From an uncultured Actinomycetes bacterium (GTDB lineage: Bacteria > Actinomycetota > Acidimicrobiia > Acidimicrobiales > RAAP-2), in NCBI GenBank assembly GCA_903871335.1, contig CAIQGE010000027.1, positions 1 to 39,541 on the forward strand: a stretch of DNA of 39,541 nucleotides. Direction: 5' to 3'. This document shows positions 1 through 39,541 of this stretch, one piece after another. Within the stretch, counting starts at the first letter, position 1. The number at the start of each line of letters is the position of its first letter. The notes beneath the pieces are model-generated. The model saw only the letters and a list, made by a program, of their open reading frames with translations. It ran no database searches and was not told the origin of the DNA. A program made the translations under genes and the position numbers.

Positions 1-132
1 ACAGATCTCTCCCAGCATTCCGCCAGTGAACTTTTTCGCACCCAGCGCAGCCTCAAGGGACGTCCTCGCGCAACGCTCGGTTACATGACACCATTGGAGA
101 AGTTTGCCGAGTTTGTTGTGCTCACCACTTGA
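1..132 (+). mobile_element. IS30-family transposase, C-terminal fragment
   Basis: Frame 1 is open from the first base to a TGA at 130-132 and gives 43 residues. They contain RPRATLGYMTPLEKFAE, preceded by a DLSQHS-like segment. This is the typical end of IS30-family transposases, where 'RPRKTLGxxTPxEKF/AF' closes the DDE catalytic domain. Only the extreme C-terminus lies in the window, so the catalytic triad cannot be checked, nor whether the element is intact beyond the edge. A right terminal inverted repeat would be expected within some tens of bases after the stop, but I could not delimit one. An IS copy at a contig end is a common cause of assembly breaks. Confidence 0.75.
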
Positions 133-382
133 AACCGCCCGCTCAAGGGCGCATTCGGTACGGCGTCACTGCTCACGAAGTCTCATCCTTGGGTGTGTGG
201 ACGGGGTGGACGAAAGAAGAGTATCCGGTCAGCAGGCCCGCGTCCGACCGATCACTTCGAGCGCGAAACCTTCATGTTGTTGATGCTCGCGAACTCGCGA
301 GGAACGTCATGGCGGAAGAGGAATCCAAAGAGAAGCCACCGCGAATACCTGCTGTTGCGTCCAACTATTTGCGAGGGTGAAG
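133..382. other. intergenic flank of the IS30 remnant
   Basis: No supported gene. Short open frames exist on the plus strand, but they have no ribosome-binding site, no recognisable motif and overlap each other. The stretch probably holds the right end of the IS element plus the 3' flank of the next gene on the minus strand. Confidence 0.4.
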
Positions 383-898
383 CTAGCGAGCGGCCTTGAG
401 ACCCTTTCGAGTCAGCCACACCTGCCGGACCACGGTCGCCGCGAGCACCGCTCGGCGACGGTCTCGGGCGGCACGTCTGTCTTCGTTGACGGGAACAAGC
501 TCCCGGGACGAGGGGCGAGCGAGACGGATTCGCACCGGAAAAGTGCCGGCACGACCGAATTTGGCGAATGAGAACGTGGAACCGAAGGAGAAAGCTGAAC
601 CGATGGAAAACGCCGACGCGAAGGAGCCAACGGAGAACGCGGAGCCAATGGAACCGATGCTGAAGGCGCTATTGCGCGAACCAATGGAGCAAAACGAGTT
701 GACTGAACCCACCGACCAGGCGGAGCGTCGTGATCCCTGTGAATGCCACGAGGAAGAATCCTCGCTCTTGCCTTCATCCATTTCGGGCCTTGTCGCCTCA
801 GGTTCTGACTGGTGTGTCTGCGCTCGACGAACTCCCACCGCGATGCCCACGCCGGCGAGGACGGCGATAATGATGAGGAGAGGACGGTAGCGGCGCAC
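383..898 (-). CDS. single-pass membrane protein with Ser-X-X triplet repeats
   Basis: 171 residues from a GTG at 898. Residues about 6-23 form one hydrophobic segment (PLLIIIAVLAGVGIAVG), which looks like an uncleaved N-terminal anchor. A charged linker follows (to about 50). From about 58 to 110, Ser occurs at every third position with hydrophobic or small residues between, in units such as SAFSIGSIG and SAFSVGSFA. The tail (about 115-171) is Arg/Lys-rich. I do not recognise a named family. Similar Ser-triplet membrane proteins occur, I believe, as hypotheticals in actinobacteria, but I cannot check. The periodicity is kept at protein level on this strand; the opposite frame is only its shadow. 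There is no Shine-Dalgarno. TACGCT lies 6 nt before the GTG, so the mRNA is probably leaderless. Divergent from the response regulator. Confidence 0.7.
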   Translation of the reverse strand: MRRYRPLLIIIAVLAGVGIAVGVRRAQTHQSEPEATRPEMDEGKSEDSSSWHSQGSRRSAWSVGSVNSFCSIGSRNSAFSIGSIGSAFSVGSFASAFSIGSAFSFGSTFSFAKFGRAGTFPVRIRLARPSSRELVPVNEDRRAARDRRRAVLAATVVRQVWLTRKGLKAAR

Positions 899-904
899 CA
901 GAAC

Positions 905-910
905 AGCGTA
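905..910 (-). promoter_or_regulatory. -10 box of the Ser-triplet gene (leaderless)
   Basis: TACGCT read on the minus strand, followed by 6 nt (GTTCTG) and the GTG start at 898. The same spacing recurs at ten other genes in the window. Confidence 0.55.
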
Positions 911-964
911 GGGCGAGACGGAAAGTCACGAAAACACAGACAAGATTCATCCCTGGTCCACCTG

Positions 965-1010
965 GGGTTAGCCCCCTTTTCACCCGTGGGTAACCCATGC
1001 TCCCTACGGT
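965..1010 (+). promoter_or_regulatory. promoter region of the response regulator with inverted repeat
   Basis: TACGGT at 1005-1010 is a plausible -10 box and is followed by GTTCTG, as in the divergent gene's promoter. Just upstream lies an inverted repeat, GGGTTA (965-970) and TAACCC (991-996), with an inner ACCC/GGGT pair. It could be an operator for the regulator itself. A GTG at 1018 opens a 33-codon frame that ends at 1119, inside the regulator gene. Confidence 0.35.
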
Positions 1011-1090
1011 GTTCTGTGTGACGCGGCCTGACGATTTCCTCCCCCCGGACGTCCCGCGTCGCCTTGTCGCAACCGAGGTGGTGAATCGTC

Positions 1091-1804
1091 ATGAGCGCAC
1101 TGGAACATTCCGTGGTTGACCCCGAGGGTCGTACCGTCGTTCTCGTCGTGGAGGACGAGGCCAGTTACCTCGAAGCCCTCAACGTGGGCCTCACGGTGGA
1201 GGGCTTCATTGTGGTCGCCGCCGACACCATCGATGACGCACGTCGCGTCTTTGCCGAAGCCAAGCCCGACCTCGTTCTGCTCGACGTGATGCTGCCCGAC
1301 GGTTCGGGCATCGACTTTTGTCGCGAGCTGCGCGCCGTGAGCAGTGTGCCGGTGATCATGGTCACCGCGCGCACTGACGAAGTGGACGTCGTTCTCGGAC
1401 TCGAGTTCGGCGCCGCGGACTACGTCACCAAGCCGTATCGTCTACGCGAATTGGTCGCCCGCATGCGCGCCGTCCTTCGCCGTCACGTCGCACCCACCAC
1501 CGACGAGACAGTCACCATTGGCGACATCCGTATCGACCCTTCGCGTCGATCAGTGACGCGTGGCAACGAGGTCATTGAGTTATCGCGCAAAGAGTTTGAT
1601 CTCCTCAACTTGCTCGCGAGTCGCTTGGGTCAAGTGGTCACCCGTGACGAGTGTCTCGACACCCTCTGGTGGGGTCAAGACCTCGCGGACACGCGCACAC
1701 TCGACACGCACGTGAAGCGCCTGCGCCACAAGATCGAAGTCGATCCGGCCACCCCCGTGCACCTCATCACGATTCGTGGCGTCGGCTTCCGTCTGGACCG
1801 CTAG
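1091..1804 (+). CDS. OmpR/PhoB-family response regulator
   Basis: 237 residues. The receiver domain (about 15-130) has the acidic pair E21/D22 (VVEDE), the phospho-acceptor D65 (LLDVMLPDG), the switch Thr in VTAR and K114 (YVTKPY). The winged-helix Trans_reg_C domain (about 145-237) ends in DTHVKRLRHKIE and TIRGVGFRLDR, as in RegX3/PhoP-type regulators. The ATG at 1091 is preceded by GAGGTGG at about 9 nt. No histidine kinase gene adjoins it: the flanks are the divergent Ser-triplet gene and a peroxiredoxin with its own promoter. It is therefore an orphan regulator here, and its targets are unknown. The roughly 14 residues before the receiver fold are a little longer than usual, so an internal start is possible. 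Confidence 0.93.
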   Translation: MSALEHSVVDPEGRTVVLVVEDEASYLEALNVGLTVEGFIVVAADTIDDARRVFAEAKPDLVLLDVMLPDGSGIDFCRELRAVSSVPVIMVTARTDEVDVVLGLEFGAADYVTKPYRLRELVARMRAVLRRHVAPTTDETVTIGDIRIDPSRRSVTRGNEVIELSRKEFDLLNLLASRLGQVVTRDECLDTLWWGQDLADTRTLDTHVKRLRHKIEVDPATPVHLITIRGVGFRLDR

Positions 1805-1812
1805 ATCCGACC

Positions 1813-1818
1813 TACGCT
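1813..1818 (+). promoter_or_regulatory. -10 box of the peroxiredoxin gene (leaderless)
   Basis: TACGCT followed by 6 nt and the ATG at 1825. No Shine-Dalgarno lies between. The box sits 8 nt after the stop codon of the response regulator, so the peroxiredoxin probably has its own promoter. Confidence 0.5.
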
Positions 1819-1824
1819 GGCCCT

Positions 1825-2280
1825 ATGAACACGGGTGAGCGAGCCAAAGACTTCACACTGCAGGATCAATTCGGCAAGGAACGGACCTTGTCCACCATGT
1901 TGGCGGATGGCCCCGTGGTGCTGTTCTTCTATCCGGCGGCGATGACCAAGGGTTGCACGAAAGAGTCCTGCCACTTCCGGGATCTCGCGGCCGAATTTTC
2001 CGCCGCTGGCGCGCAGCGCGTCGGAATCTCGATGGACACGGTCGACAAGCAGAAAACTTTTACGGACTTGAACCAACTCGACTACCCGTTGCTCGCCGAT
2101 GTCGGTGGCATGGTGGCTCGTGACTACGGCGTGAAGCGACCCCTCGGACTACTAAAGGTGAAGCGCACGACGTTCGTGATCGGCACCGATCAGACAATCC
2201 TTGACGTGATCACGTCGGAATTGAACATGGACGTGCACGCCGACCGCGCCCTCGCCGCCCTCAAGGCGGCCGCGAATTAA
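1825..2280 (+). CDS. PrxQ/BCP-type peroxiredoxin
   Basis: 151 residues. The motif GCTKESCHFRD matches the PrxQ/BCP signature: a peroxidatic Cys in the GCT motif and a candidate resolving Cys five residues later, giving an atypical 2-Cys enzyme. It would reduce hydroperoxides in the cytoplasm and be recycled by thioredoxin; trxA/trxB are in the same window. The usual Pro in the PxxxTPGC context is partly altered here (YPAAMTKGC). I chose the ATG at 1825 because the domain begins there and because TACGCT lies 6 nt upstream, although the frame is open further upstream inside the previous gene. Its TAA overlaps the stop codon of the convergent fae homologue. Confidence 0.92.
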   Translation: MNTGERAKDFTLQDQFGKERTLSTMLADGPVVLFFYPAAMTKGCTKESCHFRDLAAEFSAAGAQRVGISMDTVDKQKTFTDLNQLDYPLLADVGGMVARDYGVKRPLGLLKVKRTTFVIGTDQTILDVITSELNMDVHADRALAALKAAAN

Positions 2281-2789
2281 CGCAATGTCGGTGGCACGTA
2301 ATACCCGTTGATGGGCACGTCGCGCACCGCCAGAAGTGCCGCCACATCAACGGACTCGTCGGCTCCGCGTGCAAGGGACGCCCGCGTCGCCTCTCGATTG
2401 AACGAGTAGACAAGATCGGCATCCTGTGCGTCCGGATCTACCCACACCGCCGCGATCAGCAAGAGATCCGTCGGCGACGAAATAATCCCGTCGGCGACCG
2501 CGTCAAGGACCCCACTCGCGACGCCCAATTGGGCCGCCCCCCAGGTCAACGTGGCGTGGTTCGTCGACGCGATCATCGCCTTGTTCACAAACAAGGTCAT
2601 TGGTTGCACCGGCATGTTTGGTTGCGCGACGACGACGAATCCCGCGTGACCCTCACGAGGCGTCGCCAACGCGGTGTTCCACGCCACTTCGACGGGACCA
2701 CCCTTCTCGCCGAGCACGGTGTTGAGGTGGGCCGCTTCTTTTCCCGATCCGGCGAAGGCCTCGCCGAACTGGGTTAGGCCGCCGGCCAC
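2277..2789 (-). CDS. formaldehyde-activating enzyme (Fae) homologue
   Basis: 170 residues, the normal Fae length. The N-terminal FGEAFAGSGKEAAHLN aligns with the Fae signature (GEALxGdGNEVAHID); His21 corresponds to the proposed catalytic His. QPNMPVQPMTLFVNKA and the FNREAT segment match conserved Fae blocks. Classical Fae condenses formaldehyde with tetrahydromethanopterin to the methylene derivative; some homologues have no proven substrate. No other pterin C1 gene is visible here. The GTG start overlaps the end of the upstream oxygenase gene by 16 bp, so translation is probably coupled. The stop overlaps that of the convergent peroxiredoxin (TTAA, 2277-2280). Family assignment is firm; the actual substrate and pterin are inferred. 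Confidence 0.85.
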   Translation of the reverse strand: MAGGLTQFGEAFAGSGKEAAHLNTVLGEKGGPVEVAWNTALATPREGHAGFVVVAQPNMPVQPMTLFVNKAMIASTNHATLTWGAAQLGVASGVLDAVADGIISSPTDLLLIAAVWVDPDAQDADLVYSFNREATRASLARGADESVDVAALLAVRDVPINGYYVPPTLR

Positions 2790-3604
2790 GTGACCGGCGG
2801 TTCAGCGAACGGTGTGACGCGTCCGTAGCGAATCTCACGAAGGAGCTCCGAGGACACCGTCGTGGGCTTGGTGTCGTAGGCGAGTAGTCCCACGTGTCGC
2901 AGCGTGTCGCCCGTAATGGGGCTGACCCGATGGATCGAGTGACGGCCTTCGAAGATGAGGAGTGTTCCCGGTGTCATCTCCAAGGTGAGGACGTCCGGGT
3001 GCGAACCGTTCAACACGCGCGCCACGTCGTCGTAGTTCTCGTTGTCAGCCGTGCGAATCAGCGGCACCACGTCGAAGTCACCCCCATCGGCCGCGTCCTG
3101 GATGGCGAGCGACACGACGAAATCCGTCTGGTCAAAGTGCCACTGCAATTCGTCGCCCTCGCCCATCACCGCAAGGTTGAGCGCCCCGCAGGGGTCGGCG
3201 TAGTGGTAGATCGTGCCTCGATTGAGCACGGCTTCAATGAACGCGGTGACCGCGGGCGACTCGTAGATCTGACGGAGCGGCGACGTGAAGGGGATCACGT
3301 CGTAGCCCACCGCTCGCACGCCGTAGGGCATCCAGGTCTGGCGGGGGTGATCCTTCGGCCACTCGTCGCTCGGTAGTTCCAAATACGCGGTTCCGACACC
3401 CCCGGAGGGGTGCGCGCGTTCCGCGAGGGCGTCGGCGTCCGCCACCAGCTTCGCCACGCCGTCGGGTGTCACGAATCCACTGAGCTCCGCCGCACCCATC
3501 GCCGCAATCTGGGCGCGAGCATCCTCGATGACACGTTGTCCCGTGGCGCTACCGAGATCGTGCAGCGGATAACGATCGAGATCAATCAGGTCGAGAGGAT
3601 CCAT
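2774..3604 (-). CDS. Fe(II)/2-oxoglutarate oxygenase of the BesD/HalD type
   Basis: 276 residues. LQWHFDQTDFVVSLAIQ carries His156-x-Asp158, and GRHSIHRVSP carries the distal His (His225 best fits). LRHVGLLAYD supplies Arg236 for 2-oxoglutarate. Overall layout resembles the BesD/HalD halogenase family. Known halogenases of this group have Gly where Asp158 stands, leaving room for chloride. With Asp present this should be a hydroxylase or demethylase. Substrate unknown; characterised relatives act on free amino acids. It is the first gene of a two-gene unit with the Fae homologue. TATCCT lies 6 nt before the ATG, consistent with a leaderless mRNA. Confidence 0.82.
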   Translation of the reverse strand: MDPLDLIDLDRYPLHDLGSATGQRVIEDARAQIAAMGAAELSGFVTPDGVAKLVADADALAERAHPSGGVGTAYLELPSDEWPKDHPRQTWMPYGVRAVGYDVIPFTSPLRQIYESPAVTAFIEAVLNRGTIYHYADPCGALNLAVMGEGDELQWHFDQTDFVVSLAIQDAADGGDFDVVPLIRTADNENYDDVARVLNGSHPDVLTLEMTPGTLLIFEGRHSIHRVSPITGDTLRHVGLLAYDTKPTTVSSELLREIRYGRVTPFAEPPVTWPAA

Positions 3605-3610
3605 GGGCGA

Positions 3611-3616
3611 AGGATA
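3611..3616 (-). promoter_or_regulatory. -10 box of the oxygenase-fae unit (leaderless)
   Basis: TATCCT on the minus strand, 6 nt before the ATG at 3604. The bkdC stop is at 3622, so this short gap holds both the end of bkdC and the promoter of the next unit. Confidence 0.5.
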
Positions 3617-3621
3617 CTTCT

Positions 3622-4971
3622 CTACCTCGCCAAAAGAGCGGGTGCCGGATCGTTCAGGAATCTTCCCACGTGCGCGAGTACGGACGACGCCAACGCGCCA
3701 TCAATGCAGCGATGGTCGAACGACATTGCGATCTCCACCACGTGGCGCACCACCACCTCGTCATCGACCACCCAGGGGGCCTTTGCGATCTGACCCACGG
3801 CGACAATCGCTGACGTGCCCGGCGGCAGGATGGGCATCGCGCCATCAATGCCGAAGGGTCCGACGTTGGTAATGGTGAGAGTCGTTCCGATCATCTCGTT
3901 GGGGGTCGTGGTGCCGGCTCGAGCCTTCTCGACCAGCGTGGTCAAAGCGTCCGCCATACCCACGAGATCGAGCGTGTCAGCGTCTTTGATGTTCGGGACG
4001 ATGAGTCCTCGTGGCGTGTCGGCCGCGATCCCGAGTGCCACCGATCGTCGCACGATCACTTCTCCGGCCGCGTCATCGAAGCGAGAGTTGATGCCCGGAA
4101 AATGCCGCGCCGCGTCACACAGCGCGAGAGCGACGAGCGTCAGCGGCGAGAGGCGCACATTGGCCATCGAAGGCCGCGACTTCAGCGCGCTCAGCAGTTC
4201 GACGGACTTTGAGGCGTCCACTCGAACCCAGGCCGCGGCGTGGGGAGCACTGAACGCGCTCTGCACCATTGCGTCGGCCATCGAGCGCAGAACCCCGCGA
4301 ACCGGAATCCGTTCCTCCTTGGGTCCACTCTCCCACGGGGCGAGCTCGTGTCCCACGAAACGCGTGACGCCGGTGGGAGCCGCGGGAGCACTTCGCGCAC
4401 GGGGCGTCCCGCCGGACACCACTCGCTCGACATCCGAGCGCGTGATCAGGCCGTCGCGACCCGTTCCCTGAATACTCTCGATGTCAATGCCGTGCTGCTT
4501 CGCATACAAGCGCACCGGGGGCGTCGAACGGGGCGCGAGGGCGGGCGCGGTTGATGTGATCGGCGCCGGCGGTGCCGGTGCCGGTGCCACTGCGCCGCCT
4601 CGGCGGCGGTGTCGCGTCGGTGCACCCTCGTTAGTCGCCACGCCGTAACCCACGAGAACCGCCGTACGACCTTCACCCTGTGGAGTGGTTGCCGGTTCGG
4701 CCGGCGTCGCCAGCGGAGCCGCGTCGCCTCCACCCACCTCAATTTCAATCAGTGGAGCCCCGACGGGGACGACGTCGCCCACCTCCCCGTGCAATTTGGT
4801 CACCACGCCCGCGTACGGGCTGGGTAACTCGACGGTGGCTTTGGCGGTCTCAATGTCGATCAGCGGTTGGTTGAGCGCGATGGTGTCGCCCACCGCCACT
4901 TTCCACACGACGATCTCCGCTTCGGTGAGACCCTCTCCAACGTCCGGCAGGAGAAATTCGCGAGTACTCAA
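3622..4971 (-). CDS. bkdC: branched-chain 2-oxoacid dehydrogenase E2 (dihydrolipoyl acyltransferase)
   Basis: 449 residues. A lipoyl domain (about 3-78) has lipoylatable Lys44 in IETAKATVELPSP. After an Ala/Pro-rich linker comes the E3-binding domain (about 152-190; VRLYAKQHGIDIESI..GRDGLITRSDV). The catalytic domain ends with MSFDHRCIDGA, giving His420 and Asp424 (HxxxDG). It moves the acyl group from E1 to CoA as the core of the complex. Start is a TTG at 4971 that overlaps the bkdB stop (TTGA), so the three genes are tightly coupled. No E3 (lpd) gene is present in the window. Whether the substrate is branched-chain oxoacids or pyruvate rests on the E1 similarity. Confidence 0.93.
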   Translation of the reverse strand: MSTREFLLPDVGEGLTEAEIVVWKVAVGDTIALNQPLIDIETAKATVELPSPYAGVVTKLHGEVGDVVPVGAPLIEIEVGGGDAAPLATPAEPATTPQGEGRTAVLVGYGVATNEGAPTRHRRRGGAVAPAPAPPAPITSTAPALAPRSTPPVRLYAKQHGIDIESIQGTGRDGLITRSDVERVVSGGTPRARSAPAAPTGVTRFVGHELAPWESGPKEERIPVRGVLRSMADAMVQSAFSAPHAAAWVRVDASKSVELLSALKSRPSMANVRLSPLTLVALALCDAARHFPGINSRFDDAAGEVIVRRSVALGIAADTPRGLIVPNIKDADTLDLVGMADALTTLVEKARAGTTTPNEMIGTTLTITNVGPFGIDGAMPILPPGTSAIVAVGQIAKAPWVVDDEVVVRHVVEIAMSFDHRCIDGALASSVLAHVGRFLNDPAPALLAR

Positions 4972-5948
4972 CTCTCAAATCCCATCACTCGATCAACGGC
5001 ATCCAAGATGCGGTCGATATTGGGCAGATACTCCTCTTCCACCCGCGAGGGGGGATAGGGCGTGTGATAACCCGTCACCCGCAGCGCGGGCGCGCGTAGG
5101 GAGTAGAAGCATTCCTCGGTGAGACGTGCGACGACCTCGGAGGCCACCGAGGCGTTGGCCGGTGCTTCGGCCACCACGACGAGCCGTCCCGTCTTTTGTA
5201 CCGACGCCACCATCGGCGGAAAATCGAGTGGTGCGATCGATCGCGCGTCAATGACTTCGACACTGCGGCCCTCAGCTGACGCCGCCTCGGCCGCTCGTAC
5301 CGCGGTGCGAACGCTCGGTCCGTAGGCGATGACCGTCACGTCGGTTCCTTCGCGCGCGACGTGGGCGTCAAAGAGTCCGCGCGGTGGACGATCGAGGTCG
5401 ACCTCGCCCTTCTCCCAGTAGCGACACTTGGGTTCGCAAAAGATGATCGGGTCGTCGTGGGTGATCGCTTGTTGAATCATCCAGTACGCGTCATTCGGCG
5501 TCGTGGGTGAGACCACTCGCAACCCGGCGGTGTGCGCGAAGTAACCCTCGGGACTTTCGGAGTGATGTTCGATCGCACCGATCTGACCACCGAAGGGAAT
5601 GCGAATGACGAGTGCCATCTTGTAGACACCGTGACTGCGGGAATGCAATTTCGCGACCTGCGAGACGATCTGGTCGAAGGCGGGATAGACGAAACCGTCG
5701 AATTGAATTTCACAGACGGGTCGGTACCCACGAATGGCGAGACCGACCGAGGTGCCGACAATGCCCGATTCCGCGAGCGGGGAATCGATGATGCGGTCTT
5801 CGCCGAAGTCCTTCTGCAGTCCGTCCGTCACCCGAAAGACGCCACCGAGTTTCCCGATGTCCTCGCCCATCAACAGCACCTTGGGGTTGTCCTCGAGCGC
5901 TCGTCGCAGTCCTTCGTTAAGCGCCTTGGCCATGGTCATCTGCGCCAT
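4968..5948 (-). CDS. bkdB: 2-oxoacid dehydrogenase E1 component, beta subunit
   Basis: 326 residues. It contains GEDIGKLGGVFRVTDGLQ, the Y/F-rich IQFDGFVYPAFDQI block and IGAIEHHSESPE, all typical of E1-beta subunits of branched-chain (BkdB-type) complexes rather than the AceE homodimeric pyruvate enzyme. With BkdA it decarboxylates the 2-oxoacid using thiamine diphosphate and reductively acylates the lipoyl arm of E2. The ATG overlaps the bkdA stop by one base (TGATG) and the stop overlaps the bkdC TTG start by 4 nt. Actinobacterial homologues have sometimes been named pdhB. Confidence 0.93.
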   Translation of the reverse strand: MAQMTMAKALNEGLRRALEDNPKVLLMGEDIGKLGGVFRVTDGLQKDFGEDRIIDSPLAESGIVGTSVGLAIRGYRPVCEIQFDGFVYPAFDQIVSQVAKLHSRSHGVYKMALVIRIPFGGQIGAIEHHSESPEGYFAHTAGLRVVSPTTPNDAYWMIQQAITHDDPIIFCEPKCRYWEKGEVDLDRPPRGLFDAHVAREGTDVTVIAYGPSVRTAVRAAEAASAEGRSVEVIDARSIAPLDFPPMVASVQKTGRLVVVAEAPANASVASEVVARLTEECFYSLRAPALRVTGYHTPYPPSRVEEEYLPNIDRILDAVDRVMGFES

Positions 5949-7015
5949 CAGTGCGCACCTCCCCCGACGCCGAGCTCGATCATGTCGCGCTTGCCCTCTT
6001 CTATCAAGGGGTGCACATCGGCGTAGGCGTACTCGAAGATGGATAGCGGGTCCGGGCTGTCCATGGCGAGTACGTCCTCGCGTAGTTTCGCCGCGAGCGC
6101 GTCGGCTTCCGCACTGGTCGCGTCGAATTCACTCGCCGGGACCTGGTGTTGCCGAACGAGATACGCCTTGACTCGCTCCAGTGGATCACGGTGCTTCCAC
6201 ACTTCGACGTCGGCGTCGATTCGATAGCGAGTGGGGTCGTCCGACGTGGTGTGTGCCCCCATGCGATACGTGAAGGCTTCAATCAACGTCGGCCCACCGC
6301 CCTCACGCGCGTGCGCGAGGGCGCGCTTGGTCACCTCGTGAACGGCCAGCACGTCATTGCCGTCGACCCGAATACCGGGAAAGCCGAAACCTTCGGCGCG
6401 TCGGTAGAGGGGAATCTTGGACTGTCGCACCGTCGGTTCGGAAATGGCCCACTGGTTGTTCTGCACAAAAAAGACGATCGGCGCGTCGAAGGAGCCGGCC
6501 CACACGAAGGCCTCATTGACGTCACCCTCGGACGTCGCCCCGTCACCGAAGAACACCATGGTCGCTTCTTCGGCGCCGTCGCGCTGAACACCCATGGCGT
6601 ATCCAACGGCGTTGAGCGCCTGGTTGCCGATGACGATCGTGGGAACCGAGTGGCGGTACTGCTGAGGATCCCAGCCGCCGTGGTCGACGGCGCGGAACAA
6701 ACGGAGCCACTTTTCGGGGGGAATACCGCGACACCACGCAATGCCGTGTTCGCGATAGCTCGGGAACGTGAAGTCCATGGGTTGAAGGGCGCGACCGGCC
6801 CCAATCTGTGCCGCTTCTTGCCCCTGCAGAGGTGCCCACAAGGCGAGTTGACCCTGACGTTGCAGAGACGTGGCTTCATTGCACAATCGACGGATGATCG
6901 TCATGTCGCGATGCATGCCGAAGATCTCGTCCTTGCCGAGAGTGCTCTCGTACTCCGGATGCGTGACGCGCTCACCTTCCGGTGTCAATAGTTGGACCAG
7001 CGGTATTTCGCTCAT
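5948..7015 (-). CDS. bkdA: 2-oxoacid dehydrogenase E1 component, alpha subunit
   Basis: 355 residues from ATG 7015. The thiamine diphosphate motif is clear: GDGATSEGDVNEA followed by FVQNNQWAIS. YRMGAHTTSDDPTRYR is the phosphorylation-loop-like segment of E1-alpha proteins. It is the first gene of bkdABC. I prefer ATG 7015 over an upstream in-frame start because AAAGGGGAG lies just ahead of it. A TACGGT at 7047-7052 on the minus strand is the likely -10 box, giving a leader of roughly 25 nt. The divergent MFS gene starts 55 bp away, so the two promoters overlap. Confidence 0.94.
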   Translation of the reverse strand: MSEIPLVQLLTPEGERVTHPEYESTLGKDEIFGMHRDMTIIRRLCNEATSLQRQGQLALWAPLQGQEAAQIGAGRALQPMDFTFPSYREHGIAWCRGIPPEKWLRLFRAVDHGGWDPQQYRHSVPTIVIGNQALNAVGYAMGVQRDGAEEATMVFFGDGATSEGDVNEAFVWAGSFDAPIVFFVQNNQWAISEPTVRQSKIPLYRRAEGFGFPGIRVDGNDVLAVHEVTKRALAHAREGGGPTLIEAFTYRMGAHTTSDDPTRYRIDADVEVWKHRDPLERVKAYLVRQHQVPASEFDATSAEADALAAKLREDVLAMDSPDPLSIFEYAYADVHPLIEEGKRDMIELGVGGGAH

Positions 7016-7070
7016 CGACTCCCCTTTGAGTTCGAATCCAAGCGCCACCGTACTCCCTTAGTGTCTCTTC
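7016..7070. promoter_or_regulatory. divergent promoters of bkdABC and the MFS gene
   Basis: TACGGT (minus strand, 7052-7047) serves bkdA with a Shine-Dalgarno-bearing leader. TAGTGT (plus strand, 7059-7064) lies 6 nt before the GTG at 7071 and fits a leaderless MFS mRNA. Only 6 bp separate the two boxes, so RNA polymerase binding should be mutually exclusive. Confidence 0.5.
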
Positions 7071-8297
7071 GTGGCACGACTCTTTGTGAACGTCTCCCCG
7101 TTGCGCGAGAGTCGAAATTTTCGGCTTCTCTTCATCGGTCAACTCGTCTCGAGTTTGGGCAGCCAACTCACCCTGCTCGCCATTCCCTACCAGGTGTACG
7201 TACTGACGAAGTCGAGCTTCATGGTGGGCCTCGTCTACGGCGTGCAGTTGCCCCTGCTGATCGTCGGAGCCCTCTGGGGTGGTGCGGAAGGTGACCGGCG
7301 CGACCGACGCTCGATCCTTCTCGTCAGCGCCATCATCCTCGCCCTCATCAGTCTCGGACTCGCTCTCAATGCCACGAACGGGCACGGGAACTTGATCCTC
7401 TTGTACGTCTTGGCGGTCGCTTCGGCGGCCGTCACCGGCTTTGCCAATCCCTCCCGCAACGCGGCGATTCCCCTTCTCGTGCGCCCGGAACAACTGGTGG
7501 CCGCCTATTCGCTCAATCAGGTGATCTTTCAATTCGGCTCCGTCGTGGGACCAGCACTGTCGGGTCTGTTGATCGGTTTTGCCGGACTATCGGCCTGCTA
7601 CTGGGTGGACGTCGCGACCTTCATGGTCCTCATTGCCGCGACGGCGTTGATGACGCCGCTGCCCGTCTCGGACACCGACGCCCACGCCTCCGTGTGGCGG
7701 TCGGTGAGCGACGGATTCTCCTACGTGAGGTCCCACACATTGGCGCAGTGTGTGTATCTCATCGACCTCAACGCCATGATCTTCGGCATGCCCCTGGCGC
7801 TATTTCCCGCGATGGCGCATCACGTCTTCCACGGAGGACCCGAAACCTACGGACTTCTCGTGGCGGCGCCGGCCGCCGGCGCTCTGCTCGGTGCCGTGAC
7901 GACCGGTTGGGTGGAGACCATTCAGCGACGCGGGCGCGCGGTGGTCCTCGCCGTAGCGCTCTGGGGTGCGTGCATCGCGGGATTCGGATTCACGAATGTT
8001 CTCGCGCTCGCCCTCGTCCTGCTCGCGGTGGCGGGGTGGGCGGACGTGATTTCGGCCGTCCTGCGTAACACCATCTTGCAATCAACCATCGAGGACCGTT
8101 TTCGGGGTCGACTCTCGGCGATACAGATGGCGGTCGTCACCGGTGGTCCGCGCCTCGGAAACTTTGAAGCCGGTGGCGTGGCCGCGCTCACCTCGGTGGA
8201 ATTCTCCGTGGTCAGTGGTGGCCTGCTCTGCATTGCGGGAGCGGCCGCGTTAGCCGCCTGGCGACCGCGTTTTTGGACCTACCGCGCGGAGGTCTAA
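7071..8297 (+). CDS. MFS transporter, EntS-like (MFS_3) type
   Basis: 408 residues with about 12 hydrophobic helices. The N-terminal RNFRLLFIGQLVSSLGSQLTL and the loop GGAEGDRRDRR are typical of the MFS_3/EntS-like exporter subfamily. The GTG start follows TAGTGT by 6 nt and has no ribosome-binding site. Its TAA overlaps the rlmN stop (CTAA, 8294-8297). Family members export siderophores, macrolides or other small molecules; nothing nearby identifies the substrate. Confidence 0.88.
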   Translation: MARLFVNVSPLRESRNFRLLFIGQLVSSLGSQLTLLAIPYQVYVLTKSSFMVGLVYGVQLPLLIVGALWGGAEGDRRDRRSILLVSAIILALISLGLALNATNGHGNLILLYVLAVASAAVTGFANPSRNAAIPLLVRPEQLVAAYSLNQVIFQFGSVVGPALSGLLIGFAGLSACYWVDVATFMVLIAATALMTPLPVSDTDAHASVWRSVSDGFSYVRSHTLAQCVYLIDLNAMIFGMPLALFPAMAHHVFHGGPETYGLLVAAPAAGALLGAVTTGWVETIQRRGRAVVLAVALWGACIAGFGFTNVLALALVLLAVAGWADVISAVLRNTILQSTIEDRFRGRLSAIQMAVVTGGPRLGNFEAGGVAALTSVEFSVVSGGLLCIAGAAALAAWRPRFWTYRAEV

Positions 8298-9331
8298 TCC
8301 GTCACCGGGAGTCGACGTCGCTTGGGATTGCTCACGGCGGCGAGTTGTCCGCAGGCGGCGTCAATGGAGCGCCCCCTCGTGCGACGGACCGTGACGTTGA
8401 CACCACGATCCTCGAGACCCTCACGAAACGTAGCGACTCGATCCGGTGTCGAACCGCGAACCAGGTAACCGGGCGTGGGATTGAGGGGAATCAAGTTGAC
8501 GTGAGCGAACAGCGGCCGCGCGTAGGCGGCGAGTTCGTCCATCGCGCGATCGGTGTCATTCACGCCGTCGATGAGCGCCCACTCAAAGGAGAGTCGCCGT
8601 GACGTTGTTTCCATCCAGTACGCGCACGCCGCGGCCAGACGCTGCAGGTTGTAGCGACGATTGAGGGGCACCAACTCGTTGCGCGTCTCGTCATTCGCGG
8701 CGTGCAGCGACACCGCCAACGTGAGGGGAAGTCCCTCGTCGGCGAGTCGTTCGATCGCTGGAGCCACACCCACCGTTGACACCGTCAGGTGACGTGCGGA
8801 GAGCCCGCGCCACTCGTGCAGTCGTCGCACCACCTCGATGGTGACGGGGTAGTTCGCGAGCGGTTCACCCATTCCCATGAACACGACGTTGCTGAGTCGC
8901 CGCGGCGCCGCACTGCGGGCGGCGGTGAAAACTTGCGCGAGGACCTCACCAACGGTGAGTTGGCGATTGAATCCCGCCTGCCCGGTGGCGCAGAACGAGC
9001 AGGCCATGGCGCAGCCCGCCTGGGTGGACACGCACACCGTGACGCGATCCTCGTAGGACATGAGAACGGTCTCGATCGTCGCCCCACCGGCCAGGGCGAA
9101 GACCCACTTGCGGGTGGTCCCACGATCACTGGATACGTCGTTCACGACCGTCAGAGGCGAGGTGATCTGTTCGGCCAGCGAGGCCCGCAGGGTCTTCGGA
9201 AGCGTGGTGATTTCCGCTATTTCGCGGTCTTCACGCCATAAGGCCTGCCAGATCTGGTCGACGCGGAAACGCGGCTCGTTCGGGAGAAGTTGGGCCCACT
9301 CGTCGCGGGTGAGGTCGTAGGCCGAAGGCAC
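8294..9331 (-). CDS. rlmN: dual-specificity RNA methyltransferase RlmN
   Basis: 345 residues. The radical-SAM motif CAMACSFC gives Cys107, Cys111 and Cys114. GMGEPLANY, VSTVGVAPAIERL and the C-terminal Cys327 (SIDAACGQL), the methyl-carrying Cys, are all in place. RlmN makes m2A2503 in 23S rRNA and m2A37 in some tRNAs, and affects decoding fidelity. It starts at GTG 9331; TAGCCT sits 6 nt upstream and there is no classical ribosome-binding site, which fits a leaderless mRNA. It stands alone, facing the MFS gene. Confidence 0.97.
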   Translation of the reverse strand: MPSAYDLTRDEWAQLLPNEPRFRVDQIWQALWREDREIAEITTLPKTLRASLAEQITSPLTVVNDVSSDRGTTRKWVFALAGGATIETVLMSYEDRVTVCVSTQAGCAMACSFCATGQAGFNRQLTVGEVLAQVFTAARSAAPRRLSNVVFMGMGEPLANYPVTIEVVRRLHEWRGLSARHLTVSTVGVAPAIERLADEGLPLTLAVSLHAANDETRNELVPLNRRYNLQRLAAACAYWMETTSRRLSFEWALIDGVNDTDRAMDELAAYARPLFAHVNLIPLNPTPGYLVRGSTPDRVATFREGLEDRGVNVTVRRTRGRSIDAACGQLAAVSNPKRRRLPVTD

Positions 9332-9439
9332 CCTCGCAGGCTACGAGACGAGGACCCTCTCCGTGTCCTCTATGTTTTCTACTTGACTCTGTCTCGGTCG
9401 ACCCAAAGCCCGTAGGCACATTTAGTTAGGGAGAAGTCA

Positions 9440-10216
9440 ATGGAACTGAAGAACACTTCCGCCATCGTCACTGGTGGCGCCTCAGGCCTCGGCGAGGCCA
9501 CGGCCCGTCTGCTGGCCGCTCGTGGCGTCAAGGTCGTCGTGGCGGACCTCAACGACGAAAAGGGCAGCGCCCTGGCCGCGGAAATTGGTGGCGTGTACGT
9601 CCACTGTGACGTCACCAACACCGACCAGGTCATCGAAGCCATCGAGGCCGCGAAGAAGCTCGCGCCGCTGTGGAGCGCCGTGAACTGCGCCGGTATCGGT
9701 TGGGCCACCCGTACGGTGGGCAAGGACGGTGAGTACAGCTCGGCGCACGACCTCGACCTCTACCGCAAGGTGATCGAGATCAACCTCGTCGGCACGTTCA
9801 ACGTCGCCCGTCTCGCGGCCACCGCCATGAGCCACAACACGCCCGACGTGGACGGCCTGCGTGGCGCGATTGTCAACACCGCCTCGGTCGCGGCCGAAGA
9901 CGGTCAGATTGGCCAGGTTGCCTACTCGTCCTCCAAGGGCGGCGTCGTCGGCCTCACCCTGCCCCTCGCGCGCGACCTCGCGGCGATTGGCGTGCGGGCC
10001 AACTGCATCCTGCCGGGTCTCATCGACACCCCGATCTACGGCACCGGTCCCGCGTCGGACGAGTTCAAGGCCCGCCTCGGTGCCGGCGTGCTCTTCCCGA
10101 AGCGCCTCGGCTACTCCGAGGAATTTGCGTCCTTGGCCGTCGAATTGTTGTCCAACAGCTACATGAACGCCGAGTCGATCCGCATCGACGCCGGCATCCG
10201 CATGCAGCCGAAGTGA
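9440..10216 (+). CDS. SDR dehydrogenase, HSD10-like (3-hydroxyacyl-CoA dehydrogenase type 2)
   Basis: 258 residues. The Rossmann motif is TGGASGLG (about 11-18), with D at the end of beta-2 (VVADLND) favouring NAD. NCAGI replaces NNAG, and YSSSK carries the catalytic Tyr and Lys. The long insert after the NAG motif (VGKDGEYSSAHDLDLYRKVI) and GLRGAIVNTASVAAEDGQIGQ are typical of the type-2 3-hydroxyacyl-CoA dehydrogenase/HSD17B10 group. It probably oxidises short or branched 3-hydroxyacyl-CoA, a plausible partner for the products of bkdABC. AGGGAGAAG lies ahead of the ATG. A perfect hairpin follows the gene. Confidence 0.9.
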   Translation: MELKNTSAIVTGGASGLGEATARLLAARGVKVVVADLNDEKGSALAAEIGGVYVHCDVTNTDQVIEAIEAAKKLAPLWSAVNCAGIGWATRTVGKDGEYSSAHDLDLYRKVIEINLVGTFNVARLAATAMSHNTPDVDGLRGAIVNTASVAAEDGQIGQVAYSSSKGGVVGLTLPLARDLAAIGVRANCILPGLIDTPIYGTGPASDEFKARLGAGVLFPKRLGYSEEFASLAVELLSNSYMNAESIRIDAGIRMQPK

Positions 10217-10235
10217 TCACAGCGCATTCGTGCGT

Positions 10236-10265
10236 CAACGCCGGGGTCGCCAGACCCCGGCGTTG
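10236..10265 (+). terminator. hairpin terminator after the HSD10-like gene
   Basis: A perfect 13-bp stem (CAACGCCGGGGTC / GACCCCGGCGTTG) with a GCCA loop starts 20 nt after the stop codon. The following T-run is weak (TGCTTGG), so termination may be less than complete. It also separates the two SDR genes. Confidence 0.7.
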
Positions 10266-10314
10266 TGCTTGGTGATCCTCCTCCCCTACGGTGGGCACAG
10301 AAAAAGGGGGATTC

Positions 10315-11268
10315 ATGTCGCGCATCACGTCACCATTCGGATACCGCAGTACCGCTCTCGAAGTGATCGAGGGCCACGACCTGTCAGGTGCGACCGTGCT
10401 CGTCACGGGTGCCGCCTCGGGCATTGGCGTCGAGACCGCGCGAGCCTTCGCCGCCGCGGGTGCTCACGTCGTTCTCCCCGTACGTAACTCCGAGCGCGGA
10501 CGCGAAAGCGAGGCCGAGATCCGTCGCTCGCACCCCAACGCCTCCATTGAGCTCGCCACTCTCGACCTCGGCAGTCTGTCGAGCGTGGCCGCGTGTGCCC
10601 GGAGTTTCGTCGATTCCCACGACCGCCTCGACATCCTCGTGAACAACGCCGGTGTCATGGCCACTCCCTTCGAACACACGAGTGACGGATTCGAAATGCA
10701 ATTCGGCACGAATCACCTGGGTCACTTCGCCCTCTTCCAGGGACTCTTGCCGGCGCTGCGAGCGGCCGGTACGGCGCGGGTCGTTGCACTCAGTTCCATT
10801 GGCCACCGGCGCAGTCCCGTGGATCTCGACGACCCCCACTTCGAACGTCGCGAGTACGAGAAGTGGACGGCCTACGGACAGTCCAAGACCGCCTGCGCCC
10901 TGTTCGCCGTGGGCGTGACCCGACAACACGCCGCCGAGGGCATCACGGCCAACGCGGTGCACCCCGGAGGTATTGCCACGGGTCTCCAGAAGTACCTGCC
11001 GATGGACGAGCAGCGTGCCATGGGCTGGTACGACGAGGAGGGGAACGTGAACGAACTCTTCAAGACGCCCGAACAAGGTGCCTCCACATCCGTGTGGGCC
11101 GCGGTCGGTCACGAGCTTGACGGCGTCGGGGGCCTCTACCTCGAGGACTGCAATGAGTCCACTCCCTTCGACAAGGAACTCCCGTGGATGGGATACCTCC
11201 CCTACGCGGTGGATCCCGAGATCGCGCGAGCGCTGTGGGACTACTCGCTCGAGGTCACCTCACGCTGA
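10315..11268 (+). CDS. SDR oxidoreductase, retinol-dehydrogenase/WWOX-like
   Basis: 317 residues. TGAASGIG (about 31-38), NNAGV, a Ser in ALSSIGHR and YGQSK form the full SDR set. R at VVLPVRNSERG fits an NADP-binding position. Length and the FEMQFGTNHLGHFAL block are characteristic of the retinol-dehydrogenase-like, extended C-terminal group. Substrate unknown. AAAGGGGG precedes the ATG at 10315, and a TACGGT box about 25 nt upstream is the likely -10. The 3' end overlaps the convergent ABC permease gene by 9 bp. Confidence 0.9.
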   Translation: MSRITSPFGYRSTALEVIEGHDLSGATVLVTGAASGIGVETARAFAAAGAHVVLPVRNSERGRESEAEIRRSHPNASIELATLDLGSLSSVAACARSFVDSHDRLDILVNNAGVMATPFEHTSDGFEMQFGTNHLGHFALFQGLLPALRAAGTARVVALSSIGHRRSPVDLDDPHFERREYEKWTAYGQSKTACALFAVGVTRQHAAEGITANAVHPGGIATGLQKYLPMDEQRAMGWYDEEGNVNELFKTPEQGASTSVWAAVGHELDGVGGLYLEDCNESTPFDKELPWMGYLPYAVDPEIARALWDYSLEVTSR

Positions 11269-12849
11269 GAGCAGGTCCCGTCGCTCGTACCCAATGACCC
11301 CGAGGACCACGAGCACCACACCGACACCCAGCATCCACACCACCGCCCACGGCTCCCACGGCTCCAGGGGCACGAGGGGTAGGTGATGCAGCGGCGAGAG
11401 AGCGAGCACGGCCTGTGGCCACTGCAGCGCCGGACCGAAGGCCGCGACGATGAAGGACACGATGATCGCCCCGCTCGTCACCCCGAGCGCCGAGCGCGGC
11501 ACCCAGCCGAGTAGTGCGAGGTAGAACCCGCAGACCGGAATGGACAACACGAGCGACGACGCCGCGCCCTGCAAGAAATCGACCGTGGACACGTCGCCGC
11601 CCGCGACGAACGAACCCGCGTTGAAGGCCACCGCGCTCAGCGCCGCGGTCACCACGAGAATCCCGACCGTGACGACGACGGTACTTTCTAACCATCGCCG
11701 ACGAGCGACGCCCGTGGCGAGAGGGACGTCGAGTCGACCAGCACCCTCGTCGGCGAAGAGTTGGTGCAGAGAGGTGACCGCTAAGAAGGCGAAGGCCACC
11801 GACAAGAAGAGTCCCATCTCTCCGACGAAACCCTTGCTCGTCACCATGGAGCCGTATCCGTAGCGCTGGAGAGTCGCGACGTAACTCGGGTTGCCGTGCG
11901 CGAAGTCGACCAGGGGCTTGATGAGAAGACCCATGAGGGTCGCGAAGAGGGCCACTACACCCGCCCACGTTCCCGCCAGTCCGCGACGCTGCGTCCAGAT
12001 CATGCCGTCGACCGAACCCACGAGCGCACTGGGACTCGCCACCATGTCACCGCGAGCGAGACGTCCCTCACCCACGTCTCGGCGGTCCACGACCACGACG
12101 GTGCACCACGTCAGTACCACGAACGCCACGAAGTAGAAGGCGAGGACCCACCACCGATTGCTGTCAAAACAGCGAACTTCCTCGAACCAGCCAAAGGGTG
12201 TCAACCACCGCAGGAACGACAAACGAGTGACCCCGTCGGCGACCATGCGAACCACGAACATCGCCATCAGGATTCCCGCGGCGTAACTCGACGCTCGTCG
12301 ACGAGGCGCGAAGAGTTGCGCACTGAGCAGACCGAGTGCGGCGGCGATCGCGGTGAGAAAGAAGAGTGTGACGCCGTAGAGACCGCTCGCCACCACCGAC
12401 TCACCCGCAACGACAAAGGTCACGGTTGCGGCGAGACCGAAGAGGGCGCTCGTAGCGACGAGGGTGACGGCGACAGTCGCCGTGGCGCGGCCGTGCGTCG
12501 TGCGACCACTCACCAAGAGATCCCAAGATCCGTCGTCCTCGGCACCTCGCGAAAGTTTGGTGGCGAGAAAGATGATCCACATCGTCACCGCGAGGGCCAG
12601 ATACATGCCCATCTTCCATTGAGTGAATCCACCCGCGGTCGTGACGCCGTAGGGCTTTCCGTACAACGCCGCGACGGCGGGACTCGTGAGGAGGCCCTTC
12701 ATCGCGGACAGTCCCGCGGCACCCCCGATAATGCGGAAGCTCTTGATACCAATGCCCACCGCGCTCGCGACCCCGAGGGCCACCGCGAGTACCCCGAACT
12801 GACACTGGCGGCGCAGCAGCGCGATAAGAGACCGGGGACCCTTACCCAC
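11260..12849 (-). CDS. ABC-2 type export permease (two fused halves)
   Basis: 529 residues from GTG 12849. It has roughly 12 hydrophobic segments in two similar halves, each opening with a cytoplasmic stretch. ADEGAGRLDVPLATGVARRRWL in the second half mirrors AEDDGSWDLLVSGRTTHGR in the first, so it is an internally duplicated permease like the 'exporter of polyketide antibiotics' type. The GTG overlaps the ATPase stop by 8 bp; a longer frame exists but would overlap the ATPase gene more. Together they form a drug/antibiotic-type exporter. The end overlaps the SDR gene. Substrate unknown. Confidence 0.85.
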   Translation of the reverse strand: MGKGPRSLIALLRRQCQFGVLAVALGVASAVGIGIKSFRIIGGAAGLSAMKGLLTSPAVAALYGKPYGVTTAGGFTQWKMGMYLALAVTMWIIFLATKLSRGAEDDGSWDLLVSGRTTHGRATATVAVTLVATSALFGLAATVTFVVAGESVVASGLYGVTLFFLTAIAAALGLLSAQLFAPRRRASSYAAGILMAMFVVRMVADGVTRLSFLRWLTPFGWFEEVRCFDSNRWWVLAFYFVAFVVLTWCTVVVVDRRDVGEGRLARGDMVASPSALVGSVDGMIWTQRRGLAGTWAGVVALFATLMGLLIKPLVDFAHGNPSYVATLQRYGYGSMVTSKGFVGEMGLFLSVAFAFLAVTSLHQLFADEGAGRLDVPLATGVARRRWLESTVVVTVGILVVTAALSAVAFNAGSFVAGGDVSTVDFLQGAASSLVLSIPVCGFYLALLGWVPRSALGVTSGAIIVSFIVAAFGPALQWPQAVLALSPLHHLPLVPLEPWEPWAVVWMLGVGVVLVVLGVIGYERRDLLSA

Positions 12850-13726
12850 GGGTCTCGGCGACGTCGTAGTACGACAGGAAGATTTCCTCCAGGGACGCTT
12901 CACGGGTACGCACCGCGGTGACTGGTTGCGTCGCTAGAAAGTGAAGAAGTGGCACGGGCGAACCGGTGATGGTCACCTTCACCCCGTCACTCGTTCGCTC
13001 CCAACGCGTCACGCCCGCCACTTCGCTGACGTCTCCGCTCACGCCGGCAACGTCAAACTCGACGCTGGCGTGCTCACGTAGCTCGTCGATGGTCGCGACC
13101 CGTACGAGGCGACCGGACCTGATCATCGCGACTCGCGCGCACATTTGTTCGACCTCGGAGAGAATGTGTGAACTGAGCAGCACCGTTTGCCCTCTCGCCG
13201 CTGCTTCGCTCACGCACTCGCGAAAGACTCGTTCCATCAAAGGATCGAGACCCGATGTTGGTTCATCCAACAACAACACGTCTGCTCGCGACGCAAAGGC
13301 AGCGACGAGCGCAATCTTCTGTCGGTTCCCCTTGGAGTACGCGCGCACTCTCTTATGTACGTCAACGTCGAACTCGTCGATGAGTCGCGCGCGATACGCC
13401 GCGTCAACGCCGCCGTGCAGTCCTTCGAGCAAGGTGAGTGACTCTTCCCCACTGAGTCGCGGCCACAGGGCCACGTCACCGGGGACGTAGGCGAGTCGCG
13501 CTCGGGCTTCGGCGGTGCCGGCGGCGTGACCCATTACTCGTACCGCGCCGCTCGTGGGTCGCAATAGTCCGAGCGCGACGCGCAGGGCCGTGGACTTTCC
13601 GGCGCCGTTCGGGCCGAGAAAGCCGACCACTTCGCCCGGGGCAATCTCTAGCGACACGTCATCGAGGGCAACAGTGGCGCCAAAGTGCTTGGTCAGATGC
13701 TCCAGGGCCAGCGCGGGGACGGTCAT
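12842..13726 (-). CDS. ABC transporter ATP-binding protein (ABC-2 exporter)
   Basis: 294 residues. Walker A is GPNGAGKST (38-46), the signature is the YSKGNRQK variant (130-137) common in ABC-2 exporters, and Walker B is LLLDEP (151-156) followed by TSGLDPL. An H-loop is seen in LLSSHILSEVEQM. The C-terminal 80 residues resemble the regulatory tail of drug-export ATPases. TAGGTT lies 6 nt before the ATG, so the mRNA is probably leaderless. The next gene, the permease, overlaps it by 8 bp. Confidence 0.94.
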   Translation of the reverse strand: MTVPALALEHLTKHFGATVALDDVSLEIAPGEVVGFLGPNGAGKSTALRVALGLLRPTSGAVRVMGHAAGTAEARARLAYVPGDVALWPRLSGEESLTLLEGLHGGVDAAYRARLIDEFDVDVHKRVRAYSKGNRQKIALVAAFASRADVLLLDEPTSGLDPLMERVFRECVSEAAARGQTVLLSSHILSEVEQMCARVAMIRSGRLVRVATIDELREHASVEFDVAGVSGDVSEVAGVTRWERTSDGVKVTITGSPVPLLHFLATQPVTAVRTREASLEEIFLSYYDVAETRG

Positions 13727-13840
13727 GAATGGAACCTAACAACGTGCGCGCAGGCCTGGCCGGGACAAACGTCCCGTTCCCGCCCTGTGCGCGCAATGGC
13801 CGCACTGTTAGGTTGAAATTCGACTTTGCGGGGGGAAATG
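13727..13840. promoter_or_regulatory. divergent control region between ABC exporter and S53 peptidase
   Basis: Both directions use a GTTAGGTT-like box (minus strand 13738-13733; plus strand 13807-13814). Between them are two identical palindromes TGCGCGCA at 13745-13752 and 13788-13795, each preceded by G and spaced 43 bp (about four helical turns). A CGGGAC/GTCCCG inverted repeat lies between them. This looks like a cooperative operator coupling the two units, but no regulator is known. Confidence 0.4.
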
Positions 13841-15244
13841 ATGCAACGGCGACGGAAATGGCTCGCGGCGAGTGTGACGGTGACGCTCGCGGCCGTTCCT
13901 CTGTCCTTCGGCGTGTCCTCCGCGACCGCCCACGCGACCCCGCGACTTCTTCCGGAGTCCACCGTGGTGCGAGCACTGTCGGGCACGAGCACGCCCGCAA
14001 CCACTGATTACTGCCTGGCTCATTCCGGGGGGCTCAAGCGCTGCTACGTCCCGTCGCAATTGCAGGCCGCCTACGACGTCGGTCCATTATTCACGGCCGG
14101 CGACACCGGCAAGGGACAAACCATTGTTCTGATCGATTGCTTCGGATCGCCGACGATCGCCCACGACCTCGCCACGTTCGACGCCACCTTCTCGCTGCCG
14201 GCACCGCCGCACTTCACAGTGATTACCCCCGCCGGACGGGTGCCGGCATTTTCGGCGAACGCGACCGATCGCGTCGGTTGGGCCGTGGAGACCTCTCTCG
14301 ACGTGGAGTGGGCCCACGCCATGGCGCCGGATGCGAACATCGTGCTCGCCGAAACACCCACCGACGAAGTGGAGGGCGTCACCGGATTTCCCGAAATTCT
14401 CAAGGCCGAGAATTACGTCGTGACGCACTATCCCGGATCCATCGTGTCGATGAGTTTTGGGGCGACCGAGCAAACCTTCGGTACGTGGAAGAAGATCGTT
14501 CCCTTCCGGGCCGCGTTCCTCGCGGGCACGAAGAAGAACGTCACGTTCGTCTCGGGCACCGGTGACACGGGATCATCGAATTACGAAGTTGCAATGACGC
14601 TCTATCCGCATCCGGTCATCGCCTGGCCCGCGAGCGACCCCCTCGTCACCGCGGTGGGTGGCACGAAGTTGTCCCTCGACGACGCGGGTGTTCGCGTGGC
14701 ACCCGACGCCGTCTGGAATGACTCGCGGCCGGGGTCGCCATCCGCATCAGGCGGAGGTGTGTCCTCGTACTTTTCTCGGCCCACCTTTCAATCCAGCGTC
14801 GCTGGAGTCGTGGGCGTGCACCGCGGCGTGCCCGACGTCACGATGAGTGGCTCGTGCACGGGACTCGTCAATATTTACCTTGGTATTTCCACGACGAGTA
14901 GCCCGGCGGGCTGGTATTCGGTGTGCGGAACCTCCGAATCGTCACCTCTCTTCGCGGGCATTGTCGCCCTGGCGGATCAGCGCGCTACGCACGCTCTCGG
15001 CAACATCAACCCTGCTCTCTACGCCATGTCCACGACCCCGAACAACGGGCTCGTGCCGGTGACGGTCGGAAACAACACCGTGAGTGTCAGTAGCCCCGCC
15101 GGAATCCTGACGGTCCCGGGCTACAGCGCGAGTGCGACCTACAACTTGGCGACGGGCCTCGGCACCATTGACGCCGCTCTCTTCGTGCCCGCGCTCGTCA
15201 CGGCGTCCGCGCAGCTCGCGTCGGCGCATCACGCGCACAACTAA
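13841..15244 (+). CDS. secreted S53 (sedolisin) family peptidase
   Basis: 467 residues from ATG 13841, chosen because a GGGGGG run lies 5 nt upstream. A signal peptide is evident: MQRRRKWL, a hydrophobic core, and a likely cut after ATAHA. Catalytic residues are Glu150 and Asp154 (WAVETSLDVEWAHAMAPDA), oxyanion Asp242 (SGTGDTG) and Ser365 (CGTSESSP). The C-terminal TGLGTIDA fits the calcium-binding end. Sedolisins normally carry an inhibitory propeptide of about 150-200 residues; here only about 50 residues separate the signal from the catalytic core. It shares a CTAA stop overlap with the convergent MFS gene. Acid-active extracellular proteolysis is the family role. Confidence 0.9.
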   Translation: MQRRRKWLAASVTVTLAAVPLSFGVSSATAHATPRLLPESTVVRALSGTSTPATTDYCLAHSGGLKRCYVPSQLQAAYDVGPLFTAGDTGKGQTIVLIDCFGSPTIAHDLATFDATFSLPAPPHFTVITPAGRVPAFSANATDRVGWAVETSLDVEWAHAMAPDANIVLAETPTDEVEGVTGFPEILKAENYVVTHYPGSIVSMSFGATEQTFGTWKKIVPFRAAFLAGTKKNVTFVSGTGDTGSSNYEVAMTLYPHPVIAWPASDPLVTAVGGTKLSLDDAGVRVAPDAVWNDSRPGSPSASGGGVSSYFSRPTFQSSVAGVVGVHRGVPDVTMSGSCTGLVNIYLGISTTSSPAGWYSVCGTSESSPLFAGIVALADQRATHALGNINPALYAMSTTPNNGLVPVTVGNNTVSVSSPAGILTVPGYSASATYNLATGLGTIDAALFVPALVTASAQLASAHHAHN

Positions 15245-16452
15245 GACGCGGTGTCACTCACCGTTTCCGGTGTCGCTCCGCCGCGCAGTACCGGACCCAT
15301 CGTTACCGCGAGAACACCGAACGAGGTCAGCGCTGACGCCAACAGAATCGTGGACGGCGCCAAGACGGTGAGGAGTATCGCGCCGAGCAAAATGGAAAGG
15401 ATCTGACCGGAGCTCACCATCCCCTGCACCGCGGAGAAAACACGTCCGCGAACGCTTTCTGGCGTCCGGGTGACGACGATGACCGAGACATTGACGTTGA
15501 CGAGCGCGTTCCCCACTCCCACGAGCGCACTGAAGAGCGCCGCTAACCACAAGGTTCGCGCGAACGAGAAGCCGAGAAGCGCCCCGCACAACAAGAAGCA
15601 GCCGCCGAGAAAGAGAGTGGACGCCGACCTACCCTTTCTCGCGACTCGGCCGGCGAGAGCGGACATGACGACCGTGCCGAGACCAAAGCTGACACCGAGG
15701 AGTCCGTATCCCGCCGGGCCGGCGTGCAGCGACTCGGTCACGAAGAAGATCTCGACGACGTTGACGGCGCCGAGCGCGACGATGAATACGACGATGAGAA
15801 TCAGAAGGGAGCGCAGCACCGGATCAGCCCAGGTCAAACGGAAGCCTTCGGTCACGTCGCCCTTCGTGCGCTCCACGTGTTCTCCGGACGGCTTGCGATC
15901 GACCCGCATTAAGAGCGCCACAGCGATGAGAACGCCAAAGGACACGGCGTCAATCACGAGCGGCCAAGAAAACCCGAAACGTGAGACGAGTAGTCCTCCC
16001 AGCGCCGGTCCGGCGAGTCCGGCGAGCGTGGTCGTCGACTGCAGCGTGCCAAAGGCGCTGGTGAGTTGTTCCGAAGGAACCATCACCGGCACCAGGGACT
16101 GCCACGCGGGAGCAGCCACCGCCGTGCCGCACGCCAGTAGAGCGACCAACGGAATCAGCAGCGCCACGGGCGAAAACGCGAGCGCCACACACAGAAGCGC
16201 CTGGATGGTGGTGGTGACGACGAGCACCGGCTTGGTGCGGAAGCGGTCCACGACAAAGCCCGCGTGGGCGCTCAAGAGAACGAGCGGCAGAGCGTTCGCG
16301 ATCAAGATCGCGGCCACGCCGACGTGACCGTAGTGTTCCTTCGCGCGAAACGCGATCGCCAGCGTCGCGACCTCGTCGCCGAGAAGGGAGATAGCCCGCC
16401 CGCCGGCAATGAGGAAGAGCACCCGAGGGAGTCGTACTTTGGCGGTACTCAT
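15241..16452 (-). CDS. MFS transporter, MFS_3 type
   Basis: 403 residues with about 12 transmembrane segments. The loop FVVDRFRTKPVL after helix 2 and PAWQSLVPVMVPSEQL are typical of MFS_3 exporters. It is divergent from the ArsR-type regulator, the usual arrangement for a regulator controlling its exporter. AAAGGG lies rather far (about 12 nt) ahead of the ATG. The second MFS_3 protein of the window (7071-8297) is a distant paralogue. Substrate unknown. Confidence 0.88.
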   Translation of the reverse strand: MSTAKVRLPRVLFLIAGGRAISLLGDEVATLAIAFRAKEHYGHVGVAAILIANALPLVLLSAHAGFVVDRFRTKPVLVVTTTIQALLCVALAFSPVALLIPLVALLACGTAVAAPAWQSLVPVMVPSEQLTSAFGTLQSTTTLAGLAGPALGGLLVSRFGFSWPLVIDAVSFGVLIAVALLMRVDRKPSGEHVERTKGDVTEGFRLTWADPVLRSLLILIVVFIVALGAVNVVEIFFVTESLHAGPAGYGLLGVSFGLGTVVMSALAGRVARKGRSASTLFLGGCFLLCGALLGFSFARTLWLAALFSALVGVGNALVNVNVSVIVVTRTPESVRGRVFSAVQGMVSSGQILSILLGAILLTVLAPSTILLASALTSFGVLAVTMGPVLRGGATPETVSDTAS

Positions 16453-16505
16453 GATATGAAATAACCCTTTCAGATCTCTGGGGCGAAACTCTATACACTT
16501 CTGCT
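16453..16505. promoter_or_regulatory. divergent promoter region, MFS / ArsR-type regulator
   Basis: TACACT at 16494-16499 lies 6 nt before the GTG of the regulator and fits a leaderless mRNA. The 53-bp gap is AT-rich compared with its surroundings. I see no clear -10 box with the same spacing for the MFS gene; TATTTC lies 5 nt before its ATG. Confidence 0.45.
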
Positions 16506-17093
16506 GTGCCGGAACCAGAACTCGACGAAGTTGTCATCTCGGACGCGTCCGCCATCAGGGCTTTGGCCCATCCGGCGCGACTCGCTGTCACGAACGCTCT
16601 GTTTGAACATTCCCGGGCGTTGACGGCGACTCAGGCGGCCAAAATTGCCGGCGTCTCACCGAGCGCCATGAGCTACCACCTGCGAGCTCTCGAAAAAGCG
16701 GGCATCATCAAACACGCCCCCGACAGCAATGACGGACGCGAACGACCGTGGGTTCGTGCCGGCACTTCGCTCGCCATCCGACCGCGCAGCGAAAACGCCG
16801 GTGCCGCGGCGGCCACCGACCTGGTCCTCGCCCTCACCATGGAGACCGATCGCAAACAATTACTCGAAGCGGTCAAGCGGCGCGAAGATCCCGAAGCGCG
16901 TCGCCCTCTCGACAGTGCCGCGAACTATTACCGCACGACTCTGGTGGTGAATGCGGACGAGGCGAAAACTCTCTTCGCCGCGGTTCAGAATCTCTCGGAC
17001 CCACTGCGTCTCGAAAATCGTTCGACACCGCCGAAGGACGCCGAGCTCGTCACCATCATGCTGGGCATTATTCCTGAAGGACCCATCGAATAA
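16506..17093 (+). CDS. ArsR-like winged-helix transcriptional regulator
   Basis: 195 residues. The N-terminal half (about 14-85) is a winged HTH: IRALAHPARLAVTNALF, then LTATQAAKIAGVSPSAMSYHLRALEKAGII, a typical ArsR/HTH_20 recognition region. No cysteine metal site is visible. The C-terminal half has no motif I recognise and may bind a ligand. It probably represses the divergent MFS gene. The 198 bp that encode residues about 130-195 recur at about 95% identity at 20479-20676. The GTG start is supported by TACACT 6 nt upstream. Confidence 0.88.
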   Translation: MPEPELDEVVISDASAIRALAHPARLAVTNALFEHSRALTATQAAKIAGVSPSAMSYHLRALEKAGIIKHAPDSNDGRERPWVRAGTSLAIRPRSENAGAAAATDLVLALTMETDRKQLLEAVKRREDPEARRPLDSAANYYRTTLVVNADEAKTLFAAVQNLSDPLRLENRSTPPKDAELVTIMLGIIPEGPIE

Positions 17094-17139
17094 CACGAGC
17101 CAGGCGACCACGGAGTGGCCACCACGCAATGGGAGAGAT

Positions 17140-17547
17140 ATGTACTGCACGAATGGACACCCAGCCAGTTACGACGCGCGATTTTGTGCCACGTGCGGCA
17201 TCGACACGTTTACGCACGAAGTACCAGCATCGGCGAACTTTGTCCCGGCGAGGGTCGAGACCGTGTACATCGTTCGCGAACGGCGAGCAACGAACGGTTT
17301 CGCCATCGCGTCGATGGTCCTGAGCATCGTCTGGCTCTACGGGATCGGGTCGATCATGGGCATCATCTTCGGCGTCATTGCCCGACGACAGATTAAGGAG
17401 CGCGATGAGACGGGTGAGGCATTCGCGATCACTGGTATCGCGGTGGGCTGCGCCGGACTCGTCGGGGTCGTGCTCTACTTCGTGTTCATTGACTGGTTTA
17501 TTCACTTCTGGCTTCACGCCATCCAAACCAGAAACAGCGGAGCCTGA
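17140..17547 (+). CDS. zinc-ribbon plus DUF4190 membrane protein, copy A
   Basis: 135 residues from ATG 17140, with GGGAGAG upstream. The first 25 residues hold a short zinc-ribbon-like CxNGH...CxxCG arrangement. Then come two hydrophobic segments separated by ARRQIKERDETGEAF: NGFAIASMVLSIVWLYGIGS and a second TM pair. This is the DUF4190 plan of small actinobacterial membrane proteins of unknown function. It follows the ArsR gene by 46 bp and may be co-transcribed. Its end overlaps the convergent YfhO-like gene by 34 bp. A paralogue lies at 19767-20171. Confidence 0.8.
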   Translation: MYCTNGHPASYDARFCATCGIDTFTHEVPASANFVPARVETVYIVRERRATNGFAIASMVLSIVWLYGIGSIMGIIFGVIARRQIKERDETGEAFAITGIAVGCAGLVGVVLYFVFIDWFIHFWLHAIQTRNSGA

Positions 17548-19733
17548 AACCACCGCCGTCGCACGAGCGCCAGAAGACACACCACCACAACACTCGCCGA
17601 AATGCCCAGCATCACGACGTAGTTGGCTTGGCCCACGTAGACAAAGACCACTCGATGCACGCCCGGCGCCACACGCACTCCCACAACGGCGGGAGCGAGC
17701 ATCGTCACGCGCGCGGGCATACCGTCCACGCTGACCCGCCAACCGGGATCGAATGACGCGGAGAGCGCGACGTAACCATCGCTCGACATCTGCACGACTA
17801 CGTCAGCGCGCCCCAGTGACAACTGGACCTCGCTCCTGAGCACGCGGCCGGGATGGTCCGCACGCGTCGCAACGCCCGGTCCCACGTCAGCACCGTTCCA
17901 GGCGACCACTTCCGACTCGCCTCGGAGCGCCAATTGCTCCTGACGTACCGCGGAATCAAGCGAGCCTACGGTGGCTCGATTGGCGTGGTCCACTCCCACC
18001 GCGCGAACAATCGAGACATAGTGCGTCGCGTCCAATTTCCACAGCGCATACGGGCCGCGGTGCATCACCAACGTCATCGGCAGCAATGGTCGTTGGACCG
18101 AGGGCAGCACGACGTAGCGAACACCGAACAGCACGTAGTCTCCGGCATACATCTCGTCAAAATGTGTCTCCGGTTGCGACATGAGTGACGCTGTACGCAA
18201 GTCCAAGCCCACGACGTCAAGGTCGTGTTGAGCGAGATAGTCCACGACCGGAACCGTCCCCACGGTGAACGAGATTCCCCAATTGCGAATCGATCCGGCA
18301 TAGACGCGACCATCTCGGTGATGTTCGAGGTAGGTAACCAGTGAAGCCATGTCGGCTGCATCGACCCGAGCACCGATCTGACGCGCAATGGCCGCTGCAT
18401 TCGCTGCGCCTACTTGATCCGATTCATGGACGAGAGGACCGCCAGCCAGGGCGATGAGAGCGAGTGCCGTCAGCCACCGCGTAACGTCGCGACCAGCGAA
18501 GGTGCCAAACGATACGTGGGACCTCGTCTCAAGTCGACGAACTCCACCAGCTGCAGCTTCAAACACGAAGAGCGCACCGTGAGCGGCGAGAAAGAGACCG
18601 GAAAGATGTACGCCGATCAAGAAGCGGCGAAAGTACAGGTCACCGTGCGCCGGCAGCAATCGAGCGACGACACCCCACGTGGTCGGTCCAAACCACAAAC
18701 ACAAGGACGCAACAAAAAGGATCAGAAAAGCTCGATTTAGAGGTCGGCGACGCCAGTCGAGAGCGACCACGACGAACCCCACCGCCACCAGAACGGTTAT
18801 AACGGGAAGCCGTCCCGCATCAAATACCTGTCCTGTCAGGAGCCACCGAAGTTCGTGGGGTGCCCCGTACCCTCTCATGAGTGGCGTTGAAACCAGGGTT
18901 GAATTCACCGCACTCCACGGTGCCTTGGTCACGACAGGCCACCACACCCACAGAGTCGCGATGAGAGTCGCGCCAAGCAACGTCGCCGTGGTCCTGATGC
19001 GAGCTCCGTGTCGCGGCGCAACGAAAGGGAGCACCACGACGGCCATCATCGCCAAGTAGCCCGTTTCAAAGTGCAGAGCAACCGTGGCGCTCGTGGCCAG
19101 AACAGCGAGAGGCACAAACCGAAAATCAGAGAAACTACGCCACGTGCAGGCCCACGCCAACGGAAGAGTCCACGAAGCCAACAGTTGGGCCCACAATCCA
19201 TATCCGATCCAGATGTAGGCCTTGGCCTCGTACCCAACGAAGATCGTGCTGACGAGAAACGGGCTCATCGCGGCAGTCGTAGTGGCGACCGGACGACTCA
19301 ATTGCGCGATGCGCCCCGATCCATAAATCACTACCGGCCAGAGGATCCAGAGGAGATACAAGGACCAACGAAAGACAACATCGGAGCCTATGAATCGGCC
19401 CAATGTTCCGGCCAGCCAAGCCCCCAAAGATTGGTAGTGCAATAGATGCGGCGAACCCAAATTCACGTTGGCGAACCACCTCAGCTGTGGTGGACTCCAC
19501 AGAGGTGCACCATGGGCAACGAAACGAATCATTGACTCGTGCATGACCGAGTCGTTCAAATACGACACTCGAAAAGTCGTCGGCCACCAACGCCACGCGT
19601 TCCACCCCACGACCAGACTGATCGCGACGACGACCAGCCGCCGACTAAATGCAGATGTCCCCGCAGCCGCAGCCGCGGGGACATCTGTAGAAGATCGCGA
19701 GATATCGAGTGACGCCAGTGGAGGTGGCCTCAC
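17514..19733 (-). CDS. large YfhO-like multi-pass membrane protein
   Basis: 739 residues. About 12 hydrophobic helices fill residues 30-440. A soluble C-terminal region (about 450-690) follows, then a last TM helix and a short basic tail. ASFDPGWRVSVDGMPARV and the following GVHRVVFVYV are the hallmark of YfhO-like proteins, which are related to GT-C glycosyltransferases and tied to cell-envelope or lipoteichoic glycosylation in Firmicutes. Donor and acceptor are unknown here. The GTG start is the only in-frame start after an upstream stop. It lies 33 nt after the DUF4190 copy B gene and is probably co-transcribed with it. Residues about 17-26 are encoded by a strong inverted repeat. Confidence 0.78.
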   Translation of the reverse strand: MRPPPLASLDISRSSTDVPAAAAAGTSAFSRRLVVVAISLVVGWNAWRWWPTTFRVSYLNDSVMHESMIRFVAHGAPLWSPPQLRWFANVNLGSPHLLHYQSLGAWLAGTLGRFIGSDVVFRWSLYLLWILWPVVIYGSGRIAQLSRPVATTTAAMSPFLVSTIFVGYEAKAYIWIGYGLWAQLLASWTLPLAWACTWRSFSDFRFVPLAVLATSATVALHFETGYLAMMAVVVLPFVAPRHGARIRTTATLLGATLIATLWVWWPVVTKAPWSAVNSTLVSTPLMRGYGAPHELRWLLTGQVFDAGRLPVITVLVAVGFVVVALDWRRRPLNRAFLILFVASLCLWFGPTTWGVVARLLPAHGDLYFRRFLIGVHLSGLFLAAHGALFVFEAAAGGVRRLETRSHVSFGTFAGRDVTRWLTALALIALAGGPLVHESDQVGAANAAAIARQIGARVDAADMASLVTYLEHHRDGRVYAGSIRNWGISFTVGTVPVVDYLAQHDLDVVGLDLRTASLMSQPETHFDEMYAGDYVLFGVRYVVLPSVQRPLLPMTLVMHRGPYALWKLDATHYVSIVRAVGVDHANRATVGSLDSAVRQEQLALRGESEVVAWNGADVGPGVATRADHPGRVLRSEVQLSLGRADVVVQMSSDGYVALSASFDPGWRVSVDGMPARVTMLAPAVVGVRVAPGVHRVVFVYVGQANYVVMLGISASVVVVCLLALVRRRWFQAPLFLVWMA
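19652..19687. repeat. 13-bp perfect inverted repeat inside the YfhO-like gene
   Basis: CAGATGTCCCCGC (19652-19664) and GCGGGGACATCTG (19675-19687) with a 10-nt spacer. On the minus strand it encodes the Ala-rich TDVPAAAAAGTSA segment about 50 nt downstream of the start codon. The mRNA would fold into a very stable hairpin just inside the gene, which could throttle translation or elongation. Confidence 0.75.
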
Positions 19734-19766
19734 GGAATTCGAGTGATCACAACATCAATTCGGGAT

Positions 19767-20171
19767 CTAACCCGAAAAGCCGGTAAAGCCGGTCATGTGC
19801 TGAATGTGATTCACCGCGACGGCCGCAAAGATGAAGAGGAGAATCGCACCCACCACACCAATGATCCCGAGCACGAGACCCGCAATCGCCATGCCGCCAC
19901 CGGTGCGACCTTCATTGGCGACCTGCTTGCGCGCCAGAACCGCGAAGATGATGGCCAGGACTGACGTGATGCCGTAGATCCAGACGATTCCTAAGACCAG
20001 CGACGCAATCGCGAAGCCACTGACTTTTCCGGCGTTCGTCGCCTGAACGTAGATGGGCGGAGCTGCCGGCATCGAAGTGCTGATGGCGGGTGCAGCCTGA
20101 AATGTGTCAACACCGCAGCGTGAACAGACTTCGCTGGTATCGGGATTGCTATGGCCATTCGTGCAAAGCAT
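19767..20171 (-). CDS. zinc-ribbon plus DUF4190 membrane protein, copy B
   Basis: 134 residues, paralogue of 17140-17547. The N-terminus has CTNGH...CSRCG, then a Pro/Ala linker, then GFAIASLVLGIVWIYGITSV and a second hydrophobic block, with the same ARKQV-type loop between. The two copies share the layout and much of the helix sequence, so they derive from one duplication. It heads the unit with the YfhO-like gene. TAGTCT on the minus strand about 35 nt upstream is a possible -10, and GGAG precedes the ATG. Function unknown. Confidence 0.8.
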   Translation of the reverse strand: MLCTNGHSNPDTSEVCSRCGVDTFQAAPAISTSMPAAPPIYVQATNAGKVSGFAIASLVLGIVWIYGITSVLAIIFAVLARKQVANEGRTGGGMAIAGLVLGIIGVVGAILLFIFAAVAVNHIQHMTGFTGFSG

Positions 20172-20187
20172 TGGGCTCCGTTCCGAT

Positions 20188-20297
20188 CAGAAATTGATGG
20201 TCCCCAGACTACGCACAAAGTCGACCGATTGCGGGCTCTTTCCCATCCCGGGTCGTCCAGCGATCATTGCGAAACGGGTGCCGTGGCGCAATGTCGG
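20188..20297 (-). pseudogene. DnaB-like Walker A fragment
   Basis: On the minus strand this reads GTRFAMIAGRPGMGKS followed by PQSVDFVRSLG and a stop. It resembles the Walker A region of DnaB helicases (AGRPGMGKST..LDFxRS). The Thr after GKS is replaced by Pro, and nothing else of a helicase is in frame. The sequence differs clearly from the intact dnaB nearby (GARPSVGKTAFSLG), so it comes from another DnaB lineage. It lies downstream of a dnaB 3'-end fragment, an order reversed relative to a real gene. Confidence 0.55.
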
Positions 20298-20320
20298 TTG
20301 AGAAAAGGAGCACCCCGCGA

Positions 20321-20478
20321 GATTTCGTCACCCATGTCGTTGAAGCTCGAGAACTTCGAACGGAGCACGAGATTTGTGGTCCCCACGGGTCCATTTCGAT
20401 GATTCGAAATGATGACTTCCACAACGCCTCCATTCGCGCATTGACTTCGGTGTCGTAGATCTCGGGACGATAGAGAAA
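20321..20478 (-). pseudogene. duplicated 3' end of dnaB
   Basis: By hand alignment these 158 bp match the true dnaB 3' end (21876-22034) with about 19 differences (near 88% identity), in the same orientation. A one-base deletion breaks the frame: RPEIYDTEVN is in one frame and GGVVEVIISNHRNGPVGTTN in the next. Homology stops exactly at the dnaB stop codon on one side and abuts the ArsR fragment on the other. It cannot encode a protein on its own. Confidence 0.8.
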
Positions 20479-20682
20479 GAGGCGCGTCGTCCTCTCGACA
20501 GTGCCGCGAACTATTACCGCACGACTCTGGTGGTGAATGCGGACGAGGCGAAAACTCTCTTCGCCGCGGTTCAGAATCTCTCGGACCCACTGCGTGTCGA
20601 AAATCGTTCGACACCGCCGAAGGACGCCGAACTCGTCACCATCATGCTGGGGATCATTCCCGAGGGACCCGTCGAAAGCTGA
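20479..20682 (+). pseudogene. duplicated 3' part of the ArsR-like gene
   Basis: Bases 20479-20676 match 16893-17090 with about 9 differences (near 95% identity). The reading frame is kept to a TGA at 20680-20682 (ending GIIPEGPVES), but there is no start region or HTH part. Most differences are synonymous. It joins the reversed dnaB fragment at 20478/20479 without a gap. Confidence 0.85.
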
Positions 20683-20758
20683 ATTTCCAACGGACCAACT
20701 CCCCGCGGACGCAAGCGACCATCCGACGAGTCGTCACCGAGTCACCGGTCGCATCATG

Positions 20759-21316
20759 TCACTCGTTCTCCGCAAGGATCTCTGCCTCAATTGCTCGCAG
20801 ATCAGCCACGCGATGGTCATGTGCTCCGAAGTACTCCACCAAAACTCCGGCGACGTAGTCAACACTGAGTGCCTCTGCTCGGACCATTTCCTCAATATCC
20901 GCCCAATCCCGGCGGCGATCGAAGAAGGCCTTGAAGACAGTGAGATTGTCACAGCTCAAGAATGGCAGCATCTCGCCCAGTAGTTCATGGTGAACCGTCT
21001 CGTCGTGCAGCCGCTCGTGAAAAGGTGTCGTGTTGCAAAAAACGTCTATCGCAGTCGTGTCGAGCCACAGACGGGCTTGTCCATCTCGGTGCAGCTGGAG
21101 GCGAGCCATGTCGTCGACCTCGACAAGCCCCGAGAGCGCTTCGAGCACTTCGTCCACGCGACGGAGCGGCACGAACACGTTCACGTCGACGTCCGCCGTC
21201 GTTCGTGGCGTGCCCGTACAGAACAGGAGAGCGAGCGCCCCACCGAACGCGTGAGGGATATGGGCATCGTCGAGGCGGTGGTGGACCTCAAGGATTGATT
21301 CCGTGAAGGTAGTCAT
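20759..21316 (-). CDS. nucleotidyltransferase-fold protein, putative toxin
   Basis: 185 residues from ATG 21316. FGGALALLFCTGTPRTTADVDVNVFV is the nucleotidyltransferase motif: Gly25-Gly26 and the Asp42/Asp44 pair. A third acidic position lies in WLDTTAIDVF. LTVFKAFFDRRRDWADIEEM resembles the conserved Lys and DWxDI block of AbiEii/MenT-like enzymes. The start overlaps the upstream HTH gene by ATGA, so the two are co-translated, as in toxin-antitoxin pairs. Such toxins may transfer nucleotides to tRNA or protein; the target here is unknown. I prefer this start to a longer frame that runs through the HTH gene. Confidence 0.78.
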   Translation of the reverse strand: MTTFTESILEVHHRLDDAHIPHAFGGALALLFCTGTPRTTADVDVNVFVPLRRVDEVLEALSGLVEVDDMARLQLHRDGQARLWLDTTAIDVFCNTTPFHERLHDETVHHELLGEMLPFLSCDNLTVFKAFFDRRRDWADIEEMVRAEALSVDYVAGVLVEYFGAHDHRVADLRAIEAEILAENE

Positions 21317-21627
21317 CGGCGCGTGACCTGGGGCCACACAGGTGCAACCATGTAGAACGAGCGTCGCCCCCCGACTCGATCGGTGAACTCCAGAAGGTCC
21401 TCGATCTGTTGCGTTCGCTGTTCGTCGATAACGACCTTCGAAAGGCGGATCTCGGGTTCGAACCCACACGCACGTATGATCCGTCGGAGAGTCGCAACAG
21501 ACGGATCCACCCGTCCGTGCTCGTACGCCGAGAGCGTGGTTGCCGAGGTGCCAGCGCGTCGCGCCAATTCACGTCCCGTGAGGCCCGCGCGCCGACGAGC
21601 ACTGGTGATCAAGGAGGCCGCGTCCAT
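21313..21627 (-). CDS. XRE-family HTH protein, putative antitoxin
   Basis: 104 residues from ATG 21627. Residues about 4-60 form a Cro/CI-type HTH (ARRRAGLTGRELARRAGTSATTLSAYEHGRVDP). The C-terminal part (IRLSKVVIDEQRTQQIEDLLEF) is probably the dimer or toxin-contact region. It sits directly ahead of the nucleotidyltransferase with a 4-nt overlap and has a palindrome over its own promoter, which suggests autorepression. TAAGGT lies 7 nt before the ATG. Alternative: a simple regulator of the transferase. Confidence 0.82.
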   Translation of the reverse strand: MDAASLITSARRRAGLTGRELARRAGTSATTLSAYEHGRVDPSVATLRRIIRACGFEPEIRLSKVVIDEQRTQQIEDLLEFTDRVGGRRSFYMVAPVWPQVTRR

Positions 21628-21637
21628 GTTCTTAACC

Positions 21638-21653
21638 TTATCAGATTTGATAA
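21638..21653. promoter_or_regulatory. operator palindrome of the HTH/nucleotidyltransferase pair
   Basis: TTATCAGATTTGATAA, a perfect 6-bp inverted repeat with a 4-bp spacer, 10 bp upstream of the antitoxin ATG. It overlaps the likely -10 box (TAAGGT on the minus strand, 21640-21635). A repressor bound here would block RNA polymerase. Confidence 0.65.
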
Positions 21654-21872
21654 TCTCTGGACTCCCTAGGAAGTACTTCGCGACCCCGTCTCGCCGGGAT
21701 TGTAGAAAATCTCGGGGAAGTGTTCCGAAGGCGGTGGGACTGCTCGTTCGTTGGATAACCAATCGAGATCTCGAAGCGTCGTATCGATTGATCCAGCAGT
21801 GCGATCACGTGTTCATTTGTTGATCGGAGTGGATGGTCATTACTCCGCTTCAGATGCTACGTACAGGGCGAC

Positions 21873-23243
21873 CTAGATTTCGTCGCCCATATCGTCGAAG
21901 CGCGCGAACTTCGAGCGGAACACGAGGTTCGCGGTCCCCACGGGTCCATTGCGATGCTTCGAGACAATGACTTCAACAACGCCTCGATTCGCGTCATTGA
22001 CTTCGGTGTCGTAGATCTCGGGACGGTAGAGAAACAGAACAATGTCAGCGTCCTGTTCGAGTGATCCCGATTCTCGTAGGTCGCTCATCATGGGTCGCTT
22101 GTCGGTGCGTGATTCGAGCCCACGCGACAACTGACTCAGGGCGATGACCGGGCACTCGAGTTCGCGGGCGAGAATCTTGAGGCCGCGACTCATTTCGGCG
22201 ACTTCGACCTGTCGGTTCTCGCTTCGTGACCGTGAGCTCATGAGCTGCAGGTAGTCCACGATTACGACACCCAGGTCGCCTTGTTGCTGCTTGATGCGTC
22301 GCGCGCGAGCCCGCACGTCCATAACCGTGAGATTCGGGTTGTCGTCCACGAAGATGGGCGCGTCGTGCAGTTTGTTAATCGCGGCCTGCGCTTGACCCCA
22401 CTCGGCGTTATTCAAGTCACCGGTCTTGAGTCGTGAGGAGTCGATGAGTGCGCTCGTCGCCAAAATACGCTCGGCCAGTTCGTGGCGACTCATTTCGAGC
22501 GAGAAATACAGGGCTGGTCGTCGCAGCGCCGCGCCGACGTGCAACAAGATGCCGAGCGAGAACGCCGTCTTACCGACCGACGGACGCGCACCTACGATCG
22601 TGAGGCTCGTCGACTGCAGTCCCTTGAGGAGTTCGTCCAGCTTGCGGTAACCCGTCTCGACGCCGGTGATCGCACCCTTGTTTTCGCTGCGTTCCTCGAG
22701 GAGGTCGAGTTCGTCCATCAGCAAGGGGAGCAGTGAACTCACTGAGTCGTAGCGCGCCGTGTCGCGAACTTCGAGAATCATGCGCTCCGCGGTGTCGACG
22801 ATGCCGTCGACGTCGTCGGTCACCGCGTACGCCTCATCGGCAATACGTCCGGAGATCTCGATCAGTTTTCGCTGTCGCGCCTTGTCGCGAACGATGACGG
22901 CGTAGTGCTGTGCATTGGAGACGGACGGGGTATTCAGTTGCAATGCGGCGAGAACGCCCGGGTCAATCTCCGGAGCTCCTCGTTCGCGCAACTTCTCGGA
23001 CACGGTGACCCAATCGATCTCCTTGCCGGCGTTGACGAGATCGACGATCGCGCCAAAGATCTGCCCGTGCAGGGGACGATAGAAGTCCTCCGCCACGCAG
23101 ACTTCGTTGGCGACCGACACCGCGTCAGCCGACAAGAGCATCGCGCCGAGGAGTGACTCTTCGGCCGACACGTTGTTGGGCGGAATGCGTCCGCCGCCCG
23201 ACGGTGCGCGTGTTACGGGAGAGTCATCAAGAAACTGAACCAT
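21873..23243 (-). CDS. dnaB: replicative DNA helicase DnaB
   Basis: 456 residues. The N-terminal primase-interacting domain (about 20-130) begins PPNNVSAEESLLGAMLLS. The RecA-like domain has Walker A GARPSVGKT (218-226, Lys225) and Walker B VVIVDYLQL (326-334). SKHRNGPVG near the C-terminus carries the arginine-finger region. No intein is present. It unwinds the chromosome ahead of the fork as a hexamer. A GAGG lies close before the ATG. A diverged copy of its last 159 bp occurs 1.4 kb downstream. In related genomes dnaB also sits beside rplI. Confidence 0.97.
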   Translation of the reverse strand: MVQFLDDSPVTRAPSGGGRIPPNNVSAEESLLGAMLLSADAVSVANEVCVAEDFYRPLHGQIFGAIVDLVNAGKEIDWVTVSEKLRERGAPEIDPGVLAALQLNTPSVSNAQHYAVIVRDKARQRKLIEISGRIADEAYAVTDDVDGIVDTAERMILEVRDTARYDSVSSLLPLLMDELDLLEERSENKGAITGVETGYRKLDELLKGLQSTSLTIVGARPSVGKTAFSLGILLHVGAALRRPALYFSLEMSRHELAERILATSALIDSSRLKTGDLNNAEWGQAQAAINKLHDAPIFVDDNPNLTVMDVRARARRIKQQQGDLGVVIVDYLQLMSSRSRSENRQVEVAEMSRGLKILARELECPVIALSQLSRGLESRTDKRPMMSDLRESGSLEQDADIVLFLYRPEIYDTEVNDANRGVVEVIVSKHRNGPVGTANLVFRSKFARFDDMGDEI

Positions 23244-23355
23244 AGGTCCTCAACGGTCGTCGATAGGGGCTGTGCAGCGCCAGAACAACAAGATGGGGAA
23301 AACCTTGTTGACAACGTCTCTGCATCTTGGCCGATGGGTGTCACAAAAGCGAGGA

Positions 23356-23379
23356 AGCCGGGGCCCGAAGGCCCCGGCT
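23356..23379 (-). terminator. terminator of the rpsF-ssb-rpsR-rplI operon
   Basis: A 10-bp perfect stem (AGCCGGGGCC / GGCCCCGGCT) with a tetraloop reading TTCG on the minus strand, 20 nt after the rplI stop. A short T-rich stretch (CTTTTGT) follows some bases later. It also separates rplI from dnaB transcription. Confidence 0.7.
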
Positions 23380-23398
23380 CACCCCGTTAACGGTAGAA

Positions 23399-23848
23399 CT
23401 ACGCCTTGGCGGTGACCTGAACGTTCACGGTCGCAACCACGCCCTCGAAGAGGTGAACCTCAACGGACGACGTGCCGACTTCCTTCAAGTGCTCGGCCAT
23501 GATGACCTGTGAGCGCTCGAGTGAGATGTTCGTGGCCGTGCGAATGGCGTTCACGATGTCCGCCTCAGTGACCGAACCGAACAGACGACCATTCGTACCG
23601 GCGCGAGCCGCCACGGACAGCGACGCGGCTTCGATCGTCGCGCGCTGCGTCTCGGCAGCCTGACGATCGTGAGCGTCACGAAGGTCACGCGACTTGCGCA
23701 TGGACTTCGCCTGCTCTTCCATCGTGTCCGTCGCGGCGAGGGCGAGTCCGCCCGGCAGCAGGTAGTTGCGGGCGTAACCGTTCTTCACGTCGACAATGTC
23801 GCCGCGACGGCCCACACCCTTGATGTCATTACGAAGTAGCACCTTCAT
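23399..23848 (-). CDS. rplI: 50S ribosomal protein L9
   Basis: 149 residues. [32 protein letters not shown] is the canonical N-terminal L9 domain, followed by the long connecting helix and the C-terminal domain with RLFGSVTEADI. It is the last gene of the rpsF-ssb-rpsR-rplI operon; its ATG overlaps the rpsR stop by one base (TAATG). Confidence 0.98.
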   Translation of the reverse strand: MKVLLRNDIKGVGRRGDIVDVKNGYARNYLLPGGLALAATDTMEEQAKSMRKSRDLRDAHDRQAAETQRATIEAASLSVAARAGTNGRLFGSVTEADIVNAIRTATNISLERSQVIMAEHLKEVGTSSVEVHLFEGVVATVNVQVTAKA

Positions 23849-24279
23849 TATTCAGCCTCCTCGCTCACCAGCTCCGTGCCCGCGTCGCCGTCAAATTCCT
23901 CGACGTCATCGGTCACGTCGGTCTCGACTTCGGCGGTCTCGTCACGGTCCGGGCGAGGTCCACGACGGTCATCACGGCCACCACGGCCGCCACCGCTGCG
24001 ACGCTCGGTCACGGTGCGCTGTGTGTACGGCAGCAGCGCGAGCTCGCGCGCCGTCTTGATCGCGTCGGTGATGTCACGCTGGTGCTGCTGGCAGTTGCCC
24101 GAGACACGACGGCCACGGATCTTGCCGCGGTCCGAGATGTACTTGCGCAGTTGCGGCAAGTCCTTGTAGTCCACGAAGGTCACACCGTGCTGACAGAAGG
24201 CGCAGGGCTTCTTCTTGACGCGACGGCCGTTGTCCTTCGGGGCACGCTTCGGCGGCTTGGGATTATTAATACGGGGCAT
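23848..24279 (-). CDS. rpsR: 30S ribosomal protein S18 with long acidic extension
   Basis: 143 residues, against a usual 75-90. Residues 1-88 are a normal S18 with a zinc-ribbon set: Cys26, Cys29, Cys63 and His66. [18 protein letters not shown] is the family core. After TQRTVTERR comes an RG-rich stretch (about 95-112) and then about 30 mainly acidic residues. The extension is in frame with good codon use and a clean TAA that overlaps the rplI ATG. S18 binds 16S rRNA together with S6. The tail is not known to me from standard S18. Confidence 0.96.
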
Positions 24280-24731
24280 TAGAAGGGCTCCTCATCAAAG
24301 GCGTAACTGCTGGGTTCATTGGTGCGCGGGGCGGCGGTGCGTCCCGACGATTGGAAATTTCCGCCTTCGGGGCGGGGGGTCTTGTTGACCACTGCGGTGG
24401 CGTAGCGCAAGGACGGAGCAATCTCGTCGGCGTTGATCTCGATGATCGAACGCTTGTCGCCGTCGGGGGTTTCCCAACTGCGCTGCTCGAGACGGCCCGT
24501 CACGATGACGCGCGTTCCCTTGGTCAAGGAATTCGCCGCGTTCTCCGCCATGGGGCCGTAGCCCGTCACTTCGAAGTACGACACGCGCTCTTCCCATTCC
24601 TGGGTCTGCCGGTTCTGCCAGCGTCGGTTCACCGCAATGGAGAGCCGAACCGCCGCCTGACCGCTGTTCAGGAACTTGAGTTCCGGGTCGCGGGTGATGT
24701 TCCCCACGACGGTGATTGTGTTGTCTGCCAT
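24279..24731 (-). CDS. ssb: single-stranded DNA-binding protein
   Basis: 150 residues. The OB fold covers about 1-110 ([45 protein letters not shown]). A short linker ends in the acidic tip DEEPF, a variant of the usual DDDIPF used to recruit replication and repair partners. AAGGAG precedes the ATG at good spacing. The stop overlaps the rpsR start by one base. The position between rpsF and rpsR is the standard bacterial arrangement. Confidence 0.97.
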
Positions 24732-24762
24732 AGTCGCTCCTTAAGGGTTCGGCGACGTGAAC

Positions 24763-25089
24763 CTACGCCTGAGCCGTTACACGGCGGGCGGGTCGCTGAT
24801 CGGGCAGGCGCAAAATCTTGAAGCGGATCACTTCGTCGGCGAGGCCGAGAATTCGGTCCAGCTCGGCCACGGTGGCCGGCTCGCCGGTGAACTCGACGAC
24901 GACGTAGTAACCCTCTTTGCGCTTGTTGATCTCGTAGGCCAACGGTCGCTTTCCCCAACGGTCGATAGCACCGGGGTTTCCTCCGTTGGCACGGATCACA
25001 TCAAGCGCCTTGTCGAGGCTGATCTGGATTGCCTGGGGGTCGACGGAAGTGTCGAACACCAGCATGGTTTCATAGGGCCGCATGGCCAT
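24763..25089 (-). CDS. rpsF: 30S ribosomal protein S6
   Basis: 108 residues. MRPYETMLVFDTSVDP and the WGKRPLAYEINKRKEGYYVVVEF core are diagnostic. It is the first gene of the rpsF-ssb-rpsR-rplI operon. AAAGGA lies ahead of the ATG. A leader of roughly 75-80 nt with several hairpins precedes it. Confidence 0.98.
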   Translation of the reverse strand: MAMRPYETMLVFDTSVDPQAIQISLDKALDVIRANGGNPGAIDRWGKRPLAYEINKRKEGYYVVVEFTGEPATVAELDRILGLADEVIRFKILRLPDQRPARRVTAQA

Positions 25090-25105
25090 TTCCTTTCCCT
25101 CTGGA

Positions 25106-25179
25106 CCGGCGATGCCGGGCTCTGCGGAAACAGAGCAGGGTTATCACTGATTCCCGCTTGTGCGGGACGGACCATGCTA
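25106..25179 (-). promoter_or_regulatory. structured leader and promoter of the rpsF operon
   Basis: TAGCAT on the minus strand (25179-25174) is a plausible -10 box. Between it and rpsF are three adjacent inverted repeats: TCCCGC/GCGGGA (25152-25167), GCTCTG/CAGAGC (25119-25136) and CCGGC/GCCGG (25106-25118). In many bacteria the rpsF leader binds the S6:S18 complex for autoregulation. Whether this leader has that motif I cannot confirm. Confidence 0.4.
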
Positions 25180-25199
25180 ATCCAACAACGGGAAAACCG

Positions 25200-26024
25200 C
25201 TAGTCGAGCAGTTCCGGTGGGGTCGCGTAGGTCTCGTTGGGACCGGGAAAGGTGTTCTCGCGCACGTCGCGGGCGTACCGGGAGACGGCGTCGGTGATCT
25301 GGGCGCCCAGATCGGCGTACTGGCGCACGAATTTGGCGGGTGTGCGATTGCTCAAGCCCAAGAGGTCGTGGAAGACGAGCACCTGGCCGTCCGTGTCCGG
25401 CCCCGCCCCAATGCCAATGACTGGCACGCTGACGGCCTCGGTGATGCGGCGACCGACCTCGCTCGGCACGCCCTCGACGACCATGGCGTACACGCCGGCG
25501 TCCTCGAGCGCGAGAGCATCTTCCACGAGCATCTTGGCGGCCTCGCGAGTTTTGCCCTGGACCTTGAAACCGCCAAAGGCGAGAACGCTCTGGGGGGTAA
25601 GACCGAGGTGTCCCATCACCGGAATCTCCGCGTCCACGAGCGCGCGCACCATTTCCACGCGCACCACGCCTCCTTCCAGCTTCACCGAGGAGGCGCCGGC
25701 TCGAATGATGGCGGCGGCGTTGTGGACGGTATCCGCACGATCAACGTGATAACTCAGCCACGGCAGATCCCCGACAACGTGCGCCGACGTCTTGGCGGCC
25801 GCCACGGCACGGACGTGATGCGCCATGACGTCCACGTCGACGTGCAACGTGTCCTCGTGTCCGAGCATCACATTGGCGACCGAGTCACCAACGAGGATCA
25901 TGTCGACCCCGGCGGCGTCCACGTAACGAGCGCTCGGTTCGTCGTAGGCCGTCACCATGACAATGGGTTCGGCGCCGTCACGGCGCTTGCGGCGACGAAT
26001 CTGCGGTGCACTGAGCTGGCTCAT
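25200..26024 (-). CDS. panB: 3-methyl-2-oxobutanoate hydroxymethyltransferase
   Basis: 274 residues from ATG 26024, chosen because AAAGGTGAG precedes it and it overlaps the upstream stop (ATGA). MVTAYDEPSARYVDAAGVDMILVGDSVANVMLGHEDTL holds the metal and ketoisovalerate-binding region; VKLEGG and GHLGLTPQS are conserved PanB blocks. It adds a hydroxymethyl group from methylenetetrahydrofolate to 2-oxoisovalerate, the first step to pantothenate and CoA. The same oxoacid is a substrate of bkdABC. It is the second gene of a unit with the DUF5318 protein. Confidence 0.97.
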   Translation of the reverse strand: MSQLSAPQIRRRKRRDGAEPIVMVTAYDEPSARYVDAAGVDMILVGDSVANVMLGHEDTLHVDVDVMAHHVRAVAAAKTSAHVVGDLPWLSYHVDRADTVHNAAAIIRAGASSVKLEGGVVRVEMVRALVDAEIPVMGHLGLTPQSVLAFGGFKVQGKTREAAKMLVEDALALEDAGVYAMVVEGVPSEVGRRITEAVSVPVIGIGAGPDTDGQVLVFHDLLGLSNRTPAKFVRQYADLGAQITDAVSRYARDVRENTFPGPNETYATPPELLD

Positions 26025-26431
26025 CGACTCACCTTTCGAGCTCGCGGGCGCCTGCCCCCCGCGGACCACTTTCGCACGAGATGGTGAAAGTGGCAGGCCG
26101 TGCACACTTCAACTGCGTAACACTGCACCGGCTCTTCGCGGCGTTCAAGCTTCAGGAGTTCCGCCCGCGTTCCGGGACAAGCTCCGCCGGCGGGCAAACG
26201 GGCGCCGAAGACGTACGTGATCTCACGTAGTTCGTTGTCCTCGCACACGGGACACGTTTCGCCACTCTTTCGCCCGAGATGCGTGGCCGCACGAACTAAT
26301 TCCGGGTGGGCGTCACACACGTCGTCACGCGTGAGCACCCCCTTGGCCAGCGCGGACAGGAGTGCGTGTCGGACGAGGCCAAACTCGACCACTGCGCCGT
26401 CGGCGGTGGTGTTCTGATAGGGCCTGTCCAT
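26021..26431 (-). CDS. DUF5318-type zinc-binding protein
   Basis: 136 residues. It contains CPVCEDNELREITYVFG and, later, CYAVEVCTACHFHHLVRKW, giving two Cys pairs that probably hold zinc. FGLVRHALLSALAKGVLTRDDVCDAHPELVRAA is the conserved N-terminal helix block of this actinobacterial family. Function unknown. In other actinobacteria it lies beside the PadR/ino1 pair, as here. It starts the DUF5318-panB unit. TAATCT lies 7 nt before the ATG, so the mRNA is probably leaderless. Confidence 0.85.
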   Translation of the reverse strand: MDRPYQNTTADGAVVEFGLVRHALLSALAKGVLTRDDVCDAHPELVRAATHLGRKSGETCPVCEDNELREITYVFGARLPAGGACPGTRAELLKLERREEPVQCYAVEVCTACHFHHLVRKWSAGGRRPRARKVSR

Positions 26432-26518
26432 CTGGGTGAGATTACCCGCGGGTCATAAAAATACTGGTCGCAGCCAAGAGTGTCACGGTCGATATATCGA
26501 ACTGATATAATGAATCGC
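26432..26518. promoter_or_regulatory. divergent promoters and PadR operator
   Basis: Leftward: TAATCT at 26444-26439, 7 nt before the DUF5318 ATG. Rightward: a consensus TATAAT at 26506-26511, 7 nt before the GTG at 26519. A perfect 12-bp palindrome TCGATATATCGA (26489-26500) sits in the -10/-35 spacer of the rightward promoter, where an autorepressing PadR protein would bind. Confidence 0.55.
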
Positions 26519-27127
26519 GTGTTAGACCTCGCCATTCTGGGCCTGCTGATGGACCGCGACCACCACGGTTACGAGATCCGCGCGCAGCTGCGCGACCGAT
26601 TGGGATTGTGGTCCAACGTCTCCTTTGGTTCGATCTACCCCGCGCTCGCCCGACTCGAGCGCGAGGGATGTGTCGAGGCCGCCGCCGCTGAGGTGCGCAT
26701 TGGCTCCCTGTCAACTGGCTCCCTGGCCGGTGAACGGGCGACGCTGCGCGCGCTGCGACCCGCGCCCACGCTCGGGCGCAAGGGTCGCAAGGTCTACCGC
26801 ATCACCGAGAAGGGTCGCGAAGAGTTTGTGCACCTGCTCGAAGACCCGGCCACCTTGGATGACAGCAAGTCCTTCTCGCTTCGCATGGCGCTCGCTCGCT
26901 ATCTCTCCCCGACCTTGCGGGTGGGACTGCTCGAACAGCGCCGCGCCAATCTCGCCCAGCGTCTGTTCGAGATGCGTCAACAGGCGAAAACCGACGATCT
27001 CGACAGTTACGCGCGCAGCGTCATGGAACACGGAGCGCAGGCGGTCGAGCTCGAAATTGCGTGGGTGGACCAACTGCTCACGACGGAACGGAACAACCAA
27101 CAGCCTCTCGCTCGGGAAGCTAACTAA
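26519..27127 (+). CDS. PadR-family transcriptional regulator
   Basis: 202 residues from GTG 26519. VLDLAILGLLMDRDHHGYEIRAQLRDRLGLWSNVSFGSIYPALARLEREG is the PadR winged helix. The wing is lengthened by about 30 residues before RKVYRITEKGREEF. The C-terminal Vir_act_alpha_C-like helices (about 115-195) form the dimer. I chose GTG 26519 over upstream ATGs because TATAAT lies 7 nt before it and actually overlaps the ATG at 26510. It is 12 bp upstream of ino1 and in the same unit, so it probably controls inositol synthesis. Confidence 0.88.
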   Translation: MLDLAILGLLMDRDHHGYEIRAQLRDRLGLWSNVSFGSIYPALARLEREGCVEAAAAEVRIGSLSTGSLAGERATLRALRPAPTLGRKGRKVYRITEKGREEFVHLLEDPATLDDSKSFSLRMALARYLSPTLRVGLLEQRRANLAQRLFEMRQQAKTDDLDSYARSVMEHGAQAVELEIAWVDQLLTTERNNQQPLAREAN

Positions 27128-27139
27128 GAAAGGAGCGCC

Positions 27140-28231
27140 ATGGGAAAGATTCGCGTGGCTATCGCTGGTGTGGGGAACTGCGCCAGCTCACTGATTCAAG
27201 GTGTCACGTACTACCGTGACGCCCAGCCTGGTGACAGTGTCCCCGGTCTCATGCACGTGGAACTCGGCGGATATCACGTTCGCGATCTCGACTTCGTCGC
27301 CGCGTTCGACGTGGACGCCTCCAAGGTCGGCAACGATCTCGGTAAGGCCATCCTCGCCGGCCAGAACAACACGATCAAGTTCGCCGACGTTCCGGCACTT
27401 GGCGTCACGGTGCACCGCGGCCCGACGATGGACGGACTGAACAAGTACTACCGCGAGAGCATCGAAGAGTCCCCGGTTGAGGCCTGCGACGTCGTCCAGG
27501 TCTTAAAGGACACTCAGGCGGACGTTCTCGTCTCCTACCTGCCCGTCGGTTCCGAGGACGCGCAGCGCTTCTACGCGCAGGCCGCCATTGACGCCGGCGT
27601 CGCCTTCGTGAACGCCATTCCGGTGTTCATCGCGTCGGACCCGGTGTGGGCGAAGAAGTTCGCTGACGCGGGCGTGCCGATCATTGGTGACGACATCAAG
27701 AGTCAGGTCGGTGCCACCATCGTCCACCGCGTGCTCGCGCGTCTGATGGAGGACCGTGGACTCACCCTCGACCGCACCTACCAATTGAACGTGGGCGGCA
27801 ACATGGACTTTAAGAACATGTTGGACCGCGAGCGCCTCGAATCCAAGAAGATTTCGAAGACCCAAGCTGTCACCAGCCAGCTCGAGATCTCTCACATGGA
27901 GCCCGGCACCGTCCACATCGGACCGAGTGACCACGTGCCGTGGCTGGAAGACCGCAAGTGGGCCTACATCCGCCTGGAGGGCCGCAACTTCGGAGACGTG
28001 CCTCTCAACATCGAACTCAAGCTCGAAGTGTGGGACTCGCCGAACTCGGCGGGCGTCATCATCGACGCGGTGCGCTGCGCGAAAGTCGCCCTCGACCGAG
28101 GCATTGGCGGCCCGATTCTCGGACCCTCCGCCTACTTCATGAAGTCGCCGCCCGTGCAGTTCCACGACGACGTGGCGCACGACATGGTGGAGTCATTCGC
28201 CGCCGGCGCCGACAACCCGGTCTGGCCGTAA
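27140..28231 (+). CDS. ino1: myo-inositol-3-phosphate synthase
   Basis: 363 residues. The NAD-binding start is [57 protein letters not shown] and [20 protein letters not shown] are the active-site region of the short bacterial/archaeal form. It converts glucose 6-phosphate to inositol 3-phosphate, needed in actinobacteria for mycothiol and phosphatidylinositol lipids. AAAGGAG precedes the ATG. It lies in one unit with the PadR gene and ends at a strong terminator. Confidence 0.97.
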
Positions 28232-28241
28232 GCCACCGTTA

Positions 28242-28271
28242 AAAAACCCCCACCTTCGGGTGGGGGTTTTT
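28242..28271. terminator. bidirectional terminator between ino1 and pcnA
   Basis: A perfect 13-bp stem, AAAAACCCCCACC / GGTGGGGGTTTTT, with a TTCG loop. It has a T-run on each strand, so it can end both ino1 (plus) and pcnA (minus). It is the only textbook terminator I see between convergent genes here. Confidence 0.93.
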
Positions 28272-28275
28272 GCGT

Positions 28276-29670
28276 TCATGACGCCGAGTGATCCTTCCAC
28301 CACGCGAGCAGCCGTTCCGTCGCGTCGTCGCGATCAATCTCGCCCTCATTGAGACGAATCTCCATCAGGAAGCCGAGCGCCTCACCGATCACGCGACCCG
28401 GCGCGACGCTGAGAATGGTCATGACGTCGTTGCCGTCAAGCACGGGACGCATCTTGGACATGTCCTCGGCGGCGCGTAATTCTTCGATACGTCGCTCGAG
28501 TTCATCCATTCGCTTCGCCAACGTCGCGGCCTTGCGTGCGTTGCGCGTCGTGCAGTCACAACGAGTGAGTTCATTGAGTTCGTCGAGCAGGTGCCCGGCG
28601 TCGCGCACGTACCGTCGCACCGCAGAATCCGACCAGCCCATCTTGTACGTGTGGAAGCGCAAGTGCAGGTCGACGAGCGTCGACACGTCGTCGGTGAGAT
28701 CTTGCGAGTACTTGAGCGCCTCCATGCGCTTGCGCGTCATGCGCGCTCCGACGACTTCGTGGTGATGGAACGTGACGCCGTTGGGCGTGAATTGACGCGT
28801 GCGGGGCTTGCCCACGTCGTGGAATAACGCGGCCAGGCGCAGCACGAGCTGCGGGGACGCCTTGTCCACAACCGCCAACGTGTGGGCGAGAACGTCCTTG
28901 TGGTGGTGAATGGGGTCTTGCTCGAGGGCGAGCCCCGGCAGCTCCGGCAGAAAGTGCTGCGCAAGTCCCGTGTCAACAATGAACTGGAGACCCTCGGAGG
29001 GGACCTCGGTCACCATCAAGAGATTGAGCTCACCCTGAATCCGCTCGGCGGAGACAATGGCGAGGCGATCGGCGAGAGTCGTGGCGGCCGAAATAATCAA
29101 GGGGTCAATCTCGAGATGAAATCGCGCCGCGAATCGCGCCGCGCGCATCATGCGCAGGGGATCATCACTGAAGAGTCGCTCGGGGTCGTGCGGCATGCGC
29201 AATCGTCGAGCGGTGAGGTCACTGATGCCGCCGAAGGGATCGTGCAACGCCCCGTTGATGACGTCTAAGGCCATGGCGTTGATTGTGAAGTCCCGTCGCG
29301 ACAGGTCGACCTCGAGGGAATCGCCGAAGGAGACGGTCGGCTTGCGGGAATGATCGACGTATTCCTCGGACCGAAAGGTTGTGATTTCGGCTTTGTACTG
29401 ACCGTCTTTGACAATGCCCCCGAGAGTGCCGAAGGAACGCCCTTGCTCCCACAATGTTCCGCACAGCGGACCCATGAGATGCGCAATGTCGTCCGGGCGG
29501 GCGTCCGTCGTGAAATCGATCTCGTAGTCCTCGCCGGTGCGCGTGACACCCAGCAGGGCGTCACGGACCGAGCCCCCAACGGCATACAGGGAGTGGCCAG
29601 CGTCCTCAAAGGCTCGCGCCAAGGGCGCGGCATCCTTACGGATCTGCTCGAGGGCTTCAACGACGTTCAT
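28276..29670 (-). CDS. pcnA: CCA tRNA nucleotidyltransferase (PcnA/Cca family)
   Basis: 464 residues from ATG 29670. GGSVRDALLG (32-41) and DYEIDFTTDA give the nucleotidyltransferase core; the metal pair reads Glu50-x-Asp52 where Asp-x-Asp is more common. RRDFTINAMAL and PLRMMRAARFAARF are the template-like motifs. The HD domain has LAALFHDVGKPRT. The family adds or repairs the 3' CCA of tRNA. An upstream in-frame GTG at 29697 exists, but homology begins here. The divergent neighbour, DUF6049, is conserved beside pcnA in actinobacteria. Confidence 0.94.
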   Translation of the reverse strand: MNVVEALEQIRKDAAPLARAFEDAGHSLYAVGGSVRDALLGVTRTGEDYEIDFTTDARPDDIAHLMGPLCGTLWEQGRSFGTLGGIVKDGQYKAEITTFRSEEYVDHSRKPTVSFGDSLEVDLSRRDFTINAMALDVINGALHDPFGGISDLTARRLRMPHDPERLFSDDPLRMMRAARFAARFHLEIDPLIISAATTLADRLAIVSAERIQGELNLLMVTEVPSEGLQFIVDTGLAQHFLPELPGLALEQDPIHHHKDVLAHTLAVVDKASPQLVLRLAALFHDVGKPRTRQFTPNGVTFHHHEVVGARMTRKRMEALKYSQDLTDDVSTLVDLHLRFHTYKMGWSDSAVRRYVRDAGHLLDELNELTRCDCTTRNARKAATLAKRMDELERRIEELRAAEDMSKMRPVLDGNDVMTILSVAPGRVIGEALGFLMEIRLNEGEIDRDDATERLLAWWKDHSAS

Positions 29671-29730
29671 CAGGAGTCGAGGGTAGTAGGCACCCACCCT
29701 CGCTACCGACCCCCACTAGGTTTACAGGAC

Positions 29731-31692
29731 ATGCTCGACCGCACTGTGACCTGGTGGCGGGCGCTTGGCGTCGTCCTCGTCGTCCTCGTGGGACTGACGT
29801 GGCCGACATACGCCGGAGCGAACACGTCGTGGCACCCCGAGCTTCTTCATCAGGGTGCCGTTCTCACCCTGCACGGTTCCGAGCCCTCCGCCTTCGACGT
29901 CGCGCTACGTACCGGGGGCCACAACGGTGACGACGATTCGGTCAGCCTCACCCTCTACGCCCCGCTCACGTCGCGCAGCCAGCTGACATCGATCATCAAC
30001 CAATCGGGCAGCCCCACCTCCTCGTTGAGCACCACCGGCAGCTTTCCTCTGAACTGTCGTTCGGGGGGTGTTGCTCGATTCAACGTCTCGGTCGGCGAGG
30101 GTGCGGGGAACGCACAAAGTACCTGTGGCGGGGCGGTGCCGTATCTGACGCTGGGTTGCTCGGGTGCCACGTGTGACGCCGTGTACCCCCTGTCCTACAC
30201 CGTCACGAATGGCTCAGCGTCGACCACCCTGTGGTCACTGTTGACCATCACCACCCACGCACATCCCCTCGCCGTGAACGTGGCCTGGGTGTTCATCACC
30301 AACCCCGCCCGGAGGTCTCTCGTCCCTGAGACCAATGCGTTGCGGGCGCTCTCAAAATTCGATACGGCCGCACTCACCATCGGAGCGAATTATCACGGCT
30401 TGGCCTCGGCCACCTACGCCACGACGAATAACGCGGTCATCTACCGACACGCCTTGCGGGATGTCATGTCGCCCACGGCACATTCGCTGCTCGCCTCGGT
30501 GCCCCCCGACTCGGATCTCGCGGCCCTCTCTCGACACGGACTGAGCGACGACCTCGTGAGTCAGAGCAATTTCGGCACGACACTCGCGACGCAGATCACT
30601 AACCGATCTCCGGATGCACCCGTCATTCTCAACGGGGGGACTACCGCGGGAGACCTTACGGCGCTGGCGCGCATTGGCGAAAACGACGTCGTCCTCAGCG
30701 ACACGTCGTTGACCAATGATCCGGCAAATTCTCTGACGTGGGGTGAACCCTTTCGCGTGACGTCCGCGGCGCCCACCGTCCTCGCGGTCGCGACGGACAC
30801 ACCCTTGGCCAATCTGGCGAGCGACAGTTCTCTTACTCCCGGACTACGCAGCGCATTGACGCTCGGAACTCTCAGTTTGCTGCACTACCAGGCTCCTTTT
30901 GCTCCCGCGCCCCGAACGGTCATCATCGACCTGCCTCTCTCGCACCTCAATCCCGCCTTCGCTCGTGACCTGTTCGCACAGATGACGAACGATCCCGTGG
31001 CCACCCCGGTCACGTTGTCCAACGTGTTCTCGGTGTCCCTGCTCGGCGCCAACGGCTACCCCACCCAGGCCACTCTCCGTCACGTATCGAGCCCGGCGTG
31101 GACCACGCAGAACGTGTCGACGGCCGCCGAACTGTCGAACAATTTGTCCTCCTACACGGACGCCGTGTCGGATCCTGGTGTTACTGCCCCGCTCCAGGCC
31201 GACGTTCTGAGCGCGGAACAACGCGGCCCGGCGGCTCTACGACAAGCCCGGTTCGCCGCCGCCCAAGCCCACTTTCAAAAGATCCTCAATAGCTTCAAGA
31301 TCGATCAGAGCACCATCACCGTGACGAGCACCGGCACGTCCCTGCCCATCACCATTACCTCGACGGCGCCCTATACCGTCTCGGGATTCTTGATCTTGCA
31401 CGCACCCCACGTCGTGTTTTCTCCGAACGACATTCCGCTGTCGCTCGATTCGTCGACGAAGTCCCTTCGCGTGTCGACCACTTTCACCGGTAGCCACAGC
31501 GGTGACTTCGCTCTCACCGCTGAGTTCCAAACCCCGAACGCCCGCCTCATCATCACCCAGGGCGTGATTCAGGTGCACACGGTCCAGACCTCCGTGATTG
31601 GTTACGCCCTCACGGGCGGAGCGATGGCGATCATCGCACTGTGGTGGCTGCGGACGATTCGTCGGTCGTCAAAGGGTCGTCACGCCCAGTGA
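29731..31692 (+). CDS. DUF6049-type secreted, membrane-anchored protein
   Basis: 653 residues from ATG 29731. The N-terminus is a signal peptide or anchor (WWRALGVVLVVLVGLTWPTYAGA). A long extracellular part with Ser/Thr-rich beta sequences follows, then one C-terminal TM helix (SVIGYALTGGAMAIIALWW) and a basic cytoplasmic tail. Position between pcnA and murJ matches the actinobacterial DUF6049 family (Rv3909 in M. tuberculosis). Function unknown; constant pairing with murJ points to cell-wall assembly. TAGGTT lies 8 nt before the ATG. Its stop overlaps the murJ start (GTGA). Confidence 0.85.
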   Translation: MLDRTVTWWRALGVVLVVLVGLTWPTYAGANTSWHPELLHQGAVLTLHGSEPSAFDVALRTGGHNGDDDSVSLTLYAPLTSRSQLTSIINQSGSPTSSLSTTGSFPLNCRSGGVARFNVSVGEGAGNAQSTCGGAVPYLTLGCSGATCDAVYPLSYTVTNGSASTTLWSLLTITTHAHPLAVNVAWVFITNPARRSLVPETNALRALSKFDTAALTIGANYHGLASATYATTNNAVIYRHALRDVMSPTAHSLLASVPPDSDLAALSRHGLSDDLVSQSNFGTTLATQITNRSPDAPVILNGGTTAGDLTALARIGENDVVLSDTSLTNDPANSLTWGEPFRVTSAAPTVLAVATDTPLANLASDSSLTPGLRSALTLGTLSLLHYQAPFAPAPRTVIIDLPLSHLNPAFARDLFAQMTNDPVATPVTLSNVFSVSLLGANGYPTQATLRHVSSPAWTTQNVSTAAELSNNLSSYTDAVSDPGVTAPLQADVLSAEQRGPAALRQARFAAAQAHFQKILNSFKIDQSTITVTSTGTSLPITITSTAPYTVSGFLILHAPHVVFSPNDIPLSLDSSTKSLRVSTTFTGSHSGDFALTAEFQTPNARLIITQGVIQVHTVQTSVIGYALTGGAMAIIALWWLRTIRRSSKGRHAQ

Positions 31693-33281
31693 GTGACGTC
31701 CGCCACGGCCGACGCGTGTTCTCCATAGCGTCAGGCACCCTGGTCTCTCGGCTCACCGGACTCGTCCGAGTCCTCGTTCTGGCGTACGTCCTCGGTTACT
31801 CCCCCTTGGCCGACGCATTCAACTTGGCCAACACCGTGCCGAACATGTTGTTCGACATCGTCCTCGGTGGCATCGCCAGCGCGACGTTCATCCCGGTATT
31901 CATCGAACGACTCGCGAACGACGGCGAACGTCACGCGTGGCGATCAATATCCAGTGTCCTCACCGCGTCACTGCTCGTCCTGGTGCTCGCGTCCGCGCTG
32001 GCCTGGGTTCTCGCTCCCGAAATCATCAACGGCTTTACCGTGCTCGGTCACCGCACGCCGGGACGCTCGCCGAGTGAATTTGCTCTACAGCGCAGCGTGT
32101 CGACGACTTTGCTGCGGTGGTTCGTGCCGCAGATCTTCTTCTACGGCGTGATCGCTCTGGCGACGGCGCTTCTCAACATCCGCCACAAGTTCGCCGCCCC
32201 CGCCTGGACGGCGATTGCGAACAACCTGGTCTGTATTGGGGTCCTGCTCTGGTTTCACCTCGTCGATCCGGCGCCGACTCTCGAGTCGGTGGCCGGCACG
32301 AGCCACCTGGCGTGGTTGGGACTCGGCACGACCCTCGGCGTCGTTGTCCAAGCTCTCTTGCTCTTCCCGTCCCTCGCTCGCGCGGATCTGTGGCGACTTT
32401 CCCTGCGGTTGGATCTCCGTGACCCCGCGCTGCGCGCCGTCGGTCGACTGGGCATTTGGACCTTGATGCTGGTACTCGCGAACCAGTTCGCGCTCTACGT
32501 CGTGCTCGCCTTCGCGTTCGGTATTGGTGGTGACGGACCCATCTCCGCCTACACGTACGGCTGGAGCTTCATGCAGATGCCGTACGCCGTCGTGGTTGTC
32601 TCGGTGCTCAACGCGATGACGCCTCAACTCTCATCACTGGCGACGGCCAAAGATGAGGACGGTTTCTCACGGCGACTGGCCCTCGGACTGCGGCAATCGC
32701 TGGCGATCATCATTCCGCTCAGCTTCTTCATGATGGTCTTGGCGCAACCACTGATCGCCGTGCTAACGAATCACGCCGATGCCCGCACGTCCCTCGCCGC
32801 CGGCACCGTGCTCGCCATCCTCGCGGCCGGACTACCGGGATTCACGATCTTCCAAGTGGCGATTCGCGGCCTGCAGTCTCGCCAGCGCGCTCGAGACACC
32901 TTCTTCTTGTACGTATTCGAAAACGCGCTGAACGTGCTCCTCGCACTCGCCATTGGTCGTCACAGCCTCGGTGGATTAACGGCGTCGGTGTCCCTGGCGT
33001 ACTCACTGGCGGCCGTCGCGGCGTTGTGGACCTTGCACCACCACGGCGTATCGGTGTGGACACGCCGCGTCTCACGCCCCGCCGCACGGTCACTCGTTCT
33101 CTCTCTCGCTGCCGCACTGGCCGCCGCACTCGCGTATTCGGTCTTCGGATACGACCAGGGTCTCGGGCTGCTGTGGCGGCTCGCCGTCGCGACCTTCGCG
33201 GGCCTCGTGGTCTACGGTGGTCTCCTAGTACTCGGACAACGGCGAGCGGACGCTCGCTCGAGAGTGAGTACCACGTCGTAG
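31689..33281 (+). CDS. murJ: lipid II flippase MurJ
   Basis: 530 residues from GTG 31689. About 14 hydrophobic helices are present. FSIASGTLVSRLTGLVRVLVLAYVLG and NLANTVPNMLFDIVLGGIASATFIPVF are the MurJ signature. It flips lipid-linked peptidoglycan precursor across the membrane. The GTG overlaps the DUF6049 stop by 4 nt. Unlike the M. tuberculosis MviN it has no C-terminal pseudokinase domain. Confidence 0.93.
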   Translation: MSDVRHGRRVFSIASGTLVSRLTGLVRVLVLAYVLGYSPLADAFNLANTVPNMLFDIVLGGIASATFIPVFIERLANDGERHAWRSISSVLTASLLVLVLASALAWVLAPEIINGFTVLGHRTPGRSPSEFALQRSVSTTLLRWFVPQIFFYGVIALATALLNIRHKFAAPAWTAIANNLVCIGVLLWFHLVDPAPTLESVAGTSHLAWLGLGTTLGVVVQALLLFPSLARADLWRLSLRLDLRDPALRAVGRLGIWTLMLVLANQFALYVVLAFAFGIGGDGPISAYTYGWSFMQMPYAVVVVSVLNAMTPQLSSLATAKDEDGFSRRLALGLRQSLAIIIPLSFFMMVLAQPLIAVLTNHADARTSLAAGTVLAILAAGLPGFTIFQVAIRGLQSRQRARDTFFLYVFENALNVLLALAIGRHSLGGLTASVSLAYSLAAVAALWTLHHHGVSVWTRRVSRPAARSLVLSLAAALAAALAYSVFGYDQGLGLLWRLAVATFAGLVVYGGLLVLGQRRADARSRVSTTS

Positions 33282-33305
33282 CGAAGTACCAGCAAGGGGG
33301 CTGAG

Positions 33306-34145
33306 ATGAGCAAGGTTCGCGTCATTACCGATAGCGCGTGTGACATTCCCGACGAGATCACCGATCGACTCGGCATCGTCGTTGTCCCGCTATCCATTCG
33401 ATTCGGCGACGAGGAGTTCGTGGACCGCCGCGACCTCTCGCCTCAGGACTTCTGGGCGAAGTGCAAAGAGTCCAAGACTCTGCCCGAGACGGCGGCCCCG
33501 TCGCCGGGTGCCTTCCAGAAAGCCTACGAACAGGCGCTCGCCGACGGCTACGACGGCGTTCTCGTGATCGCTCTTTCATCCAAGCTGTCGGCGACGCACC
33601 AGTCCGCCGTCCTGGGCGCTGAGGGAGTTGCCGGCACCATCCCGGTCGTCGTGATTGATTCGCTCGCCGTCACTATGGCCCAAGGACTCATCGCCATTGA
33701 CTGTGCGGAAATGGCCCTCACCGGCGCCTCTCTCGACGATCTCGCCGCCCACGCCACCGACCTGGTGTCGCGCGCGGCGGTCATTGGCACGCTCGACACC
33801 CTCGAACACCTCATCAAGGGTGGCCGCGTGGGTGGCGCCAAGGCCTTGTTGGGTTCGGTCCTTTCCATTAAGCCGCTCCTCGAACTCCGCGACGGCTTGG
33901 TCGCCGAAGCCGGCCGCCAGCGCACCCGCTCCAAGGCGCTCGGCACCTGTGTGGCGGCGGCGAAGGCTGCGCAACCTCTTCGCCGGGTCGCGCTCGTCCA
34001 CGGTGACGCCACGGACGTGGAGCAAGCGGTGGCCCTGCTCAAGGATGTCGTCAGCGAACACGAGCTCATCGTCGCCGACATGGGCAGCGTCGTGGGCACA
34101 CACGGTGGTCCCGGGATCATCGGCGTTTGCTGGCTCAGCGCGTAG
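33306..34145 (+). CDS. DegV family fatty-acid-binding protein
   Basis: 279 residues. VRVITDSACDIPDEI opens the first DegV domain; ETAAPSPGAFQKAYEQAL, VLVIALSSKLSATHQSA and LIKGGRVGGAKALLGSVLSIKPLL are diagnostic. The family (FakB) binds a fatty acid for phosphorylation by the FakA kinase, which is not in this window. AAGGGGG lies ahead of the ATG, 24 bp after murJ, so it may belong to the murJ unit. Confidence 0.93.
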   Translation: MSKVRVITDSACDIPDEITDRLGIVVVPLSIRFGDEEFVDRRDLSPQDFWAKCKESKTLPETAAPSPGAFQKAYEQALADGYDGVLVIALSSKLSATHQSAVLGAEGVAGTIPVVVIDSLAVTMAQGLIAIDCAEMALTGASLDDLAAHATDLVSRAAVIGTLDTLEHLIKGGRVGGAKALLGSVLSIKPLLELRDGLVAEAGRQRTRSKALGTCVAAAKAAQPLRRVALVHGDATDVEQAVALLKDVVSEHELIVADMGSVVGTHGGPGIIGVCWLSA

Positions 34146-34163
34146 GCCAGCGCCGTTCGGCAC

Positions 34164-34169
34164 TACATT
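34164..34169 (+). promoter_or_regulatory. -10 box of the 34176 gene (leaderless)
   Basis: TACATT followed by exactly 6 nt and the GTG at 34176. There is no ribosome-binding site between them. Confidence 0.55.
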
Positions 34170-34175
34170 CGTGTC

Positions 34176-34493
34176 GTGAGTGACACGATGCCCCCGAAGG
34201 AACCGGACGTCGTTGACCGGGTGCTCGACACGCTCGACAACTACCTGGACCTGCTGCACGACCGCGTCCTACGCCCCATCTTTCTGGTGGGCCGCACCGT
34301 GGCGTTCGGGTTCTTCTTGTTCCTCGTCGCCATCGTGGTGGTCGTCACATTGCTCGTGGGCGCGGTGCGCCTACTGAACGTCTACGCCTTCTCCGCACAC
34401 GAGTGGATCACCTATCTCCTCCTCGGCGCAACCCTGATTGGTATCGGTCTCGTCCTGTGGCGAAAGCGCCGCCCCGTCACCCTTAGAAAGTAA
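34176..34493 (+). CDS. small two-helix membrane protein of unknown function
   Basis: 105 residues. A charged amphipathic N-terminus ([24 protein letters not shown]) precedes two TM helices (about 45-65 and 75-95). The tail [10 protein letters not shown] is strongly basic. I do not recognise a family. It starts with GTG 6 nt after TACATT, and trxB follows after 4 nt, so it heads a trxB transcript. Real coding is supported by codon bias and tight spacing. Confidence 0.72.
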
Positions 34494-34497
34494 GTCC

Positions 34498-35451
34498 ATG
34501 GCTCAGCACACCAAAGTTCTTATCGTGGGCTCCGGTCCCGCCGGACTCACCGCCGCGATCTACGCAGCTCGCGCGCAGTTGTCACCCATCGTCATTGAAG
34601 GTGAGCCGTCGTCGACCACCGATCAGCCGGGCGGCCAGTTGATGTTGACCACGGATATCGAGAACTTTCCGGGCTTTCCCGACGGCATCGGCGGTCCCGA
34701 GTTGATGGGACAACTTCGCGCCCAGGCGGAGCGTTTTGGCGCCGACCTGCGGGTGACCAAGGTCCAGCAGATTGACCTCAGCGTTCGGCCGTTTCAAGCA
34801 TGGTTGACCGAGGACGACGAGCCCTCGATCGAGGCCGACACCGTTATCTTGGCTACGGGTGCACGCTCGCTCATGCTCGGGGTGCCCGGCGAAGAGCGCC
34901 TCTTGAGCCACGGCCTGTCCACGTGCGCCACCTGTGACGGATTCTTCTTTCGGGGCCAGGACATCGCCGTGGTCGGTGGTGGAGACTCCGCCCTCGAAGA
35001 GGCTCTGTTCCTCACCCGTTTCGCGTCGAGCGTGACCATCGTGCACCGCCGCGATTCTCTGCGCGCCTCCAAGATCATGCAAGAGCGTGCGCTCACTCAC
35101 GAGAAGATTCGCTTCGCCTGGAACACTCAGGTCACCGAGGTCGTGGGTGACGACAAGGTCTCCGGTCTCCGCGTCAAGAACACCGTCACGGGCGATGAGC
35201 AGATTCTTGACGTCACGGGAGTGTTCGTGGCGATCGGACACGTACCGAACACCACTCTCGTCCGGGGACAGCTCGAACTCGAGGACAACGGCTACATCCG
35301 CACGTTCACGGGATCTACGACCAGTGTGGACGGCGTCTTTGCCGCCGGCGACGTTCAGGACCACGTGTATCGTCAGGCGATCACGTCCGCGGGGTCGGGT
35401 TGCATGGCGGCGATTGACGCTGAGCGCTGGCTGGAAAGTCACGGCGAATAG
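34498..35451 (+). CDS. trxB: thioredoxin reductase
   Basis: 317 residues from ATG 34498. FAD-binding [10 protein letters not shown] (11-20), the redox pair Cys143-Ala-Thr-Cys146, NADPH-binding [10 protein letters not shown] and C-terminal [10 protein letters not shown] are present. It reduces thioredoxin with NADPH. A frame extension upstream overlaps the membrane gene and lacks homology. It is followed by trxA, which has its own promoter. Confidence 0.97.
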
Positions 35452-35457
35452 TCACCG

Positions 35458-35485
35458 TCACGTCACGACGTGAAGTTGCTAGCGT
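35458..35485 (+). promoter_or_regulatory. trxA promoter with palindrome
   Basis: TCACGTCACGACGTGA (35458-35473), a 6-bp inverted repeat with a 4-bp spacer, lies over the -35 position. TAGCGT (35480-35485) is the likely -10. A GGAGG sits ahead of the trxA ATG. The palindrome could be a regulator site or a weak trxB terminator. Confidence 0.45.
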
Positions 35486-35504
35486 CGTTGCCACGGAGGT
35501 TGCT

Positions 35505-35831
35505 ATGAGCGAGAACATCAAGACCCTGACGGACGCCACGTTTGACGAAGTGGTGGGATCCGCCGATAAGCCGATTCTGGTGGACTTTTGGGCGGAATGG
35601 TGTGGTCCGTGCAAGCAGATCGCCCCGATTCTCGAAGAGTTCGCCACCGAACAGTCCGACAAGTTCGTCATCGGCAAGCTCGACGTTGATGTCAACGTCG
35701 CGACGGCCACGAAGTTCTCGGTGATGAGCATTCCGACGCTGTTGCTCTTTAAGGACGGCGAAGTTGTCGCTCGTCTCGTGGGCGCAAAGCCCAAGGGTGC
35801 CTTGTTGTCGGAGATCACCTCTCACCTGTAG
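35505..35831 (+). CDS. trxA: thioredoxin
   Basis: 108 residues. [16 protein letters not shown] has the redox pair Cys33/Cys36, and the cis-Pro is in SIPTLLLF. It accepts electrons from TrxB and would recycle the PrxQ-type peroxiredoxin of this window. GGAGG lies 5 nt before the ATG. Confidence 0.98.
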
Positions 35832-35840
35832 GTCGCACTC

Positions 35841-35862
35841 CCCCGAAATCGGGGACTACGGT
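35841..35862 (+). promoter_or_regulatory. short hairpin and -10 box between trxA and the cwlM-like gene
   Basis: CCCCG/CGGGG with an AAAT loop (35841-35854) follows the trxA stop and may be a weak terminator. TACGGT at 35857-35862 is a possible -10 box for the next gene, giving a leader near 50 nt without a clear ribosome-binding site. Confidence 0.35.
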
Positions 35863-35919
35863 TACTGCATCGCGACGTTGGAGCCAACTCTGACGCCACC
35901 TTCTTTCGTACGTAGAACC

Positions 35920-36852
35920 ATGACGACTTCTTCACTCACCGCTACCGAGATCGCCCACGCGCAGGAACGACTTCGCGCGCTGGGTCATCCCATCTCGACC
36001 GACGAAACCGGAGTCGTAGGCGCTACCACGGCAACGGCGGTAGAGGCGTTCCAGAATCGGTGCGCCCTGCCCGTGACGGGTCTCTTGGACGCAGAAACGC
36101 TCGAGCGGTTGCACGAAGCGAGTTGGCAACTCGGGAGTCGCTTGCTCTTCGTCACCCGCCCGGCCATTCGTGGCGATGACGTCGCTGTTTTGCAGGAAAA
36201 ATTGGCTCTTTTGGGCTTCGACCCGGGCCGTATCGACGGTATTTTCGGGGTATTGACCGAACACGCCCTCTCCGATTTCCAGGGCAACTGCGGACTCGAG
36301 GCGACGGGAGTCCTCACTCGAGCCACCCTTAACGAATTGCATCGACTCTCTTCGAGGTCCGAAGGTCGACGTCCCGTCACCGAAGCCCGCGACGAAGCGG
36401 GTCTTCGGTCGCTGCACCACAGCGGCACCATCGTGGTCCACGGTGTCGGAGTGGTCCCGGCCCTGATTGCCAACGGTTTGAGTGCCGCCTACGACGTCAA
36501 TTTCACTGATTCGCACGACGATCGCGAAGGCGCGAACCTCGCCAACGACGTCGGGGCAGCCGTTCTTCTCGCGACGACCGAACAAACCGAGCGCCAGATC
36601 GAGATTCACTATTTCGCCTCGTATCGGAGCCGCTCGATTCTCGGCGAACAGTGGGCCAACGAGATAGCCACTGCTATCGCGGCTCACACCGACGTTCCGG
36701 TATCGACGCGGGGAATGTCGCTCCCGATCCTGCGAGAAACTTTCATGCCCGCACTGCACGTTGCGATTGGCCCTCTCGACGACGGCGCGCAACGAAACGT
36801 CGCCGGCGAGATCGTCTCGGTGACCAGAGCTTTTCTCAACAGTCCTAGATAA
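35920..36852 (+). CDS. CwlM-like protein: two peptidoglycan-binding domains plus degenerate amidase
   Basis: 310 residues. Two PG_binding_1 repeats are clear: about 8-58 (ERLRALGH...FQNRCALPVTGLLD) and about 85-140 (LQEKLALLGFDPGRIDGIFG...FQGNCGLEATGVLT). The rest (about 165-310) follows an amidase_3 outline, with ILRETFMPALHVAIGPLDD near the end. But the zinc ligands are missing: no DPGHGG, no Glu in the usual second position, no SIHAN. In M. tuberculosis the equivalent locus next to trxC is cwlM, whose inactive amidase regulates MurA. No signal peptide is visible, which also fits a cytoplasmic regulator. Confidence 0.8.
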   Translation: MTTSSLTATEIAHAQERLRALGHPISTDETGVVGATTATAVEAFQNRCALPVTGLLDAETLERLHEASWQLGSRLLFVTRPAIRGDDVAVLQEKLALLGFDPGRIDGIFGVLTEHALSDFQGNCGLEATGVLTRATLNELHRLSSRSEGRRPVTEARDEAGLRSLHHSGTIVVHGVGVVPALIANGLSAAYDVNFTDSHDDREGANLANDVGAAVLLATTEQTERQIEIHYFASYRSRSILGEQWANEIATAIAAHTDVPVSTRGMSLPILRETFMPALHVAIGPLDDGAQRNVAGEIVSVTRAFLNSPR

Positions 36853-36990
36853 TTTTTCTACCTAAATTGCAAGGAATTACGCGTCACGGACGTGTTCGCC
36901 AAGTGAACGTAGGGTGAAAACCCACAAGTTCATGCACAGGTTGGGGATAACTTCAACTCAAGGCTTAGGTTGAAGGTTCAGGGTTGAGTC

Positions 36991-37926
36991 TTACTTCGAC
37001 TTGGAAATAGCGTTGTAGATGCGCTCGAGGTCATCGAGATCAGCAAAATCTATGACGATCTTGCCGTTCTTCCTTTCCTTGAGGTCGACATGAACGCGAG
37101 TATCTAGGAAGTCTTCGAGCAATCTTTCGAGCTCCGCCATGGAGGCGTCCGGCACCGGGCGGAGCCGAGTCACCGTCGAAGGCGTCTCCGTGTCGGCCTT
37201 CCCTCCCGGGAGCACCGTGACGTCGCGAGGTTCAAGCGCTGCGCGGACCGACTCTTCGGTCGCCCTCACCGACAAGTCGCTCGACACAATTTTCTGGACG
37301 AGTGCGGCCTGGGCCGAGGCGTCGGTGAGTCCGAGAAGGGCACGAGCGTGACCAGCGGTAATGGCGCCATTTGCTAGAGCGACTTGGGCCGGCTCGCTCA
37401 AATTCAGGAGGCGCAAGGTGTTCGTGATCGTGGCCCGACTCTTTCCCACCCGAGTCGCTACTTGCTCGTGCGTCAGATCGAATTCGTCGATGAGCTGCTG
37501 GTACGCCGCCGCTTCCTCAAGCGGATGCAGGTCAACACGGTGGAGGTTCTCGACGACCGCCTGCTCCAGACTGAGACGGTCATTCACTTCGTCTTGGACA
37601 AGAACCGGCACCAGCTCGAGACCAGCCATCGTGGCGGCCCGCCAACGGCGCTCTCCCGCAATCAGTTCGTAGCCGGACTCGTCGGACAGCGGGCGAACAA
37701 TCAGCGGCTGGAGAACACCCATCTCCTTGATGGACGCAGCGAGAGCCTCAATGGACTCTTGAGCGAAGGCGGTACGTGGCTGATAGCGGTTCGGTTGAAT
37801 CGACGTCACCGCAATAGTCCGAAAGGGACCAGCAACAGCGGGAGCGATATCGGCCGAAGCGTCATCTGCTTCCGCTTCGGGGATAAGTGCACCAAGCCCC
37901 TTGCCAAGTCCGGTCCTTCTAGCCAT
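36991..37926 (-). CDS. parB: chromosome partitioning protein ParB
   Basis: 311 residues. The N-terminus GLGKGLGALIP fits the ParA-contact region. The CTP-binding box GERRWRA is at 91-97, followed by ENLHRVDLHPLEEAAAY and the HTH THEQVATRVGKSRATITNTLRLL. The C-terminal dimer domain ends DLERIYNAISKSK. ParB loads at parS as a CTP-dependent clamp; three parS sites lie 0.9-1.3 kb away. The ATG overlaps the parA end by 8 bp with GAGGAG ahead of it. The gap 36853-36990 is AT-richer, with no gene and only a weak ACTCAA/TTGAGT repeat. Confidence 0.97.
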   Translation of the reverse strand: MARRTGLGKGLGALIPEAEADDASADIAPAVAGPFRTIAVTSIQPNRYQPRTAFAQESIEALAASIKEMGVLQPLIVRPLSDESGYELIAGERRWRAATMAGLELVPVLVQDEVNDRLSLEQAVVENLHRVDLHPLEEAAAYQQLIDEFDLTHEQVATRVGKSRATITNTLRLLNLSEPAQVALANGAITAGHARALLGLTDASAQAALVQKIVSSDLSVRATEESVRAALEPRDVTVLPGGKADTETPSTVTRLRPVPDASMAELERLLEDFLDTRVHVDLKERKNGKIVIDFADLDDLERIYNAISKSK

Positions 37927-38692
37927 TGCTGATCTCCTCTGCGAGTGCGACGTAGGCCTTCGCTCCCTTTGATGCGGGATCGAAGGCCGTGATGGGTTGA
38001 CCGAAAGAGGGCGCCTCGGCGAGACGCACCGTTCGGGGAATGACGGTAGAGCACAACTCCTCAGGAAAGTGTCGTCGAACTTCCTTGGCTACGTCAAGGG
38101 TCAAAGTGTTACGAGGGTCATACATCGTGAGAACGACCTTCGAGATCCGGAGCGTGGCGTTCAAGTTCTTTTGGACCAGATCAACGATTCGCTGGAGCTG
38201 CGTGAGGCCCTCCAAAGCGTAGAACTCGCACTGCACGGGCACCATGATGTCGGTCGCGGCGGCGAAGGCGTTAATGGTGATGAGTCCCAGGGACGGGGGA
38301 CAGTCGATAAAGACATAGTCGAAGTCCCCATCAACGGATTCGAGCGCGCGCTTCAGTCGGAGCTCACGAGAAATGACCGCGGTGAGTTCCTGCTCTACGG
38401 CGGCCAAGTCCAGGGTTGCGGGTGCTACGAAGAGATTTGAGAATCCGGTCGGCTCGACCACGTCAACCAGCGGAACGTCGTTTAGGAGGACGTCGTACAT
38501 TGACCGCTCGAATTTGCGCGCGTCAACGCCTACACCGGTGGTCGCGTTACCCTGAGGGTCTAGATCGACCACGAGGACACGAAAGCCCAGCTGTGCAAGG
38601 GCAGCGCTCAGTGAGATTGTGGTCGTTGTCTTGCCCACGCCACCCTTTTGATTGGCGACAGCGTAGATCTTGGTGGGCTTGGACTCTGACAT
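37919..38692 (-). CDS. parA: chromosome partitioning ATPase ParA
   Basis: 257 residues. The deviant Walker A KGGVGKTTTT (16-25) starts after YAVANQ; YVFIDCPPSLG is Walker B; LVQKNLNATLRISKVVLTMYDPR and the C-terminal block fit Soj/ParA. It segregates the origin region with ParB/parS. A GAGGG precedes the ATG. TTGACG on the minus strand (38774-38769) may be part of its promoter, next to the first parS, which suggests autoregulation by ParB. Confidence 0.97.
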   Translation of the reverse strand: MSESKPTKIYAVANQKGGVGKTTTTISLSAALAQLGFRVLVVDLDPQGNATTGVGVDARKFERSMYDVLLNDVPLVDVVEPTGFSNLFVAPATLDLAAVEQELTAVISRELRLKRALESVDGDFDYVFIDCPPSLGLITINAFAAATDIMVPVQCEFYALEGLTQLQRIVDLVQKNLNATLRISKVVLTMYDPRNTLTLDVAKEVRRHFPEELCSTVIPRTVRLAEAPSFGQPITAFDPASKGAKAYVALAEEISNG

Positions 38693-38783
38693 GACCCTCG
38701 TTTCCGGTCCTGGACAGCTCGCGTGCTCGTGCCGAAGCCTCTGCTATTCAACTCGGTATGGGGCGTGTCGTCAAGTACTCAAT

Positions 38784-38799
38784 TGTTTCACGTGGAACA
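38784..38799. promoter_or_regulatory. parS site 1
   Basis: TGTTTCACGTGGAACA, matching the conserved parS palindrome with one asymmetric pair. It lies about 90 bp upstream of parA. Confidence 0.95.
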
Positions 38800-38948
38800 T
38801 TTGTCTACTGAGACATCGAAGATCTAAGTACACCGGGAGTTCTTGGCTGAAATTCCAGCGATCAGTGGAGATTTCCCTCCGCGAACTCGCATTGTTTGAG
38901 GAAGTCGACAACTCAGGAGCCGTTCATTGCCCCCGTGCTCGGGTAATT

Positions 38949-38969
38949 GTGGGGCCCTCAGGGCCCCAC
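38949..38969. terminator. GC-rich hairpin between parS sites 1 and 2
   Basis: GTGGGGCCC and GGGCCCCAC with a 3-nt TCA spacer, a perfect 9-bp stem. No T-run follows on either strand. It may terminate transcription arriving from outside the window or be structural. Confidence 0.4.
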
Positions 38970-39011
38970 GTTCCCACCGGAGCCTCTTAGTTGCCCTATG
39001 ACACACGAGAT

Positions 39012-39027
39012 TGTTCCACGTGAAACA
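39012..39027. promoter_or_regulatory. parS site 2
   Basis: TGTTCCACGTGAAACA, the reverse complement form of sites 1 and 3. It lies 228 bp from site 1. Confidence 0.95.
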
Positions 39028-39229
39028 ACAACCTCCCTTCCAAGGAGGCCTGTCGCCTTCTGCTCGAAAGCATGTATCCCATCAAACCTTTACCGTTACT
39101 CCCCCGTCGCCAGAAAAAGTCGGGTTGCAAGTTCTGTCTCCGACGCGAGAAACAGAATTCAGCCCAGCCTGAGCAATGGCTGGGGTGATTCATTGAACCA
39201 GATCCGGGAGTTGGCACACTTGGTGCAAA

Positions 39230-39245
39230 TGTTTCACGTGGAACA
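39230..39245. promoter_or_regulatory. parS site 3
   Basis: TGTTTCACGTGGAACA, identical to site 1, 218 bp from site 2. Confidence 0.95.
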
Positions 39246-39453
39246 AACCTCCGCTCCGGTTTGCCCCAAGACCACTCGACGCTCACCAAATCTTGCCCTT
39301 GGAATAGAGATCACCCGGAGCAACGAATCGATCATGGGGGGTCCTAGGCGGCACTACGTGCCTGCCTGCCGCTATTGACGAGATCCGCTCTTGCATTGGA
39401 CTCTGAGTCCGGAAGTTCTCGACGGAGCAACTCCTTGCTATCCCTGCGGGAGT

Positions 39454-39541
39454 CGGGGAGTCGGGGAGTCGGGGAGTCGGGGAGTCGGGGAGTCGGGGAG
39501 TCGGGGAGTCGGGGAGTCGGGGAGTCGGGGAGTCGGGGAGT
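39454..39541. repeat. 8-bp tandem repeat, 11 copies, reaching the window end
   Basis: CGGGGAGT repeated 11 times without a mismatch, preceded by one 7-bp partial unit (CGGGAGT, 39447-39453). Each unit gives a GGGG run every 8 bases, ideal for G-quadruplex formation on the plus strand. The array is cut by the window edge, so its true length is unknown. It may be real or expanded by assembly. Confidence 0.95.

Follow-up and report, generated by a model that had tools for sequence, protein, structure and literature searches.

Known enzymes of the HalD/BesD fold act on free amino acids, whose C-H bonds they hydroxylate or halogenate; we know of no N-demethylase among them. The metal motif distinguishes the two reactions: HxD belongs to hydroxylases and HxG to halogenases, in which it leaves room for the halide. 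Oxidative demethylases of the JmjC/AlkB type form a different subfamily with macromolecular substrates and, to our knowledge, have no partner from the family of formaldehyde-activating enzymes (Fae). Characterised Fae proteins take formaldehyde as their substrate, conserved His, Lys and Gln columns of the family have an active-site role, and the presence of Fae is commonly taken to indicate the C1 pathway that uses tetrahydromethanopterin. A divergent Fae paralogue that is tied to methylated-amine use, Fae3 of the methylotroph Methyloversatilis universalis FAM5, is about 12-fold up on methylamine, and deletion of fae3 caused no growth defect; FAM5 itself possesses the tetrahydromethanopterin pathway as well as a canonical Fae, and the portions of its account used here, from which we liken the two systems by description only, name no oxygenase partner (PMC5023235).

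The window analysed here, a stretch of 39,541 nucleotides from an uncultured bacterium of the Acidimicrobiia, joins these two families in one locus (Table 1). A sequence-only reading of this DNA had described two genes that overlap by 16 bp, are translationally coupled and share one promoter. We found the coordinates and the overlap as it had given them, and the overlap is not an artefact of start choice, since no start codon precedes the GTG in its frame and the protein enters the Pfam Fae match as early as residue 8. Coupling is further supported by other pairs, in which a 4- or 1-bp overlap option is common. The common promoter could not be confirmed: a search of positions 1000-8400 returned a single sigma-70-like site (6007-5979) against 1.2 expected by chance, and three genes run in from upstream. 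Because these genes, encoding E1 alpha, E1 beta and E2 of a 2-oxoacid dehydrogenase, lie on the same strand and leave only a narrow gap to the oxygenase gene, the pair may form the tail of a five-gene transcript. As a part of the module itself, the dehydrogenase was rejected. Its genes were seen again in L100 and L101, as an E2 fragment in L050 and as E1 near the oxygenase in L157, and an E2 gene upstream of the oxygenase was met with only in close relatives. E1 alpha/beta genes stand near the oxygenase both in L157, a Bdellovibrionaceae record (5213-7380), and in the window (4968-7048), which may be coincidence. Elsewhere in the window, a 171-aa open frame on the minus strand (383-898) contains a repeated F-S-[IV]-G-S type unit and has no Pfam match; it is a low-complexity or repeat protein, perhaps no gene.

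Table 1. Positions of the oxygenase-fae pair and of the genes upstream of it in the window.
Feature	Position	Strand	Remarks
Fe(II)/2-oxoglutarate oxygenase gene	2774..3604	minus	276 aa, ATG start; HalD/BesD fold
Fae-family gene	2277..2789	minus	170 aa, GTG start; H-x-N
Coding overlap	2774..2789	minus	16 bp; oxygenase stop inside the fae start
2-oxoacid dehydrogenase E2 gene	3622..4971	minus	ends 17 nt before the oxygenase gene; may be co-transcribed with it
2-oxoacid dehydrogenase E1 beta gene	4968..5948	minus	
2-oxoacid dehydrogenase E1 alpha gene	5948..7048	minus	

Across genomes, the two genes travel together. In a survey of 296 Acidimicrobiia genomes, Fae was detected in 38 (37 over the cut-off) and the oxygenase in 47, 35 of which have a close oxygenase (at least 43% identity, a cut set after viewing the list). 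Fae and a close oxygenase co-occur in 33 genomes, Fae stands alone in 4, the oxygenase alone in 2, and 257 have neither, so that a close oxygenase is present in 33 of 37 Fae-positive genomes versus 2 of 259 others. Fisher's test gives p 6e-37 for genomes and, for genera (18 with both, 2 with Fae only, 1 with the oxygenase only), p 6e-20, both values overstating independence because the genomes and genera are related. Fae is missing from all 12 genomes whose oxygenases are weaker matches (31-39%). The oxygenase lies next to Fae at 24 of 40 Acidimicrobiia Fae loci, one of the 24 being divergent, and nine genomes of the class hold Fae and a close oxygenase that are not neighbours. In four Acidimicrobiia loci (L226, L227, L229 and L230), the neighbours of the oxygenase are citrate synthase on one side and an acyl-CoA dehydrogenase on the other, in place of Fae.

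On named contigs, 47 of the best 80 of 144 oxygenase loci have an adjacent Fae, duplicates included; a WH[FY]D motif served in part to find these loci, some of which also belong to the class sample. The pairs among these best 80 include many actinobacterial ones, one from a myxococcal record (L134) and two from proteobacterial records (L135 and L149), and two further pairs (L217 and L218) come from the class of genome G313, which we call Binatia-type after a record title, Candidatus Binataceae. The adjacency that the sequence-only reading proposed to look for beyond this one genome therefore exists in several phyla, which supports the functional link that it drew between the genes; a pairing confined to this genome, which that reading had named as a refutation, is not what is seen. 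After removal of duplicates, 60 of 61 pairs are co-oriented, and in 47 of 61 an available start codon would let fae overlap the end of the oxygenase gene by 4 or 1 bp (72 and 56 of 74 loci with duplicates); the 16-bp overlap is shared by the window and its nearest relatives. Distances among the oxygenases follow those among the Fae proteins (Mantel r 0.58 over 52 pairs with duplicates removed; highest of 2000 permutations, 0.17). Among Acidimicrobiia, where most neighbours are unannotated, no third conserved gene takes a fixed place beside the pair: the largest other neighbour cluster, short-chain-dehydrogenase-like by eye, occurs at 14 of 40 loci in variable positions, and the remaining clusters are mainly common to close relatives. 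Since the flanks differ between groups, the pair itself is the conserved unit, and we regard it as nearly certain that the oxygenase and Fae form a functional pair. Many of the surveyed genomes are metagenome-assembled, and chimeric joining is not likely because adjacent pairs lie on contigs between 137 kb and 1.5 Mb long (G279, G067, L105 and L121).

Several records lie at the edges of this distribution. In L058 (G229) and L163 the oxygenase frame is split in two beside an intact Fae, by assembly error or in a decaying gene. Four records labelled Acidobacteria or Bifidobacterium breve (L104, L158, L168 and L171) carry an Acidimicrobiia-type oxygenase or oxygenase-Fae, and their labels look wrong. 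Fae is absent altogether from 22 of 34 genomes that were chosen mostly for an oxygenase locus without Fae. Plasmid-borne oxygenase relatives of about 35-38% identity (92 records) were kept apart from the pair set; a profile scan of two Rhizobiaceae loci (L209 and L211) found no Fae, nor is there one among the annotated neighbours of two others.

The oxygenase itself matches the Pfam family PF23169 (HalD; 46.2 bits, cut-off 26) and no NCBIfam family. Its predicted structure (pLDDT 94.3) has as its best matches HalB, a BesD-like lysine hydroxylase, HalA, HalD and BesD (Z 21.7-20.7), followed by the BesD-group entry 9oet (Z 17.8) and by SnoN as the first other protein (Z 17.2); a profile search agrees in returning HalD/BesD-group relatives. 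The fold is thus shared with this group, whereas sequence identity to it is only 12-16%. At about 15% identity, the lysine contacts of BesD do not appear to be kept in the alignment with the window protein. By motif, the metal triad HxD...H is formed by H156, D158 and H225. The window oxygenase reads HFD at this site, and alignment A1 has Asp at this column in each of its 21 rows. All 109 oxygenase rows (duplicates included) carry WH[FY]D; 80 of them came from the scan using that motif, and the 24 found via Fae are free of this bias. The halogenase reading was rejected on this HxD, where halogenases have HxG. The HFD motif argues for hydroxylation, and we are highly confident that the enzyme is hydroxylase-type rather than a halogenase. 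Given its nearest fold relatives, a small, amino-acid-like substrate is plausible from the structural model.

The Fae homologue passes the curated cut-offs of both PF08714 (148.6 bits, cut-off 27) and the equivalog TIGR03126 (127.7, cut-off 118.05) with a full-length domain; both family assignments of the sequence-only reading, a BesD-like oxygenase and a Fae-type protein, were thus confirmed. The protein keeps the conserved His, but the Asp of canonical Fae is replaced by Asn, giving H-x-N instead of H-x-D. Counting duplicates, 91 of the 98 Fae rows share this H-x-N (four of them read by eye), the others being two H-x-T rows from one gene, three with an altered His, one canonical H-x-D and one fragment. 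H-x-D itself is found in the Methylobacterium Fae and in the second Fae of genome G304. The Methylobacterium protein (PDB 1Y5Y/1Y60) is related to the window Fae over most of its length (5e-25) and shares with it the His and many conserved columns, but the two are only about 32% identical and fall on opposite sides of a long branch with 100/100 support. That branch divides a tree of 86 sequences into 7 rows that had been classed as canonical for their H-x-D ahead of tree building (3 of the 7 have unusual composition), and 79 others; duplicates were removed, L038 and L238 are long branches, and the midpoint root serves for drawing. The window Fae group is apart from the canonical methylotroph-type Fae.

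The genomic setting differs as well. Unlike methylotroph Fae, the window-type Fae adjoins an oxygenase, and its genomes lack two markers of the tetrahydromethanopterin pathway: Mch is found in none of the 37 Fae-positive Acidimicrobiia genomes, a single one of 43 Fae-positive genomes has beta-RFAP synthase, and G000 has neither. By contrast, an Azospirillum plasmid carries a canonical Fae clustered with mch. The single genome with beta-RFAP synthase, G304, has two Fae genes, a canonical one on the beta-RFAP synthase contig and an H-x-N one downstream of the oxygenase in L136, and so provides an internal control that the two Fae types do different jobs. With both markers missing, tetrahydromethanopterin was rejected as the carrier in these genomes; it is probably not the carrier for window-type Fae. 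Capture of formaldehyde on a pterin, as the sequence-only reading had it, is therefore unsupported for tetrahydromethanopterin, and this Fae also lies off the canonical branch. As the usual acceptor is missing, folate becomes the likeliest one, itself a doubtful assignment. A mycothiol formaldehyde dehydrogenase was rejected as a fixed partner, being over the cut-off in only 19 of the 37 Fae genomes; the best match in G000 scores 216.6 bits, below the cut-off of 512.9. Because Fae-group genomes lack the two pathway markers and their Fae is tied to a BesD/HalD-fold oxygenase, automatic annotation of methylotrophy would mislead here.

These features lead us to a tentative reading in which the oxygenase is an oxidative N-demethylase and Fae is its formaldehyde-handling partner, perhaps linked to folate. 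With a small N-methylated amino acid or betaine as substrate, the oxygenase would oxidise an N-methyl group, and the resulting hemiaminal would decay to the less methylated amine and formaldehyde, a demethylation that the JmjC/AlkB-type enzymes would have in common with it. The H-x-N Fae homologue would then take up the formaldehyde and speed its addition to a C1 carrier, hardly tetrahydromethanopterin and most likely tetrahydrofolate. The substrate class, formaldehyde as the common intermediate and folate as the acceptor are what we infer. We hold the case for an N-methylated substrate to be evenly balanced and that for formaldehyde as the intermediate common to both proteins to be slightly less secure. 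The betaine lipid glyceryl-trimethylhomoserine was considered as a putative substrate.

If this reading is true, the pair would disarm formaldehyde compactly at its source, open a route to methylated amines for Acidimicrobiia and add a further reaction to a family known to hydroxylate and halogenate lysine. The sequence-only reading had not seen such a pair described, and our search of open-licence papers likewise found no account of an oxygenase-Fae pair, of the H-x-N group or of its tetrahydromethanopterin-free setting. Each of the parts belongs to a known family.

In other lineages, a different enzyme takes the position of Fae. An aspartase-like lyase directly follows the oxygenase at 8 of the best 80 of 144 named loci (one identified by Pfam, the others by cluster), including L215 (6185-7426, minus), L214, L216, L145, L147 and L148; some of these loci have an aldehyde dehydrogenase (ALDH) too, and in 3 of the 8 the order is lyase, then ALDH. 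ALDH directly follows the oxygenase in L140, L152 and L156, with a methylaspartate ammonia-lyase next in L156 (by Pfam) and L152 (by cluster). The one ALDH run in NCBIfam, that of L122, is most like betaine-aldehyde dehydrogenase (446 bits, below the cut-off of 668.6). The sister lyase matches aspartate ammonia-lyase closely and keeps the serine loop and the Lys and Asn of the alpha-carboxylate pocket, but its amine pocket is altered. The position of Thr101 in AspB, presumably an amine contact too, holds Ile or Val. In AspB, Asn142 and His188 contact the amine (PMC11744663); the first position is Ala in 7 of 8 sister lyases or else Ser, and the second is Cys in 8 of 8. Since E. coli aspartase itself carries Gln instead of His at position 188, a change there alone means little and that of Asn142 is the main sign. 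This pocket fits an alkylated amine as leaving group, making the sister lyase a candidate for a new N-alkyl amino acid lyase.

Lyase and Fae appear to exclude each other. At a threshold of at least 317 bits (next best, 280), lyase orthologues are found in 12 of 72 genomes, none of which has Fae, and in none of the 46 Fae genomes of the same set. The divergent lyase of L122 (G296, a genome without Fae) falls under this threshold, so other lyases may be missed too. Of the 14 oxygenase genomes in the class of G313, 8 have the lyase, 4 have Fae, 2 have neither and none has both (chance 0.015 with kinship ignored). A wider formulation would make the tetrahydromethanopterin-independent Fae branch the dedicated, co-translated formaldehyde acceptor of an amino-acid/betaine N-demethylase, feeding folate, with ALDH and an N-alkyl-aspartate-type lyase serving instead elsewhere; we consider it less likely than not.

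Transporter genes point in a similar direction. In L157, OpuAC-type betaine transporter genes directly follow the oxygenase. Streptomyces clavuligerus, a cultured host of window-group Fae, carries on pSCL4 a Fae gene (L237:8974-9546) after OpuAC-type betaine transporter genes, where fae and the glycine-betaine-type binding-protein gene overlap by 4 bp; this Fae is 59.5% identical to the window Fae over 76% of the latter. In L136, the order is SBP5, oxygenase, two permease-like genes (named via matches to annotated permeases of L209), a Dpp-type ATPase and, 4 kb downstream of the oxygenase on the same strand, Fae; a relative of this SBP5 (424 bits) occurs in an Ensifer cluster with aldo-keto reductase (AKR), Fae and ALDH. 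Betaine- and peptide-type transporters, together with a lyase whose amine position is altered, lend methylated-amine chemistry indirect support.

The same neighbourhoods feed the main rival to this chemistry. In S. clavuligerus, Ensifer, Caballeronia and Burkholderia, window-group Fae has ALDH, AKR or SSADH-like genes beside it, and the stretch read contains no oxygenase. This Fae may therefore act on another aldehyde, which the oxygenase or some other enzyme would make from its substrate; Fae would hydrate that aldehyde or condense it with a cofactor, a task parallel to that of the ALDH in the sister clusters. The Asp-to-Asn change near the conserved His, the long branch from canonical Fae, the absence of tetrahydromethanopterin markers and the replacement of Fae by lyase or ALDH beside the oxygenase all sit well with such a role. 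Set against this, the window protein exceeds the NCBIfam equivalog cut-off for formaldehyde-activating enzyme, and characterised Fae proteins act on formaldehyde; we rate an aldehyde other than formaldehyde as rather unlikely.

A second alternative keeps formaldehyde and moves its origin: the oxygenase would hydroxylate an amino-acid carbon, as one would expect from its nearest solved relatives, which hydroxylate or halogenate free amino acids at C-H bonds, and formaldehyde would arise later by retro-aldol or oxidative C-C cleavage, with Fae as scavenger. No third family stands at a fixed place outside close relatives, a weak objection given that most neighbours are unannotated, and we judge this course of events distinctly improbable. 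More improbable still is that Fae is a non-catalytic binder or sensor of formaldehyde that protects or tunes the oxygenase. The tight coupling and the missing tetrahydromethanopterin markers would suit a binder, but most rows keep the His, Lys and Gln columns. Finally, that the genes merely hitch-hike without biochemical meaning, for which the nine Acidimicrobiia genomes with both genes apart might speak, is hardly credible, because the two co-occur even when apart, in several phyla and amid differing flanks.
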